Shown here: piece by piece, positions 1 to 64,000 of the stretch
How the letters are laid out: each line of letters starts with the position of its first letter
How positions within the stretch are numbered: the first letter of the stretch is position 1
Assembly (NCBI RefSeq): GCF_000024985.1
Contig: NC_013524.1
Coordinates: 992,001 to 1,056,000 of the forward strand
Origin: Sphaerobacter thermophilus DSM 20745
Lineage (GTDB): Bacteria; Chloroflexota; Chloroflexia; Thermomicrobiales; Thermomicrobiaceae
DNA length: 64,000 nt
Reading direction: 5' to 3'
Made by a program: the position numbers and the translations under genes
The notes under the pieces: generated by a model
The model's input: the letters and a program-made list of their open reading frames with translations, nothing else
The model's database searches: none
What the model was told of the DNA's origin: nothing

Positions 1-64
1 GAGGCGGCGGTGGTTCCACCCCTCTGCCACCGGGCACGTCGGCCTGCACGCTCGTCGTTTCGCT

Positions 65-1792
65 CTACCCTGCGTCCCCGCCTGACCCGACCGACCCGCG
101 TGCGATGGGCAGGTGGATCCGCGACGGGTACGCTGGCGAGTGGTGCACGGTGTTGTTCGCAATACGAGGATTCGTCGCCCACTTGATCGGCCCGAACCGG
201 TTCATGTTCCGGGCGAACCAGGGGAAGTCGCTGCTGGTGATCGACACTCGGATGCGGTGGCCGGGGAGGAAGCAGTGGTGCGTGGGCCACAGCTCGACGG
301 TGAAGCGGGTGGGCTCGCCCGGCGTGAGCGGCGTCGGCGACTCCAGCGAATCGCGGTACGAGGCGCGCAGGCAGCCCTGGGTCACCTTGATGGAGCGTCC
401 ATCCGGGTGGACGTCGGTGATCTTTACGTGCCAGTCGGTGTCGTCACAGTCGCTGGAGGCGAAGAGTTCCAGCCGCGGCCAGCCGGAGATGACCACTGGC
501 TCCGTCAGGACCTCGCTGGTGTAGACGATGACGTCGTCCCGCGCTTCGACCGCGGTCTGATCGAGCGGCACCTCCTCCATCGGGTAGCGACGGACGTCCA
601 TCTGCGTCGGTGCCGGGTCTAGCGGGTCGTACCGGTAGGTCCGGTCCGGGTCGGCATCGGCGGGCGGGTCGGCCGTGAGGGAGCCTTCCGCGCCGTCGAA
701 GCGGAGGTAAAGAGCCTCCTCGCGCTCGGCGAGCGGCCAGTGGTCCGCCTCAACCCAGACGTTGGTGCCGGGCTCGAACAGGCGGACGGGTGCCGTATCG
801 AGGATGCCGTTGTCGATGCCCTTGAGCCAGTAGTCGAACCACTGGAGGTGCAACTGGTCCATGTCCAGCGCTGCGTCCGGGCCGAAGTCGATGTCGAGGT
901 AGCGGGAGTTGGGATAGCGCGAACCGAGGTGGCTCCAGGGACCGACCACGAGGCGCTGGGTGTCGCGCGCGGGCGAGTAGCGCACCATATGTTCGTAGTG
1001 GTGGAAGGCGCCGAGGAGGTCTTCCAGGTCGTACCATCCGGTCACGTGGAGACACGGGACGTCGATGCTGGCATAGCGATCGTCGAAGCGGATGGCCTTC
1101 CAGAAGTCGTCGAGGGTGTCGTGGTCCATCATGTCGCGCCAGGTCTGGCCGGTGGGGTTGATGAATTCCCCGATTGCTTCCAGTGGCAGGCGCCGCAGCA
1201 CTTCATCCCAGTCCGTGTGCGCGAGGCTGTACGACTCATTGATGCGCCGGCGCACCATGTGGACCCACCACCCGAAGTAGAGCTGGAAGACGCCGGAGGT
1301 GTAGGGGATCTCCTGCTGCCACCGCCCCGCGGCCGAGGTCGACACCATGCAGGTCAGATGCGGCGGGCGCTCAGACGCGGCCGCCCACTGGGTCCAGCCC
1401 ATGTAGCTCAGGCCGGTGGTGCCGACCTTGCCGGTGCACCAGTCCTGCGCCGCGACCCACTCGATAATGTCGTAGCCGTCCCGCGGGTCGTTGACGAAGG
1501 CACGCCACTCGCCCTCCGACTTGCCGCGACCCCGGACGTCCACGACGACGAACGCGTACCCGTGCTGTTGGTAGAACCGGCCTTCCACCGGGAAGAAGGT
1601 CGGGTTGCTCTTGTCGTATGGCGTGATCTGGACGATGGCCGGAGCCGGGAGAGCAGATGCGTCCGGCAGATAAATGTCGGCCGCCAGTTCCACACCATCC
1701 CGCATCGGGATACCGACCTCAAAGACCGTCCCGGTATCCCCGGCGGCCGCGAGCCGTGCCTCGAACCGCTGGCGCGGTGTCATCTCGGACAT
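65..1792 (-). CDS. CocE/NonD family alpha/beta hydrolase (X-Pro dipeptidyl-peptidase-like)
   Basis: A 575-residue serine hydrolase of the CocE/NonD family, whose members cleave acyl esters, beta-lactam-type amides or X-Pro dipeptides. The nucleophile motif GLSYMG places the serine near residue 129. The acid is probably the Asp of GWYD (about 255) and the base the His of GPWSHLG (about 288). After the alpha/beta-hydrolase and cap part, the region from about 330 to the end is the jelly-roll X-Pro peptidase C-terminal domain. The start is the ATG at 1792, preceded by a G-rich stretch. A longer frame extends upstream but lacks family-like sequence, and an ATG at 1783 is also possible. No signal peptide is seen, so it is probably cytoplasmic. 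The substrate cannot be inferred from the neighbours. Confidence 0.88.
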   Translation of the reverse strand: MSEMTPRQRFEARLAAAGDTGTVFEVGIPMRDGVELAADIYLPDASALPAPAIVQITPYDKSNPTFFPVEGRFYQQHGYAFVVVDVRGRGKSEGEWRAFVNDPRDGYDIIEWVAAQDWCTGKVGTTGLSYMGWTQWAAASERPPHLTCMVSTSAAGRWQQEIPYTSGVFQLYFGWWVHMVRRRINESYSLAHTDWDEVLRRLPLEAIGEFINPTGQTWRDMMDHDTLDDFWKAIRFDDRYASIDVPCLHVTGWYDLEDLLGAFHHYEHMVRYSPARDTQRLVVGPWSHLGSRYPNSRYLDIDFGPDAALDMDQLHLQWFDYWLKGIDNGILDTAPVRLFEPGTNVWVEADHWPLAEREEALYLRFDGAEGSLTADPPADADPDRTYRYDPLDPAPTQMDVRRYPMEEVPLDQTAVEARDDVIVYTSEVLTEPVVISGWPRLELFASSDCDDTDWHVKITDVHPDGRSIKVTQGCLRASYRDSLESPTPLTPGEPTRFTVELWPTHHCFLPGHRIRVSITSSDFPWFARNMNRFGPIKWATNPRIANNTVHHSPAYPSRIHLPIARGSVGSGGDAG

Positions 1793-1953
1793 GCTGCCCC
1801 CACACCCATCACCCGATGTCCCATTCCAAACCCGGCGCACTATATCAGATGATGCCGGAGATGTCCAAGCACTTCGTGTCACGCAGCCGATTATGGTCGC
1901 GATCGACCCTATGAAGGTAACGGACGCGCAAGGTACCGGGTGTTGCTGTACTC

Positions 1954-1999
1954 CGCAGGAATCGGCGGCCTGACATCCCCTTGGCCGCCGATTCCTGCG
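1954..1999 (-). terminator. Perfect 17-bp stem-loop abutting the methyltransferase stop codon
   Basis: Positions 1954-1970 and 1983-1999 are perfectly complementary over 17 bp around a 12-nt loop. On the minus strand the hairpin starts directly after the stop codon at 2000-2002. There is no U-tract, so it may be a factor-assisted terminator or an mRNA-stabilising structure rather than a classical intrinsic terminator. Confidence 0.5.
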
Positions 2000-2752
2000 C
2001 TACGGTGAACGATAGCCGCCGTAGAGGGCATGGCCTGCGCGGAGCCAGAAGCAGTCGACGGCGGCGAAGCCGGCCTCGCGCAGCCAGACCAACTGGTCAA
2101 ATAGCCTCGATGGCTTATCGACCTCAAGGTCGGGGTCGGCGAAGTGGTTCCAGCCGTTCTGGAAGAAGGCGTAGATCTCCGCTCCGTCGGGGAGATCGGC
2201 GGTCTGCTCCCGCACCACGGCGTCCCACGCGGCGGCGTAGGCGGCCTGGGCGATGGAGTTGACCGGCTCGACCAGATCCAGGATCAACAGTGCGCCGCCC
2301 GGCTCCAGGCGGTCGTAGAGGTCGCGGAACAGCCGCTGCTTGCCGGGGCCGTCGAGGTGGTGGATCGCCAGCGAGGAGACGAAGCAGCGGGCCGGGCCGG
2401 GGAGCGTGTCGAGCCAGTCGCGGGCGAACAGGTCGAAGTGGCGGAGGTCGACGCGACCGGCATAGGGTGCCAGCCGCCGGCGCGCTTCGTCCAGCATGCG
2501 GTGGGAGCCGTCGAGCGCCACGACTTGGCTGGCGGGGAAGCGCTCCAGGATCGCGGCGCTCAACCCACCGGCGCCGCAGGCGAGGTCGACCGCCAGGAAC
2601 GGCTCGTCCGGCCGCACCGGGATCAGGGAGGTGAGCAGGGCGACGTGCTCGGCGCGTGAGGGGGTGATGGCGTCGCCGTAGCGGATGAACGTCGTCGAGT
2701 CGTCCTCCTGCCAGGCAGGTTGGCTGCCGGGCGAGGTCTGGGAGTCGGACAT
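2000..2752 (-). CDS. Class I SAM-dependent methyltransferase
   Basis: A 250-residue methyltransferase with a Rossmann-type SAM-binding fold. Motif I is AVDLACGAGG (about residues 54-63), followed by an acidic strand-2 end at VVALDGSHRM and a post-motif strand LLILDLVEP. The family (Methyltransf_12/25 type) acts on small molecules, and the substrate here is unknown. The start ATG at 2752 follows AAAGG at good spacing. The stop abuts a perfect hairpin. It lies between the CocE hydrolase (same strand, 207 bp further on) and the divergent DedA gene, and shares the short intergenic region at 2753-2907 with it. It could serve the nearby pteridine-like cluster, but only proximity suggests this. Confidence 0.8.
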   Translation of the reverse strand: MSDSQTSPGSQPAWQEDDSTTFIRYGDAITPSRAEHVALLTSLIPVRPDEPFLAVDLACGAGGLSAAILERFPASQVVALDGSHRMLDEARRRLAPYAGRVDLRHFDLFARDWLDTLPGPARCFVSSLAIHHLDGPGKQRLFRDLYDRLEPGGALLILDLVEPVNSIAQAAYAAAWDAVVREQTADLPDGAEIYAFFQNGWNHFADPDLEVDKPSRLFDQLVWLREAGFAAVDCFWLRAGHALYGGYRSP

Positions 2753-2907
2753 GAGCAGACCCTTTCGCGTTCGTCACTGCCGGGATGCCGGCCGTGTGTG
2801 CATACTACGTCCCGGATCACCTGCTCGTCGAGCAGCCGGGTGCCGTGGGAGCGCCCCGCGGCGGCACCGGCGCTGACTTCGAATGACGTGAATGGGAAGG
2901 GAACGGC

Positions 2908-3522
2908 ATGAGTGAGTGGACGACACAGGTGTTGGAGTCGCTGGGCTACCTTGGGCTCTGGCTGGTGCTCGTCGTGGAGAATCTCTTCCCGCCGATCCCT
3001 TCCGAGCTGGTGCTCCCGCTGGCCGGGTTTTTCGTGGGGCGGGGGCAGATGAACCTCTGGTTTGCCGTCCTGGCGGCGACCGCCGGGTCGTACACCGGTG
3101 CACTCGTCCTCTACGCGCTGGGGCGGTGGGGCGGCCGCCCGTTGGTGCTGCGCTACGGCCACATTCTGCGGATCGACGAGGCGCTGCTGGGGCGGGCCGA
3201 GCACTGGTTCGGGAGCTGGGGTGACTGGGTCGTGCTCGGCGCGCGAGTGGTGCCGATCGCGCGGAGCGTCGTGTCGGTCCCCGCGGGGACGATGCGGATG
3301 CCGATCCTGCGCTTCAGCGTGCTCACGGTGATCGGCAGCAGCATCTGGAACCTGATCCTGATCGGCGCGGGGGTGCTGCTGGGTCGAAACTGGGAGCGGG
3401 TGAGCCACTGGGTCGAGACCTACTCCAACGTGGTGCTCGTCCTGCTGGTGCTGGCTGTGATCGGGGGCGGCGTGTACTGGCTCTACCGCTACCGGATGAA
3501 GCCGGGCGACTCGCGCCGCTGA
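2908..3522 (+). CDS. DedA family membrane protein
   Basis: A 204-residue integral membrane protein of the DedA/SNARE-associated (VTT) family, implicated in membrane lipid flipping and homeostasis. The characteristic N-terminal segment with ENLFPPIPSELVLPLAG and the later GARVVPIARSVVSVPAG stretch (glycine and arginine of the re-entrant loop) are both present. Several hydrophobic helices follow, ending in a basic tail. Length is normal for the family. The start ATG at 2908 lies 6-8 nt after GGGAAGGGAA. It is followed by a bidirectional hairpin terminator at 3606-3629. Confidence 0.9.
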   Translation: MSEWTTQVLESLGYLGLWLVLVVENLFPPIPSELVLPLAGFFVGRGQMNLWFAVLAATAGSYTGALVLYALGRWGGRPLVLRYGHILRIDEALLGRAEHWFGSWGDWVVLGARVVPIARSVVSVPAGTMRMPILRFSVLTVIGSSIWNLILIGAGVLLGRNWERVSHWVETYSNVVLVLLVLAVIGGGVYWLYRYRMKPGDSRR

Positions 3523-3605
3523 GCGCTCCCACGGCGCGAGTTCGCCACAACCTGAGCCGCGTGCCCCCTTCCCTACCCCACCATCCCAACGAGGAGCAAA
3601 CGATC

Positions 3606-3629
3606 GCCCGCTGCGGAGGTGCAGCGGGC
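3606..3629. terminator. Hairpin terminator after dedA
   Basis: A 9-bp perfect stem (3606-3614 with 3621-3629) with a 6-nt loop lies about 85 bp after the DedA stop. It is followed by TTGTC on the plus strand and a moderately T-rich stretch on the minus strand. It sits between convergent genes. Confidence 0.55.
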
Positions 3630-3640
3630 TTGTCATCGAA

Positions 3641-3753
3641 TGAACCTTGACGAATTACCGTGATCCACCGGAGCCGACCCCGGCTTCGCTCAGGATGACA
3701 CGAGGCGGTCGCGGGCTGCTGGCGGGGATACCGGGCTAACTCGTCAACGTTCA
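3641..3753. repeat. MITE-like element, copy 1 (short form)
   Basis: A 113-bp intergenic element bounded by imperfect terminal inverted repeats: 3641-3659 matches the complement of 3735-3753 at 16 of 19 positions. Inside it carries half of the CTTCGCTCAGGATGAC palindrome that is complete in the copy at 35277-35497. It has no coding capacity. See the findings for the family. Confidence 0.65.
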
Positions 3754-3795
3754 TGATTTACAAGTTATGTCGAACACGAGGTAAGACGCGCCTCC

Positions 3796-4569
3796 TTAGC
3801 GGCGCGGAGGTTCGCCGCTGTCCGGGCAGATGTCGCCGATGAGGATGAGGTCGTCGCCCGCGAGGAGGACCCGGCGGCGCTGAAGCGGCAGGGCGTCGGC
3901 CAGGCGGTCGATGCCCAGGTCGCCGACTGCCTCGATCCCGGCGCCCAGGATCTTGGGGGCGATGCAGACGGCCAGCCGGTCCACGACTCCAGCGCGGAGC
4001 GCAGCGGTGATCGTCCGCGCGCCGCCCTCGATCAGCAGCGTCCGGATACCCAACTCGCGAAGCTGATGGAAGGCGTCGGCGAGATCGACCCCTCCACCCG
4101 GGTGGCCTGTGGCGACGATCACGCGTGCACCGGTGTCGCGGATGCAGTCTAGGCGCTCCGGCGGGGCCTGCGCGGTGGTGACGACGAGCGTTTGGTCCGC
4201 CGCGCCGTCGCGCAGCACCGCGGCGTCCAGGGGCAGGCGCAGGCGCGAGTCGAGGATGACCCGCATCGGGCTGGGACCCGCGACCAGGCGGGTCGTGAGG
4301 CGCGGGTCGTCGGCCAGGACGGTGCCGATCCCGACGAGGATGGCGTCGTGCTCCGCGCGCAGGCAGTGGGCGAAGGTGAGCGAGTCGGGGCAACTTACCC
4401 AGCGGGAGTCGCCGCTCCGCGTGGCGATGCGCCCGTCGAGCGTCTGCGCGTAGGCGACGGTCGCCCAGGGGCGGTCTGACGGCGCCGCGCCCTCGGGCGG
4501 GCGGGCGAGTTCCCGCAGGACATCCTCGGTGGCAGCGTCCCCGAGCGCGGGCAGGCGCGGTGGCTCCAC
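3796..4569 (-). CDS. RibD C-terminal-type reductase (dihydrofolate-reductase fold)
   Basis: A 257-residue pyrimidine/pterin-type reductase related to the reductase half of RibD, which normally reduces 5-amino-6-ribosylamino-uracil phosphate with NADPH. Family motifs seen are TLDGRIAT (about 43-50), GIGTVLADDPRLTTR (about 81-95) and IEGGARTI near residue 175. The deaminase half of bifunctional RibD is absent. The start is the GTG at 4569, preceded by AAGGAGGG. It is divergent from a glycosyltransferase with 145 bp between them, which contain a perfect 8-bp inverted repeat. Placement beside a QueD-like protein suggests a pteridine pathway rather than riboflavin itself. No ribAB, ribE or ribH is present. 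The true substrate is inferred, not shown. Confidence 0.82.
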   Translation of the reverse strand: MEPPRLPALGDAATEDVLRELARPPEGAAPSDRPWATVAYAQTLDGRIATRSGDSRWVSCPDSLTFAHCLRAEHDAILVGIGTVLADDPRLTTRLVAGPSPMRVILDSRLRLPLDAAVLRDGAADQTLVVTTAQAPPERLDCIRDTGARVIVATGHPGGGVDLADAFHQLRELGIRTLLIEGGARTITAALRAGVVDRLAVCIAPKILGAGIEAVGDLGIDRLADALPLQRRRVLLAGDDLILIGDICPDSGEPPRR

Positions 4570-4631
4570 GCGATCCCTCCTTCAGCGGTGTGTCCGGTAT
4601 TGCCACCGCACGTCGCAGGCCGCGCCTTGCC

Positions 4632-4654
4632 GGTTGGCACGCCGCTTGCCAACC
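4632..4654. promoter_or_regulatory. Inverted repeat in divergent promoter region (candidate operator)
   Basis: GGTTGGCA (4632-4639) and its exact complement TGCCAACC (4647-4654) are separated by 7 nt, giving a two-turn spaced operator geometry. It lies centrally between the divergent RibD-like gene and the glycosyltransferase, so one regulator could control both. No regulator gene is adjacent. Confidence 0.5.
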
Positions 4655-4714
4655 TGCGGCGGCACTCACCCGCCGCGGCATCAGCCGCTCGCACGCACGA
4701 AGGAGGACGAGACG

Positions 4715-5791
4715 CTGCGCCTCGTGCTGGTCACTGCTGGCGATCCGCAGCGGCTGACCGGGGGCCATCTGTACCACCGGCGCATCGCTGAGACGGCGCC
4801 GCGCCACGGCGCCTGCGTGCGCTTCGCTGCGATCCCGGAACGGCCGCTCGGGCTGGCTGCGGCAGCGGGTGCGGTCACGCTCGCCCGCCTGCGGGCAGAA
4901 CGGCCCGACGCGCTCCTGGTCGACAGCATCGCGACGGCCGCCCTGATGCTGCCGCTGCGCGCCCGGCACGTGGGCGTGCCGGTGATCGGGCTCCTCCACC
5001 AGCCGCCGGGCGGGGTGCGGCGCGACGGTGACGTGGGCCGTGGCGGCTTGCGCGCCCGCCTTGATCGGGCGTTCGCCGCGCGGGCCGACCGGGTGATCGT
5101 GCCGAGTGCGACGCTGGCGACCACGCTGCGGCAGACGGGCATCTCGGAGGACCGGTTGCACGTCGTCCCACCTGGGTACGACCTGCCGGAGCCGGGCGGC
5201 CCGGTGCCGGACCTACGCCGGGCCGGTGGACCGGCGATCCTCTGCGTGGCGAACTGGTTGCCGGCCAAGGGGATCGATCTGCTGCTGGAGGCGTTCGCGC
5301 GGCTACCGGACGAGCGTGCGACGCTGCACCTGGTCGGGGAGACGACGGCTGATCCAGCCTATGCCCGGCGGCTGAATGCCAGGCTGGCCACACCGGAGCT
5401 GCGGGAGCGGGTGGTGGTGCACGGGCCGCGCCCGCCGGAGGTCGTCGCCGCGTACCTCCGGGCATCCGACCTCTTCGTGCTGGCGAGCTGGTCGGAGTCG
5501 TACGGCATGGCGGTCGCAGAGGCGATGGCAGCCGGGCTACCGATCGTTGCGACGCGAGTCGGTCACCTCCCCTGCCTGGTGGTGGACGGCGTCACAGGGC
5601 TGCTCGTGCCGCCGGGGGACGCCGACGCGCTAGGCACGGCCATGGGACGTCTGGTGGCTGACGCGGGGCTCCGGCGCGCGATGGGGGTAGCCGCCGAGCG
5701 CCGCGCGGTGTCCTTCCCCCGCTGGGACGATACGGCAGCCGGAGTCATCGCCGTCGTGCGCGAGGCGATCGCGGGCGGGCACGGGTTGTGA
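4715..5791 (+). CDS. GT4-family glycosyltransferase, probable CTG start
   Basis: About 358 residues with the GT-B fold of family GT4 retaining glycosyltransferases. The acceptor half begins LVLVTAGDPQRLTGGHLYHRR. The donor half carries CVANWLPAKGIDLLLEAF and the ExxxxxxxE motif in ESYGMAVAEAM, which contacts the nucleotide sugar. The start is unusual. AGGAGG at 4701-4706 points to CTG at 4715 (8-nt spacing); the next in-frame GTG at 4724 is 17 nt away, and upstream in-frame codons are not family-like. It is followed by the MDR dehydrogenase 14 bp later. In this context it may glycosylate a pteridine or nucleoside-like product; that is inference. Confidence 0.85.
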   Translation: MRLVLVTAGDPQRLTGGHLYHRRIAETAPRHGACVRFAAIPERPLGLAAAAGAVTLARLRAERPDALLVDSIATAALMLPLRARHVGVPVIGLLHQPPGGVRRDGDVGRGGLRARLDRAFAARADRVIVPSATLATTLRQTGISEDRLHVVPPGYDLPEPGGPVPDLRRAGGPAILCVANWLPAKGIDLLLEAFARLPDERATLHLVGETTADPAYARRLNARLATPELRERVVVHGPRPPEVVAAYLRASDLFVLASWSESYGMAVAEAMAAGLPIVATRVGHLPCLVVDGVTGLLVPPGDADALGTAMGRLVADAGLRRAMGVAAERRAVSFPRWDDTAAGVIAVVREAIAGGHGL

Positions 5792-5805
5792 GAGAGGAGC
5801 GCGGG

Positions 5806-6816
5806 ATGGAGGCACGGGCCGTGTGGCTGACCGGGCCGCGGCAGGTCGAGATCCGAACGGAGCCCTTGCCGCCGGTCGGGCCGGACCACGTCCTCGTTCG
5901 CGCGCGCCTCTCGGCCATCAGTCACGGCACGGAGATGCTCGTCTATCGGGGCGAGGTACCGACTCACCTGCCGCTGGACCTGCCGACGCTGGCGGGCAGC
6001 TTCGCCTACCCCATCAAGTACGGCTACGCCAGCGTCGGAGAGATCGAGGAGGCCGGACCGGAGGTGGAGACACTCCGGCCGGGTGACCTGATCTTTGCCT
6101 TGCATCCGCACCAGGACCGTTACATCATCCCCGCGCGGCTGGCCGTGCCGCTACCTGCCGGTCTGGACCCGGCGGCAGGGGTCTTCGTGGCGAACCTGGA
6201 AACTGCGGTCAACGTGCTGCTCGACACACCGCTGCGCTTCGGGGAGACGGCTGTGGTGTTCGGGCAGGGCGTGGTCGGCCTGCTCATCACGATGCTCTTG
6301 CGCCGGGCGGGGGCGCGCGACATCATCGCCGTCGATCCGGTACCCGCGCGGCGGGAGCGCGCGCTGGCCGCCGGGGCGAGCGTGGCCCTCGCGCCGGACG
6401 ACGACCTGCCGCGCCACGTCCGCGAGCGAACGGCCGGCCGGGGTGCGGATGTCGCCGTCGAGGCGAGCGGCGCGCCTGCTGCGCTGAGCCAGGCGTTGTC
6501 GGTCCTCACGGTGCAGGGCACGGTCGTGGTGGCGTCCTGGTACGGAACGAAGCCGGTTGCGCTGGATCTCGGTTCCGAGTTCCACCGGCGGCGACTGCGG
6601 ATCGTCAGCTCGCAGGTGGGGACGATCGATCCGGCGCTTAGTCCGCGCTGGACGCACGAGCGGCGGCGCGACCTCGTGTGCGCGCTCCTGGAGGAGCTCC
6701 CGCTGGCCGACCTCATCACCCATCGGGTGCCGTTTACCCGCGCGGCCGAGGCCTACCGCCTGATCGACACGCGTCCGGCTGAGGTGCTGCAGGTAGTGCT
6801 GAAGTATGGGAAGTGA
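5806..6816 (+). CDS. MDR-family (zinc-type alcohol) dehydrogenase without the usual zinc ligands
   Basis: A 336-residue medium-chain dehydrogenase/reductase. The Rossmann fingerprint GQGVVG follows AVVF near residue 150, and the catalytic domain begins with PLPPVGPDHVLVRARLSAISHGTEM. Where zinc alcohol dehydrogenases have a catalytic cysteine this protein has Ile/Ser, and it has a single cysteine overall, so neither catalytic nor structural zinc is expected. The start is the ATG at 5806, after GAGAGGAG. An in-frame GTG at 5788 overlaps the previous stop but has no good ribosome-binding site. It is translationally close to the glycosyltransferase and upstream of the QueD-like gene. Confidence 0.83.
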   Translation: MEARAVWLTGPRQVEIRTEPLPPVGPDHVLVRARLSAISHGTEMLVYRGEVPTHLPLDLPTLAGSFAYPIKYGYASVGEIEEAGPEVETLRPGDLIFALHPHQDRYIIPARLAVPLPAGLDPAAGVFVANLETAVNVLLDTPLRFGETAVVFGQGVVGLLITMLLRRAGARDIIAVDPVPARRERALAAGASVALAPDDDLPRHVRERTAGRGADVAVEASGAPAALSQALSVLTVQGTVVVASWYGTKPVALDLGSEFHRRRLRIVSSQVGTIDPALSPRWTHERRRDLVCALLEELPLADLITHRVPFTRAAEAYRLIDTRPAEVLQVVLKYGK

Positions 6817-6819
6817 GTC

Positions 6820-6965
6820 GTCATGCGTGATGCGTGTTCCGTGTTCCGTATTGCGTGTTGGGACCCCCTCGCCCCCGGCCCCTCTCGGACGGAGCCCACC
6901 AGGGGAGAGGGGAGCAACATGAACCACATCGTACGGGTGACGCATGACGCATCATGCATGACGCT
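6820..6965. repeat. Heptamer repeat/hairpin element, copy 1
   Basis: Degenerate 7-bp units of the type ATGCGTG/GTTCCGT flank a GC-rich stretch with the CCCCTCTC...GAGAGGGG palindrome, then run in inverted orientation (TGACGCA units) on the other side. It lies between the dehydrogenase and the QueD-like gene. The same architecture recurs at 26846-26965, 34198-34330 and 48006-48150. Confidence 0.6.
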
Positions 6966-6986
6966 TGACCAACGAAAGGCGGCTCC

Positions 6987-7364
6987 ATGTTCGCAATCGG
7001 GGTGGTGGCGCAGTTTGAGGCGGCGCACCGGCTGCGGGGTGACTTCGGCCCTGCGAGCCGGCTGCACGGGCACACCTACCGGGTAGAGGTCGAAGTCGCT
7101 GGGCCGCAGCTCAACGACGACGGCACGCTGTTCGACCTCGGGCTGCTGAAAGCCTGGGTCGACGAGGCCGTGGGTGAGTTGAACTACCAGAACCTGGACG
7201 TCCTCCCGGCGTTCGCCCAGCGCAACTCGACGGCCGAGGAGGTGGCCCGGTTCCTCCGTGAGACGCTTGCACCCCGGCTGCACGGGAAAGGGTTGCGGAT
7301 GCTGACCGTCCGCGTGTGGGAGTCCCCGCAGGCGTACGCCGCCTGTCAGTGGGAGCTGCTGTGA
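6987..7364 (+). CDS. 6-pyruvoyl-tetrahydropterin synthase/QueD family protein, catalytic residues replaced
   Basis: A 125-residue T-fold protein of the PTPS/QueD family. The zinc-binding histidines are kept: H14 in FEAAH and H27, H29 in LHGHTY. The pterin-anchoring Glu in VRVWES (E112) is also kept. The catalytic triad is not. The cysteine four residues before HGH is Ala23, and the Asp-His pair of the usual DHxxLN motif reads Asn66-Tyr67. It can therefore probably bind zinc and a pterin-like ligand but should not do standard QueD or PTPS chemistry. The start ATG at 6987 follows AAAGGCGG. It is the last gene of the pteridine-like cluster and ends at a strong terminator. Confidence 0.85.
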   Translation: MFAIGVVAQFEAAHRLRGDFGPASRLHGHTYRVEVEVAGPQLNDDGTLFDLGLLKAWVDEAVGELNYQNLDVLPAFAQRNSTAEEVARFLRETLAPRLHGKGLRMLTVRVWESPQAYAACQWELL

Positions 7365-7373
7365 GGCGGATGT

Positions 7374-7418
7374 TCCCCGCTCGACCACCCCGCCGTGTCG
7401 CGGGCGGTCGAGCGGGGA
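7374..7418. terminator. Bidirectional terminator hairpin
   Basis: A 13-bp perfect stem (7374-7386 with 7406-7418) with an additional inner CCCGC/GCGGG pairing lies exactly between the convergent QueD-like and Yip1 genes. Confidence 0.7.
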
Positions 7419-7424
7419 CAGAGG

Positions 7425-7952
7425 CTAGAAGGCCAGAGCAGTCAGGATAAGCGCGTTCACGATGATATAGATGAGCCAGGCGATCACCGCGGTGCCGATC
7501 GCGCGGCCGGTGGTCAGCTCCATCGATTGCCGGATGGCGATGATCGTAGCGACCAGGACCCAGATGCCGACGGCAGCGGCGATCAGCCAGCCGAGGAGCG
7601 GGATCCAGGCGAGGACCAGGAGCAGACGCGGGGCCTGGGCGAACCCGAGGGTGCGCAGCACTTCGCCGTAGGTCGCCCGCGTCTGGGCAGTTGCCAGCAG
7701 ACGGGTGCCGATGAGGTAGGCCAGACCCGCGTAGATGATCCAGCCCACCAGCGCCCCGATCAGGCCGGTCACGAAGCTGCTGGCACCATCAACGCCAAGG
7801 CTGCCGATCCCGGAGGCAATGGCGGCCAGAACCACGACGATAAGGGCCTGGGTATTGGCGTTGACGTCCCGTTCGACCGCCTCATAGGTCGCGACGTCGA
7901 GTCTGGCGGCGCCGACCACTCGCTGGCCGATCGAGCTCTGCAAGTTCTGCAT
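7425..7952 (-). CDS. Yip1-type integral membrane protein
   Basis: A 175-residue membrane protein with about five hydrophobic segments after a short N-terminus. It matches the YIP1-family pattern of a leading amphipathic region (DVATYEAVERDVNANTQA) and a helix cluster with GWIIYAGLAYLIG and RTLGFAQAPRLL. Function in bacteria is unknown. The ATG at 7952 follows a G-rich site. The 290 bp upstream (7953-8239) contain no gene, only the palindrome at 8147-8162. Confidence 0.72.
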   Translation of the reverse strand: MQNLQSSIGQRVVGAARLDVATYEAVERDVNANTQALIVVVLAAIASGIGSLGVDGASSFVTGLIGALVGWIIYAGLAYLIGTRLLATAQTRATYGEVLRTLGFAQAPRLLLVLAWIPLLGWLIAAAVGIWVLVATIIAIRQSMELTTGRAIGTAVIAWLIYIIVNALILTALAF

Positions 7953-8146
7953 TGGACCCCCTCACTTCGTCGCAGCGACACTCCAATCGACTTGTTGGTC
8001 CGGATTTCCCTCCATCATCTACGGCGATAGCGCCGATCGTCAAGCGGTTTTCAACGACTTAGCCGCTAGCGTTACGTCGAGGAACAGAAGGCATTCTTCC
8101 CGCATCGAGACTCAATGAGTCCGACTCGGTACAACCGCTCACGAGC

Positions 8147-8162
8147 GTCCACCCGGGTGGAT
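8147..8162. promoter_or_regulatory. GTCCACCCGGGTGGA palindrome, copy 1
   Basis: A 14-bp perfect palindrome (TCCACCCGGGTGGA, 8148-8161) lies 195 bp upstream of the Yip1 start. The same sequence, followed by a related tail, recurs at 9442-9457, and a one-mismatch copy lies at 28087-28102. It is a possible operator. Confidence 0.4.
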
Positions 8163-8239
8163 TGCTCGGCGTGCGGGTGCTGTACTGTTCCGGCCAGTGC
8201 TCCCCTCTCCCGGGTCAGTCCTGACCCTGCGGCGGTGCG

Positions 8240-9385
8240 CTAGGCACCGGCGACGCTGGAGAGAAAATCGGCTGCGGCGGCGCTCCACTGCGGCAGGTGC
8301 GAGAACCCGACGTGGTTCGCCTGCCGCATGAAGTGCAGATGCTTCGGTCCGCCGGCGGCGCGGTACAGGTTCCACGCTTCCTGCGGCGGCACCACGAGGT
8401 CGCGTCCGGCGCCGACGACCAGCAGCGGCGCGCGCAGGCGCGGCGCTATGTCGATCAAGGACATCTTTTCGACGATGGCGTCGAGCTCTTCGTCGCGTGC
8501 GCCCGTGACGAGTGCGATCTCCTGCCGGACCACCGCGTTGAGATGACGGAAGTACGGGGGTGGATGGAACGGCGGAGTCAACGCAACCACCGCGAGAATG
8601 TCGGGCGTGGCCTGCGCGAGCCGTACGGCGACCGCTCCGCCGAGACTGGCTCCGAGGAGCGCGACGCGGCGCGGATCCAGCCTGGCGTGTTCTGCCGCGA
8701 ACCGGATCAGCGCCTCACCGATGACCACCTGATCAGGATGGCCGCTCACGCGCTCTCGGACTTCGCCGCTGCCCGGCGTGTCGAGCGCGAGGGTTGCGAG
8801 GCCGCGACGGAGGAACGGGTCGGACCAATGCCCCGTCTCTTCCTTGACCGTGCTGGCGCCGTTGAGCAGGACCAGGAGTGGATAGGGGCCGCCGTCGCTA
8901 GTGGGCAGGCGCAAGTAGCCGGGCAGGCTGACGTCACGCCAGGGGATGTCGACCCGCATCGCGGGCGGGTCGAGTCGCGGTGCCGCTCGGCGGAAGAGCG
9001 CCGCCGCCCGGCGGTAGAGATGGTTGCGGCGGTCGAGGTCGTCGAGCTCAAAGACCTGGGCATAGTGAAAGCAGAGTGCGGCCGACGCCTCGCAGCGCGC
9101 TGCTTCGGTGTGGTCGCCGCGGCTGTGGGCGGCGCGCGCAGCGCTGAGATATTGGCGTGCCGTACGCACCCACGACAGGGACCAGCCGCGGAGCCCACGG
9201 GCGCGGCGCAGGGTGGCGTCGACCTGGCGCGCACCGATACCCCCGTAGATGAAGCGCAGGCGCGAGACAGGCGAGATGATCCCTGCGCTGGCTACGCGGA
9301 AGACGAGATCCATGGTGCGCGGCGTAATTCGGTTCGCAAGCCAGAAATGCGGCGTAATCACTGAGGTGTATCCAGTCGCTGTCAT
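8240..9385 (-). CDS. Alpha/beta hydrolase (FrsA/acylaminoacyl-peptidase-like)
   Basis: A 381-residue hydrolase. The nucleophile elbow is LLGASLGGAVA. The oxyanion region is LLVLLNGASTVKEETGHW, and the C-terminal base is likely the His of MRQANHVGFSHLPQW. The N-terminal 150 residues are helical (basic, TPR-like spacing), as in the FrsA-like DUF1100 esterase group. The start is the ATG at 9385, after GGGGAAGG. A longer frame upstream is not family-like. The palindrome at 9442-9457 sits 57 bp upstream. The substrate is unknown. Confidence 0.8.
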   Translation of the reverse strand: MTATGYTSVITPHFWLANRITPRTMDLVFRVASAGIISPVSRLRFIYGGIGARQVDATLRRARGLRGWSLSWVRTARQYLSAARAAHSRGDHTEAARCEASAALCFHYAQVFELDDLDRRNHLYRRAAALFRRAAPRLDPPAMRVDIPWRDVSLPGYLRLPTSDGGPYPLLVLLNGASTVKEETGHWSDPFLRRGLATLALDTPGSGEVRERVSGHPDQVVIGEALIRFAAEHARLDPRRVALLGASLGGAVAVRLAQATPDILAVVALTPPFHPPPYFRHLNAVVRQEIALVTGARDEELDAIVEKMSLIDIAPRLRAPLLVVGAGRDLVVPPQEAWNLYRAAGGPKHLHFMRQANHVGFSHLPQWSAAAADFLSSVAGA

Positions 9386-9441
9386 GCCTTCCCCTGTTTC
9401 AGGATAGCACGCGCGGCAAGGGGAGCGGGATGATGGGCCGT

Positions 9442-9457
9442 GTCCACCCGGGTGGAC
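9442..9457. promoter_or_regulatory. GTCCACCCGGGTGGAC palindrome, copy 2
   Basis: A 16-bp perfect palindrome lies 57 bp upstream of the hydrolase start. It is the best copy of a three-site motif in the window. The rest of 9458-9743 holds no gene that I can support. Confidence 0.45.
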
Positions 9458-9750
9458 TGTTCGTCTTGGATGCCGTGCTGGCAGTGCTGCCATCAGTGTA
9501 GAGATACGCAACTCCAGGGCCGTGGCGCAGTCAGGGCGTGCGTCCACTCGGGCGGGCCAGGCAGCGACCGATGCGTCTTCAATGTCCACCGCTGGTGGCG
9601 CTGTGGGCAGGCCGCGGCATTGCTGGGTCCAGTAGAGGTTGCAGGGAACGGCAGGGGAGGGAGTAGGGGATTTCGGCTCGAGTAGGAGAACCCTTCCGCA
9701 GGCCGGGCCATTGAGCTCGTACGTATGCCGGGCAAACCCGGCCTTGAGGG

Positions 9751-9806
9751 TTGGCGTCGGAGGAGGGACGCTGTATACTGTGGCGCGGTATACCCCGTGG
9801 GGGTAT
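9751..9806 (+). promoter_or_regulatory. copZ promoter with CsoR-like copper operator
   Basis: TTGGCG (9751-9756), a 17-bp spacer and TATACT (9774-9779) form a sigma-70-type promoter. Immediately downstream ATACCCC-GTG-GGGGTAT (9790-9806) is a palindrome with the form known for CsoR copper-sensing repressor sites. Its position just after the expected transcription start would block initiation. Confidence 0.75.
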
Positions 9807-9854
9807 CGAGTAGCCAGTGACTGGCAGCGGTAGCTGCCGTAAGGAGATGGGTGC

Positions 9855-10061
9855 ATGGTGGAGCGCGTGTATCGCGTACCGGACGTAAGTTGTGCGCACT
9901 GCGTGAATGCCATCACGCAGGCACTGAGCCGCATCCCGGGCGTGGAGGCGGTCCAGGTCGACCTCGACACGAAGCTCGTGAAGGTGCAGGCCGGCGAGAG
10001 CGTCTCCGACGCGGATATCCGCGCTGGGATCGAAGAGGCCGGTTACGACATCGCGGCGTAG
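9855..10061 (+). CDS. copZ: Copper chaperone (heavy-metal-associated domain)
   Basis: A 68-residue ferredoxin-like HMA domain. The metal site is the Cys pair in DVSCAHCVNAI (CxxC), and the rest follows the beta-alpha-beta-beta-alpha-beta pattern through GVEAVQVDLDTKLVKV and AGIEEAGYDIAA. It should carry Cu(I) in the cytosol to an exporter. The start ATG at 9855 follows AAGGAG by 8 nt. The promoter carries a CsoR-like operator closely matching the one at the copper ATPase 36 kb away, which is its likely partner. It is a single gene, followed by a hairpin. Confidence 0.88.
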   Translation: MVERVYRVPDVSCAHCVNAITQALSRIPGVEAVQVDLDTKLVKVQAGESVSDADIRAGIEEAGYDIAA

Positions 10062-10069
10062 TCCGTGCC

Positions 10070-10119
10070 ACGGAGGGGCGGCTCGATGGGGCAACGCCCT
10101 GTGGCCGCTTCCCTCCGGT
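10070..10119 (+). terminator. Long hairpin after copZ
   Basis: ACGGAGGG/CCCTCCGGT and GCGGC/GCCGC pair around an inner GGGC/GCCC loop stem, starting 9 bp after the copZ stop. It has no U-tract, so the terminator assignment is tentative. Confidence 0.4.
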
Positions 10120-10213
10120 CCCGCATACCACCCGCTGATCCTCCCACACAGGACAGGACAATCGAACCGAGCGATCCTGGACGATGCGGCAGCGCGCGCC
10201 GGATGCATGGTGA

Positions 10214-10235
10214 TACAATGTTGTCACGATGTGAC
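10214..10235 (+). promoter_or_regulatory. Putative -10 box and GTCAC-N3-GTGAC palindrome upstream of GGDEF-STAND gene
   Basis: TACAAT at 10214-10219 resembles a -10 element, though no good -35 is seen. GTCAC-gat-GTGAC (10223-10235) follows it and could be an operator. Confidence 0.35.
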
Positions 10236-10283
10236 TGAAGCGCAGGCGTGCTTCTCTGCCCTGGACCGAGCAGGAGTCCAGCG

Positions 10284-13007
10284 ATGCTCTCTGCCAGCGA
10301 CGGCCGGTCGAGGTCGGATGGAACCGAGCGGGATCCGCTGACTGGAGCGCTCTCCCGCGCGTGGCTCGACGATGTTCTGGCGGAGCAGGTTGCGGCTGCC
10401 AGAGAAACTGGCCGGCCGCTTTCGGTGGCGGTCCTCGACCTGGACTACTTCAAGAGCGTCAACGATGCCTACGGCCACCGGCGGGGCGACCGCGTCCTCC
10501 GGGCGCTGGTGGAACGGCTACAGGCCAATATCCGGAGGACGGATCGGCTGTTCCGCATCGGTGGGGATGAGTTCGTCCTGGTGCTCCCCGGGACATCGGC
10601 GGCGCAGGCCTCGGCGATTGCCGCACGGCTCCTCGCGGAGGTGGAGACGATGCCCTTTGAAGGCGATCCACCGCTGACGCTCAGCCTCTCGCTTGGGATC
10701 GCCACGTTCCCCGATGATGCCGAGACGCCGAACGCACTGCTGGACATCGCGGACCGCCGCCGCTTCGCAGCGAAGCGAGCGGGGCGCGGCCGCGCGCTAA
10801 CGCGCGAGGGGGTGGTGCTGCCGGCCAGCGCTCCCGGTACCCAGGGGGATGCCGCAACTGCCGGTCGAGCAGGCGAGGCAGATCTGATCGGCCGGCAAAC
10901 CGAGGTCAGCGAGATCCTGGAGCGGCTCGGGCGCGCCCGGCTGCTGACGCTGACCGGCCCTGCCGGGGTTGGGAAGACCGGGCTGGCGCGGCACATCATG
11001 GAGCTGCTGCGCGGCGCGTTCGCCGACGGGGTCGTCTATCTGCCGTTGGCACACGTTGTCGAGCCGTCCATGGTGCCGGCGGTGCTCTCCGCGGCGCTGG
11101 GGTTTGGAGTGCCTACCGGACAGCGCAACCGGGAACCGCCGGCCGAGGTGCTGCGGGCGCGCGAGCAACTGGTCGTCATCGACCACTTCGACCGGCTACG
11201 GGACGCCGCGCCGCTGCTGACGGAACTGCTGGCCGTGGCGCCGGGGTTGAAGATCCTGGTGACGTGCCGTCGCCCGCTGCGTCTCTACGGCGAGCACGTC
11301 TACCCGGTGCCGCCGCTGGCAGTCGGGGACACCGAGACGGCGCCTGCTGTCGCCCTGTTCCTCGCGCGCGCGAGCGTGCGCTCCAGCTCGAATGCCCCGG
11401 TAGGGGAGGCTGTGGCGGCGCTCTGCGCCCGGCTCGGTGGGCTGCCACTGGCGATCGAGCTGGCGGCGGCGTGGACGGCACGCTACCCGGTCGAGGACCT
11501 GCTGGCATCGCTCCCGGGAGGCGGAGAGCCGGGGGAGGAGGTGAACCCCGGCGACGCGCTCCGCGATCTGCTCGACTGGAGCTACCGGGTGTTGACACCG
11601 GAGCAGCGACGGCGCTGGACTCGGCTGGCCGTCTTTGCCGGAGGCTGGTCGGTCGAGGCGGCCCGGGCGGTCGTCGAGGAGCCACCGGCAACGGCCCCGG
11701 AGGTAGAGGCCGCCCTGGACGCGCTGGCCGAGGTCGGTCTGATCCGTCCGGTGAGCGACGCGGCGAACCCGCCGCGGTTCACGATGCCCGGGGCGATCCG
11801 AGAAGCGGCGCTGGCCCGGCTGGAGGTGACAGGCGAGGCGGACGTGATCCACGCCCGGCACGCAGCCTGGTATCTGACGCTCGCCGAGACGGCTTTCGCG
11901 CATCACCGCGGAGCGGACCACAAGCGGTGGCTCGACCGGCTCGATGAGGAGTACGACAACCTGCGCGGCGCGCTCGGTCATGCGCTTGCGAAAGGTGACA
12001 TAACGACTGCCGCGCGGCTCGGGGCGGTCCTGTGGCGGTTCTGGGAGCGTCGGGGATGGGCGGCCGAGGGCCGGGAATGGCTCGCATCGATCCTGGAACA
12101 CCGGATGGCGCTCCCGCCGGAGATCGAAGCGGAGGTGCTGAACGGAGCCGGCGTGCTGGCCTGGTTCCAGGGGGATCTGGAGGAGGCGCGTGACCGGCTC
12201 GAAGCCAGCCTGGCGATTTCATCGAGGCTGGGCGACGCCGCGGCGATGGCGCGCGATCTCAACAATCTCGGACTGGTGCTCCGGCAGCAGGGGGACTATG
12301 CGGCTGCCGAGGCGCACTTTACCCGCTGCCTCGAAGTGCAGCGCTCGGCGGGAGATGCCTGGGGGCAGTCGATCACGCTCGGTAATCTCGCCGAGCTCGC
12401 GGTGCTGCAGGGCGACGGGCCCGCCGCGCGTCGGATGGCGGGGGAGTGTCTCGCCATTACCCGGGATGTCGACGATCAGCGGCTGCGTGCTCTGGCCCTC
12501 TGCACCACCGGCGTCGTCCTGCTCGACCAGGGCGAAACCGAAAGTGCGCGCACGGCGCTCGGCGAGTGCCTGGCGCTGGCTGAGAGCTTGGCCGACCCGC
12601 GGACGACCGCCCGCTGCCTGACCGGTCTCGGTGTGGTGGCGCTGATGCAGCGGCGGAGTGCTGCGGCAGCGGACCTGCTCGGCCGCGCGCTGGATCTGTG
12701 GTCACAGATCGGCGATCGCGCCGGTCTCCTGGAGTCACTCAGCGGCCTGGCGGGCGTGGCCGGGACCAGTGGCAACGTGCTGGATGCCGCCAGACTCTAC
12801 GGGGCAGTTGACGCTATGCACCGGGGAGCCGGCGTGCACGAGCCGCTCCTGCTGCGCCGGGCGCTCGAGCGGGTCGAGGCTGGCATCAAGGTTCAGGTCT
12901 CCCCTGAGGCATGGTCCGCGTCCTGGGGTGAGGGGCAGGCCCTGACGCTGGAGCAAGCACTCGCGCTCGCGCGCGAGGTGGCGGGCAGGGAAGCGTCGGC
13001 TGACTGA
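10284..13007 (+). CDS. GGDEF domain fused to STAND ATPase and TPR repeats (protein 1)
   Basis: A 907-residue cytoplasmic protein. Residues 1-165 are a diguanylate cyclase domain with intact features: the metal and FK motif LDLDYFKSVNDAYGH, the signature GGDEF (93-97) and the inhibitory I-site RxxD (84-87). Residues about 200-500 are an NB-ARC/STAND ATPase with Walker A GPAGVGKTG (225-233) and Walker B LVVIDHFD. From about 530 to the end are TPR-like helical repeats. The DNA-binding domain usual in such MalT/AfsR-like proteins is missing, with GGDEF in its place. It probably makes c-di-GMP under ligand control by the sensor modules; this is inference. The start is the ATG at 10284, after AGGAG. 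A longer paralogue lies at 23375-26845. Confidence 0.85.
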   Translation: MLSASDGRSRSDGTERDPLTGALSRAWLDDVLAEQVAAARETGRPLSVAVLDLDYFKSVNDAYGHRRGDRVLRALVERLQANIRRTDRLFRIGGDEFVLVLPGTSAAQASAIAARLLAEVETMPFEGDPPLTLSLSLGIATFPDDAETPNALLDIADRRRFAAKRAGRGRALTREGVVLPASAPGTQGDAATAGRAGEADLIGRQTEVSEILERLGRARLLTLTGPAGVGKTGLARHIMELLRGAFADGVVYLPLAHVVEPSMVPAVLSAALGFGVPTGQRNREPPAEVLRAREQLVVIDHFDRLRDAAPLLTELLAVAPGLKILVTCRRPLRLYGEHVYPVPPLAVGDTETAPAVALFLARASVRSSSNAPVGEAVAALCARLGGLPLAIELAAAWTARYPVEDLLASLPGGGEPGEEVNPGDALRDLLDWSYRVLTPEQRRRWTRLAVFAGGWSVEAARAVVEEPPATAPEVEAALDALAEVGLIRPVSDAANPPRFTMPGAIREAALARLEVTGEADVIHARHAAWYLTLAETAFAHHRGADHKRWLDRLDEEYDNLRGALGHALAKGDITTAARLGAVLWRFWERRGWAAEGREWLASILEHRMALPPEIEAEVLNGAGVLAWFQGDLEEARDRLEASLAISSRLGDAAAMARDLNNLGLVLRQQGDYAAAEAHFTRCLEVQRSAGDAWGQSITLGNLAELAVLQGDGPAARRMAGECLAITRDVDDQRLRALALCTTGVVLLDQGETESARTALGECLALAESLADPRTTARCLTGLGVVALMQRRSAAAADLLGRALDLWSQIGDRAGLLESLSGLAGVAGTSGNVLDAARLYGAVDAMHRGAGVHEPLLLRRALERVEAGIKVQVSPEAWSASWGEGQALTLEQALALAREVAGREASAD

Positions 13008-13035
13008 GGCGCCGACCCGGTGCCTCGCGGACGTG

Positions 13036-13278
13036 CTATCCCCGGATATCCTGGCCCGGCTCGTCGTAGCCCGGGTCGCGTGGCCCTTCGGCCGGTTGGA
13101 CCGGCGGGTGTCCCCGGTCCTCCTGGCCTTGGACGGAGTCCGGTGCGTGCGACTCCCCTTGCACTGGGCCGGGCCGACCGCTCCCGGAGCTGTGGGTCTT
13201 CGAGGAGGGGAAGACGCCGGCGTCTCGCGTCGGTGGCTCTTTTCGCTCGCGCTCCTCATCAGGCTGATGTTCGCTCAT
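13036..13278 (-). CDS. Small hydrophilic, probably disordered protein
   Basis: An 80-residue frame rich in Glu, Pro, Gly, Asp and Gln with no hydrophobic segment and no recognised family. The reason to accept it is a strong ribosome-binding site: AAGGAG lies 7 nt before the ATG at 13278. It also sits 49 bp downstream of, and on the same strand as, the YihY gene, so the two may be cotranscribed. The charged start (MSEHQPDEERERKEPP) resembles small stress-type or linker peptides. Coding status is not certain. Confidence 0.5.
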   Translation of the reverse strand: MSEHQPDEERERKEPPTRDAGVFPSSKTHSSGSGRPGPVQGESHAPDSVQGQEDRGHPPVQPAEGPRDPGYDEPGQDIRG

Positions 13279-13327
13279 CTCGTGCTCCTTCCCGGTGCAC
13301 CGCACTCAGCGGCGCGCTCTGATTCGG

Positions 13328-14437
13328 TCATGCTCGCCCGAGTGGCCGGCGACCGAGCAGGCGGCTGAATGCACCCAGGATCGCCGCCACGAACAGGGAC
13401 GCCAGCGAGACGACGACTGCCACTACCGCGCCCCTCGAGGGCGCGGGCATCCGCGGTTCCTCCTGTGCCGGGCCGCTGGGCAATCCGACTTCCTCCGGTG
13501 ACGTGCCCTCACGCTGCGCCAGCTCACGCGCCCGCACTCGCGCTGTCTTCGGGTCTTCTTGTCGCTCGAGGTGCGCAGCTTTGTCTCGGATGACCTTCGG
13601 GTCGTAACGCTTGTCGATGACGGCGTTCACCTCGCATCCGAGGAGGAGGACGATGCTCGACAGGTAGAGGAAGAAGAGCAGGACGACGAGCCCGCCGAGG
13701 ATCCCATACGCGCTTCCCGGGTTGGAGAACCGCAGGTAGAGACTGAAGCCGAAGGTAGCGAGCAGCCACAGGAGCGTGGCGAACACGGCGCCGGGCGAGA
13801 TCCAGCGGAATGTCTGCTCGATCGCAGGCCCCGCCCAGTACAGAATGGCCAGGGCCAGCATCATGAAGATGACAATGGCCGGCCAGCGGACGATGTTCCA
13901 GACCAGGGTGAACGCCTCGCCGAGACCCGCGAACTCCGCGATCCAAAGCCCGATCCGCTGCCCGAAGACGAACAGGACAAAGGCGCCGATGACAAGCACC
14001 GCGAGGCCGATCGTCAACCCGATGGCCAGCAGACGCTTCTTGATGAATCCCCGGGTGTCGTCGACATCGTAGGCGCGGTTGAACAGGGAGATCATCGTAT
14101 TGAGCGCGCCCGAGGCGGACCAGATGGCCAGCAGGAAACCGAAGGACAACAGCCCGGCGCTGCTCTGCTCCTGGATGCCGCCGAGGATGATCTCGACCGT
14201 GTCGAACACCGAGGCCGGGAGCCCCTCCTCCGCGAGCGAGAGCAGTTGGCCGAAGACGTCCACCCCGGTGTACCGTGCGACCAGCCCCGACAGGGCTGCA
14301 AAGAAGATCAGGAGCGGAGGCAGGGAGAAGATGATCTGGTAGGCGGCCTGGGCCGCCATTCCGGTGACGTCGTCGTCCGAGAACTCCCGGACGACCTCCT
14401 TGCCCACCGCCTTGAAATCCACCTCCCGGAGCTGCAT
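13328..14437 (-). CDS. YihY/BrkB family membrane protein (protein 1)
   Basis: A 369-residue protein with six predicted membrane helices and the family features AAQAAYQIIFSLPPLLIFF near the N-terminus, LLAIWSASGALNTMISLFNRAYD in the middle and YGILGGLVVLLFFLYLSSIVLLLGCEVNA late. A charged tail with a Pro/Ala linker ends in a further hydrophobic helix, longer than in the paralogue at 61141-62082. The start is the ATG at 14437 with AGGAGG 8 nt before it; the in-frame GTG at 14446 overlaps that site. Function is unknown; the old RNase BN label for this family is not supported. Confidence 0.85.
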   Translation of the reverse strand: MQLREVDFKAVGKEVVREFSDDDVTGMAAQAAYQIIFSLPPLLIFFAALSGLVARYTGVDVFGQLLSLAEEGLPASVFDTVEIILGGIQEQSSAGLLSFGFLLAIWSASGALNTMISLFNRAYDVDDTRGFIKKRLLAIGLTIGLAVLVIGAFVLFVFGQRIGLWIAEFAGLGEAFTLVWNIVRWPAIVIFMMLALAILYWAGPAIEQTFRWISPGAVFATLLWLLATFGFSLYLRFSNPGSAYGILGGLVVLLFFLYLSSIVLLLGCEVNAVIDKRYDPKVIRDKAAHLERQEDPKTARVRARELAQREGTSPEEVGLPSGPAQEEPRMPAPSRGAVVAVVVSLASLFVAAILGAFSRLLGRRPLGRA

Positions 14438-14506
14438 GTCGCTCACCTCCTCTCCGGCATTTCCAGGAGGGAGTGCAAGCGTCGTTCCAGGGCGGCAGTT
14501 GAGGCG

Positions 14507-15811
14507 TCAGGAGCGGCTGTCGTAGGCGATGACTGCGACCTCGCGGGCCAGTTCGATCACGGCCCCCTCGTCCTCGGCATCTTCGCTGAGGACGACCACG
14601 ATGACCGGTCCGGCCGGAGCATAGATCACGCCGGCGTCGTGGACGATCCCGGGGAGGTTACCGGTCTTATGCGCCACCCGCGTGCCCGGGGGGAGCCGGA
14701 CGGGCAGCCGGTCGGTGATGGTCTGTTGCGCCAGGAGATCGAGCATCTCCTGGCTTGCCTCGGGGCTGACGACCGCGCCGTCGAGGAGGAGCGCAAAGAG
14801 CCGGACCATGTCGGCCGGCGTCGTGACGTTGTAGGCCGTATCGGCATCGGCGAGCCGTGGTGTCGTCGGGATCGGACCGGGAGCCAGGGTGGCGAGCCGT
14901 GCCGTCGCGCGGGAGCGCCCGGCTTGGGGGCGCGCGGTTTCGCGGTCGATCTCCGCGTCCGACGGATCGGCCGGCTTATCAGTCGGGTTCGGCTCGGTAG
15001 CCGGCTCGTCGTCCGGCAGCATTGAACTCAGGTCGTGACCCGGGGGCGTGGACGACTCCGACTCGGGCGCTGCCTCCGCCGTCGGTTCCGGCTCCGGTGT
15101 CGAGGGCGAGACATAACCCGGCTGCCAGCGAATCTCGGTCTGCACCAGACCCAGACCTGCCATGGTCGCGTTGACTGCCTCGTTTCCGATCCGATCGAGG
15201 AGGGCGTGAGAGGCGACGTTGCTGCTGGCCGCGATCATGGCCCAGAGGAGGTCGTCGATCGGGACGGCCGTCCCGATGGCTTCGAAGCCGTAGACATCCG
15301 GACCCTCTTCGTAGTAGCCGGGCAGGAGGGTGATCGTCTCGTCGAAGGAGATCCAGCCGGCTTCCCGCTGCCGGTAGAGCTCGACCATGATCCCCAGCTT
15401 GTAGAGGCTTGCCGCTTCGAAGAGGCGATCCGGCTGGTACTCGTAGAGCCGCGTGCCGTCCGGCAGAGCGACCACGATGCCGATCTCGGCCGGGACCTCG
15501 GCCACCAGCGGGTCGATGCGCTCGGCCAGTGATCCGACCAAATGCGCCTGCGGCGATTCAGGCTGCGGGGTGGGCGTCGGGCTCGGTGTCGGCTGGGGGT
15601 CCTGACTCGGCTGCGGCGTCGGTGTCGGGGTTGGTTCACCGGCGGCCACGACGATCGACGGGATCCCGATCTCAGGTCTTGCTCCCCGGGTGGGAGTTTC
15701 CCGTGCGGAGATGGCGAGACCGCACACGGACAGGAGCAATGTGCCGACGAGCAGCAGGCGGAGGCGCCGCCTACGCGAATTAACCCGCCGCTGGTTATCG
15801 ATTCGAGGCAT
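14507..15811 (-). CDS. Secreted class A beta-lactamase-like serine hydrolase
   Basis: A 434-residue exported protein. An Arg-rich N-terminus and hydrophobic segment (about 17-36) form a signal or anchor, followed by a Thr-Pro-Gln-rich linker (about 60-88). The catalytic domain has SLYK (S135-K138), a SSN motif (196-198) and KTG in AHKTGNLPG, the three signatures of penicillin-recognising serine enzymes. A second acidic low-complexity insertion (about 250-300) separates the SSN region from the C-terminal half. The start ATG at 15811 follows GAGGGGAA. It may be a true beta-lactamase or a cell-wall hydrolase; no Glu166-type loop could be fixed by eye. Confidence 0.78.
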   Translation of the reverse strand: MPRIDNQRRVNSRRRRLRLLLVGTLLLSVCGLAISARETPTRGARPEIGIPSIVVAAGEPTPTPTPQPSQDPQPTPSPTPTPQPESPQAHLVGSLAERIDPLVAEVPAEIGIVVALPDGTRLYEYQPDRLFEAASLYKLGIMVELYRQREAGWISFDETITLLPGYYEEGPDVYGFEAIGTAVPIDDLLWAMIAASSNVASHALLDRIGNEAVNATMAGLGLVQTEIRWQPGYVSPSTPEPEPTAEAAPESESSTPPGHDLSSMLPDDEPATEPNPTDKPADPSDAEIDRETARPQAGRSRATARLATLAPGPIPTTPRLADADTAYNVTTPADMVRLFALLLDGAVVSPEASQEMLDLLAQQTITDRLPVRLPPGTRVAHKTGNLPGIVHDAGVIYAPAGPVIVVVLSEDAEDEGAVIELAREVAVIAYDSRS

Positions 15812-15950
15812 CCGGTCGTGTTCCCCTCGCCGGACGGGGTAACGGCTTGCCGCTCCCACTCCGCGGTGCCGTTCCCTGGTATCCTAACATCCCGAAGCGG
15901 CGCGTTGCAGCGCGGTCGCTCCGGCCCCAGGACCGCGGGGAGGGTAGGGG

Positions 15951-16730
15951 ATGGCCAGTCAGGCCGTCGAAATCATCCAGTATCGCAGTCTGCTCCGAAA
16001 CCTGGTCGCCAAGGACCTCAAAGTTCGCTACAAGAACTCGGCGCTGGGGTTCGTCTGGTCGCTGCTCCATCCGCTGCTGCTGATGGTCGTCTTCACCTTC
16101 GTCTTCACGCAACTCCTCGACCAGGATACCCCGGCCTTCCCGGTCTTTGTCCTGACCGCGCTCCTCCCCTGGCACTGGACCTCGACCGCAGTGACAGCCG
16201 GAACCGCGTCGCTGGTGGACAACGCCCCGCTGATCAACAAGGTCTACTTCCCGCGCATCCTGCTGCCCGTCTCGGCGGTGCTCTCGACTGGCGCCAACTA
16301 CGTGCTCGGCCTGCCCGCGCTGTTCCTGTTCATGGCGCTGTTCGACCGGGCGTTCACGCCATGGCTGGTGTTTGTGCCGATCCTGGTCTTGATCCAGGCG
16401 ATCTTCCTCACTGCCGTGGTGTTGATCCTGGCGCCGCTGAACGTCTACTTCCGGGACACGACGGTGCTGGTCGACGTGGGGCTGACTGCCTGGTTCTTCA
16501 TGACGCCGATCTTCTATTCGATCGAGTGGGTGGTCCCGCACCTGGCCGCCTGGATGTACCGCATCAACCCGATGGCCGCCATCGTCTCCGAGTACCGCGT
16601 CATCATGTACAGCGGCGGCGTGCCCGACCCGCTCTTCACCGGTCGGACCGGGGTGACCGCGCTCGTGTTGCTGGTGATCGGCTACCTGGTCTTCACCCGG
16701 CTCAACCGTAACCTCGGGGAGCACCTGTGA
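15951..16730 (+). CDS. ABC-2 type polysaccharide exporter permease (Wzm/TagG-like)
   Basis: A 259-residue membrane protein with six hydrophobic helices. The amphipathic start with LVAKDLKVRYKNSALGFVWSLLHPLLLMVVF is typical of Wzm/TagG/KpsM permeases that export undecaprenyl-linked glycans. The ATG at 15951 follows GGGAGGGTAGGGG. The stop overlaps the start of the ATPase gene (TGATG), so the two are translationally coupled. No glycosyltransferases adjoin the pair, so the exported polymer cannot be named. Confidence 0.88.
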   Translation: MASQAVEIIQYRSLLRNLVAKDLKVRYKNSALGFVWSLLHPLLLMVVFTFVFTQLLDQDTPAFPVFVLTALLPWHWTSTAVTAGTASLVDNAPLINKVYFPRILLPVSAVLSTGANYVLGLPALFLFMALFDRAFTPWLVFVPILVLIQAIFLTAVVLILAPLNVYFRDTTVLVDVGLTAWFFMTPIFYSIEWVVPHLAAWMYRINPMAAIVSEYRVIMYSGGVPDPLFTGRTGVTALVLLVIGYLVFTRLNRNLGEHL

Positions 16731-17983
16731 TGTGGCGCATGGCTGGGCCCGGCGACCGAAGTGAGATCGCGGTTGAGCTGCGCAGCGTGTCGCGGCGCTT
16801 CCGCCTGCATCATGAGACCCGCACATCGTTCCAGGACTGGTTTGTCGGGCTGCTGCGGCCCCGGGGCAAGGGCGAGGAGTTCTGGGCGCTGCGCGACGTG
16901 AGCTTCACGCTGCGCCGGGGCGAGTCGCTTGGTGTGCTCGGGCGCAACGGTGCCGGCAAGAGCACGCTGCTCAAGCTCGTGACGCGCGTGCTCGAGCCCA
17001 CCAGTGGCGAGATCATCGTCAACGGTCGTACCCACGCGATGCTGGAGCTGGGTGCCGGGTTCCATCCGGAGCTGTCCGGCCGGGACAACGTGTACCTCAA
17101 CGGCAGCATCTACGGCTTCTCGCGCCGCCAGATGGCCGAGCGCTTCGATCGGATCGTCCAGTTCGCCGAGCTGGAGCGGTTCATCGACACGCCGGTCAAG
17201 CACTACTCGCTCGGCATGTTCATGCGGCTCGGCTTTTCGATCGCGGTGCATCTGGACCCCGACATTCTGGTGATCGACGAGGTGCTCTCGGTCGGCGACG
17301 CCGCCTTCCAGCGCAAGGGCTACCAGGCGCTACGCGACCTGAAAGCGCGGGGGACGACCATCCTCTTCGTCTCGCATTGGCCTGAGCTGGTGCGGGAGTT
17401 CTGCGACCGCGCCATCCTCCTGCAGGAGGGGCGGCTGATCGACAACGGTCCGGTGGACGCGGTCGCGGCGCACTACGAGCGGATGCTGCAGGAGCAACCG
17501 ACCGATGCCGAGATCCTGCGGCTGCGGGCCGTCGACGAGGCCGGCACCGTGCTGGAAGCGGTGCCCTCGGGCAGCGATCTGCGCATCGAGGTGCTGCTCC
17601 GGGTGCCGCCCGGATCGGGCGAGGGCCTCTTGCTGGCGCTCGATCTCTACGACAGGGAGGGAACCCACCTCTTCGGCAGCACCGGCCGGCTGGCGGACAT
17701 CGTGTCGTCCGCTTCCGAAGGCGACCCGGCGGCGCAGCGTGTGCAGGCGGTCATCAGGGGACTGCCGGTGGCGCCGACAACGCTCACCGTGGCGGCGACG
17801 TTGCAGCGTCCATCCGAGGCGGGGCTGGCGGCGGTCGACCGGCAGGAGACGGAGGTCGAGGTGGTTGCGCCCTGGTCGGCGCAGGAGCGTGGCCTGTTAC
17901 GCCTGGAACACATCTGGGAGTCGGAGCCGGGCGCGACATCGCGCGGCGGGCGCGCTGTCCCGCGGGTCGAGATCGAGCGGTGA
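16730..17983 (+). CDS. ABC exporter ATPase with C-terminal glycan-binding domain (Wzt-like)
   Basis: A 417-residue ATPase. Walker A is GRNGAGKST (71-79), the degenerate signature YSLGMFMRLGFS and Walker B ILVIDEVL follow, and the H-loop is in LFVSHWPEL. After the nucleotide-binding domain (to about 255) comes a beta-rich region of about 150 residues like the Wzt C-terminal carbohydrate-binding domain, which in characterised systems recognises the chain terminus. This suggests a capped glycan substrate. The start is the ATG at 16730 overlapping the permease stop; a GTG at 16727 is also in frame. Confidence 0.88.
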   Translation: MWRMAGPGDRSEIAVELRSVSRRFRLHHETRTSFQDWFVGLLRPRGKGEEFWALRDVSFTLRRGESLGVLGRNGAGKSTLLKLVTRVLEPTSGEIIVNGRTHAMLELGAGFHPELSGRDNVYLNGSIYGFSRRQMAERFDRIVQFAELERFIDTPVKHYSLGMFMRLGFSIAVHLDPDILVIDEVLSVGDAAFQRKGYQALRDLKARGTTILFVSHWPELVREFCDRAILLQEGRLIDNGPVDAVAAHYERMLQEQPTDAEILRLRAVDEAGTVLEAVPSGSDLRIEVLLRVPPGSGEGLLLALDLYDREGTHLFGSTGRLADIVSSASEGDPAAQRVQAVIRGLPVAPTTLTVAATLQRPSEAGLAAVDRQETEVEVVAPWSAQERGLLRLEHIWESEPGATSRGGRAVPRVEIER

Positions 17984-18083
17984 CGGGCTGAAGGGCCGCC
18001 CGTGCGACGCGTCCGGCTCGTGCGGTCGCTTCCCGACCACGACCGAGACCTGATACCAGATTCGAGTCATCCCTGGTTTCGAT

Positions 18084-18193
18084 GTCAGCCTGAGCGGAGC
18101 CGGCCGGCGCGGGCGCGCCGGCCGGCGGAAGCGAAGGATCTCAGGATGGAGTCGCCGCTTCCGCGCGAGACCCTTCGCCGCGCTCAGAATGAC
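18084..18193. repeat. CTGAGCG/GAAGGATC palindromic repeat
   Basis: Left arm GTCAGCCTGAGCGGAGCC..GCGAAGGATCT and right arm GAGACCCTTCGC..GCGCTCAGAATGAC form an imperfect inverted repeat in the 400-bp gap between the ABC ATPase and the trypsin-like gene. It is related to those at 35329-35439 and 43077-43152. The remaining gap (18194-18382) shows no gene. Confidence 0.6.
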
Positions 18194-18382
18194 AGGGGCC
18201 AACCGTTGAGTCGATCGATGGACGTCGGTAGGCAACCCTCAACGGTGGGGTGCCGCGCTGCGCGCTAGCCACTGGGGTGGGCGCGCTCCAGGGGCCGAGG
18301 CTGCCGCGGGCGCACGCGTCCAGGGCAGCCATGCCCTGCAGATCATTCGACATAATGCGATCGATGCCCGGGATGAGCGATG

Positions 18383-19558
18383 TCACCCGACCGGCCGCCG
18401 GGGGCGGGCGATCGAGCGCAGCACCGCTTCGAACAGTGCCTCAGCCCGGTCGGAGCGCGGATCGTCGACGCCGGGTCCGTAGCCGGAGGTCAGGCTGAGG
18501 GCGATCCGCCGGTTGTCGTGGAACAGGTAGACCACGTCCACCCGGGCGCCCTCCTGGTTCAGGATCACGCGAACACCGGGCATGCCGCCGTACTCCACCG
18601 TGCCCCAGATCGTCGCGTCCCGGCGTTCGCCGAACTCCGCACGGGCGAAGCCCAGCGGGTCGCCGGGGTTGGCTGCCCCCTCGATCGACACCGAGAGGCG
18701 CAAAGGCACGTCCGGGTCGTTCGGCACGATCTCCGCGCGGTAGTCGCGTTCTCCGCCACTGGCCTGCGCGATCGACCACCCCTCGGGGTAGCGGAGGGTG
18801 AGCGCACCCGCTGCGTCGAGGACCGGCCAGCCGGCGCTCTCGTCGACCGCCGCGCGCTGCGCGGCGCGCCACTGCTCGAACCACTCGGCGAGGTAGGCCG
18901 CGGGCAGCGCGGCGCTCACCCGGCTGCCGTTCGAATCCACGGCGGGCACGACGATGCCGAGCACGGCACCCGCGGGGTCGGCCAGGGCACCCCCGGCGAA
19001 GCCCTCGACCAGCGGGATGTCGGTCTGTAGCGGGGTGGGCTCCGTTCCCGGCGTGGCCGTGGCCGCCCCGGGCGCGGTGACGTGGCCGCCAGCCTGGGCG
19101 AAGGCGCCGCGCGCCGCGTCGTAGCCGACTGCGACGACCGAGTCGCCGGCGGGCGGTGCGTCGCGGCGCAGGCGCACTGGTGCCAGCTCCGAGGCCGGGA
19201 TCTTGAGCAGGGTGAGCCCGGTCGCGTCGTCGCGCGCGACCTGTACCGGGCGCAGCGCAGTACCGTCCGGGGTGACGATCTCGACCCCGTCGGTGCCGGT
19301 CACAGCCGTAGTCAGCAGGAAGCCGTCGGCGGTCACGACGATCGCCGCACCGAGCACGGCGCCATCGCGCGCTCGGCGCAGCATGAGGATCGACTCCTCC
19401 AGCGGCGCAGGCTCGGCTTCCCCGATCGGGGTCTCGGTGGCGGTCGGCACGGCGTGCGTCGGTGGGACGGTAGGCGCGGGTGTCGGGGGGTCGGTCTGGG
19501 TACCGAGGCAGCCGGCCAGGAGGAGGCCGATGAGCATGAGCAGGACCGCACGCGGCAA
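18383..19558 (-). CDS. Trypsin-like serine protease-family lipoprotein
   Basis: A secreted lipoprotein of about 391 residues. A short basic start leads into LLMLIGLLLAGC, a lipobox with the acylated Cys near residue 17, then a Thr/Pro-rich tether. The body matches the HtrA/trypsin fold (GAAIVVTADGFLLTTAVTG, VARDDATGLTLLKIPA, a GFAGGAL segment). However, the nucleophile motif GNSGG is replaced by GFAGGAL and no clear catalytic His is seen, so it is probably inactive. The C-terminal 130 residues form a separate alpha-beta domain. The start is unresolved. TTG at 19558 gives a good signal peptide, ATG at 19537 is also in frame, and GGGAAGGGAA near 19610 has no standard start codon after it. Confidence 0.68.
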   Translation of the reverse strand: MPRAVLLMLIGLLLAGCLGTQTDPPTPAPTVPPTHAVPTATETPIGEAEPAPLEESILMLRRARDGAVLGAAIVVTADGFLLTTAVTGTDGVEIVTPDGTALRPVQVARDDATGLTLLKIPASELAPVRLRRDAPPAGDSVVAVGYDAARGAFAQAGGHVTAPGAATATPGTEPTPLQTDIPLVEGFAGGALADPAGAVLGIVVPAVDSNGSRVSAALPAAYLAEWFEQWRAAQRAAVDESAGWPVLDAAGALTLRYPEGWSIAQASGGERDYRAEIVPNDPDVPLRLSVSIEGAANPGDPLGFARAEFGERRDATIWGTVEYGGMPGVRVILNQEGARVDVVYLFHDNRRIALSLTSGYGPGVDDPRSDRAEALFEAVLRSIARPRRPVG

Positions 19559-19915
19559 GCGCCGCGGCGGGCGTGATGGCTGATCGTAGCCGGTCGTCGT
19601 TACGTTCCCTTCCCCGTGGTTCCGCCGCGGGAGATCGGCCCCCTCTCCGCGGCGCGCCGGAAGTCTACGGTGCCTCAAAGTCACTCGCAACACCGAGCCA
19701 TCCGTCCCACTCGAGGCCGGTGCTTTCGGATGTATGGACAAGACCTGCGTATCTGCCTGGGAAAACCAGCCTGTTTGGCAGGGTAGAATGTCCCACTCGG
19801 ACCCCCTACTGATTTCTCTGTTCCCCGATCTGTGACTGCGGGTAGACTCGCTGTCAAGGGTCGTAACGGGCATCGCGGTCCCGTGGGCCGCCGACAGCGG
19901 GTCGAGGGAGCAGGC

Positions 19916-20314
19916 ATGGCAGGGACGCGCATCCTCGTGATTGACGACGACCGGTCCTTCATCCACCACATGCAGACGGCTCTGCGTGGGCTCGGTGAAG
20001 TACGCGTGACCACCTGCGGGGTGGACGGGCTGCGGACGGTCGAGCACTGGGAGCCGGACGTCGTGATGTTGGATCTGCTGCTGCACGACGTGGACGGGTT
20101 CACGCTGCTGGAGCGGCTCACCGGACCGGATTGTCGCCACCGTCCGGCTGTCCTGTGCCTGACCGACGGGCTCGGCGCCGGGATGCGTCACATCCGCGGT
20201 ACCTACTGGCCCGTCGGGACGGTCGTGCGGACGGCTCCCGCGCACCAACTCCGCAGGGCGGTGCTGCACGCCGCGTCCACGCGCCATCGGCACCTCGCCG
20301 CAGCCACAGCCTGA
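19916..20314 (+). CDS. Stand-alone receiver-domain protein, atypical
   Basis: A 132-residue CheY-like receiver. The acidic pocket (D10-D12), phosphoacceptor D53 in VVMLDLLLHDVDG and the switch Thr in LCLTDG are present. The conserved Lys before Pro in beta-5 is missing (VVRTAPAHQL), which usually alters phosphorylation-dependent switching. There is no output domain; a short basic tail follows. The start ATG at 19916 follows GAGGGAG. It is an orphan with no kinase adjacent; the nearest histidine kinase in the window is 32 kb away. Confidence 0.78.
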   Translation: MAGTRILVIDDDRSFIHHMQTALRGLGEVRVTTCGVDGLRTVEHWEPDVVMLDLLLHDVDGFTLLERLTGPDCRHRPAVLCLTDGLGAGMRHIRGTYWPVGTVVRTAPAHQLRRAVLHAASTRHRHLAAATA

Positions 20315-20318
20315 CTCC

Positions 20319-20349
20319 GGCACAACCGCCCGACCCGGGCGGGCGTGCC
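20319..20349. terminator. Hairpin between convergent genes
   Basis: Stem GGCAC..CCGCCCG with CGGGCGG..GTGCC and a 3-nt loop begins 4 bp after the receiver gene stop and lies 27 bp before the nicotinamidase stop. Confidence 0.5.
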
Positions 20350-20375
20350 AGGTGTATCGCAGCCTCACGGTTGAC

Positions 20376-20975
20376 TCAGGACGTGACCAGCTCGACCGTC
20401 TCTAGCGTCCCGAGCTTGACGCCATTCGCGGTCATCTCCTCGATGGCGCGCTCCGAGTCGCCCTCCTGAACGTCTACCCCGCGGCTGGCATCAATCAGCA
20501 GCGTAACCTCCAGCCCCAGGCGGCGCGCATCGAGGGCGCTGGCGCGGACACAGTAGTCCGTGGCCAGCCCGCCGATGTAGAGGTGCGTCACCCCGTCCCG
20601 CTGCAGGCGGTCGGCGAGGGACTCGCCGTCGTCCGTCGTGCCGTGGAAGGCGGAGTAGGCGTCCTCCTCCGGATCGGTCCCCTTGGTGATGAGGACGGTC
20701 GATGGCGGAAGCTCGAGGTCGGGGTGGAACTCAGCGCCGCTCGTGCCCTGGACGCAGTGCGGGGGCCAGGGGCCGCCAAACTCCTGGAAGTGTGACGTCT
20801 CCTCCGGATGCCAGTCGCGTGAGGCGTAGATCGGAAGTCCGGCCTCAGCGAAGCGGCGCAGATACTCGTTGAGCACCGGGATGACGGCGTGCCCCTCCGG
20901 CACACCGAGCGCGCCGCCCGGCAGGAAGTCGTTCTGGACATCGACGACGAGCAGGGCAGCCTTCTTGTTGGCCAT
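20376..20975 (-). CDS. pncA: Nicotinamidase / isochorismatase-family hydrolase
   Basis: A 199-residue cysteine hydrolase. The catalytic triad is visible as D12 (DVQNDF), K98 (ITKGTD) and C142 (ATDYCVRAS). Metal ligands are D54 and H56 in SRDWHP. The combination of SRDWHP, PPHCVQGT and TDYCV fits nicotinamidases, which deamidate nicotinamide to nicotinate for NAD salvage, better than general isochorismatases. The start is the ATG at 20975 after AGGAGGAG. It is a single gene, and its upstream region carries the PAP2 gene's terminator. Confidence 0.85.
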   Translation of the reverse strand: MANKKAALLVVDVQNDFLPGGALGVPEGHAVIPVLNEYLRRFAEAGLPIYASRDWHPEETSHFQEFGGPWPPHCVQGTSGAEFHPDLELPPSTVLITKGTDPEEDAYSAFHGTTDDGESLADRLQRDGVTHLYIGGLATDYCVRASALDARRLGLEVTLLIDASRGVDVQEGDSERAIEEMTANGVKLGTLETVELVTS

Positions 20976-21044
20976 AGCTCTCCTCCTGTCCTGATCCGGG
21001 GTGCGGACGAGCGCAGGATGCCGGATCATGCGCCCAAAGTATAG

Positions 21045-21071
21045 CGCGGCGCGGAGGAGATCCGCGCCGCG
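21045..21071 (-). terminator. Terminator hairpin after the PAP2 gene
   Basis: A perfect 11-bp stem (21045-21055 with 21061-21071) with a 5-nt loop lies 28 bp beyond the PAP2-gene stop on the minus strand. There is no run of T. Confidence 0.55.
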
Positions 21072-21098
21072 ACGGTGGAAGCGGGTTAGTGTGCCGGA

Positions 21099-21878
21099 TC
21101 AGGGTGCGACCGAGCGGGCGTCCGCGGTGAGGCGCTCCCGGTAACGGGCGAGCGCGGCGGTGATCCGCGGGACGAAGATGTAGGCGGCCACGGTGAGCGT
21201 CGAGCCGGCGATGGCGTCGAGGATGTAGTGGTTGCCCGTGCCCACGACGGCGGTGATCATCAGCAGCGGGTAGAACGTGCCGAGCAGCCAGTGGGCGAGC
21301 TTGCGGCCCACCCGGATCACGCCGATGCCGCAGAAGAGCGCGAAGGCGACATGCAGGCTGGGCATGGCCGCGAACGGGTTGTAGAGCATCGCGACGCTCG
21401 GCTGGTCGTAGTTCACCTTTCCGTACAGCGCCAGGGTGTCGACGAACCCGTTGTAGGGGAAGAAGCGCGGCGGTGCCAGCGGGTAGAGCGCGTAGATCAG
21501 CAGCCCGATGCCCAGAATGCCCAGGAAGACGTTGCGGAACTCGCGGTAGCGCTCCGTGTGTCGCCAGAACAACCAGATGCCGAACAGCACCAGACCGGCC
21601 ATGTGGGTGTAGGTGTACACCCAGTTCAAGAAGTGGACGATCCAGGGCTGCGCCAGCAGCCAGGCCTGGACGCCGATCTCGCGGAACAGGCCAAGCTTCC
21701 GCTCGAGGTGCATCACCTCGCGCGCGTTCTGGAATGCGTCGATTTCCTTCCCGGCCGCAAGCCCGCGCGTTGCGTAGTACAGCCCGAAGAGCACGGACAG
21801 GATTCCGAACTCGATGAGGCCATGACGGGCGCGCTCAATCACGGTGTTCCGGGTGACGAGCTGCTCTCGTGGCTCCAC
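21099..21878 (-). CDS. PAP2-family membrane phosphatase
   Basis: A 259-residue integral membrane protein of the inositol-phosphoceramide-synthase-like PAP2 branch. The phosphatase signatures are PSLHVAFAL (conserved PSxH) and GTGNHYILDAIAGS (His-Asp pair). About six transmembrane helices and the FNWVYTYTHMAG-type segment are typical. It probably hydrolyses or transfers a lipid-linked phosphate at the membrane. The start is the GTG at 21878, preceded by GAGAGGAG; upstream codons are not family-like. It is transcribed away from the recombinase gene. Confidence 0.82.
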   Translation of the reverse strand: MEPREQLVTRNTVIERARHGLIEFGILSVLFGLYYATRGLAAGKEIDAFQNAREVMHLERKLGLFREIGVQAWLLAQPWIVHFLNWVYTYTHMAGLVLFGIWLFWRHTERYREFRNVFLGILGIGLLIYALYPLAPPRFFPYNGFVDTLALYGKVNYDQPSVAMLYNPFAAMPSLHVAFALFCGIGVIRVGRKLAHWLLGTFYPLLMITAVVGTGNHYILDAIAGSTLTVAAYIFVPRITAALARYRERLTADARSVAP

Positions 21879-22091
21879 TCGCGACTCCTCTCGAGCCGCC
21901 GGACCGCGGTGTGATGTGGTGAAGGCGGTCCGGCACCCCGCTCGCACCCCTAAGCCTATCGCAGAGGGTATGGCTTGGCTACGGCCCTCCGGCCCGGGCC
22001 GCCCCTGTCCGGAAGGACGGGGTGACCATAGGGTGCGCTCGGCGCTGGCCGTGTGCAACTTTCATACCATAGGGGACGTTGAACACGCCAC

Positions 22092-22138
22092 TTGCGTGCG
22101 TCTATTTCCCCGGCTTATACTCGCATAGTGTACGTACA
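22092..22138 (+). promoter_or_regulatory. Promoter with TGTACGTACA palindrome upstream of recombinase
   Basis: TTGCGT (22092-22097), an 18-bp spacer and TATACT (22116-22121) form a promoter. A 10-bp palindrome TGTACGTACA (22129-22138) covers the expected transcription start and may be an operator. Confidence 0.5.
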
Positions 22139-22186
22139 TATGGCCAGGCGGCGCCGATGCCGACCGGCCAACTGGGAGCGGGACGA

Positions 22187-23194
22187 ATGACGAACGGGGC
22201 GGCTCCGACGATCGCTGACGCCATCGAGGACTTTTTCGAGAACCTGCGCCTGTCGCCACGGAGCAAGAAGACATACCGCACCGCGGTGACGAAGTTCACC
22301 GAGCATCTGAAGGAGCGGTTCGATCTGGACCCGGAAACGAGCCCGGTGACGGCGCTGAGCGAGGACCATGTCACCGACTTCGTCGCCGCCCTCATGCCGG
22401 ACGACGTCCGATCGCCGGAGGAGGTGTCCCGCATGCGCACGGCGCAGACCAACCTGGCGGCCGTGCGGAAGCTGTACGCCTACCTCGTCTCGTACGATCT
22501 GCACCCGAACCTCTCGACGGAGAAGCTGCGCACGCGTGTGGCGGCGATGATGCCGCGCTTCACGCCGCCGCCGCCCGATGTCCAGACCAGCGACCTGGAC
22601 CGCATCGTGGAGTATGTGCGCTCGCTCCCGCATGAGGTCGACCCCGACAAGGAGCTGCGCCGCCTCAAGCTGCGCGCGATGATCCTCTTCCTGTACCGCA
22701 CCGGCGTGCGGGTGTCGGAGCTGTGCGGCCTGCGACGGCGGGACATCCAGCTCGCCGACGGCACCGCCAGCATCTACCGGGCCAAAGGGGGCAAGAGCCG
22801 CACCGTGCTCTTCGATAGCGAGACGGCCGAGGCGCTGGTGGCCTACTGGGCGGCGCGCGGCGATAGCGGCCGCGGTGTCGGAGCCTTCCCGGCCTTCAGC
22901 GGGCGGGACAAGGTGGGCGTCCCCGGGCGCGCCATCAGCCCGCGCACGGTTGAGCACATCGTGGCGCAGCTCTGCGTCGCGGCGGGGGTGGAGAACCCGA
23001 TTACCCCGCACTCATTCCGCCACGGCCTGGCGACCGAGCTGGTACGCCGCCGGGTGCGTGAGTCGACTGTGCAGACCATCCTCGGACATGCCTCACCGAC
23101 CACCACCCGCATCTACGTCCACAAGGTCGCGGCCGAGGTGGCCGAGGAGTACCAGGAAGCCTTCGGCCCGTACCGTCGCCCGCTCGGCGCGTAG
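22187..23194 (+). CDS. Tyrosine recombinase/integrase (XerC/XerD-like)
   Basis: A 335-residue tyrosine recombinase. The N-terminal SAM-like core-binding domain spans about 8-110. The catalytic pentad is R175 (TGVRVSELCGL), K near 200-203 (RAKGGKSR), H275 and R278 (HSFRH), H301 (LGHAS) and the nucleophile Y310 (TTTRIYVH), so it should be active. The start is the ATG at 22187 after GGGAGCGGG. No excisionase, tRNA gene or direct-repeat attachment site is visible nearby, so it may be a resolvase-type or remnant integrase rather than part of a present mobile element. Confidence 0.87.
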   Translation: MTNGAAPTIADAIEDFFENLRLSPRSKKTYRTAVTKFTEHLKERFDLDPETSPVTALSEDHVTDFVAALMPDDVRSPEEVSRMRTAQTNLAAVRKLYAYLVSYDLHPNLSTEKLRTRVAAMMPRFTPPPPDVQTSDLDRIVEYVRSLPHEVDPDKELRRLKLRAMILFLYRTGVRVSELCGLRRRDIQLADGTASIYRAKGGKSRTVLFDSETAEALVAYWAARGDSGRGVGAFPAFSGRDKVGVPGRAISPRTVEHIVAQLCVAAGVENPITPHSFRHGLATELVRRRVRESTVQTILGHASPTTTRIYVHKVAAEVAEEYQEAFGPYRRPLGA

Positions 23195-23374
23195 CGGCAC
23201 GTCCTGGTGTGCCCGCCATCAGTACCCCTACGGAGTGAGACAACCGACTAGGCACATCGTTGCTGATGGGGGATAGCCGTGCGGTAGGTGCGTACCGTAC
23301 AGTGCGAGTAGAGACGGACGCGAGTGGGTCCCCGTATCTGCGGGTCCGACCCTTGACGAGAGTGCAGGCACGTG

Positions 23375-26300
23375 ATGTCGTCGATGCCGTCCTCGCTCGA
23401 CGTGCGGCACTGCCCCCGCGACCCGCTAACCGGGGCGCTCTCCCGGACATGCCTCGATGACGTCCTCCAGGCGACCCTCGACGCCGCGCAGCGTGAGCGG
23501 AGCCGGGTCACGCTCTGTCTCCTCGACGTGGATCACTTCAAGAATATCAACGATGCCTACGGCCACCGGCGCGGCGATGAGGCGTTGAGGGAGGTGGCCC
23601 ACCGTATCCAGCGGGAGCTCCGTAGCAGCGATCTCATGGTCCGCTACGGTGGGGACGAATTCGTCCTGATCCTCCCGGATTCGACGCACGCCCAGGCCGT
23701 CGCGCTGGCGGAGCGACTGCTCGCGCGTGTGCAGGCGACGCCGTGCCCGGGCGTGCCACCGCTGCGCCTCTCGATCAGCGTGGGCGTCGCGACCTACCCC
23801 GACGACGCGGACACTGCAGAGGCGCTGATGGAGTGCGCCGACCAGCGGCATGCCCAGGCCAAGCGGCAGGGGCGCCGTCGCGTGGTCGCCGAGGACGTGG
23901 CCGTGGCGGACTCGGACAGGCTGCCGGAGCCGGCCCGCCTGATCGAGCGCGACACCCAGCTTGCGGCGATCCACACCTTCCTTTCGCGCCTTCGCCGGGC
24001 CGGGCGCGGGGCGCTGCTGATCGCCGGGGCGCCAGGGACGGGCCGTTCGCGCCTGCTGACCGCGGGGGTCGCGGCGGCGCTGCAGCAGGGGTACGCCATT
24101 CTTCCGCTCGACGGCCGGGAACCGGTGCCGCTCGCGCCGGGGCCTGGGCGCCTGAGTGTCCCGTGGCAGGAGCTCGTGTCCCTGCCCGCCGACGAGGCAG
24201 AGGCACGGCTGCGACGCCTTGCGGCGGAGGATGGATGTCATGGGCTCCTGATCGTCTTTGATGGCTGGGACGACCTTGATCCGGCCGCCCGCTCTTGGGT
24301 CAAGAGGCTGCTGGCCGGGGCGGGGCCCATGCCCGTCGGGGTGATGGCGACCGCCGGTGGTGCCGCCTCGGTTCCGACCGCGCCGTTCGTCGCCCGGGTG
24401 GTCGTGGATGCGCTCTCGCAGGAGGCGACACGCGTCTGGGTGCGCGGCACGCTGCTGTGGGATCCGCCAGCGGACTTCATCGTCTGGCTCCACCGCACCA
24501 CGCAGGGCAGGCCCGCGGCGATCCGCGCCACGCTGGACCGGCTGGTCGAGCAGGGGGTGCTGCGCCGTGAGCCGGGCAACGGCTGGCGCCTCGCAGACGG
24601 CTACGCCGGGGCGATCCGCGATGGCGGGACGGGGCCGCTGGTGCAGCAGTATCCCCACAACCTCCCGGCGGCCCTGACCGAGTTTGTCGGCCGTACCGCC
24701 GAGGTGGCTCAGGCCCGGAGCCTCATCCTGGAGCACCGCCTGGTGACGCTCACCGGGCCCGGGGGCATCGGGAAGACGCGATTGGCGCTCGAGGTGGCGG
24801 CCGCGGTGCGCACGGACTTCCCCGACGGCGTCTGGTTCGTGCCATTGGCGCCGATCCAGGACACCCGGCTCGTCCCCGATACGATCCTCGCCGCGCTCGG
24901 CGAGCAGCAGCCCGCGGGCGAGACGGCGCTTGACTACCTGAAGGAAAAGCTCCAGGAGTCCCGCATGCTCCTGGTGCTGGACAACCTGGAGCAGCTCCCC
25001 GATGCGCCCGCGCTGGTCGCCGACCTGCTGGCGGCCTCGCGTCACCTGCGCGTGCTGGTTACCTCGCGGCACCGGCTCAACCTGCCGGAGGAGGTGGTGT
25101 TCGCCGTTCCCCCGCTCCCGGTCCCGCGGTCGGGCGACGGGTGGTCGGCTGCGAGGTTGACCGACTTCGCGGCCACCGCGCTGTTCGTGGCCCGCGCGCA
25201 GGCAGTGCGCCCCGACTTCCGGGTCACCGACGAGAATGCCGCCGACATCGCGGCACTCTGCGCGCGGCTGGACGGCCTTCCGCTGGCGATCGAGTTGGCC
25301 GCGGCGCGAGTGGACGAGTTCTCCCCGCGCGACCTGCTGGCCCAGATGGACCGGCGGCTGGCGATCCTGGACGACGGGCCGCGCGACCTCCCGGCCCGCC
25401 AGCGAACCCTCCGCGGCGCGATCGACTGGGGCTATCGCCTCCTGTCGCCCACAGAGCAGCGGTTCTTCCGGCAGTTCGCTGTCTTCGTCGGCGGCGCGAC
25501 GTTGGAGGCGGTCTCCGCCGTCCTGGGCGGTGGGCTGGGCCACGGCCGGCCGGGGCAGCCGCCCCCGGCCGACGTGGTGCGCTCCCTCTACGACAAGAGC
25601 CTGCTTCTGGCGGCGGGAGGGCGGCGCATCGGGATGTTGGAGACGATCCGGGAATACGCGCTGGAGCTGCTCGCGGCAAGCGGTGAGGAAGCGGCCGTCC
25701 GCGACCGCCACGCGGCGTACATGTTGTATCTGGTGGAGAAGGCCCAGCCACACCTCCGGGGGCACGACCAGATGCGCTGGCGGAGCCGGCTGGAGGCGGA
25801 GCGCGACAATATCCGCGCGGCCATGGCGTGGCTGATCAAGCGGCGTGAGATGGAGCGCGCGGGCCGACTCGCCGCGGCTCTCTGGATCTACTGGGACAGC
25901 GTCGGGCGGACCGCCGAGCTGCACCGGTGGCTGACGGCGGTGATCCAGGAGCGCGAGCGGCTCTCGGACCCGGTGCTGGCTGCGGTGCTGCACTCGCTCG
26001 GCTCTATCAACTGGATGCTGGGGAACTCGGACGAAGCCGAGGACTGCTTCGAGTCCGCCTTACAGCTCTGGCGGCGGCTGGGCAACCGCGAGCGGGAAGC
26101 TGCGGCGCTCAATAACCTGGGCCTCGTGGCCGGGCGGCGGGGTGAGTACGACCGAGCCGAAGATTACTTCCGTGCCAGCCTTGCCATGACTCGCGAGACG
26201 GGTGACGCCTGGGCGGTCGCGATCACGCTCTCCAATCTGGGCTGGGCGGCCCTCGAACGCGGGGATATCGTCGAGGCGATCGACCGCCTGACGGAGGCGC

Positions 26301-26845
26301 TGGCGGCCCAGGAGGCGGCCGGTGACCGGAGCGGTCTTGCGCTGACGATGTCGAACCTGGGGGCGGCCACGCTGCAGCGTGGCGACTATGCGGCGGCGGC
26401 GCAGCACTTCGAGCAGAGCTGGGCACTGGCGCACGAGTCGCGGGACGAGCGCACGGCGGTGCTGACGCTGGCGCGCCGGGCTCTGCTGGCCTTGATTCAG
26501 GGGGATCTGGAGGCGAGCAGACGCGACTGCTTCGAGGCGCTCGCGCGCTGGCAGGAACTCGGCTACAAGGCGGAGATGGTCGAGGGACTTCAGGTTCTGG
26601 CCGGGGTGGCCGCAGCGCTGCGGAAGCCGGAGGTCGCTGCCCGCCTGCTCGGCGCCGTGGCCGCGATCCGTGCCGCCACGCGCTCCCCCGGAGCCGCCTC
26701 CGTGCACCCCGAGTTCCGCCGCCTGATCGAGTCTGCCCGCGCCAGCCTGTCCCCGACCGCCTGGCAGGCTGCCTGGCAGGCAGGCCAGACCGCATCCCTG
26801 CCCCAACTCCTCGACGACGTCCAGCGCGCGTTGGGGCAGGAGTGA
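23375..26845 (+). CDS. GGDEF domain fused to two ATPase domains and TPR repeats (protein 2)
   Basis: A 1156-residue paralogue of the protein at 10284-13007. The GGDEF domain (about 14-175) has LLDVDHFKNINDAYGH, the signature at 92-96 and an RxxD I-site at 83-86. A second, AAA16-like ATPase module follows (Walker A GAPGTGRS, acidic strand LLIVFDGWDD), absent from protein 1. Then comes an NB-ARC/STAND module with GPGGIGKTRLA and LLVLDNLEQLPD, and from about 780 TPR-type repeats. No DNA-binding domain is present. The start is ambiguous among GTG 23372, ATG 23375 and ATG 23384, all with weak ribosome-binding sites. It is probably a c-di-GMP synthase gated by a STAND sensor. Confidence 0.84.
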   Translation: MSSMPSSLDVRHCPRDPLTGALSRTCLDDVLQATLDAAQRERSRVTLCLLDVDHFKNINDAYGHRRGDEALREVAHRIQRELRSSDLMVRYGGDEFVLILPDSTHAQAVALAERLLARVQATPCPGVPPLRLSISVGVATYPDDADTAEALMECADQRHAQAKRQGRRRVVAEDVAVADSDRLPEPARLIERDTQLAAIHTFLSRLRRAGRGALLIAGAPGTGRSRLLTAGVAAALQQGYAILPLDGREPVPLAPGPGRLSVPWQELVSLPADEAEARLRRLAAEDGCHGLLIVFDGWDDLDPAARSWVKRLLAGAGPMPVGVMATAGGAASVPTAPFVARVVVDALSQEATRVWVRGTLLWDPPADFIVWLHRTTQGRPAAIRATLDRLVEQGVLRREPGNGWRLADGYAGAIRDGGTGPLVQQYPHNLPAALTEFVGRTAEVAQARSLILEHRLVTLTGPGGIGKTRLALEVAAAVRTDFPDGVWFVPLAPIQDTRLVPDTILAALGEQQPAGETALDYLKEKLQESRMLLVLDNLEQLPDAPALVADLLAASRHLRVLVTSRHRLNLPEEVVFAVPPLPVPRSGDGWSAARLTDFAATALFVARAQAVRPDFRVTDENAADIAALCARLDGLPLAIELAAARVDEFSPRDLLAQMDRRLAILDDGPRDLPARQRTLRGAIDWGYRLLSPTEQRFFRQFAVFVGGATLEAVSAVLGGGLGHGRPGQPPPADVVRSLYDKSLLLAAGGRRIGMLETIREYALELLAASGEEAAVRDRHAAYMLYLVEKAQPHLRGHDQMRWRSRLEAERDNIRAAMAWLIKRREMERAGRLAAALWIYWDSVGRTAELHRWLTAVIQERERLSDPVLAAVLHSLGSINWMLGNSDEAEDCFESALQLWRRLGNREREAAALNNLGLVAGRRGEYDRAEDYFRASLAMTRETGDAWAVAITLSNLGWAALERGDIVEAIDRLTEALAAQEAAGDRSGLALTMSNLGAATLQRGDYAAAAQHFEQSWALAHESRDERTAVLTLARRALLALIQGDLEASRRDCFEALARWQELGYKAEMVEGLQVLAGVAAALRKPEVAARLLGAVAAIRAATRSPGAASVHPEFRRLIESARASLSPTAWQAAWQAGQTASLPQLLDDVQRALGQE

Positions 26846-26965
26846 GGCGTCATGCGTCAACCGTCAACCGTCAACCGTCATGCGTCCTGCTCCCCTCTCC
26901 CCTGGTGGGCTCCGTGCGAGAGGGGCTGGGGGTGAGGGGGACGGATGACGGATGACGGATGACGT
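26846..26965. repeat. Heptamer repeat/hairpin element, copy 2
   Basis: Three AACCGTC-type heptamers lie on the left. A CCCCTCTCCCC..GAGAGGGG hairpin region is in the middle, and three GGATGAC heptamers in opposite sense lie on the right. It fills the gap between two convergent genes and may double as a terminator. Confidence 0.65.
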
Positions 26966-26968
26966 GTT

Positions 26969-27928
26969 CTACTCCACCGCCAGGTCGTTGACGATCTCGC
27001 GGGCGGCGTGGAGCCACTGGTAGTCCGTGTCGTCGGGCACGGAGCAGCCGTTGGCCAGGATGAACTTGCGCCCGCCGGTCTGGCGGATGGCGTCCTGGGC
27101 CTCCTCACGAATCTTCTCCACCGGCCCGTTCGAGAGGGCGCCGAACTCGTGCCAGCCACCCATCAGGCACTTGCTGGTCTTGGTGCGGGCCTCGCGCAGG
27201 CTGGGGCCGGCGAGGCGGTCGCTCCAGCTCAGCACCTGGACCGGATAGTCGAGCACGTCGTCGAAGAACAGGTCGCGGTCGCCGTGCACGTGGAGCACGT
27301 TCAGCCAGCCGTCGATCGCGCCCTGGAGGGCGAGGAGGTCATACGGGCGTCCCACCTCGCGGTACAGCTCGCGGCTCATGATGGCGCTCGTGCAGCCCTG
27401 CAGCGCGAAGAAGACGCCGTCGGCACCGGCGTCAATGCAGTCCTGGATGTGGGCGCGCAGGTTCTGGGCGTAGGTCGCCAGCGCCTGGTGGACGAAGGTG
27501 GGGTGCTCCTGGAGGTGCCGCAGGAACAGGTCGCGCGATTCGGCGGCGTACATTGCCTCCGCCAGGGGGCTGAACACCGTCATGATGATCGGCACATCGA
27601 AGCCGACCATGTCGCGGAGTGCCCGGATGGCCATGGCGCGCTGGGTGAAGTAACGCGAGCGCTCCTGGTCGATCGGCTCGACCAGCAGCCAGTCATCCGG
27701 CTTGGTGATCGAGCGGCGTGGGAACGGGTAGGGGATATCCGGCATGATCTTGAGGATGTCGAGGTCGAAGGTGGCCTCGAAGAAGTTGAAGGTAGCCTCA
27801 GCCAGCCGGCGCCCGGACCCCTCGGGGCGGAAGTGGTGCCAGAAACAGACGGGGACGCGGTCAACCTCTTCGCCGTTGACGGCGGCCATGATGCGCTCGG
27901 TCTTGGTCATCTCCTCGACGAATGCCAT
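26969..27928 (-). CDS. Uroporphyrinogen decarboxylase (URO-D) family protein
   Basis: A 319-residue TIM-barrel protein of the URO-D superfamily. It begins with the KTERIMAAVNGEEVDRVPVCFWHHF segment seen in methyltransferase-type URO-D proteins (MtaA/CmuA-like) rather than HemE, whose conserved FMRQAGRY-type start is missing. ADGVFFALQGC and HVHGDRDLFF are further barrel motifs. No heme genes are nearby. It is likely to act in methyl or corrinoid chemistry, substrate unknown. The start ATG at 27928 follows AAAGGGAG. The palindrome at 28087-28102 lies 160 bp upstream. Confidence 0.78.
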   Translation of the reverse strand: MAFVEEMTKTERIMAAVNGEEVDRVPVCFWHHFRPEGSGRRLAEATFNFFEATFDLDILKIMPDIPYPFPRRSITKPDDWLLVEPIDQERSRYFTQRAMAIRALRDMVGFDVPIIMTVFSPLAEAMYAAESRDLFLRHLQEHPTFVHQALATYAQNLRAHIQDCIDAGADGVFFALQGCTSAIMSRELYREVGRPYDLLALQGAIDGWLNVLHVHGDRDLFFDDVLDYPVQVLSWSDRLAGPSLREARTKTSKCLMGGWHEFGALSNGPVEKIREEAQDAIRQTGGRKFILANGCSVPDDTDYQWLHAAREIVNDLAVE

Positions 27929-28086
27929 AACCGCACTCCCTTTCCCTGGTCCGTGCTGGCGGCCGGCCAGCGCGGTGCGTAGCCGGTGTCATTGACGGCA
28001 GTGAGCGGGTCCCGCTTCTGTGCGGCCCGGCGCACGCCGCACCACGCGCCGCATCTTAGCATGGGCGCCGAAACCCCGCACCGCCT

Positions 28087-28102
28087 GTCCGCCCGGGTGG
28101 AC
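28087..28102. promoter_or_regulatory. GTCCGCCCGGGTGGAC palindrome, copy 3
   Basis: It differs by one base from the palindrome at 9442-9457 and lies upstream of the URO-D family gene. Confidence 0.4.
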
Positions 28103-28115
28103 GGCACAAAAGGGA

Positions 28116-28141
28116 ACGCCCCGGTCGGGGGGCCGGGGCGT
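28116..28141 (-). terminator. Terminator for the beta-propeller gene
   Basis: The 9-bp stem ACGCCCCGG/CCGGGGCGT (28116-28124 with 28133-28141) is followed on the minus strand by CCCTTTTG. It lies about 200 bp after the stop at 28343. The stretch 28142-28342 has no gene. Confidence 0.55.
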
Positions 28142-28342
28142 CGTCAGGGGGAGGGAAGGGCACGGATCGGGTCTCCGGGGGAAGAACCCTGTGCACTCAC
28201 GTGCGCTTCACTACCTACAACGTCACGGGAGCCGAAATTGTTACCGCGGGTTTCAACTCGGTGTGCCGACGCGCGGGAGCAGTCGGGAGCGGCGGAGAAT
28301 TCGAGCGGGAGCGCGCTGGTGTGACCCGTTTGGGGCGGGGCG

Positions 28343-30124
28343 TCAGTGTCCCTGTCCCAGGCGGATGCCGCGACCGGGGAGCGTAAGGGAGAGGAGCATC
28401 TCCCCATCAGGGTCGAGCACCGAGAGCGCGTCGTGGTCGGCGTTGCCCACCTCGTGGACGACGAGGTGCCCGGTTGGCGTCACCAGGACACCGGCCACGG
28501 GCTGACCGGCGAGCAGGTGACCGACGACCTGGAGCGAATCGGTGTCGATCACCAGCACGCCATCCCCGGGGTTGCTGCCGCTGCTCGCGGGGACGAGATA
28601 GAGCGAGCTTCCGTCGGGCGCGATCGTCACGCCCGGCTCGATCAAGACACCAGCCGCGGCCTGTGGCGCGACCCAGCCGAAGATCCAGTCGAAGAATCGA
28701 TCAAACGTCGAGGGCGGGTCACCGGGATCCGGGGCCAGGTTCGCGGTGCGGAGCAGGTTGCCGTCGAGCAGGTCGATCTCGGCCACGTGGCGGGTCGCGG
28801 TGTTGACCGCGTAGAAGTGTCGGCCGTCGGGGGCAGCGACACCGTCGACGTACTGCGGCGCGTCCCCGGCGACCGCCGCCAGCGACACCTGGTGGACAAC
28901 TGCCCCGGCGATCGGGTCCCAGATCACCAGCGCGGGCTGGCTGAGCGATCCGCGGGGCATGCAAAGGCTGTAGTGCAGCGGGTCTGCCCCGGGTATGGCG
29001 CCGGCCGGGCCAGGGTAGGGGAGGACACAGGCCGTCAGCGGGTCGTCCGGCGCGACGGTGCGGCGGTGCTGAGCCACCGTGTCGAGCGTGGCGGCGTCGA
29101 GGACGGTCAGGCGGTAGCCGCTCTGGCTGGCGGATCGTGCGGTGCGTTCGGCGAGGACGAGCCGGGTCCCGTCGGCGCTGACGTCGAGCCGGCCCCAGAA
29201 CACATCGGCCACGACCGCACCGGTCAACTCTCGCTGGAGCAGGATCTCGCCGGTGCCGGCATCGGCGATCGCGACGCTGGCGAGCCAGCCCTGGCCGAGC
29301 TGGCGCGCCCAGTAGAGGTACAAATGCGAGCCGTCCGGTGCCACCGCCAGCGAGGTGGAAATGGCGGGCTCGTCGGCGCTGCCGACGTAGACCGACGCGC
29401 GGATGTCGCCAAGGTCCACGGCGTAGAGCGGCCGGCCGCTGAGACCGTCGCTCAGCTCCACGGTCAGGTGCCAGGTGCCGCCGTACTCGGGTGTGACCGG
29501 GCCGCGCGGGGTGAGCCGGGTAGTCGCCAGCCACCAGTGGTTGCCCGCGTGGAGGAGATCCTCGCCGCTCAGGGTCGCGAGGCTGCCGGTATCGGGGTCG
29601 AGCCGGTAGTAGGCCCCCCAGGAGTCGCCGGGCAGGAAGAGGGGAGCCTCGGTCGTAGCGGGTGGGGTGCCGAGCGTCGGCGCGACGACGACGAAGTGGC
29701 TGGTCGTCGCCGTGCGGCCGGCGTCGTTGGTCACCTCCAGGTCGATCCACCAGCGCCCCGCCTGGTTCAGGGCCAGGGAGACTTGATACCAGCCGGGGTC
29801 GTCGAGGGGGCGACCGACGGCGATGAGAACCGGGTCGGGCCGAGCGCCGGAGGTGGTTGCCGCTGGGCGCAGCGCCGCGACCGGACGCAACCCGGTGAGC
29901 GGCGTGCCCTCGTCGTCCACGACGCTGAAGCGGACGGTGGCGACATCGCCGACCGCCGGATTGGTCGGCTCGACGGTCATCCCGGCGAAGCGCCAGCCGG
30001 TCGCCTCCGGCGGGCCCGGCATTGGCTCGCTCGCCGAGACGACCGGAGCGGCGACCACCAGCAGCAGTACCGCCACTGCCAGTGCCCGCAACGTGTGAAG
30101 CCCGTGGAGCAGGCGCGCGACCAT
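28343..30124 (-). CDS. Secreted beta-propeller (YVTN-like) protein with YtkA/FixH-like N-terminal domain
   Basis: 593 residues with a cleavable signal peptide (hydrophobic 12-29, likely cut after VVSA). Residues about 40-150 form an immunoglobulin-like domain, VEPTNPAVGDVATVRFSVVDDEG through GRWWIDLEVTNDAGRTATT, of the YtkA/FixH type. The rest repeats a propeller blade pattern with VAPDGSHLYLYW, VSADGTRLVLAE, AAPDGRHFYAVNT and IAPDGSSLYLVPAS, each ending in a display-like strand. It is probably extracytoplasmic, perhaps binding or reporting on a ligand. No enzyme motif was found. The start ATG at 30124 follows GAGAGGGAGAG. It is possibly linked with metal (copper) handling through the N-terminal domain type, but this is weak. 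Confidence 0.72.
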   Translation of the reverse strand: MVARLLHGLHTLRALAVAVLLLVVAAPVVSASEPMPGPPEATGWRFAGMTVEPTNPAVGDVATVRFSVVDDEGTPLTGLRPVAALRPAATTSGARPDPVLIAVGRPLDDPGWYQVSLALNQAGRWWIDLEVTNDAGRTATTSHFVVVAPTLGTPPATTEAPLFLPGDSWGAYYRLDPDTGSLATLSGEDLLHAGNHWWLATTRLTPRGPVTPEYGGTWHLTVELSDGLSGRPLYAVDLGDIRASVYVGSADEPAISTSLAVAPDGSHLYLYWARQLGQGWLASVAIADAGTGEILLQRELTGAVVADVFWGRLDVSADGTRLVLAERTARSASQSGYRLTVLDAATLDTVAQHRRTVAPDDPLTACVLPYPGPAGAIPGADPLHYSLCMPRGSLSQPALVIWDPIAGAVVHQVSLAAVAGDAPQYVDGVAAPDGRHFYAVNTATRHVAEIDLLDGNLLRTANLAPDPGDPPSTFDRFFDWIFGWVAPQAAAGVLIEPGVTIAPDGSSLYLVPASSGSNPGDGVLVIDTDSLQVVGHLLAGQPVAGVLVTPTGHLVVHEVGNADHDALSVLDPDGEMLLSLTLPGRGIRLGQGH

Positions 30125-30287
30125 GCTCTCCCTCTCCGCGCCTCGAATCGGCCGGTCGCTCGTCTCCTCCTCAAACGGTCATTGGATTCAGCCGCCCGGC
30201 GCCGCCGCTCCGTCCCAGCGGCTGCGTGAGCGGGAAGGGGGCCGACCAGCGCCGGGGCCCTCCACCAGCCACCCCGGCGCCCGGCCT

Positions 30288-31340
30288 CTAGCCGAGCCGG
30301 TAGTCTCCCGTGTGCGCCTCCTCCAGGTAGCGTGCCACGAGTTGGATCGCTGCCTGGATGTCGTCCACGTTTGCCATCTCGTTCACGGTGTGGAGGTAGC
30401 GCGTCGGTGTCGAGATCGTGATCACCGGAACCCCGGCGCGGGCGCGCTGCATCGCCCCGGCGTCGGTGCCGCCGCGGCTCAGCACTTCGAGCTGGTACTT
30501 GATCCCGTGGCGCTCGGCCACATCGCGGAAGTGACGCACCAGCTTGTGATTCGGGATGTGGGACGAGTCGAATACCTTGATGGCCACCCCATCGCCGAGC
30601 CGGGTCACCTGCTCCTCCGGCTTGAACCCGGGGATATCACCGGCCAGCGTCACGTCGAGCGCCACGCCGATGTCCGGCTCCACGCCGAAGGCGGCCGTCT
30701 CCGCGCCGCGCAGGCCGACCTCCTCCTGGGTGGTCGCGACCGCGATAACCTCCGCCTCGTGGTCGCCGAGCGCTCGCAGCGCCTCGATCATGATGAAGAC
30801 CGAGACGCGGTCGTCGAGTGCCTTGCTCATGACCGCGTTGCCGACGCGCTCCAGGGTCCGGTCGAGCGTCACCATGTCGCCGATATCGACCCGGGCGCGT
30901 ACCTCCTCCGCCGGCAGGCCGAGGTCGACGTAGTAGTCGGTGATCTTGAACGGCTTGACCTCGTCGGGCTGGAGCACGTGGATCGGCTTGGAGTCGGGCT
31001 GGAGTGCGCCGCGGAGTGCATCGCCGTTCCTGGTGTGGACCAGCACCCGCTGCGCGGCCAGCATGCGTGCGTCGAATCCGCCCACGTTCTGGAGGCGAAT
31101 GAAGCCCTTGTCGTCGATATGGCGGACCATGAACCCGATTTCGTCCATGTGTGCCGCCAGCATCACCCGTGGGCCGCCCCGGCCCTTCTTCGTGGCGATG
31201 ACGTTGCCCAGCGCGTCGACCCGAATCTCGTCGACGAGCGGCTCGAGCTCGCGCACAACCACCTCGCGGACCTGCTCTTCGCGGCCCGGGATGCCGGGTG
31301 CCTCGCAGATACGCTTGAGCAGATCGACGTTGATCTCCAT
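30288..31340 (-). CDS. M42-family metallo-aminopeptidase
   Basis: A 350-residue dinuclear zinc aminopeptidase of the M42 (TET/glutamyl-aminopeptidase) family. Metal and catalytic motifs are AAHMDEIGFMV (His and Asp), TTQEEVGLRGAETAA (catalytic Glu pair), VALDVTLAGD and the late HTVNEMANVDDI. Such enzymes form dodecameric tetrahedra that trim peptides in the cytosol. Length is normal. The start is the ATG at 31340 after GGGAGGGAC; an in-frame ATG at 31352 is less well placed. It is upstream of and convergent with nothing obvious; the deazaflavin oxidoreductase follows on the same strand. Confidence 0.9.
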   Translation of the reverse strand: MEINVDLLKRICEAPGIPGREEQVREVVVRELEPLVDEIRVDALGNVIATKKGRGGPRVMLAAHMDEIGFMVRHIDDKGFIRLQNVGGFDARMLAAQRVLVHTRNGDALRGALQPDSKPIHVLQPDEVKPFKITDYYVDLGLPAEEVRARVDIGDMVTLDRTLERVGNAVMSKALDDRVSVFIMIEALRALGDHEAEVIAVATTQEEVGLRGAETAAFGVEPDIGVALDVTLAGDIPGFKPEEQVTRLGDGVAIKVFDSSHIPNHKLVRHFRDVAERHGIKYQLEVLSRGGTDAGAMQRARAGVPVITISTPTRYLHTVNEMANVDDIQAAIQLVARYLEEAHTGDYRLG

Positions 31341-31413
31341 TGTCCCTCCCACCGCCAGCTCCGCTGGAAAAATCTCATGGACGCCATGATGCTAACAGCG
31401 CGACGATGCCACG

Positions 31414-31884
31414 TCAAAGGGACGCACCGCGCGAATGGTTCTCCCACACCGGGCCGACGATGCGGAAGACAGGGTGGCGCGGCGCCTCGGCGGCGAACGC
31501 CTCCAGGGAAGAATCCGGCGTGACATCGAAGAACGGGCGGACGATCGGGACCTCCTCCAGGTAGCGCTTCAGCACCGGCGCGCTCTCGGTCGGCCCCAGC
31601 ACCTCGATGGTGACCGTCTCCAACTTACGCCCGCGGCTGAGCGTCACCTGGCCCGCCGCCCGCGCGTTGCGGACCCAGTTGACCGGGCCGTAGGGAGCAA
31701 CCAGCCAGCGCTGACCGTTCTCCTCGACCAGACGCACCGGTGTCGAGTGCGGCCGTCCGGTGCGCCGACCGCGCACCGTCAATACGTAGGTGTCCCTGAT
31801 GGGCACACCGACGGCCAGCATCGCCCGGACGAAGGCGTTGGCCAGCCGTCGTCCCAGGGTCATACGATAGGTCTGTGCCACCAT
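31414..31884 (-). CDS. Deazaflavin (F420)-dependent nitroreductase-family protein
   Basis: 156 residues of the DUF385/Ddn split-barrel family, which uses coenzyme F420 (or sometimes other flavins or heme). Typical segments are TYVLTVRGRRTGRPHSTPVRLVE, WLVAPYGPVNWVRNARAAGQVTL and the C-terminal HPVFRIV. It implies that the organism makes or takes up F420. The start ATG at 31884 is only 3 nt after GAGGAG, so the adjacent GTG at 31881 may be used. It is transcribed toward the M42 gene (73 bp apart). Confidence 0.82.
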   Translation of the reverse strand: MVAQTYRMTLGRRLANAFVRAMLAVGVPIRDTYVLTVRGRRTGRPHSTPVRLVEENGQRWLVAPYGPVNWVRNARAAGQVTLSRGRKLETVTIEVLGPTESAPVLKRYLEEVPIVRPFFDVTPDSSLEAFAAEAPRHPVFRIVGPVWENHSRGASL

Positions 31885-32167
31885 CTACTCCTCGAATTTC
31901 CTCAGCTCGCCCGGCAAGACCGATTCCTCCAGAGACACCTATCGCACTGCGACAAGCAAACGGTGATGACGCGTGTGTCAGGATGGAGTGATCGTGCGGC
32001 CCATCCGTTGGGGGCGCTCGACGAAGGTATCACGGCGCCGCTCACTTGGCCATCGCCTCGTCGAGCCATCCCGCGCTCCTGTACCGCGCGAGGCGCATGA
32101 CTCCGTCCCGGGAAACGGCTAGACTTGGCGCAGAATCCAGGAATTGGGCACGCGGCGAGGAGGAGGC

Positions 32168-33349
32168 ATGCTCACGGCCGAGCAGGTGCGGCGACTGCGG
32201 GAGGACACGCCCGGCTGCCGGGAGGTGATCCACTTCAACAATGCCGGCGCGGCGTTGATGCCCCGCCCGGTGATCGATGCGACCATCGACCACCTCAAGC
32301 TCGAGAGCCGCATCGGCGGCTACGAAGCCGCGGATGCCGCAGAGGAGTTCATCGAAGGGGCGTACGACGCGGTCGCACGGCTGATCGGCGCCGAGCGCGA
32401 CGAGATCGCCATCGTCGAGAACGCCACGCGTGCCTGGGATATGGCCTTCTATTCGATCCCGTTCAAGCCCGGCGACCGGATCCTCACCTCGATGTCCGAG
32501 TACGCCAGCAACGTCATCAGCTTTTTGCAGGTCGCCCGGCGCAGCGGAGTGACCGTCGAGGTCGTGCCGAACGATGAGCACGGGCAGATGTCGGTGGCGG
32601 CGCTGCGGGAGATGATGGACGACCGGGTCCGGCTGATCGCGGTCAGCCATATCCCGACCAATGGCGGGCTGATCCAGCCGGTGGCCGAGATCGGGAAAGT
32701 GGCACGCGAGGCGGGCGTTTTCTATCTGGTGGATGCGTGCCAGTCGGTCGGTCAAGTGCCGATCGACGTGCGGGCCATCGGCTGCGACATGCTGTCGGCG
32801 ACCAGCCGGAAGTACCTGCGCGGTCCACGGGGCGTCGGCTTCCTCTACGTCCGCCGCGAGATCGTGGAGCAGATCGAGCCGGTCTTCCTGGACCTGCACG
32901 CGGCCACCTGGGTGGCACCCGATCGCTACGAGATCCGCGGCGACGCGCGTCGCTTCGAGAACTGGGAGTCGAACATCGCGGGCAAGATCGGGATGGGTGT
33001 CGCCGCTGCCTACGCCATGGCAGTCGGGGTCGAGGCGGGTTCCGCGCGTCTGCGATCGCTGGCTGAGATGTTGCGCCAACGGATCTGCGAGATCCCGGGC
33101 GGCGCGGTCCATGACCTCGGGGTCGAGCGCGGCGGGATCGTCAGCTTCACGCTGGATGGCGTGGACCCGGAGGCGATCAAGCAGCGGCTGGCGGCCGAGC
33201 GGATCAATGTCACTGTCTCGACCGTGGCCTCCACCCGCTACGACATGACGGCGCGAGGGCTGGAGCGCGTGGTGCGCGCGTCGCCCCACTACTACAACAC
33301 CGAGGAGGAGGTGGACCGGCTGGTCGAGGTCGTCGCGTCGATGGCCTGA
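32168..33349 (+). CDS. Class V aminotransferase-fold PLP enzyme
   Basis: A 393-residue PLP enzyme of the aminotransferase class V / cysteine desulfurase / isopenicillin N epimerase group. The Schiff-base Lys is K215 in ATSRKYLRGPRG, the PLP-binding Asp is in LVDACQSVGQ, and the N-terminal FNNAGAALMP is typical. There is no obvious catalytic Cys loop of a desulfurase. Starts at ATG 32168 after GAGGAGGAGG; an in-frame upstream start at 32144 is poorer. It is followed 61 bp later by a GntR regulator and then a beta-hydroxyacid dehydrogenase, so it probably belongs to a catabolic set for an amino acid or related compound. Confidence 0.85.
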   Translation: MLTAEQVRRLREDTPGCREVIHFNNAGAALMPRPVIDATIDHLKLESRIGGYEAADAAEEFIEGAYDAVARLIGAERDEIAIVENATRAWDMAFYSIPFKPGDRILTSMSEYASNVISFLQVARRSGVTVEVVPNDEHGQMSVAALREMMDDRVRLIAVSHIPTNGGLIQPVAEIGKVAREAGVFYLVDACQSVGQVPIDVRAIGCDMLSATSRKYLRGPRGVGFLYVRREIVEQIEPVFLDLHAATWVAPDRYEIRGDARRFENWESNIAGKIGMGVAAAYAMAVGVEAGSARLRSLAEMLRQRICEIPGGAVHDLGVERGGIVSFTLDGVDPEAIKQRLAAERINVTVSTVASTRYDMTARGLERVVRASPHYYNTEEEVDRLVEVVASMA

Positions 33350-33410
33350 GCCTGGCCGGGCGGCTCGCGTGGCCCATCAGCGCGATGGTACGCGGGCCCG
33401 GGAGGGCGGA

Positions 33411-34196
33411 ATGAGCGAGCTACGGGCGGGATCTACCCCGCTGTATCAACAACTGGCCGCCCGGCTGCGGCGGCAGATCGCCGAGGGGATCTACCGTCCA
33501 GGCGACCGCCTGCCGTCGGAAGCCGAGCTATGCGACCAGTTCGGCGTGAGCCGGATCACGGTGCGTGCCGCGCTCGACCAGCTGGTCGATGCCGGGCTGC
33601 TCCGGCGCCAGCGGGGGAAGGGGACATTCGTCACCGCGCCGCTAGTGGAACACGAGTTGATCCGCCTGACCGACTTTGTCGAGGACATGGCCGCGGCCGG
33701 GTTGCAGCCTGCGTCGCGGATCACCCACCTTGGGGAGGAGCCTGCTTCGGCCGAGGTGGCGCGGCATCTCGACCTCGCCCCGCAGACCCCGGTGGTTCGG
33801 CTCGATCGCCTGCGGCTCGCCGACTCCTCGCCGATCGCCTTCGACGTAACCTACCTGCCGCTGCGCTACGGGCGGCTGCTCGATCGCTCGGCGCTGGAGC
33901 GCGAAACGATCTACCACATCCTGGAGACCCAGTATCAGATCCCGGTGGTCTCCGGCACATTCGTCATCGAGGCCGGGAAGTCCACGGCGGAGCTGGCCGA
34001 GGCGTTGGAGGTGGAGCGGGGCGCGCCCTTGCTCATCATCCAGCGCATCTCCTACACCGAGGGGCGCGAGCCGATCTACTTCCAGCGGCGCTATTACCGC
34101 GCAGACCGGGTGCGCTACCGCGTGGAGCTTGACCGCGGCTACCCCGGCCAGCGATCCCGGCTGACCGAGTTCGTGCCCGTCTTCGATGGCGGGTGA
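33411..34196 (+). CDS. GntR-family (HutC subfamily) transcriptional regulator
   Basis: A 261-residue regulator. The winged helix-turn-helix spans about 8-75 (YQQLAARLRRQIAEGIYRPGDRLPSE, GVSRITVRAALDQLVDAGLLRRQRGKGTFV). A UTRA ligand-binding domain fills the rest with the expected pattern LDRLRLADSSPIAFDVTYLPLRYG and ISYTEGREPIYFQRRYYRADRVRYRVEL. The start is the ATG at 33411 after GAGGGCGG. It lies between the aminotransferase and dehydrogenase genes and probably controls them in response to their substrate. Confidence 0.9.
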   Translation: MSELRAGSTPLYQQLAARLRRQIAEGIYRPGDRLPSEAELCDQFGVSRITVRAALDQLVDAGLLRRQRGKGTFVTAPLVEHELIRLTDFVEDMAAAGLQPASRITHLGEEPASAEVARHLDLAPQTPVVRLDRLRLADSSPIAFDVTYLPLRYGRLLDRSALERETIYHILETQYQIPVVSGTFVIEAGKSTAELAEALEVERGAPLLIIQRISYTEGREPIYFQRRYYRADRVRYRVELDRGYPGQRSRLTEFVPVFDGG

Positions 34197-34197
34197 G

Positions 34198-34330
34198 GAG
34201 CGTGATGCGTCATACGTCATACGTCATGCGTCCCCCTCACCCCGGCCCCTCTCCCCTGGTGGGAGAGGTGAGCATGACACGACATGCAGTACGCAATACG
34301 GGTGACGCATGACGTGTGACGCATGACGCA
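34198..34330. repeat. Heptamer repeat/hairpin element, copy 3
   Basis: ATGCGTC and ATACGTC units (7-bp period) lie on the left, CCCCTCTCCCCTGGTGGGAG hairpin sequence in the middle, and inverted GACGCAT-type units on the right. It fills the space between the GntR gene and the dehydrogenase. Confidence 0.65.
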
Positions 34331-34350
34331 TATGTCGAAGGAGCGCAGCG

Positions 34351-35283
34351 ATGGACAACAAGCGGATCGGGTTCATCGGGGTCGGCGCAATGGGGCTGCC
34401 GATGGCGCTCCGCCTATGCCAGGCCGGCTACAACGTCGTCTTCACCAGCCGGCGAGATGAGGCCGTGCAGCGGCTCACCGCTGCGGGCGCGACCGCGGTC
34501 CCGACGCCGCTCCTGGTCGCCAGCCAGAGCGACGTGGTAATGAGCTGCCTGCCGGCGGACGATGACCTCTTCCAAGTCTTTCTCGGCCCGGACGGCGTGA
34601 TTGAGAACATGCAGCCCGGCGGCACGATCATCGACTTCAGCACGACCTCCCCGATGATGATCCAGCGGGTCGCGGCGGAGGCGGCCCGGCGCCAGATCCG
34701 GGTGGTGGACGCCCCCGTCAGCGGCGGCGTCTACGGCGCGGAGCGGGGGACGCTGACGCTCATGGTCGGTGCCGACGGCGCGGTCCTGGAAGAGGTTCGG
34801 CCGCTCCTGGAGGTGCTGGGGAGCCAGATCTACCACGTGGGCGACATCGGGCTGGGCAAGGTCTTCAAGATCATCAACAACCTGCTGGCCGGGACCACGC
34901 TGGTACTCGTCGGGGAGGCGCTGTCGCTGGCGGCCAACGCGGGCGCGGACCTCTCCCTGCTCTATGAGGTGGTCAAGTCCAGCTCCGGGAACTCGGCGGC
35001 CTGGACGGATGCCGTGCCGACGCTGTTGCAGGCCGCGGCCGAGGGGGATCAGCCCGCGCCGTCCCCCGGTTTCCGGCTCGAGTTGATGCGGAAGGACCTG
35101 AAGCTGGCCGAGGCGCTGGGGGCCGATCTCGGAACGCCGCTGGCCCTGACCACGCTGGCGCTCCAGTTCTACACCGCTGCCTGCAGCCGGGGCATGGCCA
35201 AGGAGGACGCGAAGCAGGTCGGTCGCCTCGTCGCCCGCCTGGCAAACGCGGATCTCTCCCCGCGGGCGAGTGATGGAGCTTGA
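34351..35283 (+). CDS. NAD(P)-dependent beta-hydroxyacid dehydrogenase (3-hydroxyisobutyrate dehydrogenase family)
   Basis: A 310-residue enzyme. GFIGVGAMGLPMA (8-20) is the Rossmann fingerprint and DAPVSGGVYGAERGTL the substrate-binding motif. The catalytic Lys lies in GLGKVFKIINNLLAGT. The family oxidises 3-hydroxyisobutyrate, tartronate semialdehyde, 4-hydroxybutyrate and relatives. The start ATG at 34351 follows AAGGAG. Its stop codon lies inside the left terminal repeat of the element at 35277-35497. The GntR regulator upstream suggests substrate-controlled expression. A second family member begins at 63117. Confidence 0.87.
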   Translation: MDNKRIGFIGVGAMGLPMALRLCQAGYNVVFTSRRDEAVQRLTAAGATAVPTPLLVASQSDVVMSCLPADDDLFQVFLGPDGVIENMQPGGTIIDFSTTSPMMIQRVAAEAARRQIRVVDAPVSGGVYGAERGTLTLMVGADGAVLEEVRPLLEVLGSQIYHVGDIGLGKVFKIINNLLAGTTLVLVGEALSLAANAGADLSLLYEVVKSSSGNSAAWTDAVPTLLQAAAEGDQPAPSPGFRLELMRKDLKLAEALGADLGTPLALTTLALQFYTAACSRGMAKEDAKQVGRLVARLANADLSPRASDGA

Positions 35284-35497
35284 CGAAATACCATGAAATG
35301 CCGGCGCCACCCCCATCGCCGGGTTGTGGTCATCCTGAGCGGAGCCGGGGGCGGCGGTAAGCCGCGCCCGGCGAAGCGAAGGATCCCCCCCGGTGCGTGG
35401 CCGATCTGACGCGAGATCCTTCGCTTCGCTCAGGATGACGTGAGTGCGGGAGCGGTTGACTGGCGGGTAGACGAAGTTAATCCGTCAACGTTCACCA
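35277..35497. repeat. MITE-like element, copy 2 (long form)
   Basis: About 220 bp with terminal inverted repeats around CTTGACGAAATACC on the left and the complement of TGAACGTTGACGGATTAA on the right. A 111-bp inner inverted repeat (35329-35439) pairs GTCATCCTGAGCGGAGCC with GATCCTTCGCTTCGCTCAGG. The stop codons of both convergent flanking genes fall within the terminal repeats. Confidence 0.65.
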
Positions 35498-36043
35498 GGA
35501 ACCCTGCAGCTCACGCCCCAGGATGACGAACGGTGTTCCAGCGGGGGCGAAGCGCATGGGGCCGGCGATCGGTCGCCAGCCGAGCGCGGCGTAGAGGGCG
35601 AGGGCGGGCTCGTTGTCCTCCTGGGTTGAGAGGGCGGCGCGCGCTTCCGTCCGGCTGCGGAGGAGCCGCTCCAGCAGCCCGCGGGCGATGCCGCGCCTCC
35701 GATACTCCGGAAGCACCGCCAGTTCGACGAGGACGAAACAGTCATCGAGCCACCCGGCGGATTCGGGAGGCAGTTCAGGCTCGACACGGTCGTGCCACCA
35801 CTGCCCGGGGCAGGTAGTGTGCCCGTAGGCCATCGCGACTGCGCGGCCGGTGCTCTCGCGGGCCAGCAAGCCGGCGAAGCCCGGGTACCCGGCGTGCCGG
35901 TTGAGCATGGCGACGACGTCCACGTAGCGGGTGTTCGGGTCCGGCCACACCGTGTGGTAGATGCGGGTCGCCTCAAGCAGCGCGAAGCTATGTCGCTCGA
36001 TTACCTCGTGCGCGACAGCAATCCCCGTGTCGGTGCTGCTCAC
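35492..36043 (-). CDS. GNAT-family N-acetyltransferase
   Basis: 183 residues with the GNAT fold. The acetyl-CoA pyrophosphate loop is YRRRGIARGLLERLL, preceded by the beta-4 strand CFVLVELAVLPE and followed by beta-5 and the ALYAALGWRPIAGPM region. The target amine is unknown. The start is the GTG at 36043 after GGAGGAG. Its stop codon is supplied by the end of the repeat element. Confidence 0.8.
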   Translation of the reverse strand: MSSTDTGIAVAHEVIERHSFALLEATRIYHTVWPDPNTRYVDVVAMLNRHAGYPGFAGLLARESTGRAVAMAYGHTTCPGQWWHDRVEPELPPESAGWLDDCFVLVELAVLPEYRRRGIARGLLERLLRSRTEARAALSTQEDNEPALALYAALGWRPIAGPMRFAPAGTPFVILGRELQGSW

Positions 36044-36163
36044 GTGGTGGTTCTCCTCCCCTGATCCAGTTCCCCGCCGCTGAGTATACGCTGACAGTGG
36101 CGCTACCGGCGCCCTGTGGTATCATCCGCCCGCTGCACGGGTTTCCGTGAGGAGCGACACACG

Positions 36164-36247
36164 ATGGCCGAGACGTTGCCAGGCAAGCGCGAGGCAGCCT
36201 GGCTGACCGAGCAGAGCCACAAGTCGGGCACGACACCACTGTCCTGA
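36164..36247 (+). CDS. Possible 27-residue peptide
   Basis: A short frame, MAETLPGKREAAWLTEQSHK and seven more residues, has GAGGAG 9 nt before its ATG and a TATCAT-like -10 further upstream. It lies between the GNAT gene and the MFS gene and could be a leader peptide or the remnant of a longer gene. No family is recognised. Confidence 0.3.
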   Translation: MAETLPGKREAAWLTEQSHKSGTTPLS

Positions 36248-36324
36248 GAGGTTGGCGCGCAAGGACAGTGGGAGTGGGCGCCGCATGGTAGACCCCTCCC
36301 GTCGTTGATAGGGGTTTTGTTGGC

Positions 36325-37542
36325 ATGCTCGGAGTCGGATCGGCCGCGCCGCCGGAGACGGCGGCTCGCACCCTCCGTCGCTTCTACGCTTACCGGCTCA
36401 CCTGGGAAGCCAAGTTCGAGAGCGCGATCTGGATTATCTACCTCCAGAGTCGCGGCTACAGCCTTGCCGAGATCGGATTGGCCGAGTCCGCGTTCCACCT
36501 GGCCCCGGTCCTGCTGGAGGTCCCGTCCGGCGCGTTGGCCGACCTGATCGGGCGTCGCTGGACGCTGATGATCAGCGGGCTGCTGATGGCGACCGGGGTG
36601 GCGCTCCTCTGGCTTGCGCCGTCGTTGCCGGTCGTGATGCTGGCGCTCTTCCTCTCCGGCGCTTCCTACAGCTTCGCCTCGGGCAGCGATCAGGCCTACC
36701 TCTACGACGCGCTCGGAGAAGACCCTGAGGGTCACGCCCGCTACACCGACATCCTCGGCCGGCTGCTCGGCGCGGCATATGTGGTCGGAGCGGCCGCCAC
36801 CTGGCTGGGGGCAGCTCTCTCGGAGATCAGCTACGGGATCCCCTTCGCGCTCGTGATCGGGGCCGGACTGGGTGGTGCCTGGCTGGCCGCCGGGCTGGCG
36901 GAGGCGCCCCGGAAGCGGGGGACAGAAGGTGTGCGCCGGTCAGTCACCGCGCACGCCGGGGCGGCGCGCGCGGTGCTGGCGCGGCGTCCTGATGTGGCCG
37001 TGGTGCTGCTCCTGTCCGGCTTGTTCTGGACGGCAGCGACGGTGACACACCTCTACCTGCAGGCAGCCTTCACCGCCCGTGGGCTGTCCAACAGCAACAT
37101 CGGCCTCGTCGTCGGCATCTCCCTGCTGCTCAACGCCGCGGGCGCGGCGCTCCTGGGGCGGGTGGCGCCACGCGGCCGCTTCGCCCGGCAATTCGCGGGT
37201 GTGGCCGCGGTTGCCGGGCTTGGGCTGGCCGGCACGGCAGCCGAGCACATCGTGCTGGCGATTGGTGCCTACCTCGTCGCGCAGATCGCCTACGGGCTGG
37301 GGGAGCCGCTGCTGATCGCCTGGTTCAACCGGCAGGTTCCGTCGGAGCAGCGGGCGACGATCCTGTCACTCGACTCGTGGATCTTCTCGGTGGTGATGAT
37401 CGTCGTCTTCCCCGTCGCCGGGGCGATGGCCGAGCGGCTGGGGTGGGCCACGCTCTATCTCGCCTGCGGCGCCGTCACCCTGGCGCTCGGCGCCGCCGTC
37501 CTCGTCGCCGCTCGGCGGCACTCCCGGTCGGGTCGAGTGTGA
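36325..37542 (+). CDS. Major facilitator superfamily transporter
   Basis: A 405-residue membrane protein with about 12 hydrophobic helices in two six-helix halves. The MFS signature between helices 2 and 3 reads GALADLIGRRWTLMISG. Residues 140-145 (YLYDALGEDP) match the DHA1-like family often called tetracycline/multidrug exporters. The start at 36325 has only a weak ribosome-binding site. No substrate evidence is present. A hairpin terminator follows. Confidence 0.85.
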   Translation: MLGVGSAAPPETAARTLRRFYAYRLTWEAKFESAIWIIYLQSRGYSLAEIGLAESAFHLAPVLLEVPSGALADLIGRRWTLMISGLLMATGVALLWLAPSLPVVMLALFLSGASYSFASGSDQAYLYDALGEDPEGHARYTDILGRLLGAAYVVGAAATWLGAALSEISYGIPFALVIGAGLGGAWLAAGLAEAPRKRGTEGVRRSVTAHAGAARAVLARRPDVAVVLLLSGLFWTAATVTHLYLQAAFTARGLSNSNIGLVVGISLLLNAAGAALLGRVAPRGRFARQFAGVAAVAGLGLAGTAAEHIVLAIGAYLVAQIAYGLGEPLLIAWFNRQVPSEQRATILSLDSWIFSVVMIVVFPVAGAMAERLGWATLYLACGAVTLALGAAVLVAARRHSRSGRV

Positions 37543-37549
37543 CGCAGAT

Positions 37550-37581
37550 GAGCGCCGGGGGCGCGAAGCCTCCCGGCGCTC
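37550..37581. terminator. Bidirectional hairpin terminator
   Basis: Stem GAGCGCCGGG/CCCGGCGCTC (37550-37559 with 37572-37581) lies between the convergent MFS and protease genes. Confidence 0.55.
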
Positions 37582-37618
37582 GTCCGTCCTTAGACGTATC
37601 GGTACGCAGGTGCCGCGG

Positions 37619-39448
37619 TTATGGTTGGCTCTGGCTCCCGGCCTCATCCTCCACCATGGCCGCCTCGACGGCGGCCGCGGCATCTACCAGCCCGGCACCG
37701 TAGGCGTCCTCATCAGGGATCGGGTCGCCACCCAGGTGGCAGTAGCCGGTGGGGCAGGACGGGCCGCCGATGTCGCCGGGCGAAGTGTCGCTCGGATCGA
37801 GCGGCGGGGTCTCGTTGCCCGAGATCGGTTGAGCGGTCTCCTTGACGATCTCGACCAGGCGGTCCGGGTCGCCGCGCAGGTCCGGATTCGCGCTGGCGAC
37901 CAGGGCCAAGACGGCCGAGACGTGCGGGGTGGCCATCGATGTGCCCTGGATGGTCGTGTAGCACTGCCCCGCGGGGAACCCGCCGCCGATGAACAGGAAG
38001 CAGGGGATCTGCGCTGTGTAGAGCGCCCAGTTCGAGGTCGTCGAGAAGGTTTGCCAGGCCGTGTATTCGTCTTCGATGGTGTAGGGGAATCCGGGCGTGC
38101 CGCCGCGATCCCAGAGCGGCAGGTTGAACATCCGGGAGCCGCCAGGGGCGACGAGATCGATCCGCGGTCCGTAGTTGCTGTAGTAGGCAAGCTGATTCTC
38201 CTCACCGGCCCCGAACGGCTGGTGAGGGTCGTCCTCCGGCTTGCAGGTTGCGAGCGAACCTTCGGTCGTCCCCTCAGGACACTCATCCGACGGCTCATTG
38301 ACCATATTCCCGGTCGAGCCGACGGTGACCACGCCAGGGATCCCACCCGGGATCTCGTACAGACCCTGGAGGTCGAGGAACCCGTCCAGGAGCGTGCCCG
38401 GGGTGGTCAGCATACCGCTGCTGAGCACCTGGCCACCGTCTCCGATCTCCACATGCTCGTTGCCGGCAGCGGCGACGATGACCGTTCCTTCGGAGCGGGC
38501 CAGCGCGACTGCGGAGGCGTACTGGCTGTAGATCAAGTCCTGCTCGGGGTCGCTGCGATCCAGGTAGCCGCCGAAGGAGAGGCTGACCACGTCGATGTCG
38601 TTGGAGGCGGCGTAGAGGAATGCTGAGAGGATCGTCGAATCATAGGCATAGCCGCACCATTGCGAGATCTTGAGGGAGACCAGCTTGACGTTGGGCGCGA
38701 CGCCGTTGACGCCCTGCTCGTTGAGCACCGCGGCGATGTTGCCGCCGATCCACGACCCGTGCCCGTTCCAGTCGCCGTCGGCCGGCCCGCCGAACTGCGC
38801 GGCGAGAGCCTGGTCCGAGACGCCGAAGAACGTGTCGCAGATGGGCGGGTCCTCGGCCTCGGTGAAGTCGACCACCGAGTGGATGTTGTCCTCCAGATCG
38901 ACATGGGTGGAGTCGAGGCCGGTGTCGGCCACGCCGACCAGGACCTCGGGCTCGCCGGACGTGGTCTCCCATGCGTCAGGAGCCTCGATGCGGTCGATGT
39001 TCCACATCAGGCCGGACAGGTCGAACGCCGGGTCGCCCGTGATCTCGCCGTTCTGTGCATCGTCGGTCAGGTCAATCTGGATCGGCTCAGCCGCCTGTGG
39101 GCTGCTGAACATGTCGGGCGCCAGCTCCGGCGGGACGATGCGCTGGATGCGGTCGGTGGCGACGCCGCTGACGCGGGGGTCGGCCTTCAACCGCTGCTTG
39201 ACCTGCTCGGTCCCGTGAACCACGAGGAGGTTCAGCGGCGCGAGGTTCTGAACAACCGTGGCGCCCATCTCGGTGATCTGGGCCTGCATGAAACGCGCAT
39301 CCCCGGTGCTCTTGAGCGCGACGAGGTACCGGCCGGGCATGCTGGTGCTCGGGTTCCCCGCTTGCTGAGCTGCGGCGAACCCGAGGCTGGTCATGGTGGA
39401 GAGCATCAGTGCGAGGATTACCAGGAGGCGAACGAGCCTCGTTCTCAT
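37619..39448 (-). CDS. Secreted subtilisin-like serine protease (S8)
   Basis: 609 residues with a signal peptide (1-28, cut near FAAA-QQ). An I9-type propeptide (about 40-110) with YLVALKSTGD is followed by the catalytic domain. The triad is D175 (VGVADTGLDSTH), H230 (DWNGHGSWIGG) and S504 (GTSMATPHVSA), and the oxyanion Asn is in AAAGNEH. It contains several cysteines, unusual for bacterial subtilases, and long insertions between H230 and S504. The start is the ATG at 39448 after GAGGGAG. It is extracellular and probably digests proteins for nutrition. A metal-regulator-like palindrome lies about 150 bp upstream. Confidence 0.9.
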   Translation of the reverse strand: MRTRLVRLLVILALMLSTMTSLGFAAAQQAGNPSTSMPGRYLVALKSTGDARFMQAQITEMGATVVQNLAPLNLLVVHGTEQVKQRLKADPRVSGVATDRIQRIVPPELAPDMFSSPQAAEPIQIDLTDDAQNGEITGDPAFDLSGLMWNIDRIEAPDAWETTSGEPEVLVGVADTGLDSTHVDLEDNIHSVVDFTEAEDPPICDTFFGVSDQALAAQFGGPADGDWNGHGSWIGGNIAAVLNEQGVNGVAPNVKLVSLKISQWCGYAYDSTILSAFLYAASNDIDVVSLSFGGYLDRSDPEQDLIYSQYASAVALARSEGTVIVAAAGNEHVEIGDGGQVLSSGMLTTPGTLLDGFLDLQGLYEIPGGIPGVVTVGSTGNMVNEPSDECPEGTTEGSLATCKPEDDPHQPFGAGEENQLAYYSNYGPRIDLVAPGGSRMFNLPLWDRGGTPGFPYTIEDEYTAWQTFSTTSNWALYTAQIPCFLFIGGGFPAGQCYTTIQGTSMATPHVSAVLALVASANPDLRGDPDRLVEIVKETAQPISGNETPPLDPSDTSPGDIGGPSCPTGYCHLGGDPIPDEDAYGAGLVDAAAAVEAAMVEDEAGSQSQP

Positions 39449-39600
39449 CGTACTCCCTCGATTCTGGTCTACACGTCTGCCGGAATACGGTGAGCTCGGT
39501 CTCCAGTTCGAGTGGGCGGACACTCACCGGACCGATGCGGCGGTTCACCTCCTTTGCCGGTTGAGGTGGGCGGGAGTCGGCCCGCGAAAGATAGGGAACA

Positions 39601-39632
39601 TAAGGATAGTAGGCTCAACCTAACGATCCTTA
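39601..39632. promoter_or_regulatory. Nested palindrome resembling a DtxR/MntR-type box
   Basis: TAAGGAT (39601-39607) and ATCCTTA (39626-39632) enclose TAGG-CTCAA-CCTA. On the minus strand it reads TTAGGTTGAGCCTA, close to the half-site form of DtxR/IdeR boxes. It is 150-185 bp upstream of the S8 protease start and 150 bp from the next gene. The rest of 39449-39783 holds no gene. Confidence 0.3.
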
Positions 39633-39783
39633 GATGACAGACGGGTGACGGACCGCTGACGAACCTGTCAGGGGGCCGCCGGCCGCTGCTCCCGTCCTGG
39701 CAGCCCGGCCGGCGGCGATGTGAACGGAGAGTGCGAAGCTCGCTTGCGTCGCACCGAGCGCCTGGCGATGCCGCGGGCGCAGC

Positions 39784-40659
39784 TCACCAGGTCGTCTGCG
39801 TGCTATTCAGCGCCGCGCCGCACTCGCACCGCGTGCTCTCGTCCCAGTCGCGCAGCGTAAACACGCGGCCGCACTCATCGCAGCGCACGTCGAGCTTGAT
39901 CCGCTCCGGAGACCAGACGCTCAGCATCCCGCCGAGCGCGAAGTCCTTCTCGTAGAAATGGCGCATCGCACCGCGGTGGGTACCGCCGCGCACCAACTGC
40001 CGGGGCGCCTCGGTGTCTTCCCACGCGGTGATGGTGTACATCTCCTGACCAATGACGACGCCGATCCACCCCAGGAATCCCGGCATCTCCAGCATCTCGG
40101 CGGCGATGGCGCGGCTGTACTCGCGGATTTGCTCCCGCTCCTGATCCGAGCGCACGGTGATCTTCGTCACGCCGACCGCCCCCGGTTTGGTCTGCTTCCC
40201 GGTCTTGACCATGGTTGCGGTGCCGAAGGCAAACGGCCCTGCCTTGTAGGGCATGACCATCGCCTGGAGCCCGAGCTGTTCGACGAACGTGCGCCGGTCG
40301 AAGTACCCCTGCACTGAGCGCACCTTTTCGCCGTCGACGGTGATGAAATCCGCGCCCGGGAGGGCAATCGTCTGCCCGGTCGGCGGCGCCCCGGCGAATG
40401 GACCGGTGTTGGTGCCCCGCATGAGCCACTCGGCGGTGACCCTGCCGCCGTCCGTCGCGGCGACGTGCACCAGATCGAAGTGCAGATCGGGGAAGGCGGC
40501 GAACAGCGACCCGGCGTACGCGCCGATAGCCGGCCCGCTGAGCGTTCCCGCCGCCGGATCAGCGTAGGTGCCGCCTTCGGCGAACGTAGCCATGATGGCG
40601 TCCGGGTCGCGCCGGTTCCAGGCATCAAAGTACTGTCCTGCCACGTCGAGCGCGTGCAT
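39784..40659 (-). CDS. SnoaL-like / ABM fusion protein with C-terminal zinc ribbon
   Basis: 291 residues in three modules. Residues 1-125 are a SnoaL/ester-cyclase NTF2-like domain (YFDAWNRRDPDAIMATFAEGGTYADP). Residues about 160-250 are an antibiotic-biosynthesis-monooxygenase-type ferredoxin fold (MLEMPGFLGWIGVVIGQEMYTITAWEDTEA). Residues about 255-285 are a zinc ribbon with CDECGRVF..CECGAAL. SnoaL and ABM domains act on polyketides or aromatic compounds, but the combination with a zinc ribbon is uncommon. The start ATG at 40659 follows AAAGGA. A frameshifted ABM gene lies immediately upstream on the same strand, and an FMO lies beyond it. Confidence 0.75.
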   Translation of the reverse strand: MHALDVAGQYFDAWNRRDPDAIMATFAEGGTYADPAAGTLSGPAIGAYAGSLFAAFPDLHFDLVHVAATDGGRVTAEWLMRGTNTGPFAGAPPTGQTIALPGADFITVDGEKVRSVQGYFDRRTFVEQLGLQAMVMPYKAGPFAFGTATMVKTGKQTKPGAVGVTKITVRSDQEREQIREYSRAIAAEMLEMPGFLGWIGVVIGQEMYTITAWEDTEAPRQLVRGGTHRGAMRHFYEKDFALGGMLSVWSPERIKLDVRCDECGRVFTLRDWDESTRCECGAALNSTQTTW

Positions 40660-40732
40660 CTCCTCGATCCTTTCTGTACCTGAAGGACGACGGACCAGTG
40701 CGTGAGCGACGGATCGATCGCGGGTCCGAGGG

Positions 40733-41020
40733 TTAGCTTTCGTTCACGACGGTAGAGGTGCGGTCCGGCGCGGGCGGGGCCGTGAGGATTGTCCCCAGCC
40801 GTGCGAAGCGCTCGCCGACCGCGACTGGGACGCCGCCTCATCCGCTGGGGGCCCCCAGATGGCCACGATCATGCCCTCGCCGGTGTGGAGGTCGACCAGC
40901 ACATACAGGCGCGGGAAGCCTCGCTCCTGGCGCAGCCCGGGGATGATCTCCTGATCCACGAAGCACCGCGTCTGATCGGCACGCGCCGAATTCGCCTGGA
41001 ATCGGGCGAGTGATGCGCAT
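40733..41020 (-). pseudogene. ABM-domain protein, frameshifted twice
   Basis: The ATG at 41020 has AAAGGAGG 8 nt before it, but only four codons match before the family-like sequence moves to the +1 frame: LARFQANSARADQTRCF, then GFPRLYVLVDLHTGEGM. Near 40830 it returns to the starting frame with VGERFARLGTILTAPPAP and the stop at 40733. The two shifts cancel, so the total length is exactly 96 codons. Corrected, it is a typical small antibiotic-biosynthesis monooxygenase-like protein. Either a damaged gene or two sequence errors. It belongs with the SnoaL-ABM gene downstream. Confidence 0.68.
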
Positions 41021-41102
41021 ATCCTGTGCCTCCTTTCGCTGACTGGCGCAATCCCTGGGCTCTACCGTGCGCTCACGCTCGATGTGTTGACGTAACAGCC
41101 GG

Positions 41103-42518
41103 TCATCGTGACCGCGCTGCCGGGAGCGGGTCGGCCGGCTCCGGCTCGTCCGCAACCACGGGGACGGGCCGAGCACCACCCCGGCGCCGCGCCGCGCGCC
41201 GGCGGCCGCGCTTCAGTTCCACCTCCAAGTCGTGGATGATGACCGTCGTGTCCACCTGGTAGTTGTTGCGCGGAGAGCGCACGAAGGTGCGTTCGATCAT
41301 CGCCAGGTCGCGCGCGATGTCGCGCTCCATCTCCTCTTGGGAGGGGAGGGCGTACTCGCCGCTGAGGTAGGCGACGACCAGGCGGGCCTGCGCCTCGAAC
41401 ACCGGCACGAACGATGGTCCGATCGCCTGGAACGCACCGACGAAGCAGAGCGTGGGGTAGTCCGGCAGGAAGGCGCGCTTGTAGAGCCGGATCCAGTTCT
41501 CATCGGCCGCAAAGATCCGGCGGTCGAGGAACGGGAAGGTCGTGTGGTAGCCGGTGCAGTAGATGATGGCGTCGACGACCTCTTCGGTCCCATCGGCGAA
41601 CGTCACCCGCTGGTCCTCGATCCGGGCCACGGCGGGCTTGACCATCAGGCGCCCATTGGCGATCCGGTCGTGGATCCCCTCGCAGATCGTCGGAATCGTC
41701 TCGCCGAAGCGGTGGTCGGGCTTGGGCAGGCCGTACCGGTCCGGAGGCCCGAGCAGCAGCCGGACGTAGAGCGAGACCATGGTATTGAGCAGCCGGGTGG
41801 GGGTGAACCGGTACACCCACCACGGGGGCGGGCTCAGCCACCTGTTGTAGGGCTTCCCCCGGATGAGGTGCGGCAGGATCCAGGCGCCGCGCCGCACCGA
41901 GAGGAGCGTGTGCTCGGCGGCGTGGCTGACATCGACCGCGATCTGGCTCCCGCTGTTGCCGAGCCCCACGACCATCACCCGCTTGCCGAGGAAGCGCTCG
42001 CGGTGCCGGTAGTCCTGCGAGTGCAGCGCCTCCCCGGTGAAGTCCCCGGCGTAGTCGGGGTAGCGCGGCTCGTGGTGGTGGCCGTTGGCGGCGACGACGG
42101 CGGCGTATCGGCGCGCCTCCCCGCCGTCGAGGGTGACGTCCCAGGTGCCGTCCGGGCGCGGCTCGACCCGCTCCACCCGGCGCCCGAGTTCGATGTGGTC
42201 GCGGAAGCCGAAGTGGTCGACATAGGCGTTCAAGTAGTCACAGACCTCGGCGCCGCTCGGAAAGTCGGCGTAGTGGTCCGGCATCGGGAAGTCATGGTAG
42301 GCGTAGGTGCCGCGCGGGCTGTTGGAGTTGAGCGTGCGCCAGGCACAGGTGATGCCCGGCCGCTCGGTGTAGGCCCAGATGCCGCCGACACTGTCCCGCT
42401 CGTCGATGCAGTCGAACGGGATCCCTGCCTGATGGAGGTACTTGGCCGTGGCCAGGCCGCTCACACCGGCCCCGATGACGCAGACCGGCAGCGTGCCGCG
42501 GGGAGCAAGGCGCTCCAT
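41103..42518 (-). CDS. Flavin-containing monooxygenase
   Basis: 471 residues. The FAD fingerprint is GAGVSG (16-21), the NADPH fingerprint is GLGNSGSQIAVD, and the FMO signature FxGxxxHxxxY is seen as FTGEALHSQDY. It oxygenates soft nucleophiles or ketones with NADPH and O2. An Arg/Ala-rich tail ends the protein. The start is the ATG at 42518 after AAAGGAG; an upstream frame adds 12 unlikely residues. The neighbouring SnoaL-ABM and ABM genes suggest oxidative processing of an aromatic or polyketide-like compound. Confidence 0.87.
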   Translation of the reverse strand: MERLAPRGTLPVCVIGAGVSGLATAKYLHQAGIPFDCIDERDSVGGIWAYTERPGITCAWRTLNSNSPRGTYAYHDFPMPDHYADFPSGAEVCDYLNAYVDHFGFRDHIELGRRVERVEPRPDGTWDVTLDGGEARRYAAVVAANGHHHEPRYPDYAGDFTGEALHSQDYRHRERFLGKRVMVVGLGNSGSQIAVDVSHAAEHTLLSVRRGAWILPHLIRGKPYNRWLSPPPWWVYRFTPTRLLNTMVSLYVRLLLGPPDRYGLPKPDHRFGETIPTICEGIHDRIANGRLMVKPAVARIEDQRVTFADGTEEVVDAIIYCTGYHTTFPFLDRRIFAADENWIRLYKRAFLPDYPTLCFVGAFQAIGPSFVPVFEAQARLVVAYLSGEYALPSQEEMERDIARDLAMIERTFVRSPRNNYQVDTTVIIHDLEVELKRGRRRAARRRGGARPVPVVADEPEPADPLPAARSR

Positions 42519-42724
42519 CGTGACTGCTCCTTTCGTCGGATGTTCGTCCGTCACAGCGGATCGACTCTGAGGAGCAGGGTAGGGCCGCCCGTTGCTAAGT
42601 CACCAGACAAGAAACTGCCAAGTCGTTGCCAAGCGCAGCCGTGCTCGGTCTCCAGCCCGCCGCAAGCGGCTCGTGCGGCTGCGACCGCATCCGCGATGGG
42701 TGGTGCCAGGATCCTGCGCCGCGG

Positions 42725-42992
42725 CATGTGCCCGGGGGTAAACCCCCGGGCTGAGAAAGCAAAGCCCACTAAAGGGGCTGAGGACGCCGAGCCCGGCGGG
42801 AGGCCGAAGCGGATCTGCCTGCAGGTGCCATCACAGCCCCTTCAGTGGGCTTACCCAATATTCAGCCCGGGGGTTTACCCCCGGGCACGGGCCCGATAGT
42901 GGGCTCCTAACGCCGGCAGGTGATCGCTCTTCCCCCAGCCGGCTTGAGCCGGCTTTCATTGTCAGCCCGGGGGTTTACTCCCGGGCGCCTGC
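42725..42992. repeat. GC-rich palindrome array, locus 1
   Basis: Three copies of the CCGGGGGTTTACCCCCGG-type palindrome (about 42727, 42866 and 42963) alternate with AAGCCCACT..AGGGGCTG and its inverse CAGCCCCTTCAGTGGGCTT. The 680-bp gap at 42519-43200 is filled by this array plus the repeat at 43077-43152. Confidence 0.7.
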
Positions 42993-43076
42993 CACGGCAC
43001 GGGAATCCTGCCACCGCCCATCGTAGGCACATGCCACTGCACGGGGATCGTTGTGCGGGTGATCGCGTGTTTCCGC

Positions 43077-43152
43077 GTCACCCTGAGCGCAGCGAAGGAT
43101 CTCCGGCGCGTGAGCGTCCCAGCATGAGATCCTTTGCTGCGCTCAGGGTGAC
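43077..43152. repeat. CTGAGCGCAGCGAAGGATC inverted repeat
   Basis: The 26-bp arms at 43077-43102 and 43127-43152 match in inverted orientation at 25 of 26 positions. This is the cleanest copy of the family also present at 18084 and 35329. Confidence 0.7.
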
Positions 43153-43200
43153 ATGGCCCGCTCAGGACGACATGCCAGCGCGTCTATCCGCATTGGAATA

Positions 43201-43926
43201 TCACTCGCGGCTGTCGCTCGCCCCGTAGAGTTCGCGCTGCCACAGGTAATCGACGATGCGGTCGACGCCGGTCGTCAGGTGGTAGCGGAAGGTGCTGAAG
43301 GGGAGGCCGAGGGCCTCGGCGGCCGCCTCCTGGGTTGCAGCCGGGACGATGTAGGTCCGTTGGACGGCGCGGTAGAGTCGCTCACCCCTCGGCAGGGCGC
43401 GGAGACGCTGCACGGCGTGGCGCATCAGTTCCTGAAGTGCCGCGACCGGGTCGTCCCCGCCGTGCTCGGCGACCAGCCGCGAGCGCAGCAGCGGGTTGTG
43501 CTCGAGCGCCTCCGGCTGGGTGTAGGCGCGGAGCGCCTGGCGGACCGCCTGCTCGAACTCGGGCTGCGACAGCACGATGAGCGGGGGTGGGGGCGCTGCC
43601 TCGACCTGCTCCACGGTCAGGTCGCTCGCCAGCTCGCGCTCTGCCATCAGGTCCAGCCAGGCCAGCGGCGGCTCGGCGCGCCAGTCGTGGGCGAAGACCT
43701 GATAGGTACGGTCTTCGACCGTGAAGTCGGCGACGGTCGCGCGCCGGAAGTTGATGTAGCTCATGACCGGGCGCCAGTACTCGGCGTCGGCAAAAATCAC
43801 GAAGGTCCAGGCCAGGCCTGGCGTCGTCAGCCACTGGGTGGTCGTATGCATCACGACCATGTCGAATGTTCCGGACGCCAGTTGGTAGGTGTCGCGCGCC
43901 ATCGCGAAGCGGTGTAGGAGCATCAC
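43201..43926 (-). CDS. C-terminal part of STAND ATPase regulator with helix-turn-helix (split gene)
   Basis: 241 residues. A GNAT-like/substrate domain (HDWRAEPPLAWLDLMAERELA) is followed by a helical region and a C-terminal helix-turn-helix, QEAAAEALGLPFSTFRYHL. Its start overlaps the stop of the ATPase gene (TGATG). Read through in one frame, the junction would give ARPGGVMLLHRFAMARDTYQ, which looks continuous, so this is probably the end of one protein of about 700 residues. Either a frameshift, a recoded gene or a coupled pair. Confidence 0.65.
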   Translation of the reverse strand: MMLLHRFAMARDTYQLASGTFDMVVMHTTTQWLTTPGLAWTFVIFADAEYWRPVMSYINFRRATVADFTVEDRTYQVFAHDWRAEPPLAWLDLMAERELASDLTVEQVEAAPPPPLIVLSQPEFEQAVRQALRAYTQPEALEHNPLLRSRLVAEHGGDDPVAALQELMRHAVQRLRALPRGERLYRAVQRTYIVPAATQEAAAEALGLPFSTFRYHLTTGVDRIVDYLWQRELYGASDSRE

Positions 43927-45326
43927 CCGCCGGGGCGTGCCGGGCCGTAGCGCTGCGCGAAGTCCCAGGCCGCCCGGACGCCGGGATCGAGCGCCTGATC
44001 CTCCTCGGTGGTTTCCTGGAGGGCAAGACTGGCGACGAAGCCGAGCACGTCACCACCCGCGCCGCGGAAGACGGTGAAGGCGCCCGGCTGGCGCGCGAGC
44101 CAGTGCCGGGCGATCGCCGCCGCGTCCTCGCCCTCATGGCGCCGGACCATATCGAGGATGGCAGAGCTGTCGGCGGCAGTGGCCGGTTCGGCGTAGGCGG
44201 TGCCAAGCGCGGTCCACTGGACATAGGGCTGCATCAGCGGGCTGTGGCGGTGGAGGTAGAGGAGGTCGAAGAACGCGCGCTGCAGCTCGATGCCGCGCGC
44301 CTGCTGGAGCCGCCGGACGATGTACCCCCGCACCCGGCGGTGCAGTTCCCGGTAGTCGTCGGGGTTGCGCCAGCGCAGATCGGCGTCCAGCACGTCGCGC
44401 GCCAGGTCGTGTGGGTAGATCCCTTCGGGACCCTGCTCGATGAAGGAGAGCCCACGAAGCCAGGCGAAGATGTCGGACGGGTTCCCCTCGGTCAGCGCCT
44501 CGGCCAGCAGAGCCTCGGTCGTGACCCGCACGTGGGCGCAGATCTCGAGCGCCTGACGGTGGGCACGGGAGGGCGTCCCCTCGACGAAGCGCTCGAGGAG
44601 CACGCGCACGACGTCGGGGTCGTCGATGGGCCGGGTCGCGCCGGTCGTGTCGCCCTGGGCAAGCACATCCGCCACGAGCGAGAGGGCCAGCGGGTGGCCG
44701 TGGGTGAAGGCGAGCACGGCCGGGTCATGATGTTCCGGTACCGCGCGGGCGCGCAGGTAGGCGCGACTCTCGTCCGGGCGCAGGTTGCGCAGCGGCACGA
44801 CGCGGACCAGTTCGCCCCAGCCCGGGTCGGCGCGCCAGGCCGGTGCGGGCGGGTTGCGCCCGGCGATGACCACGAGGACGTGCGCTGGGAGCTGCGGTAG
44901 GAACGTGTCGCGCAGCCAGGCGTCGAGCGGCGCCATGCGCTCATAGGTGTCGAGGAACAGGACGAACCGGGAGTGCCCATCGAGCGCGCCGGGCAGGGCG
45001 GTAGGGTCCGTGATCCCGGTCGCCAGCCCCAGCGCCAGGAGGAAGCCGGACGGCGACGGTTCGATGGCTCGCCCGTCAATCCGCGCGCTGGGGATGCCGT
45101 CCTCCGCGGCCAGTCGGGCGTAGGCGTCCAGCAGCGTCGTCTTACCGACGCCGCCCGGGCCGTACAGGAAGAGAAGCGCGAAAGGCGGCTCGGGCGCCGT
45201 GAGGGCCGCGCGGAACAACTCGATCTCGGACCGGCGCCCGACGAAGCGTTGCCCACGCGCAGCCGCCAGCCGCTCGGCGATGCGCGCGGCCTGCGCAGGC
45301 AACCTCGGATCGCGCTGTCCATCCAT
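43923..45326 (-). CDS. STAND/AAA ATPase regulator, N-terminal part (split gene)
   Basis: 467 residues. Walker A is YGPGGVGKTTLL (about 55-66) and the acidic strand is RFVLFLDTYE. RNPPAPAWRADPGWGELVRVVPL is the sensor strand region typical of signal-transducing ATPases. A helical middle follows, then a segment with SAILDMVRRHEGEDAAAIARHW. The protein stops at RPGG where the next gene starts in another frame. The start is the ATG at 45326 after AGGAG. It probably acts as a transcriptional regulator with the C-terminal helix-turn-helix encoded by the next frame. Confidence 0.72.
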   Translation of the reverse strand: MDGQRDPRLPAQAARIAERLAAARGQRFVGRRSEIELFRAALTAPEPPFALLFLYGPGGVGKTTLLDAYARLAAEDGIPSARIDGRAIEPSPSGFLLALGLATGITDPTALPGALDGHSRFVLFLDTYERMAPLDAWLRDTFLPQLPAHVLVVIAGRNPPAPAWRADPGWGELVRVVPLRNLRPDESRAYLRARAVPEHHDPAVLAFTHGHPLALSLVADVLAQGDTTGATRPIDDPDVVRVLLERFVEGTPSRAHRQALEICAHVRVTTEALLAEALTEGNPSDIFAWLRGLSFIEQGPEGIYPHDLARDVLDADLRWRNPDDYRELHRRVRGYIVRRLQQARGIELQRAFFDLLYLHRHSPLMQPYVQWTALGTAYAEPATAADSSAILDMVRRHEGEDAAAIARHWLARQPGAFTVFRGAGGDVLGFVASLALQETTEEDQALDPGVRAAWDFAQRYGPARPGG

Positions 45327-45451
45327 GAGATCCGCTCCTGGTTGCCGGCCATCGTAGCAGCAATCAGGAGTGCGGTCTACTGCTGCCCTCGAGCAGACGC
45401 GGCCACGGCACCACCCCGCCCGGGTGGCGCCGGGCAACCGGCGGCTCGGCG

Positions 45452-47809
45452 CTAGCCTGCCCGGGAGAGGGCCGGCTCCCGGCGTCCGCGTGTGGGCGGC
45501 GGACCTCCGTGCTCGTGCGTGGCGGCTTCGGGACGCAGGTCCAGCCGGCGCAGGGTCTGGGCGTTCAGCGCCACGATGATCGTCGAGGCGCTCATGAGCA
45601 GGGCGCCGACGGCGGGCGGCAGGACGATGCCCCACGGCGCCAGCACCCCGGCAGCCAGCGGGATGGCGACGATGTTGTACCCGGCGGCCCAGACCAGATT
45701 CTCGACCATCTTACGGTAGCTGGCCCGGGAGAGCTCCATGACGCTCACCACGCCGCGGGGGTCGTTCGAGGCCAGGATGACGCCGGCCGACTCGATAGCG
45801 ACGTCGGTCCCGGCGCCGATCGCGATGCCCACATCGGCGCGAGCGAGCGCCGGGGCGTCGTTCACGCCGTCGCCGACCATCGCCACCCGCTCCCCGCGCT
45901 GCTGGAGCGTCGCAACCGCGTTGGCCTTGTCCTCCGGCAGGACTTCGGCGAAGACCTCATCGACGCCGAGTTCGGCCCCGACTGCCTCGGCCACCGGCCG
46001 CGCGTCGCCGGTGATCATCACCACGCGGATGCCGCGGGCGTGCAGCGCCTCGACGGCTTCGCGCGACTCGGGCCGGACCTCGTCCTCCAGTGCGAGCGCG
46101 CCGACGACCCGGCCGTCTCGGACGACGTGCAGCACCGCCGCGCCGCGCTCCTGCCAGGGCCGCACGCGCTCGGCAAGGGCATCCGGCACCTCCAAACCCC
46201 GCTCGCGCAGCAGGTTCGGGCCGCCCACGGCGACCTCGACGCCGTCGACCTGGGCCTCGACGCCGCGCCCGGCGATGGCGCGGAAGTCCTTCGCACGCGG
46301 GACGCTGACCCGCCGAGCCTCGGCGGCGGTGACGATGGCGCGGGCTAGCGGGTGCTCGCTGTCCGCCTCGACCGCGGCGGCCTCGGCCAGCAGCGCGTCG
46401 GCGTCGTCGTCGAGCGCGACGATACCGGTGACCGCGTGCTCGCCGCGGGTGAGTGTCCCGGTCTTGTCAAACAGCACCGTGGTGATCTCGCGCATGCGCT
46501 CCAGGGCCAGCCGGTCCCGGACCAGGATGCCCTGGCGTGCCGAGAGGGAGGTCGAGAGCGCGATCACCAGCGGGATCGCCAGGCCGAGCGCGTGGGGGCA
46601 CGAGATCACGAGCACGGTCACCGTGCGGACCACCCCGGAGTCGATGTCCCCGAGTACGGTCCAGATGATGAAGGTGGCGAGGCCGGCCACGACCGCGACG
46701 TAGAACAGCAGCGCAGCGGCGCGGTCGGCCAGCGCCTGTGCCCGCGAGCGCGACTGCTGCGCCTCCGTCACCAGCCGCTCGATCCCGGCCAGGGCGGTAT
46801 CGGCCCCGACCGCGTCGACGCGCACCCGCAGCGCCGAGCCCTGGGCAACGCTCCCGGCGACGACCGGGTCGCCGATCTCCTTCGGCACCGGGCGCGACTC
46901 GCCGGTCAGCATCGACTCGTCCAACTCGGCCCGGCCATCGACGATCGTGCCGTCGGCCGGGACCCGCGCTCCAGGGCGCACCAGGACGATGTCGCCGGGG
47001 CGGAGCGAATCGAGCGGCACCCGCTCGACCGTGCCGTCGACGACGCGCTCGGCCTCATCCGGTAGGAGCGCGGCCAGAGCCTGGAGCGCGCCCTGCGCCT
47101 GACCGAGTGCCCGCATCTCGAGCCAGTGGCCGAGGAGCATGACGTCGATCAGCAGCGCCAGCTCCCACCAGAACTCGAGGTTGAACCAGCCGAGCGTACT
47201 GGCGGCGCTGGCGACGAAGGCGACGACGATCGCCATGGAGATGAGGAGCATCATCCCCGGCTGGCGCGTCCGGATCTCATCCCAGCCACCCAGGATAAAG
47301 ACCGCGCCGCCGTAGAAGAAGACGACCGTGCCCAGCACTGGCGGGATCAGGTCGCTGCCGGGGAAGACCGGCATGCTGAAGCCGAGCCAGTCCTGGAGCA
47401 TCTCGCTGTAGAGCAGGATCGGGATGGTCAGGATCAGGTTGATCCAGAAGCGCCGTCGGAAGACGTCGGCGTGTCCCTCGTGCCCGGCGTGCCCGCCATG
47501 ACCGGCATGGCCGCCATGGGCCGGGTGGTCGGCGTGGCCGCTGTGCTCGGCGTGGGCCTCGTGCGCGTCGTGCCCCGCGTGTCCGGCGTGCGTCGTGTGG
47601 GCCGCGTGCTCCAGCTCCCCGGCGCGTCCCTCAACCGAGGCCATGCGCTCCGCGTGGTCATGGTCCGCGTGATCCGTATGCTCCCGGTGCTCGGGGTGGC
47701 CCGCGTGGTCCACGTGCTCGGTGTGCTCCGTGTGTCCAGACTCCGGATGGGCCGCGTGGTTACCATGGCCGCGCCGGTGGTGCTCCGGATGCTGTGGCGT
47801 CGAACTCAT
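45452..47809 (-). CDS. copB: Copper-transporting P-type ATPase with His-rich N-terminus (CopB-type)
   Basis: 785 residues. The first 114 contain 32 histidines and no cysteine, a metal-binding region in place of HMA domains. The transport motif is CPH in VISCPHALGLAIPL, marking the P1B-3 group (Cu(II)/Cu(I) or silver export). The phosphorylation site DKTGTLTRGEH, LDESMLTGES and GDGVNDAPALARADVG are intact, and about eight transmembrane helices are expected. The start is the ATG at 47809; the longer frame upstream is excluded because it crosses the promoter. A CsoR-like operator lies within the promoter. Partner of copZ at 9855. Confidence 0.87.
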   Translation of the reverse strand: MSSTPQHPEHHRRGHGNHAAHPESGHTEHTEHVDHAGHPEHREHTDHADHDHAERMASVEGRAGELEHAAHTTHAGHAGHDAHEAHAEHSGHADHPAHGGHAGHGGHAGHEGHADVFRRRFWINLILTIPILLYSEMLQDWLGFSMPVFPGSDLIPPVLGTVVFFYGGAVFILGGWDEIRTRQPGMMLLISMAIVVAFVASAASTLGWFNLEFWWELALLIDVMLLGHWLEMRALGQAQGALQALAALLPDEAERVVDGTVERVPLDSLRPGDIVLVRPGARVPADGTIVDGRAELDESMLTGESRPVPKEIGDPVVAGSVAQGSALRVRVDAVGADTALAGIERLVTEAQQSRSRAQALADRAAALLFYVAVVAGLATFIIWTVLGDIDSGVVRTVTVLVISCPHALGLAIPLVIALSTSLSARQGILVRDRLALERMREITTVLFDKTGTLTRGEHAVTGIVALDDDADALLAEAAAVEADSEHPLARAIVTAAEARRVSVPRAKDFRAIAGRGVEAQVDGVEVAVGGPNLLRERGLEVPDALAERVRPWQERGAAVLHVVRDGRVVGALALEDEVRPESREAVEALHARGIRVVMITGDARPVAEAVGAELGVDEVFAEVLPEDKANAVATLQQRGERVAMVGDGVNDAPALARADVGIAIGAGTDVAIESAGVILASNDPRGVVSVMELSRASYRKMVENLVWAAGYNIVAIPLAAGVLAPWGIVLPPAVGALLMSASTIIVALNAQTLRRLDLRPEAATHEHGGPPPTRGRREPALSRAG

Positions 47810-47899
47810 CGTGGGGAACCCTTCTTGGAGGAGAACCGTATGGATGAGCGCCCAGTTTGCCGGGCGCCTGCCGCCGAGTGGGCGGCGGGTGGTGGCGCC

Positions 47900-47928
47900 A
47901 TTATACCCCCAGGGGGTATATCGGTCAA
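47900..47928 (-). promoter_or_regulatory. copB promoter with embedded CsoR-like operator
   Basis: On the minus strand TTGACC (47923-47928), a 17-bp spacer and TATAAT (47900-47905) form a near-consensus promoter. The 19-bp perfect palindrome TATACCCCCAGGGGGTATA (47902-47920) spans the spacer and the -10. Bound repressor would block RNA polymerase, released by copper. Confidence 0.8.
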
Positions 47929-48005
47929 GGGGCGTTTGTGTCGGCGTCGTGCGCCAGGCGCCCGTCACTCTCCGGCCGCGTCCGGGCGGTGCCCGTCAGG
48001 GGACA

Positions 48006-48150
48006 TGCGAGATGCGTGATGCGTCATGCGTGATGCGTCACACGTCATGCGTCATACGTCATACGTCACCCGTGGTGCTCCCCTCTCCCCTGGTGGGAGA
48101 GGGGGCGGGGGGTGAGGGGGACGTATGACGCATCACGCATGACGTGTTTG
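48006..48150. repeat. Heptamer repeat/hairpin element, copy 4
   Basis: Eight consecutive 7-bp units of type ATGCGTG/ATGCGTC/ATACGTC occupy 48010-48070. A CCCCTCTCCC-CTGGTG-GGGAGAGGGG hairpin follows, then inverted units. It is the clearest copy of the family. Confidence 0.7.
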
Positions 48151-48157
48151 TGACTGC

Positions 48158-48955
48158 CTACGACAGACTACACGTGGCCAGTGGGGGACTGGTGGGACCG
48201 GGGCTGCCGGTGGGTCCGGGCTCCTCGGTGATGCCCATCGCCTGGTAGTCGGCGATGGGGCGCGGGGCCTGCAGGCGCAGGACGGCACGGCCGGAGTCGT
48301 CGACGGTGAAGACCCCGGCGCTGGTGCGGGCCTCTCCCTCCCGGAGCCAGACCTGATAGACCCGGCCGTCCGGGGTCGGTGGGATCTCCGTCACGACCAG
48401 CAGCGCCTCGTGGTCGTCTTCCGAGACGTAGAGCGTGCCGTAGGCGTGGGTGGCGCCTTCTGAGACGAGCGGGATCGCGCGGGCGGCTCCGGTGAGTGCC
48501 GCGGCGGCCATCTGCTGTTCCTCGCGCAGTTCGGCCAGGTCGGAGCGAACGTGCGCGAGGTCGCGGGCGATCAGAGCGAGCGCGATGCCGAGCCCGACGA
48601 TGAGCACTGCGGCGGCGGCCAGGGCGAAGCGCATCCAGCGCGGCGTATCCAGCCGGCTGACGGGTGCCGGTGTCGCAGCGGCTGGCGGGTCCTGCGGGGT
48701 CGGCGGTGAGCCGTCCGCGTCCGCGTCCAACCGGGCGAGGAGGCGGTCGCGCAGGTCGGTGGGCGGGTCGGCCACCGGTGCCAGCGTCGCGAGCGCGCCG
48801 ATGGTGGCCTCGAGCCGCGCGCGCTCCCGTTGGCAGACCGGGCAGGTAGCAAGGTGCGCGGCCACGGCCTCGCAACCCTCGTCGTCGAGGGCGCCGAGGA
48901 GATAGGCTGGCAGGTCGTCGGCCACCTCGTCGTGGCTTAGGGCACGTCGGTCCAT
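48158..48955 (-). CDS. Anti-sigma factor (RskA-like) with zinc-finger
   Basis: 265 residues. The zinc-binding anti-sigma domain is HxxxCxxC (H34, C38, C41). A Pro-rich linker, a single transmembrane helix (about 107-127, FALAAAAVLIVGLGIALALIA) and an extracytoplasmic RskA domain follow (VYQVWLREGEARTSAGVFTV). It should bind and inhibit the sigma factor encoded by the gene it overlaps by 19 bp. The two are one translationally coupled operon. Regulated proteolysis of the membrane protein would release the sigma factor. Confidence 0.87.
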   Translation of the reverse strand: MDRRALSHDEVADDLPAYLLGALDDEGCEAVAAHLATCPVCQRERARLEATIGALATLAPVADPPTDLRDRLLARLDADADGSPPTPQDPPAAATPAPVSRLDTPRWMRFALAAAAVLIVGLGIALALIARDLAHVRSDLAELREEQQMAAAALTGAARAIPLVSEGATHAYGTLYVSEDDHEALLVVTEIPPTPDGRVYQVWLREGEARTSAGVFTVDDSGRAVLRLQAPRPIADYQAMGITEEPGPTGSPGPTSPPLATCSLS

Positions 48956-49518
48956 ACCTCTGCTTCTTCCAGGATGTCGGCCAGGCGCCGTAGCGCCGTG
49001 CGCACCCGCGTCTTGATTGTACCCAGCGGCACATCCAGGTGAGCCGACATCTGGCTCTGCGTCATACCCCGGAAGTACGCGAGCTCGATCACCTCGCGCT
49101 GGGCCGGCGTTAGCTCCTCCAGCGCGGCCCGCATCCGGTCAGCGACCGTGTGCGTCCAGATCTGGTCGCCCGGCTCAGGGTCCGGGTCAACGATACGCTC
49201 CTCGAAGGGAGCGCCCCGGTCGTCGTCGTGGAACGTCTCGCGCGACCGGCGCCGGAGCAGGTCGATCGCCCGGTTGCGTGCCACCCGCAGGATCCAGGGA
49301 CCAAAGGCACCGCGCTCGCTGATGTAGGTCTCCGGCCGCTGCCAGAGGGTGAGGAAGGCGTCCTGGACCACGTCCTCAGCCGCGCGCCGGTCGTGGAGGA
49401 TATGGAGCGCGAGCGAGTAGACCGGCCGGGCGTAGCGATCGTAGAGCAGGGCGAGCGCGTCCTGGTCGCGCGCCCGGATGCGCTCGATCAACTCCTGGTC
49501 GCTCGGCGAAACCGACAC
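48937..49518 (-). CDS. ECF sigma factor (SigK-like)
   Basis: 193 residues. Region 2 (about 20-90) includes LLYDRYARPVYSLALHILHDRRAAEDVVQDAFLTLW and region 4 (about 130-185) has LTPAQREVIELAYFRGMTQSQMSAHLDVPLGTIKTRV. Context and anti-sigma type fit the ECF19/SigK-RskA group. The start is GTG 49518 after CAGGGG; the frame continues upstream but crosses a TATAAT-like -10 at 49600-49605. Target genes are not evident. Confidence 0.88.
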   Translation of the reverse strand: MSVSPSDQELIERIRARDQDALALLYDRYARPVYSLALHILHDRRAAEDVVQDAFLTLWQRPETYISERGAFGPWILRVARNRAIDLLRRRSRETFHDDDRGAPFEERIVDPDPEPGDQIWTHTVADRMRAALEELTPAQREVIELAYFRGMTQSQMSAHLDVPLGTIKTRVRTALRRLADILEEAEVWTDVP

Positions 49519-49788
49519 GGCGCACCCCTGCTCTCTGATCGACGCTCGGCCGAGGCCCTGGGGGCGCCCGGGCCGCGATCGCGCTGTGGTGACGGGCAGA
49601 TTATACGCCATACGCGTGCGCAAGCCGCCCCGTTACGGGGCATTCTGGGTACTCATTTCCCACAACGCCGCGCGTGTCCGATCCCTTCCGGGGTGGGGGA
49701 CTCCTACGGACTTGGACTCGTTTGTCGGGTCTCCGGCGGTTGCGCGTGCCCGCGCCGGGTGGTGCGAGGGTGACCGGACCGTGTTCAG

Positions 49789-50156
49789 GGCCCGGGGGTA
49801 AACCCCGGGCTGACAAGGCGAAGCCGGCTAAAGCCGGCTGTGGATGGTTTCGCGCTCACATCCCGGCATTCGGTTCCACCGCTCGGTACGTGCCCGGGAG
49901 TAAACTCCCGGGCTGACAATACAAAGCCCACTGAAGGGGCTGGGAACGCTGAGTCTGACAGGATGGCCGAACCGGATACGCCTGGATGTCGCCATCACAG
50001 CCCCTTCAGTGGGCTTACCCAATATTCAGCCCGGGGGTTTACCCCCGGGCCCAAACCACGGCACCGGGGCCCTCTGATCACCCGACCGGCTCACTGCCCT
50101 CAGCCGGCTTTAACCGGCTTTCTTTGTCAGCCCGGGGGTTTACCCCCGGGCACATG
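49789..50156. repeat. GC-rich palindrome array, locus 2
   Basis: Four palindromes (about 49790, 49890, 50025 and 50129) alternate with GCCGGCT..AGCCGGC and CCCACTGAAGGGGC units in both orientations. It fills the region between the sigma-factor promoter and the HtrA stop. Together with 49519-49788 it makes a 740-bp gene-free gap. Confidence 0.7.
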
Positions 50157-50256
50157 CCGAGCGCATAACCCGACGAATGGGTCAACCTCCATCGCCTCCG
50201 AACACCTACCACCGCCGCGCATCCTCTTCAGTCGAGCGCCGCTCCTCTGGAAGCAA

Positions 50257-51462
50257 TTACGGCATAGTCCCCAGCGTCACCTGCACCTGCGTCGGCTGGC
50301 TCCCTCGCACGACGGTCAACGTAATCGTGTCGCCCGGGCGGTGCGTGTTGATGATCTCCGCGAGCGACGACTCGGTGGTCAGCGGCTGGCCGTCGATCTC
50401 GGTGATCACGTCGCGGGGCTGCAAACCGGCCTCCTCGGCGGGGGAGCCCCCGACCACCTCGATCACCACCGCGCCGGAGGTTGCCCCCTCGATGCCGAGC
50501 TGGGCGGCGATCGCGGGCGTCAACTGGGTGTAGCGGATGCCGATGTAGGGATGGGTCACCTGACCGGTGGCGACGATCTCATCCGCGAGCGGCTTGACGG
50601 TCGAGATGGCGAGGGCGAAGCCGATGCCCTCCGCCTGGAGTCCCGACTGTGTCGTCCCTGCCACGAGGGTGTTGATGCCGATGACCTCGCCGGCCAGGTT
50701 CACCAGTGGCCCGCCGGAGTTGCCGGGGTTGATCGCCGCGTCGGTCTGGATCACGTTGAACAGGAAGGGGCCGGCCCTCCCGCCTTCACCGGGCTCCTGC
50801 ACCGTCCGGTTGAGCGCGCTGACAACCCCGACGGTGACGGTCGGCCCGCCCGGTAGCGCCAGCGCGTTGCCGATAGCCACCACCCACTCGCCGACCTGGA
50901 GCTTGTTCGAGTCGCCCAGAGGAGCGGTGGGCAGGTCCTCGCCGTCGATCTTAAGCACGGCCAGATCGGTCTGCGGGTCGGTTCCGACAACGTCCGCCGG
51001 GAAGGAGCGGCCGTCGGGCAGGGAGACGCGCAGGCTTTCCGCCCCGGCGATGACGTGGTAGTTGGTCAGGATGTAGCCGTCCTGGTCATAGATGACTCCG
51101 GAGCCGACGCCGCCAGGGACGGTGAAGGGCTGGTTGAACAGGTCGAAGCGCGTCTGCTCGCTGGTCACCTGGACCACGGCCGGCTTGACCCGCTGGCTGA
51201 CCGCGATCACGGCGCCGATGAAGTCGCCGCTCAGGGGCTGGGCCACCGCGACGTTGGGTGGCGCGGTCGGGTCGACGCTGCCGCTCTGCGTGGGTGGAGC
51301 GCTGCTGCTCGGGCTCCCGGTCGTCGCCGTCTGTGCCGCACCGGCGTCGCCGGTCCCGCCGTTGTCCCCGTTGCGGGTCACACTACAGGCTGGGGCGATG
51401 GCCAGCAGGAGCAAGAGCACCGCCATTCCCCAGTAGGTCGCCGTTCTCCGGGTCAGCATCAT
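50257..51462 (-). CDS. HtrA/DegP-type serine protease with PDZ domain
   Basis: 401 residues. An N-terminal anchor or lipobox-like segment (LLLLAIAPAC) is followed by a Gly/Ser/Thr-rich linker. The protease domain has the catalytic His in LTNYHVIAGA, Asp in DPQTDLAVLKI and Ser in NPGNSGGPLVN. A C-terminal PDZ domain follows with VVGGSPAEEAGLQPRDVITEIDG. Length and order match HtrA, an envelope quality-control protease. The ATG at 51462 follows AGGAGG by 5 nt. Confidence 0.92.
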   Translation of the reverse strand: MMLTRRTATYWGMAVLLLLLAIAPACSVTRNGDNGGTGDAGAAQTATTGSPSSSAPPTQSGSVDPTAPPNVAVAQPLSGDFIGAVIAVSQRVKPAVVQVTSEQTRFDLFNQPFTVPGGVGSGVIYDQDGYILTNYHVIAGAESLRVSLPDGRSFPADVVGTDPQTDLAVLKIDGEDLPTAPLGDSNKLQVGEWVVAIGNALALPGGPTVTVGVVSALNRTVQEPGEGGRAGPFLFNVIQTDAAINPGNSGGPLVNLAGEVIGINTLVAGTTQSGLQAEGIGFALAISTVKPLADEIVATGQVTHPYIGIRYTQLTPAIAAQLGIEGATSGAVVIEVVGGSPAEEAGLQPRDVITEIDGQPLTTESSLAEIINTHRPGDTITLTVVRGSQPTQVQVTLGTMP

Positions 51463-51733
51463 CCATTCCTCCTACTAGATTCGTTCCATCGTTGTGGCGT
51501 ATCAGGTGCCGCCGTGGCGCGCACTGGCTCGGGCACCGAGCAGGCCACGGCGCGTGCGGCGTTTGTGCCAAGGTCATCGCACAGTGCCGGCCGCGACTGT
51601 CGGCGTCGGGACATGGACGCGGCGGGCCGGTTACGTATCCTCGCGCGGTGAACAGTGTCGCAGCGCTGGTGAGTGCGTGGGGTGACGCTGTCGATCTCTT
51701 ACATTCTTCTCTCGCTTTCTTAAGGTAGTTCCC

Positions 51734-51762
51734 TTGTCTCGGGTTAGCGGCGGCGGTAGAAT
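51734..51762 (+). promoter_or_regulatory. Promoter of the histidine kinase
   Basis: TTGTCT (51734-51739), a 17-bp spacer and TAGAAT (51757-51762). The rest of the 400-bp gap 51463-51861 contains no other supported feature. Confidence 0.6.
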
Positions 51763-51861
51763 CGGTAGCCCGGCAATCTTCGTGGGATCCTTCCTTGCCG
51801 ACCGGAACAACGACTCGTGGGTCCGCGCTCCCGGCCAGGGTAAGGAAGACGGGGGGCCGAT

Positions 51862-52163
51862 GTGGATGCGCAGGGTGCGCGTGTGAACGGGGTGCGGCTG
51901 CGGGTGGAAGCCCTGGCGAACCGGGTTACTCCGCACCTCGCGGCGCTCGCACCGACCTTTGCTGCTCTCCCCTCCGATGAGCAGCGCCGGCAGGTTCTCG
52001 ATTACCTCGACGGTCTTGACTGCGGAGCGCGCGGCCCGGCTCCAGCCGCGGTGGCGTCCCTGGTGGACGCGCTCGGCGGCGTGGAGGACGTAGGGCGGGT
52101 CATCACTAGCCTGCACACCATCGGTGATGTCCTGCAGGACGAGGCACGGGATATCGCGGCGCG
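51862..52163 (+). pseudogene. N-terminal sensor part of the histidine kinase, separated by a frameshift
   Basis: About 100 helical residues (VEALANRVTPHLAALAPTFA to DEARDIAARR). The frame is lost near 52162, where one base appears to be missing. The continuation PEAIAAWTREAVAQAARYAV in the next frame leads straight into the kinase. The likely start is GTG 51862, about 100 bp after a promoter. Corrected, the kinase would be about 680 residues with an RsbRD-like helical sensor in front. Confidence 0.6.
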
Positions 52164-52253
52164 CCGGAGGCGATCGCCGCCTGGACGCGTGAGGCGGTCG
52201 CGCAGGCGGCCCGCTACGCCGTCGACTCCGTATCCGAGGGATACCGCGCCGAG

Positions 52254-53921
52254 GTGGAGCGGCTGCGCCGTGGCGAGGAGCGGCTCATCAGCCTGCAGCG
52301 GGTCAGCGCGGCGATGTCCAGCGACCTCGACCTCGACCGGACCCTCACGGTCCTGGTCGACGAGGCGCGGCGGTTGATGCACGCCGACACCGCGGTGATC
52401 CGGCTCTATGACGAGGAGACGGACAGCCTCCGCCTCATCGCCGAGGCGGGCGACGAGCAAGGGGTGCTCCTCGGCGAGGTGGTTCCCCTCGATGGTTCGC
52501 TCTCCGGCTACTGTTTCCGCGGCTCCCGCCCGGTGGTCAGCTCCGACGTGCAGAGCGATCCGCGGCTCGGGCAGGAGATCAAGAAGGCCACTCGCTTCGG
52601 CTCGATGCTGGTCGTCCCCCTGCTCGTACGCGACCGACCGATCGGCGTGCTGCTGGTCGGTTCGTACGCGCGCGGTGCTTTCAGCGAGGAGGACCAGACG
52701 CTCCTCTGCCTGCTGGCCGACCAGGCTGCCAGCGCCATCGAGAACAGCCGCCTGTACCAGCAGGCGCAGGGGCAGATCGCGGAGCTGGCGATCCTCCAGC
52801 GCATCTCCAGCGTCATCTCGTCGAGCCTCGACCTGGACGACGTGTTCCAGGCGATCTACGACGAGATCCGCGGGGTGATGCCGACCGACGCGTTCATCAT
52901 CGGGCTGACCCGCGAGGACGGCCTGCTCGACCTGGAGTTCATCGCCGACGGCGGGCAGCGCTACGCCCCGGTGCGGGCTTTCAAGTACAGCGAGGTCTTC
53001 CGCCGCGCGCTGGAGGAGCGGCAGCCGGTCATGGTCGGCGACGTGCTCGATGCGGAGGCGACGCCCATGCGCAGCGTGGGACACACGCGCACCAAGGTCC
53101 GCAGCGTCATCGCCGCGCCGCTAATCCAGGGCAACGAGGTCATCGGCCTGCTGAGCGCGCAGAGCTACGTGCCGCACCGTTACCGGGAGTGCGACGCGCG
53201 GCTGCTCATGACGATTGCGAACCACGCGGTCGTCGCCATCGAGAACGCGCGCCTCTACCGTCAGGCGCAGAGCCTGGCGATCGCCGAGGAGCGGAATCGG
53301 CTCGCGCGGGAGATCCACGATACGCTGGCTCAGGGGCTGATCGGCATCATCCTCTACCTGGAGCGGCTCGACCTCGAGATCCCGCAAGACGACCGGCGGT
53401 TCCGGCCGCTGGTGGAGCGGGCGCTGTCGCTGGCGCGCGGCAACCTGGAGGAGGCGCGCCGCTCGGTCCACGACCTCCGGGCGGCCCCGTTGGAGGGCCG
53501 GACGCTGGTGGAGGCACTGGCGCACCTCGCCGAGGACCTGCGCAAGGAGCGGCTGTTCGAAGTCGAGTTGTCCGTGCCCCGGGCACTCCCGCTGCTGGCC
53601 GCTCGGGTGGAGACGGCCCTGTTCCGCATGGTGCAGGAGGCGATCTCGAACGCGCGCAAGCACGCGGGCTGCAAGTCGCTCGCGATCCGGCTGTCGGTGG
53701 CGGGGGGCATGGTTACGCTCGAAGTCCACGACGACGGGCGCGGTTTCGAGGTCGAGCGAGTCTTGGGCGAGGCGCACCGTTTCGGCCTGTCCACGATGCG
53801 GGAGCGCATCACGCAGGTGGGTGGCGAGTTCACCGTCGAGAGCTGCCCCGGAGACGGCACGCTCGTCCGCGCCACCATCCCGCTTTCCCAGGCGACCCAC
53901 TCCGAATCCGAGGCGGTGTAA
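52254..53921 (+). CDS. GAF-domain sensor histidine kinase (NarL-type)
   Basis: 555 residues from the internal GTG 52254, which may not be the natural start. Two GAF domains (about 20-165 and 175-335) precede a HisKA_3 domain with the phospho-acceptor H355 in REIHDTLAQGL. An HATPase domain follows (DDGRGF, FGLSTMRERI, GTLVRATIP). It is cytoplasmic and probably senses a small molecule or redox state. No response regulator is adjacent, so it is an orphan. The upstream frame at 51862-52163 appears to be its lost N-terminus. Confidence 0.85.
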   Translation: MERLRRGEERLISLQRVSAAMSSDLDLDRTLTVLVDEARRLMHADTAVIRLYDEETDSLRLIAEAGDEQGVLLGEVVPLDGSLSGYCFRGSRPVVSSDVQSDPRLGQEIKKATRFGSMLVVPLLVRDRPIGVLLVGSYARGAFSEEDQTLLCLLADQAASAIENSRLYQQAQGQIAELAILQRISSVISSSLDLDDVFQAIYDEIRGVMPTDAFIIGLTREDGLLDLEFIADGGQRYAPVRAFKYSEVFRRALEERQPVMVGDVLDAEATPMRSVGHTRTKVRSVIAAPLIQGNEVIGLLSAQSYVPHRYRECDARLLMTIANHAVVAIENARLYRQAQSLAIAEERNRLAREIHDTLAQGLIGIILYLERLDLEIPQDDRRFRPLVERALSLARGNLEEARRSVHDLRAAPLEGRTLVEALAHLAEDLRKERLFEVELSVPRALPLLAARVETALFRMVQEAISNARKHAGCKSLAIRLSVAGGMVTLEVHDDGRGFEVERVLGEAHRFGLSTMRERITQVGGEFTVESCPGDGTLVRATIPLSQATHSESEAV

Positions 53922-53949
53922 GGGGGTGGTTACCCTTCACCCCCTGACC

Positions 53950-54037
53950 CCCTCTCCCTTTGTGGGAGAGGGGGAATGTGGTTTGGAGTGCGGCGGCCAG
54001 AGCCGCCGCTTTGGTACGCGGCGGTCGCAACCGCCGC
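53950..54037. repeat. Left arm of inverted repeat around the restriction-modification gene
   Basis: The core 53983-54037 is identical over 55 bp, in reverse complement, to 57127-57181. Within it are two hairpins, GCGGCGGC-caga-GCCGCCGC and GCGGCGGT-cgca-ACCGCCGC. A further outer CCCTCTCCC..GGGAGAGGG palindrome is also shared. Confidence 0.8.
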
Positions 54038-54203
54038 TCCCCGCCGATACCTCCACACCGGGCGTTACGCCAACCGCGGCTCCGCTGTCGCGAGCGAGGT
54101 TGTGGTTCCGCTCAGCCGAGAGCGGTGGTTGTGAGCGCCGCACTCCCAAGCTCTGAGGCCGCATTGGGCGGCTCCACGGCGTGGGAGACTGCCGGGGAAA
54201 CCG

Positions 54204-56975
54204 CTACGCGCCGGCCCGCTCCAGGTTGAGGGCGAGGAGGCGGGCGAGGATCTCGTCGTCGGAGAGATCGTCGGGCCAGCCGTAGGCGGCGAAGACAGCG
54301 CGGTCAAGCTCCCGATGCAGGTTATCGAGCCAGGTGGGGCGGGCGTTGTAGAGGTTCGTTAGCGTGCGCTGCTTCAGTTCGGCCTCACTGGCGCCCTCGG
54401 GATTCAGCCAGCGCTCGCGGTGCTCGTGCAGCGCCCGCGCCGCCGCCGCGATCGCCTCCCGCTGCTCCTCGGTCGGCCGTGGGAAGGGGAACGTCTCGAA
54501 GCAGGTGGTGGGCGTGTAGCGGGGCCGGTCCTCCAGCGAGGTGCCCATGCGTAGGGACCAGAGTTCGTGCGCGCGGGAGTGCAGTACGCCAAAGAAGTAG
54601 TCGTCGTCTCGGGCGAAGACGATGAGTTGGTGGTCAGGGAGCGTCGGGGCGCTGAGCCAGACGAACAGGCGATGCTTGGCAACCGTCGGCGTACCGATGA
54701 AGCGGGACAGACCGCGGAGTGCGTCGCGCATGTCGACGCGTGGGCGCTCGTGCAGCCACCACTCGTTCCGGGTCGAGCGGGACTTCTGACGCACCGGGTA
54801 GACGTGCTTCTTGACGTACTCGAAGGGCTGCTCGTAGAGTGCGGCCTGCTCCAGCGGCATATCGGGCCCGAAGTCGATGATCCACATGTCGCGCGGGCGA
54901 CGGGTGATGTCCAGGCCGTTGACCCAGGGTACGATGACATCGCTGTTCGGCCGGCCGTTGGGATTGAGCGGTGCTGCGAGCATCTGTCGCGCGAGGTCTC
55001 CGGGGATGTCGAACGGGCCGCCCTTGGTGTCGCCCATGAAGGCGATGTTCAGATTCTCTGCCAGCGGCCGCGCAGTGGTGAGATCCAGCGCCCCGGTGAG
55101 ATCAGGGTTGATGGCCGCCACCGGTACCCCGTCGAGCGTCCGCGTCTTCTCGGTGCCGTCGTCGAAGCCGACCATCGAGATGCGCACGGCCGCGCCATCG
55201 AGCACCCACGGCTCGTCGTCCCAGGCCATGAAGATGTCGCCGCTCTCCTTGATCCGCTCCAGCACGCGTCGGTTAGCACCCCCGCGGATCGAGTTGGTGG
55301 CGAGCAGGCCGGCCCGCTTGACTCGGCCCGCCGCGATCATCGCCCGCGCCTTCTCGAACCAGTAGCAGCAGAGGTCGGCCTCCCGCGGCACGCGGCCGTT
55401 GTAGACCGCGAACATGGCGTCCACGTACTCGTCGCCCAGCTCGGTGCGCAGGCGCTTCCCGCCCAGGAACGGCGGGTTGCCGATGATGAACTCGGCATCC
55501 GGCCACGCCGGCTCGCGCGGCTGGGCCGGGTCGGAGCGGTCGAGGATGGCGTCCATCAGCAGCACCGTGTCCATCGGCTCCAGCACCGGATCGCGGTTCA
55601 CCTGGAAGCCGTTCATGGTCATCCACTGGATGTACCCGATCCAGACCACGATCTGCGCCAGCTCGTGGGCATAGGCGTTCGTCTCGATGCCGTGGAGCTG
55701 GCGCGGCGTCACCTGCGGCAGCAGCATCGACAGCCCCCGGTGCGCCGCGTAGGAGATGACCTCCTTCTCCAGGTTCTTCAACTGCTCCAGCGCGACGTAC
55801 AGGAAGTTCCCCGAGCCGCAGGCCGGGTCGAGGATCGTCACCGAGGCCAGCCGCTCCTGGAAGGCGAGCAGCACGCTCGCCAGCTCCTTGCGGCGTCGCT
55901 CGCGCTGGCTCGGGCCCTTCGCCGCCCAGAACGCCTCGGCCAGCACGTCGGCCCGGGCCCGCACCGCCGCCCACTCCCGCCGCAGCGGCTCCATCACCAC
56001 CGGCTCGACGACGCGCAGGATGTCGTCGCGGCTGGTGTAGTGCGCGCCGAGCTGCGCCCGCTTGGCCGGGTCCAGCCCCCGCTCGAACAGCGTGCCGAAG
56101 ATCGCCGGCTCGATGCTGCCCCAGTCGAGCCGGGCGGCCTCGGCCAGCAGCCCGAGCTCCTCCCGGGTCAGCTCGATGGCGTCCGGGTCGGCGAAGAGAT
56201 CGCCGTTGAAGCGGGCGATCTCCTCCACGCCGAAGATGCCGCCGTCGCGCATCGTCTCGAACAGGATCAGGATCTGGCGCGCGAAGGTGTCCGGCCGCTG
56301 GCGGGTGACGTCGAGCAGCCGGGTGAAGAGCCCCTTCGGCAGCAGGCCGATGTCCTCGGCGAAGAGGCAGAACAGCAGCCGGGTCAGGAAGCGCGCCACC
56401 CGCTCCGGCGCGAAGCCGCGGGCGGTCAGACTCCCGGCCAGGCTGGCGAACTTCGCGGCTGCCTCCTGGGTGACCGACTCGGTGGTGATCTCCGGCCGCA
56501 GCGCCTCCGGGTCGGTGAAGACCTTGCGCAGGATGCCGAGCACCTCCGGGTCGGCGAGGTCGGCGTTGGTGAAGCGGTAGACCTGCTTCTTGGTGCCGGT
56601 GAAGTTGGTGTGGATCTCGTAGCGCGCGATGTCGCAGACGACCAGCAGGGGCGGGTTCTCCAGGTCGGCGGCGTACAGCACCAGTTGCTTGTAGGCCGCG
56701 GCCAGGTCCTCCCCGGGGCTCTTGTACTCCCAGGCGAAGTGGCCGCGCATCCAGACGTCGGCCCAGCCGTCGCCCCCGCCGGCCTTGGTCACGCCCTTCT
56801 CGAAGGTGTACCAGGCCCCCTGCGCGTCGGCCTGCGCCGGGGTCGGCTGGCCGAGCAGGAGGCAGAGGTCGATGAAGTGCTGCTGCGCGGCAGCGCGCTC
56901 CTTGAGCGACGCATGGGCCCACTTGGCGATGAACTGCTGGGGCGTCATTCGCCCGGCAGGCTGGGCTATCGACAT
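54204..56975 (-). CDS. MmeI-type (Type IIL/IIG) combined restriction endonuclease-methyltransferase
   Basis: 923 residues. The N-terminal nuclease motif is D73..E83xK85 in WADVWMRGHFAWEYK. The N6-adenine methyltransferase motif I is DPACGSGNF (383-391), and motif IV is NPPF (500-503). Between them lie the helical connector domains of the family, and a C-terminal target-recognition region has YTPTTCFETFPFPRPTEEQR. A single protein both cuts and methylates, recognition site unknown. The start is the ATG at 56975 after GGGAGCAC; the longer frame upstream is not family-like. It is bounded by perfect 55-bp inverted repeats, suggesting acquisition as a unit. Confidence 0.9.
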   Translation of the reverse strand: MSIAQPAGRMTPQQFIAKWAHASLKERAAAQQHFIDLCLLLGQPTPAQADAQGAWYTFEKGVTKAGGGDGWADVWMRGHFAWEYKSPGEDLAAAYKQLVLYAADLENPPLLVVCDIARYEIHTNFTGTKKQVYRFTNADLADPEVLGILRKVFTDPEALRPEITTESVTQEAAAKFASLAGSLTARGFAPERVARFLTRLLFCLFAEDIGLLPKGLFTRLLDVTRQRPDTFARQILILFETMRDGGIFGVEEIARFNGDLFADPDAIELTREELGLLAEAARLDWGSIEPAIFGTLFERGLDPAKRAQLGAHYTSRDDILRVVEPVVMEPLRREWAAVRARADVLAEAFWAAKGPSQRERRRKELASVLLAFQERLASVTILDPACGSGNFLYVALEQLKNLEKEVISYAAHRGLSMLLPQVTPRQLHGIETNAYAHELAQIVVWIGYIQWMTMNGFQVNRDPVLEPMDTVLLMDAILDRSDPAQPREPAWPDAEFIIGNPPFLGGKRLRTELGDEYVDAMFAVYNGRVPREADLCCYWFEKARAMIAAGRVKRAGLLATNSIRGGANRRVLERIKESGDIFMAWDDEPWVLDGAAVRISMVGFDDGTEKTRTLDGVPVAAINPDLTGALDLTTARPLAENLNIAFMGDTKGGPFDIPGDLARQMLAAPLNPNGRPNSDVIVPWVNGLDITRRPRDMWIIDFGPDMPLEQAALYEQPFEYVKKHVYPVRQKSRSTRNEWWLHERPRVDMRDALRGLSRFIGTPTVAKHRLFVWLSAPTLPDHQLIVFARDDDYFFGVLHSRAHELWSLRMGTSLEDRPRYTPTTCFETFPFPRPTEEQREAIAAAARALHEHRERWLNPEGASEAELKQRTLTNLYNARPTWLDNLHRELDRAVFAAYGWPDDLSDDEILARLLALNLERAGA

Positions 56976-57126
56976 GGACGTGCTCCCTGCCCAAGACCCA
57001 CAGGTTGTCGGCGGTGACATGGTACCAGATGGAAACGGTGTGGAGGATGGGTCAGCCGTACAAGGAGCGGCGGGGTCTGCGGCGCGTGTTCATTGGAGTG
57101 GCCGTCGGCGAGCGGGACGTGAGAAG

Positions 57127-57221
57127 GCGGCGGTTGCGACCGCCGCGTACCAAAGCGGCGGCTCTGGCCGCCGCACTCCAAGATGCGTTCCCCCTCTCCC
57201 AACGTTGGGAGAGGGGGTAGG
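57127..57221. repeat. Right arm of inverted repeat around the restriction-modification gene
   Basis: 57127-57181 is the exact reverse complement of 53983-54037. The outer CCCTCTCCC..GGGAGAGGG palindrome (57190-57218) corresponds to that at 53950-53972. The arm starts 151 bp upstream of the gene's ATG. Confidence 0.8.
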
Positions 57222-57311
57222 GGGTGAGGGCCGACCTCCGGCCGTGTCCCGGTGGCACAGGGTACAATTCGCCGGGGGTTGGGATGCCGTCCGCGTGAAC
57301 GGACCGATTGG

Positions 57312-58328
57312 GTGCGACGACCGCTGCGAACCCGCTCGCTGCTCCTCGGCAGCCTGCTGCTCCTGCTGAGCCTCGTGCTTGCGACCGCCACCGTCTGGGG
57401 ATACGTCGAGGGTGGCGGACCGCTTGCCATCGCGACCGGCCGTCGGCCTGCGACGCCGACGGCGGACATCGCCACACCTACGCCGACGCCGGTGCTCCCG
57501 ACGCCGACACCAACGCCGACCCCGCCGGTCGCGGCGATCCCGCCCGATCTACCGCTCTCTGCGCGGGCGGCGATCCTCGTCCAGGATGAGCCGGAACTGG
57601 TCCTCTTCGAACGCAACGCGGACGAGCCGCTGCCGCCTGCCAGCACCGCGAAGATCGTCACCGCGCTCACGGTCCTGCGCCATGCGGGGCTGGAGGAGGT
57701 GCTGACGGTCCAGGAGGAGGATCTGGTTGATCCGGTGGCCGAGTCCCACATGGGGTTGCAGGCCGGAGACACGGTGACCGTGCACGACCTGCTGGTCGGG
57801 TTGCTGCTGCCGTCGGGCAACGACGCGGCCAAGACGCTGAGCCGTGTGATCGGGGAGCGGCTACCGGGGGATCAGCCGCCGGTTGAGCGTTTCGCCGCCG
57901 CTATGAACGCGGTCGCGGCAGAGTTGGGCATGACGGGAAGCCACTTTGTGGACCCCAGCGGGGACGACGCCGAGGGGCAGGTCGTCACCGCGCGGGACAT
58001 GGTGATCGCCGCCCGTGCGCTGCTGCGGGAGCCGGTCCTGGTGTCGATCGTGGCGATGCAGCGGGCGGAAGTGCGCATCGGCGGGCCGAAGGCCCGGGTG
58101 ATTCGGCTGGAGAACACCAACCAGCTCCTCGCGCAGGACGGGGTCTTCGGGATCAAGACCGGGACGACCGACCAGGCCGGGCAGTGCCTGTTGGTCGCGT
58201 ACCGGGCCCCGTCAGGCACCCAGATCGCGGTGATCCTCGGCAGCCAGGACCGCTACGGCGACGCGCGCGCCCTGCTCGGACTGCCCGAGCCACCGCCCCC
58301 GTCACCGACGCCGGAGCCGGCCGCCTGA
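57312..58328 (+). CDS. D-alanyl-D-alanine carboxypeptidase (penicillin-binding, S11)
   Basis: 338 residues. A hydrophobic segment (10-30) anchors or exports the protein, a Thr-Pro-rich tether follows (45-73), then the catalytic domain. SxxK is S111-K114 (ASTAKIV), SxN is S168-N170 (PSGNDAAK) and KTG is in GIKTGTTDQAG, so all are intact. It trims D-Ala from pentapeptide stems in the wall. The start is probably GTG 57312; an in-frame GTG at 57252 lies upstream of a TACAAT box at 57263-57268. It is followed by a LysM-M23 gene. Confidence 0.86.
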   Translation: MRRPLRTRSLLLGSLLLLLSLVLATATVWGYVEGGGPLAIATGRRPATPTADIATPTPTPVLPTPTPTPTPPVAAIPPDLPLSARAAILVQDEPELVLFERNADEPLPPASTAKIVTALTVLRHAGLEEVLTVQEEDLVDPVAESHMGLQAGDTVTVHDLLVGLLLPSGNDAAKTLSRVIGERLPGDQPPVERFAAAMNAVAAELGMTGSHFVDPSGDDAEGQVVTARDMVIAARALLREPVLVSIVAMQRAEVRIGGPKARVIRLENTNQLLAQDGVFGIKTGTTDQAGQCLLVAYRAPSGTQIAVILGSQDRYGDARALLGLPEPPPPSPTPEPAA

Positions 58329-58395
58329 CCGAGCGCCTTCCGGTCCGCGCTGTCCCGCTCCGGCCGATCGGTTATGGTGACTTTCAGGCACATTC

Positions 58396-58424
58396 TTGTC
58401 TGTACACCCGCCCCTGGGTATAGT
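58396..58424 (+). promoter_or_regulatory. Promoter of the LysM-M23 gene, leaderless configuration
   Basis: TTGTCT (58396-58401), a 17-bp spacer and TATAGT (58419-58424). The expected start of transcription is within 1-2 nt of the ATG at 58432, and no ribosome-binding site fits. Confidence 0.65.
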
Positions 58425-58431
58425 GGGCGCT

Positions 58432-60219
58432 ATGGGAAGGGAAGATGGTGCCCCGCCGCGGGTGCACGGCGCGGCGATGCCCGAACCGCGGTTCGGCTGG
58501 CGACCGGATGGGGACCCGGCGCCACCAAACACACCAGGCTCCGATACCACACCGTCCGCGTGGCGATCCGCGGTCGATGGTGGGGTGCATCGCCCCTACC
58601 CGGACGATCTTTCCTCTGAGAACGGCCATGACGACCGGCTGGACCCGGAACTGGAGGCGTACCTCCGCCGGGTCGAGGCCAGCACTACCCGGCTGCCCGG
58701 GGCCGCGCCGGAGGTCGTCGAGTACCGCGCGATCGGGGCGGAGGCTACTGAAGCGCGGCCGGCGGCTGAGAACCGGCGGGCGCGCCGCGTGGTGCTGGGG
58801 GCGACCGGCTCGCGGGTGCTGGTGCACGCGCTGCTGCTGGCGGTCATCGTTGCCGTCGTGGCGGGGCGTGGCTACTGGGGTACCGACGGGCCGATCGTCC
58901 AGCCGGGCGGCATTGACACACTTGGCGACGTCCGTGCCTACACCGTCGCGCCCGCCGCCTCGGTGCGGTACGCCGGCACAGGGCTGAATACCCCGCCGCT
59001 CGCAACCCTCGCCTCCGGGGTGCTGAACGGCTACGTCTCCGAGTTCGCCAGTGCCGTGGCGCCCGATCAGTTGCAGATCGATACGGTGGTCGTGTCCGAG
59101 GGGCAGACGGCGGAGGATGTGGCCACGGAGACGGGCCTTGACGTCAGCACGATCCTCTGGGCGAACGGCCTGACGAACCCGGCCGAGCCGCTGCCGGAGG
59201 GGACGCAGATCCGTGTCCCGCCGGTGGACGGGATGCTCCACATCGTGCATGACGGCGACACGCTGGAGAGCATCGCCGCCCGCTACGGCGTCGAGGTGGA
59301 GGACATCACCGGCTACGAGCCGAACAACGTGGAGCACAACGCCGACCTGGTGCCCTACCGGATGTTGATGGTGCCGGGCGGCACGATGCCGACGCGCGAT
59401 CAGGTGCTGACCTACATCGTCCGGCCGGGTGACACCCTCTGGACGATCGCCCAGCTCTTCGGGCTGCAGCCGAGCACCATCGTCTGGGCCAACAGCCTGC
59501 CGGACGGCGACCTGATCCTGCCGGGGCAGCCGCTGGCGATCCTGCCGACCGACGGGGTGATGGTCACCGTCCAGGAGGGGGACACCGTCGAGAGCCTGGC
59601 GGAACACTACGGAGTGGATCCGCAGGTGATCCGCGACTACCCGCTGAACGGCCTGGGCGCCGGCGGGCAGTTGCGAGTGGGGCAGCAGGTGATGATCCCG
59701 GGCGGTCAGCCACCGGCACCCCCGCCGCCACCCGAGCCGGAACCGGAACCGGAGCCGCCGGCGTCGAACCAGCCGGCCCCGGCACCGGCCGCTCCCGCCC
59801 CGAGCTACGGTGCGACCGGCAGCTTCATCTGGCCGGCGGCAGGGACCATCACGCAGTACTTCGGGCCGTCCGACTTCTGGATGGAGCCGGCCTATGCGGG
59901 CTACCCACACTTCCACCTGGGTCTCGACATCGCCAATGCCTTCGGCACGCCGATCGTCGCGGCCGACGCCGGGGTGGTGATCTTCGCCGGGTGGAACACT
60001 GGCGGGCTGGGCAACGCCGTGGCCATCGACCACGGGAACGGTCTTGTCACCTGGTACGGCCACATGAATGCGCGCCCGGCGGTCAGCGTAGGCCAGTGGG
60101 TTGCCCAGGGTGAGTACCTCGGCCCGATGGGCAGCACCGGCCTCTCGACCGGCTCTCACCTGCACTTCGTCGTCATCAAGAACGGCGTCTACGTCGACCC
60201 GCTGAACTACCTGCGGTGA
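58432..60219 (+). CDS. LysM and M23 peptidase cell-wall protein
   Basis: 595 residues. An N-terminal cytoplasmic Pro/Arg-rich part of about 125 residues precedes one membrane helix (129-145). Outside are four LysM-like repeats, the third being YIVRPGDTLWTIAQLFGL. A Pro-Glu-rich linker leads to an M23 (lysostaphin-type) endopeptidase domain. Zinc ligands are in HFHLGLDIANAFG (His, Asp) and SHLHFVV (His). It binds and cuts peptidoglycan, or activates other hydrolases. The ATG at 58432 has no ribosome-binding site, consistent with a leaderless message. Confidence 0.87.
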   Translation: MGREDGAPPRVHGAAMPEPRFGWRPDGDPAPPNTPGSDTTPSAWRSAVDGGVHRPYPDDLSSENGHDDRLDPELEAYLRRVEASTTRLPGAAPEVVEYRAIGAEATEARPAAENRRARRVVLGATGSRVLVHALLLAVIVAVVAGRGYWGTDGPIVQPGGIDTLGDVRAYTVAPAASVRYAGTGLNTPPLATLASGVLNGYVSEFASAVAPDQLQIDTVVVSEGQTAEDVATETGLDVSTILWANGLTNPAEPLPEGTQIRVPPVDGMLHIVHDGDTLESIAARYGVEVEDITGYEPNNVEHNADLVPYRMLMVPGGTMPTRDQVLTYIVRPGDTLWTIAQLFGLQPSTIVWANSLPDGDLILPGQPLAILPTDGVMVTVQEGDTVESLAEHYGVDPQVIRDYPLNGLGAGGQLRVGQQVMIPGGQPPAPPPPPEPEPEPEPPASNQPAPAPAAPAPSYGATGSFIWPAAGTITQYFGPSDFWMEPAYAGYPHFHLGLDIANAFGTPIVAADAGVVIFAGWNTGGLGNAVAIDHGNGLVTWYGHMNARPAVSVGQWVAQGEYLGPMGSTGLSTGSHLHFVVIKNGVYVDPLNYLR

Positions 60220-60312
60220 GGGGTGGCGCGTTCTCCCCAGCGCTTACCCTGTCTCACACCACGTGGCGCGTGCCCGAGACTTCCGCCACGGCCTACATGT
60301 TCACCGTCCGGC

Positions 60313-60435
60313 ATGGGCCCGGGGGTTTACCCCGGGCTTACAACGGAAGCCGGCTGGACGAATGGGGGCTCATATCCGGGGTGATAGGGTGCCCGCCGCC
60401 CGGTTCGTGCCCGGGGGTTTACCTCCGGGCCCTAA
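60313..60435. repeat. GC-rich palindrome array, locus 3
   Basis: Two CCGGGGGTTTACC-type palindromes (60316-60342 and 60407-60432), one with a shortened arm, with a GCCGGCT unit between. The gap 60220-60579 contains nothing else that I can support. Confidence 0.65.
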
Positions 60436-60579
60436 CCACGGTGCTGGATGTGTCACGCCACCCGCCTCGGATCAGCCCACGCCGCTGGATCCTCTCATCA
60501 CCATCCCGCGCGTGCCTGTGCACGCGGCGTGCAATACTGCCGTTTCATGGGCCCGTGCATCGCAGGGAGGTAGGGATCG

Positions 60580-61059
60580 ATGGAGCGGCTCGCTGATGAT
60601 ATCGCACGTCTCTACGAACGCGCGATTGTCCGCACCGGCAAGGAACCAGAGTTCTTCGTGCTGGTCGCGTTCCTGGTCACCTTCATCATCGTGCGCATCA
60701 TCACCCACGCCATCCACGACAGGAAGGGGCGGCTGCGCAACATCACCGTCGGGAACCTTCATATCCACTACCTGGTGTGGGGCATCCTCCTCCTGCTGAT
60801 CACGGGCTACCTGGCGCTGGCGTTCGATGCGCCTCAGTGGCGGACGACGCTATCGGTGCTGTTCGGTGTCGGCGCGGCGCTGACGCTCGACGAGTTCGCG
60901 CTCTGGCTGCACCTCGAGGATGTCTACTGGGCCAAAGAGGGGCGTAGCTCAGTGGATGCCGTGGTCATCGCGGTGGCGATCCTGGCGATCTTCCTTCTAG
61001 GGCAGGATTTCTGGATCGGCAGCGGTCGCCTCGTCGTGCGGTTCTTCGGCGAGCTCTGA
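60580..61059 (+). CDS. Conserved integral membrane protein of unknown function
   Basis: 159 residues with four hydrophobic segments (about 26-45, 65-85, 88-107 and 125-143). Polar motifs RNITVGNLHIHYLVWGI and LTLDEFALWLHLEDVYWAKEGR lie at the membrane edge and carry conserved-looking His, Asp and Glu residues, suggestive of a metal or catalytic site. No family name can be given with confidence. The ATG at 60580 follows GGGAGGTAGGG. It is possibly cotranscribed with the YihY gene 82 bp downstream. Confidence 0.72.
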   Translation: MERLADDIARLYERAIVRTGKEPEFFVLVAFLVTFIIVRIITHAIHDRKGRLRNITVGNLHIHYLVWGILLLLITGYLALAFDAPQWRTTLSVLFGVGAALTLDEFALWLHLEDVYWAKEGRSSVDAVVIAVAILAIFLLGQDFWIGSGRLVVRFFGEL

Positions 61060-61140
61060 CGGGAAGGGTAGCTCGGGCTTCGGGCTATACTGTGGCTGTG
61101 GCCAGGATGTTGAATCGCAACAGGAAGGGGCGACGCGACT

Positions 61141-62082
61141 GTGGGCACTGCGGCGAAGGAGCGGGGAGAGCGTACGGGCGCGGCGCGGCTCCGCCGGGCC
61201 GTGATCGCCCGCTTATCGCCTGCCCGGCGAGTCTACGCAATCGACCTCTTCTGGCGCGCCGCACGCAACTTCATCCGGCTGCAGGGGCAGATCTACGCTG
61301 CGGCTATCTCCTACTACGTCCTGTTCTCCTTCTTCCCCCTTCTGCTCTTGTCGGTCGCCGTCCTCGGGTGGTTCGTGCGCGACCCCGACATCAACGCGAC
61401 GATCACTGATGCCGTGCTGGCGCAGATCCCGCCGGAGTTGGGGCTGCAAGAGCCGGTTGAGGGACTGCTCGACGACCTGGGCGCTCCAGGTGGGGGAGTG
61501 TTCGGCCTGATCGGGCTGGTCGGGTTAGCCTGGACGGCCAGCGGGGTCTTCGGTGCGCTCCGGCGCGTGCTGAACCGGGTGTTCGCCGTGCCGAGCAACC
61601 GGTCTTTCGTCCACGCGCGTGCGATTGACCTCCTCGCCATGATCTGCGTCCCGACGCTCCTGATCCTCTCGACGCTGCTGACGCTCGGGCTCCGACTCGT
61701 CCGCACCTTCGCCAGCGACTACTTCGACGGGCTGCTGATCCGTGTGGCGTGGGGTGTGGTGTTCCTCCTGGTGCCGCTGGCGACGTCGTTCGCGGTGTTC
61801 CTGCTCCTCTACCGGCTGGTGCCGAACCTGCGGCCGGAGTTTGCCGATCTGTGGGCCGGCGCGCTGTTCGCGGCGGTCGGGTTCGAGCTGGCGAAGGCGG
61901 GGTTTGGGTTCTACGTGACCGAGGTCGGCGACTTCCAAACGCTCTACGGCCCGCTGGGCGGCGCGGTGACCTTCCTCGTCTTCGTCTATCTGGTGGCGAA
62001 CGTGGTCATCTTCGGCGGCGGCATCGTCGCCGAGCGGTGGCGGGACCGGGTCGGGCGTGACGGGGTGAGGCGAGAAGCGTGA
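61141..62082 (+). CDS. YihY/BrkB family membrane protein (protein 2)
   Basis: 313 residues with six membrane helices. YAAAISYYVLFSFFPLLLLSVAVLG, WTASGVFGALRRVLNRVFAV and PLGGAVTFLVFVYLVANVVIFGGGIVAE are family landmarks. It has no long tail, unlike the paralogue at 13328-14437. The start is a GTG at 61141 after AAGGGGCGAC. A TATACT element at 61086-61091 may be its -10. Function is unknown. Confidence 0.84.
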   Translation: MGTAAKERGERTGAARLRRAVIARLSPARRVYAIDLFWRAARNFIRLQGQIYAAAISYYVLFSFFPLLLLSVAVLGWFVRDPDINATITDAVLAQIPPELGLQEPVEGLLDDLGAPGGGVFGLIGLVGLAWTASGVFGALRRVLNRVFAVPSNRSFVHARAIDLLAMICVPTLLILSTLLTLGLRLVRTFASDYFDGLLIRVAWGVVFLLVPLATSFAVFLLLYRLVPNLRPEFADLWAGALFAAVGFELAKAGFGFYVTEVGDFQTLYGPLGGAVTFLVFVYLVANVVIFGGGIVAERWRDRVGRDGVRREA

Positions 62083-62154
62083 AGGGGCGTATTGCGTACT
62101 GCGTATGGTGTCGGCCCGTGTCCGGCGTGGGGCGGGACAGGCGGGTAACCGCCC

Positions 62155-62931
62155 CTAGCGAGCGATGGCGATGAGGCGGAGACGGCGGTAGTCGGCGTAC
62201 CAGGTGCCGTCGCGGTAGTGATCGGAGCGGAGGCGCTCCTCGACGGCGCGGATGACGGCGTCGCGTGCGTCGGCGGGGACGCCGGCGAGCAGGCGGTCGC
62301 CGAACATGGTGAGCCAGAGGCGCAACCCGTCGGCGCCGCCGTCCAGCGGCGTCGGCCGGTCGATGAGGGCCATCCAGATCGGTTCCAGGCCATGGCGCTC
62401 AAGCACCACCGCGTACTCGCCGATGCTCGGGAAGTACCACGGGGTTCGCACGGGAGTATGGCCGGCTGCCTCGACGGCGTCGGCCACGGCGTCCACGATG
62501 ACCTTGACGTTTCCACGGCCGCCAAACTCGGCGACGAGCCGGCCACCTGGGCGGAGCGCGCGGCGAATGGAGGCCGCGGCGCCCTCGGCGTCGCTGATCC
62601 AATGGAGCACGGCGTTGGAGAAGACGGCGTCGAACGGGTGTTCGGGGGCGAGGTGGGCAGCGTCGCCGACCTCGAAGGGGAGGTCCGGGTAGTTCGCGCG
62701 GGCGTGTGCGATCATGGCCGGGTCGCGGTCGATGCTGGTAACATGCGCGCCGTGGTCGGCGATAGCGCGGGTCAGATGCCCGGTGCCGCAACCGAGGTCG
62801 AGGATCCGTTCGCCCGGCTGGGGAGCGAGCAGGTCGATCAGGTCGCTGCCGTACTCCCAGATGAAGGCGAAGTGCGCATCGTAGCCCCGGGCGTCCCAGG
62901 TCGGCTCGGGGTTGGTTTGCCGGGTCGTCAC
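62155..62931 (-). CDS. Class I SAM-dependent methyltransferase (trans-aconitate methyltransferase-like)
   Basis: 258 residues. Motif I is ILDLGCGTGHLT, strand-2 acidic end is VTSIDRDPAMI, motif II is FDAVFSNAVLHWISD and motif III is LRPGGRLVAEFGG. The HWxxD-type loop and overall length resemble trans-aconitate 2-methyltransferase (Tam), but the substrate is not certain. The start is GTG 62931 after GGGAGGACC; upstream codons do not fit. It is divergent from the dehydrogenase at 63117. Confidence 0.82.
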   Translation of the reverse strand: MTTRQTNPEPTWDARGYDAHFAFIWEYGSDLIDLLAPQPGERILDLGCGTGHLTRAIADHGAHVTSIDRDPAMIAHARANYPDLPFEVGDAAHLAPEHPFDAVFSNAVLHWISDAEGAAASIRRALRPGGRLVAEFGGRGNVKVIVDAVADAVEAAGHTPVRTPWYFPSIGEYAVVLERHGLEPIWMALIDRPTPLDGGADGLRLWLTMFGDRLLAGVPADARDAVIRAVEERLRSDHYRDGTWYADYRRLRLIAIAR

Positions 62932-63116
62932 GTGTGGTCCTCCCTCGCTCCACGGGTCGATCGTCCGCGCGCAGTGTACCGCCATTCGGCGGTCCCGCGC
63001 GACCTTGCGCCGGGGTGGCGGAGCGCGCATAGTGCGGCCAGGATGCCGTGTCGTGATGCGTGGGGCACGCGGTGTGCCGCGCAGGAGCGGTGGGGAGCGA
63101 CGAAAGGAGGCGGATG

Positions 63117-64000
63117 ATGCGTTTGGGGTTCATCGGGCTCGGGAAGATGGGGAAGCCGATGACCCGCAACCTGCTGCGGGCCGGCTACGAGGTCACGATC
63201 CACAACCGGAGCCGCGCCGTCGTTGAGGAGTTGAGTGGGGAGGGGGCACGGCCGGCGACGTCGCCGCGGGAGGTCGCCGAAGCGGCCGACCTGGTGATCA
63301 CCTGCCTGCCGACCCCAGCCACGGTCGAGGAGGTCTACCTCGGCGAGGACGGCTTGATCCCGGCGGCGCGGGAGGGACAGATCCTGGTCGACTGCTCGAC
63401 CGTCGGCCCGGCATTGAGCCGGCAACTCTACGCCGCAGCGCAGGAGCGGGGTGCCGGATTCCTCGACGCCCCCGTCAGCGGCGGCCCGGCCGGAGCGGAG
63501 TCGGCGACGCTGACGATCATGGTGGGCGGCGACAAGGACGTGCTGGATCGGGCGATGCCGGTGCTCCAGGCGCTGGGGACAAACATCCACCACGTCGGCC
63601 CCTCCGGCTCCGGCACCGTGGTCAAGTTGGTCAACCAGTTGCTCGTCGGGATCAACATGGCTGCTGTGGCCGAGGCGGTCGTCTTCGGCGTGAAGGCGGG
63701 TGCCGACCCGCAGGCGCTGCTCGACGTGCTCCAGTCGAGCTTCGGCAGCAGCCGGATGCTGACGCGCGGGCTGCCCCTGATCATGGAGCGGCAGTTCGAA
63801 GGGGGCACGCCGATCAACCTGATTCTGAAAGACCTGGGCCTCATCCATGAGGTGGGGTCCGCGCTCGACGTGCGACTCATGCTCGGCGCGGTGGCGCAGG
63901 AGGCATTCAAGGAGGGCCGGGCGCTGGGCCTCGGTGACGAGGACATGGTGGCGCTGGTGAAGCCGCTCGAGCGGCTGGCCGGGGTGGAGGTGCGGCGAAC
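63117..64000 (+). CDS. NAD(P)-dependent beta-hydroxyacid dehydrogenase, partial at window end
   Basis: It is open to the right edge (294 complete codons). GFIGLGKMGKPM is the cofactor loop, FLDAPVSGGPAGAESATL the substrate motif, and VKLVNQLLVGIN carries the catalytic Lys. Closest in type to tartronate-semialdehyde or 3-hydroxyisobutyrate dehydrogenases, and a homologue of the enzyme at 34351-35283. AAAGGAGG at 63103-63110 favours ATG 63117 (6-nt gap) over ATG 63114. Only the last residues should be missing. Confidence 0.85.
   Translation, partial: MRLGFIGLGKMGKPMTRNLLRAGYEVTIHNRSRAVVEELSGEGARPATSPREVAEAADLVITCLPTPATVEEVYLGEDGLIPAAREGQILVDCSTVGPALSRQLYAAAQERGAGFLDAPVSGGPAGAESATLTIMVGGDKDVLDRAMPVLQALGTNIHHVGPSGSGTVVKLVNQLLVGINMAAVAEAVVFGVKAGADPQALLDVLQSSFGSSRMLTRGLPLIMERQFEGGTPINLILKDLGLIHEVGSALDVRLMLGAVAQEAFKEGRALGLGDEDMVALVKPLERLAGVEVRR

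Follow-up and report, generated by a model that had tools for sequence, protein, structure and literature searches.

On sequence and predicted structure, the product of the gene at 6987..7364 (+ strand) in the 64,000 nt of Sphaerobacter thermophilus DSM 20745 DNA analyzed here (the window) is a relative of QueD that falls within PTPS-IV, a known subfamily with a solved structure available. The protein is probably, on balance, a T-fold enzyme in a conserved RibD/MDR/GT4 pathway, which would convert a GTP-derived pyrimidine or pterin to a glycosylated product.

Family assignment and predicted structure

The putative protein (125 aa, with an ATG start; assigned by its translation, Pfam match, PDB alignment and structural model) scores 112.5 bits against the Pfam PTPS family (PF01242; cut-off 22.4), and is the sole PF01242 protein in the S. 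thermophilus genome (3,993,764 bases, in two contigs). Orthologues occur in the same context in two other Sphaerobacter genomes (98 and 85% identity) and across the class (~50-62%), in each case with the neighbours conserved, and rule out a pseudogene, a frame error or a chance ORF. The closest sequence in the PDB is SCO6650 of Streptomyces coelicolor (3D7J; E 1.5e-18). A structure prediction overlaid on E. coli QueD had been proposed in the first-pass annotation; the AlphaFold2 model (pLDDT 96.5) does have the fold expected, which together with the Pfam score places the protein in the T-fold PTPS superfamily, but it lies nearest to 3D7J (Z 19.4, 1.1 A over 124 residues, 43% identity), ahead of the QueD entries and other PTPS structures (Z 17.1 or less).

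The PTPS-IV subfamily has been named in a survey, with FGPAQ as its signature and PF00925 and PF01872 (GTP cyclohydrolase II and RibD_C) genes nearby (PMC5445326). The window protein has FGPAS-R-LHG, the final letter of the signature differing from the published one; relatives carry FGPA[QTS]R, and a scan of named GTDB genomes found the motif FGPA[QTS]R[LMI]HG in PTPS relatives in at least 580 places. Of the two neighbours, RibD_C adjoins the cluster in S. thermophilus, while GTP cyclohydrolase II is encoded elsewhere, but is adjacent in Chloroflexota relatives.

SCO6650 (FGPAQRLHGA and LNYRNLD in the PDB alignment) resembles the window protein in its T-fold, its FGPA-x-R signature, an Ala at the position of the catalytic Cys, and an Asn-Tyr pair replacing Asp-His; Streptomyces relatives also share the MDR and GT4 neighbours. 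The two differ in that SCO6650 has HGA, with a zinc histidine gone, for HGH in the window protein, and FGPAQ for FGPAS; the clusters differ in that RibD is reversed and GT4 upstream in Sphaerobacter.

Several other PTPS-like proteins were encountered. One genome of the class has two consecutive PTPS-IV copies inside the cluster (L054:6734-7150 and 10029-11312), and many Chloroflexota class members encode tandem two-domain PTPS-like proteins of ~280 aa, a separate type (e.g., G029:C1:4799415-4800110). In a related genus (L059:5991-6509 and L006-L008), the RibD/MDR/GT4 cluster includes a highly divergent PTPS in which WGPE replaces FGPA, Glu replaces the Cys, and HSHH replaces HGHT. Two lookalikes (L057 and L058; ~34-37% identity) have the canonical Cys and Asp-His residues and were treated separately.

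Active-site residues

Alignments to E. coli QueD and to PDB chains bear out the first-pass reading of Ala23 at the catalytic Cys position and of Asn66-Tyr67 in place of Asp-His; H14, H27, H29, and E112, described there as intact, are so in both translation and alignment. In sequence, the zinc-type histidines (H14/H27/H29) and a pterin-type anchor (N80/E84/E112) are both retained. The suggestion that Ala, Asn, and Tyr might form a fixed set in close homologues fared less well. Among 47 sampled sequences Ala23 is essentially fixed (46/47), but both of the other positions vary: position 66 is Asn in 21, His in 19, Asp in 3, Ser in 3, and Arg in 1, and position 67 is Tyr in 31, Phe in 9, Leu in 6, and Asp in 1, with His in none. 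Position 66 is unconstrained, being Asn, His, or Asp even among members of this genus: the S. thermophilus protein has Asn66, and its 85%-identical Sphaerobacter relative Asp66. No variation occurs at H14, H27, D50, E84, or E112 in the 47 sequences, and the H29 position is divided between His (22) and Ala (25).

In a tree of PTPS-IV (133 columns, short search), the HGA proteins, from Actinomycetota, Pseudomonadota, and Myxococcota, are all separated from the rest by one branch (100% support), consistent with a loss of the zinc histidine that apparently happened once. HGH survives only in Chloroflexota, Thermomicrobiota, and Rubrobacter members, most of which have His at position 66. Since the sister clade has lost the ligand, zinc must be dispensable in some PTPS-IV proteins, and comparison of the zinc-keeping and zinc-losing groups offers a clean natural experiment on the function of the site.

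With the PTPS/QueD triad absent and the pterin-anchor residues still in place, standard QueD chemistry is unlikely, as first proposed; the accompanying idea that the protein departs from all established subtypes does not survive the match to PTPS-IV. The 2008 paper on 3D7J reportedly describes SCO6650 as lacking zinc, the triad, and PTPS activity while keeping residues for a pterin-like ligand, so that a lost triad with a preserved ring site is a state already described. The residue changes being known, a PTPS-IV protein by itself is unsurprising. Members of the subfamily may lack PTPS activity, as SCO6650 reportedly does, and catalyze a reaction of their own instead.

Comparison with QueD and PTPS-III

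E. coli QueD (PTPS-I) has the same T-fold and zinc-ligand histidines, with 31% identity over 89 aligned columns, and, like the window protein, a ring-anchoring Glu. The catalytic residues differ: the window protein is without the Cys, Asp, and His (AxxxHGH and Asn-Tyr, vs. CxxxHGH and Asp-His in QueD). It scores 60.6 bits against the QueD equivalog model TIGR03367, under the cut-off of 89.25; there are no queuosine genes near it; and a search of the S. thermophilus genome for QueE gave no match at E 0.001 (the same search was positive in 10 control genomes). Residues, model score, neighbourhood, and missing QueE together rule out its identification as QueD. This genome, which has neither QueE nor a second PTPS, does encode a lone QueC homologue (L152:6904-7596; 244 bits), adjoining the gene for a YchF-like GTPase. 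De novo queuosine synthesis by way of the window protein is unlikely, because the only PF01242 protein is accompanied by a QueC on its own and no QueE.

PTPS-III proteins (folate bypass) likewise share the fold and have the Cys replaced. Their replacement is Glu (ExxHGH), however, where the window protein has Ala23-Ser24, and its gene is outside any folate operon.

Gene neighbourhood and conservation of the cluster

In the window, a RibD_C-type reductase gene (3796..4569, - strand; above cut-off for TIGR00227) is divergent from a run on the + strand consisting of genes for a GT4-family glycosyltransferase (4712..5791), an MDR-family dehydrogenase (5788..6816), and the PTPS-IV protein. In class members RibD, MDR, PTPS, and GT4 usually form a single run. 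The GT4 ORF is listed as starting at 4529, a start that overlaps ribD; this overlap and sequence similarity suggest a true start near 4712. The MDR protein (342 aa) matches ADH_zinc_N, and its best NCBIfam model is BchC, far under cut-off. It has a conserved SxGTE motif at the usual place of the Cys ligand in zinc-dependent alcohol dehydrogenases, so the label “zinc-binding dehydrogenase” may mislead. The space between the MDR and PTPS genes (6817-6986) is taken up by an intergenic repeat containing inverted segments, present in dozens of copies in the genome (71-96% identity, among 63 matches listed). A class I SAM methyltransferase gene (2000..2752, - strand) is adjacent in the three Sphaerobacter genomes only and may not be part of the module; it is of a different family from the methyltransferase of the actinobacterial clusters.

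Conservation was counted with HMMs built from the clusters over 101 PTPS loci, a total that includes some fetched twice, two canonical PTPS, and one solitary gene. A GT4 is present in 96 of these and an MDR dehydrogenase match within 8.5 kb in 94, followed by RibD_C (61), methyltransferase (58), GTP cyclohydrolase II (52), CDP-alcohol phosphotransferase (47), LPG-synthase-TM (39), and creatininase (29); the families found did not include FolE. The conserved module consists of MDR, PTPS-IV, and GT4; a RibD-type reductase usually accompanies it, and GTP cyclohydrolase II, a methyltransferase, and a creatininase-type amidohydrolase are frequent additions.

The GTP cyclohydrolase II sequences differ according to whether a creatininase-type gene is present. 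With one, the usual Tyr is Met, His, or Cys in 24 of 27 scorable loci; without one, the Tyr is kept in all 23 that could be scored. The Tyr to Met change reportedly makes SCO6655 stop at a formylated intermediate, which points to a possible deformylase role for the creatininase-type protein. On the tree, however, the Tyr was lost in a single event, making this association one observation rather than many, and the cluster creatininases score better against the models for MftE and creatininase than against the one for the ArfB deformylase, all below cut-off. For both reasons the deformylase role is kept here as a hint only. S. thermophilus has one GTP cyclohydrolase II, encoded away from the cluster, and its creatininases are likewise outside; it also has FolE, which produces dihydroneopterin triphosphate.

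Possible functions

The first-pass annotation had left a choice between a new reaction and a binding-only role, and conservation of the cluster favors an enzyme or pathway role, as far as sequence can indicate. In the pathway preferred here, whose substrate, reaction, order of steps, and product are all proposals, GTP cyclohydrolase II would first open GTP, and in some lineages the creatininase-type amidohydrolase would take off the formyl group. Reduction by the RibD-type enzyme would then yield a 2-amino-4-oxo-pyrimidine (or derived pterin) whose side chain is a sugar or ribityl group; PTPS-IV would grip the 2-amino-4-oxo ring via E112 and rearrange or cleave this side chain; the MDR enzyme would alter a carbonyl or alcohol; and GT4 would attach a sugar, with methylation as the last step in many clusters. 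In S. thermophilus the precursor would be supplied by the organism's one GTP cyclohydrolase II, whose gene is outside the cluster.

The location of that gene and of the creatininases outside the cluster weakens the proposal, as does the presence of FolE, which may supply a pterin substrate in this organism. So does the loss of a zinc ligand throughout the HGA clade, which shows that zinc is not universally required. A more specific version can be put forward only tentatively, and we consider it possible rather than probable: PTPS-IV would catalyze an undescribed reaction on a diaminopyrimidine derived from GTP cyclohydrolase II, zinc-dependent in Chloroflexota and Thermomicrobiota and zinc-free in the other clade, and this would be a core step of an undiscovered pathway, present in hundreds of genomes from several phyla, that leads to a glycosylated cofactor or metabolite of the pterin or pyrimidine type.

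Alternatively, the protein might be a pseudoenzyme that is non-catalytic and serves the neighbouring enzymes as a scaffold, carrier, or regulator, with a bound ligand of pterin or pyrimidine type. The changes at three catalytic positions, the invariance of the ring-anchor residues, and the absence of one zinc histidine from a whole clade with the same cluster are what such a protein might display; invariance at H14, H27, D50, E84, and E112 and a gene association that crosses phyla are more typical of a pathway enzyme, however, and the HGH clade retains three zinc ligands. We regard this alternative as unlikely.

An improbable further reading is that PTPS-IV does act on dihydroneopterin triphosphate in the manner of QueD or PTPS, with other residues standing in for the lost ones (e.g., H66/Y67, with bound zinc), en route to a pterin glycoside. 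A PTPS, a ketone reductase, and a GT4 together resemble the known route to a pterin glycoside, tetrahydrobiopterin glucoside, and this likeness of the gene set, FolE in the genome, and His at position 66 in most of the HGH clade would all fit. But the S. thermophilus protein has Asn at this position and its close relative Asp, the neighbours are GTP cyclohydrolase II and RibD with FolE missing from the cluster families, and SCO6650 is said to be inactive as a PTPS.

A role in coenzyme F420 synthesis is rejected as very improbable: a review counts PTPS-IV as an F420 enzyme, citing unpublished work (PMC5041015), and FO synthesis is also fed by GTP cyclohydrolase II and RibD, but CofH (FO synthase) is absent from S. 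thermophilus and its congeners, and genomes of the same family that have CofH (G010-G020) have no PTPS-IV, so that the two never occur together within the family.

A literature search on SCO6650, PTPS-IV, and the cluster found no account of function and no assigned product. The interest of the S. thermophilus protein lies in the MDR/PTPS-IV/GT4/RibD module, found in several bacterial phyla and without an assigned product in the literature searched. If the pathway proposed here is correct, the module would encode the synthesis of a sugar-linked small molecule of the pterin or pyrimidine type.

Follow-up and report, generated by a model that had tools for sequence, protein, structure and literature searches.

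Two proteins of Sphaerobacter thermophilus DSM 20745, P0001 and P0002, combine in one polypeptide chain an N-terminal GGDEF (diguanylate cyclase) domain, a STAND NOD and a C-terminal TPR superhelix. This architecture is real, conserved and rare. As judged from sequence and predicted structures, STAND-controlled c-di-GMP synthesis is its best-supported reading, because the catalytic residues of the cyclase are conserved, the STAND fold is found in the models, and the GGDEF domain takes the effector place that an HTH, SARP or TIR domain holds in relatives.

Domain organization of P0001 and P0002

S. thermophilus, a non-motile thermophile of the Thermomicrobia (PMC3035262), has a genome of 3,993,764 bases on two contigs (2,741,033 and 1,252,731). 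Both genes lie on the forward (+) strand of the 64,000-nucleotide stretch analyzed here (the window, to whose first letter the coordinates refer). In agreement with the initial annotation, P0001 (10284..13007, 907 aa) and P0002 (23375..26845, 1156 aa) are open and uninterrupted reading frames, and AlphaFold2 models them with a mean pLDDT of 90.8 and 89.5, respectively. An AGGAG-like ribosome-binding site precedes the P0001 start at 10284 and is kept in the orthologue of a second Sphaerobacter genome (G001). High G+C DNA yields many spurious long ORFs, from which a chance fusion of neighboring ORFs, or else a misassembly, might be suspected; but the single frames are uninterrupted and the full-length models confident. 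Such an artefact has a negligible probability and was rejected, as the architecture occurs at two loci here, in G001 and in three other genomes.

The GGDEF domain of P0001 comprises residues 14-178 (10323..10817; PF00990 9.6e-39 over residues 16-169; PleD 3.3e-27), with the I-site R84-R-T-D87 (RxxD; 10533..10544) and the GGDEF signature at residues 93-97 (10560..10574), the latter assigned from the sequence and family alignment. It is followed by a flexible linker (residues 181-197; 10824..10874) with a pLDDT below 50 and a dN/dS of 0.95 against G001 (residues 173-195), a STAND NOD at about residues 198-540 (10875..11903), and a TPR superhelix with C-terminal helices (11904..13004; TPR_12 1.2e-27 in four stretches), the helices being seen in the AlphaFold2 model. 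The Walker A motif GPAGVGKT of the NOD is located at residues 225-232 (10956..10979), again from sequence and family alignment. The paralogue P0002 has a similar GGDEF domain at residues 13-173 (23411..23893; PF00990 1.8e-42 over residues 15-169; PleD 7.2e-30) with the I-site RSSD (23621..23632), identified by alignment and motif check, a first AAA-like module at about residues 183-410 (23921..24604; GAPGTGRS) that corresponds to the second AAA_16 stretch and is folded in the model, a STAND NOD at about residues 436-780 (24680..25714; Walker A GPGGIGKT) with fold matches to 6mfv and Apaf-1, and a TPR superhelix (25715..26842; TPR_12 4.9e-34). The two proteins share 45% identity over 247 aa including the GGDEF domain, and the NOD-TPR part of P0001 (residues 200-903) is 36% identical to P0002.

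Both proteins had been annotated as GGDEF, NB-ARC and TPR fusions. The GGDEF and TPR parts hold for both, whereas the Pfam NB-ARC family (PF00931) is found in P0002 only (33.9 bits, cut-off 23.5), P0001 scoring below the Pfam cut-off. Pfam scanning places the start of a P-loop NTPase in P0001 at about residue 200, and its NOD was assigned because of the homology to P0002, the family-profile match to AfsR and the fold. The Pfam and NCBIfam scans revealed no HTH or SARP domain in either protein, as the initial annotation had proposed. The Pfam scan also detected no class III cyclase domain (PF00211), leaving GGDEF as the sole cyclase, and no recognizable effector domain besides it.

Cyclase and STAND modules

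Alignment to PleD, DosC and others bore out the annotated GGDEF residues, RxxD I-site and metal ligands, which are complete in both proteins. The catalytic positions D-x-D-x-F-K-x-x-N-D, GGDEF and K..GR supply the metal, guanine and phosphate residues, and the RxxD motif sits five residues ahead of GGDEF. In an alignment of seven family proteins the R and D are invariant (7/7), the GGDEF columns are invariant or nearly so, and invariant positions are denser here than elsewhere in the chain; the catalytic residues and RxxD are present in all 11 members, two of which have GGDEL in place of GGDEF. The P0001 model superimposes on the GGDEF structure 4iob with a TMt of 0.92 and an rmsd of 1.1 (Foldseek). 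The diguanylate cyclase of P0001 and P0002 thus appears intact. Across the members no more than 2-19 residues stand before the DxLTG motif that opens the domain. The customary N-terminal stalk or sensor is therefore missing, and any control has to be exerted by the C-terminal part.

Some GGDEF domains elsewhere act as receptors only. The domain might accordingly sense GTP or c-di-GMP, through its substrate site or I-site, and thereby govern the STAND module; in this case TPR-mediated assembly rather than synthesis would be the output. The I-site kept in all members would fit such a role; however, the catalytic residues are complete and conserved, unlike those of known receptor GGDEFs, and neither protein has another recognizable effector domain, making this alternative distinctly unlikely.

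The NODs of P0001 and P0002 have the NBD-HD-WHD organization with Walker A and GLPLA motifs, in addition to a Walker B strand (LVVID/LLVLD) assigned by sequence. The layout of the chain is also that of a STAND protein, with a C-terminal TPR superhelix and the effector, GGDEF, at the protein end. The family profile matches AfsR over the NOD and TPR (1.6e-34) and PleD over the GGDEF domain (1.2e-48). Structural similarity search with Foldseek gave 6mfv (PH0952) as the top PDB match of both models (2.4e-13 for P0001 and 1.4e-13 for P0002), followed by PleD, WspR and other GGDEF structures (TM of ~0.9 by domain) and Apaf-1. These matches confirm the STAND fold of the two models. In contrast to the NOD, where Walker A is kept in 11/11 members, the additional AAA-like module of the P0002-type proteins has its P-loop lysine replaced (GRS, GQT or GHT) or lacks the P-loop in 9/9 proteins, and we read it as a pseudo-ATPase.

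Alternatively, the cyclase may be constitutive, with the NOD and TPRs merely serving to scaffold or localize it and no ATP switch operating. TPRs are common scaffolds, the linker at residues 181-197 is disordered in the model, so that no rigid coupling is visible, and one homologue (G148_a) has an apparently degenerate Walker B strand. Against this stand the retention of Walker A in every NOD, an NOD dN/dS of 0.20-0.24, which indicates a constraint like that on the other domains, and the precedent of AfsR and MalT, whose NODs do switch. We therefore regard a constitutive enzyme as fairly unlikely.

Conservation, spread and gene context

Both genes are present in G001 in syntenic positions, ~13.1 kb apart as in S. 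thermophilus, and encode orthologues with 83% (P0001) and 88% (P0002) identity. The dN/dS values against this sister genome are 0.12-0.27 in every folded domain, and both genes are under purifying selection. G002, a third Sphaerobacter genome, yielded no such protein. Outside Sphaerobacter the architecture occurs in three Chloroflexota genomes of two other families: G148 and G382, which belong to a single genus of another class, contribute three proteins apiece, and G886, of another family, has one copy split over two overlapping ORFs (L241). With 11 proteins in 5 of the ~550 Chloroflexota genomes searched and the constraint seen against G001, chance is excluded. The phyletic spread suggested as a check thus extends to four genomes besides that of S. 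thermophilus, which disposes of the annotation's refuting case of an architecture confined to one genome.

It was not seen in the ~540 other Chloroflexota genomes, where 2-14 candidates per genome were scored. None was found in 296 Actinomycetota genomes (the phylum of G504, Ilumatobacteraceae) or in 50 genomes of mixed phyla, a search that may miss the short P0001-type: the profile, built from seven rows, splits such proteins (P0001 itself appears as 426-1137), and with 2-14 candidates scored per genome such proteins may have escaped detection beyond Chloroflexota. In G148, two GGDEF-AAA-NOD-TPR genes stand in tandem (L171:6693-13531) with overlapping ends (10010-10049), one of them having the degenerate Walker B; the pair is likewise adjacent in G382 (L213).

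In a first GGDEF tree the fused domains formed one clade (97/89). When G886 and the cNMP-binding-GGDEF proteins were added, the fused GGDEFs grouped with two of the latter (96/86), and in the single-origin test on this enlarged tree (p-AU 0.31) one fusion origin was neither shown nor rejected. The NOD trees, which bear on a single duplication giving P0001 and P0002, are weak, with 77/44 in one and polyphyly with long branches in another. NOD-TPR relatives in the same order have XRE HTH, LuxR HTH, TIR or class III cyclase as effector, and GGDEF is therefore one more exchangeable effector.

The neighboring genes are unrelated, encoding a hydrolase, BrkB, beta-lactamase-like, ABC transporter, trypsin-like, isochorismatase, PAP2, integrase and URO-D proteins, and no c-di-GMP effector gene adjoins P0001 or P0002. 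An NLR-like anti-phage or stress alarm, with the cyclic dinucleotide as a death signal, would suit the prominence of STAND ATPases among anti-phage proteins and the TIR effector of a homologue in the same order. Nevertheless, PADLOC gave no model, just TPR and weak partial ATPase matches, ordinary neighbors with no effector or toxin genes flank both genes, the genes are syntenic between species, and c-di-GMP has ordinary receptors in this genome. An alarm of this kind is very improbable; neither PADLOC nor gene context supports an Avs-like or other defence system.

Upstream of P0001, the scan found no sigma-70 promoter. A TACAAT box followed by a GTCAC-N3-GTGAC inverted repeat, partly conserved in G001, was observed at 10200-10245, the repeat being a possible operator. 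Directly upstream of P0002 is a tyrosine recombinase/integrase gene (22079-23194, + strand), kept with P0002 in G001. The leader between the two genes (23214-23365) is 87% identical in G001 and contains conserved inverted repeats (CCATCAG...CTGATGG; GGGTCCCCGTATCTGCGGGTCCGACCC). It has no Rfam match, nor has any other part of the window, and as RNA it is not more stable than shuffled sequences; a known RNA element was rejected on these two grounds. One copy per genome is found, solely in two Sphaerobacter genomes, so the leader points to no co-regulated genes.

The S. thermophilus genome encodes nine GGDEF domains, c-di-GMP phosphodiesterases and one PilZ protein; among the GGDEF proteins, we read two as also carrying EAL and two HD-GYP. 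It has one c-di-GMP-I riboswitch (60.1 bits; G000:C2:1166875-1166952, - strand; locus L228), upstream of a pectate-lyase-like gene and divergent from a CpsB-like gene. The CpsB-like identity and a Tat signal of the pectate-lyase-like protein are apparent from our own reading of the sequences. This locus is a probable c-di-GMP output, and its two genes suggest extracellular polysaccharide as one such output.

Proposed mechanism and comparison with known systems

STANDs, including MalT with its TPR sensor, are ADP-bound autoinhibited monomers at rest and ATP-bound multimers when active (PMC6468293). Inhibition of the N-terminal effector of AfsR by its NOD and TPR is lifted by ATP and by ATP-gamma-S but not by ADP (PMC10936776). 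Diguanylate cyclases are active as homodimers, and WspR gains activity on clustering (PMC4933438). By analogy with MalT, AfsR and PH0952, and with PleD and WspR, we infer an ADP/ATP switch, autoinhibition, activation by pairing and the direction of control.

We propose that, at rest, the protein would be a monomer in which the NOD holds ADP and the TPR sensor and arm are clamped on the NOD. Binding of a ligand or partner to the TPR superhelix would open the NOD, which would swap ADP for ATP and self-associate, bringing the GGDEF heads on their flexible linkers into pairs, the working form of GGDEF enzymes. The paired heads would convert two GTP to c-di-GMP, with the RxxD site giving product inhibition, and the product would act on the PilZ protein and the c-di-GMP-I riboswitch of S. 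thermophilus. We consider this ATP-gated, TPR-ligand-released switch with I-site feedback reasonably probable. Several points speak against it. The oligomeric state of AfsR is unchanged by ATP binding (PMC10936776), so not every close STAND relative oligomerizes; the degenerate Walker B and the two GGDEL members suggest that some lines may have lost switching or catalysis; and neither gene has a c-di-GMP effector gene beside it. More tentatively, the proteins may be a c-di-GMP hub, in which a TPR ligand produces an ATP-bound NOD multimer that forces the N-terminal cyclase heads into pairs with no coiled-coil stalk; we hold this to be possible, if somewhat short of probable. We know of no other STAND with c-di-GMP as its direct output, and the hub, if true, would be the first.

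The architecture adds GGDEF to the exchangeable STAND effectors, which include HTH, TIR and class III cyclases. If the proposed switch is true, NLR/STAND switches and c-di-GMP signaling would be joined in one chain. Being thermostable single polypeptides with an easily assayed product, the proteins would then be a simple system in which to test how nucleotide exchange and assembly of a STAND control enzyme output, and the hub would be a distinct mode of GGDEF enzyme control. The initial annotation called the architecture undescribed. This stands for the open-access papers on GGDEF with NB-ARC, STAND or NACHT, the literature covered here. Near neighbors, namely class III cyclase-AAA-TPR, kinase-AAA-TPR-GAF-GGDEF and kinase-TPR-GGDEF proteins, are known.

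AfsR of Streptomyces (SARP-NOD-TPR) and MalT (NOD-TPR-LuxR) share a homologous NOD and TPR and place the effector at a protein end. The profile match to the AfsR structure 8k60 runs over positions 398-1004 and takes in the NOD-TPR part alone, and the N-terminal effector here is GGDEF instead of a DNA-binding domain. PH0952, a STAND with a TPR sensor solved in the resting form, is only 15-16% identical in the aligned part and has no GGDEF head. GGDEF cyclases such as PleD and WspR have the same catalytic residues, I-site and fold. Known GGDEF cyclases usually receive their input from an N-terminal sensor via a stalk or coiled coil, whereas P0001 and P0002 begin with GGDEF and have the input part C-terminal to it. 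In PleD and WspR the input is a REC domain (PMC4933438).

Several proteins join similar modules in another manner. Class III cyclase-AAA_16-TPR proteins, which resemble soluble adenylyl cyclase and are represented by L227 in this genome and L008 in the same order, also place the cyclase N-terminal to a P-loop NTPase and TPRs and follow the same logic, with messenger synthesis at the head of a STAND-like chain; however, their cyclase is class III (PF00211) and not GGDEF. Class III cyclases are distant relatives of GGDEF and make cAMP or cGMP. The same genome also encodes a 1789-aa kinase-AAA_16-TPR-GAF-GGDEF protein (G000:C2, L178:3948-9314, - strand), another join of AAA-type NTPase, TPR and GGDEF in one chain, but its GGDEF is C-terminal, behind the kinase and GAF, and groups elsewhere in the GGDEF tree. 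A kinase-TPR-GGDEF protein of Clostridium thermocellum (PMC1262709) likewise has GGDEF and TPR in one chain, with GGDEF C-terminal behind the kinase, and in vWA-MoxR conflict systems GGDEF domains occasionally replace cNMP cyclases (PMC7159879). The closest non-fused GGDEFs, at 52-53% identity to P0001 and in the same tree group, belong to cNMP-binding-GGDEF proteins of Chloroflexota (G304 and G891), which have an N-terminal cyclic-nucleotide-binding sensor and lack NOD and TPR.
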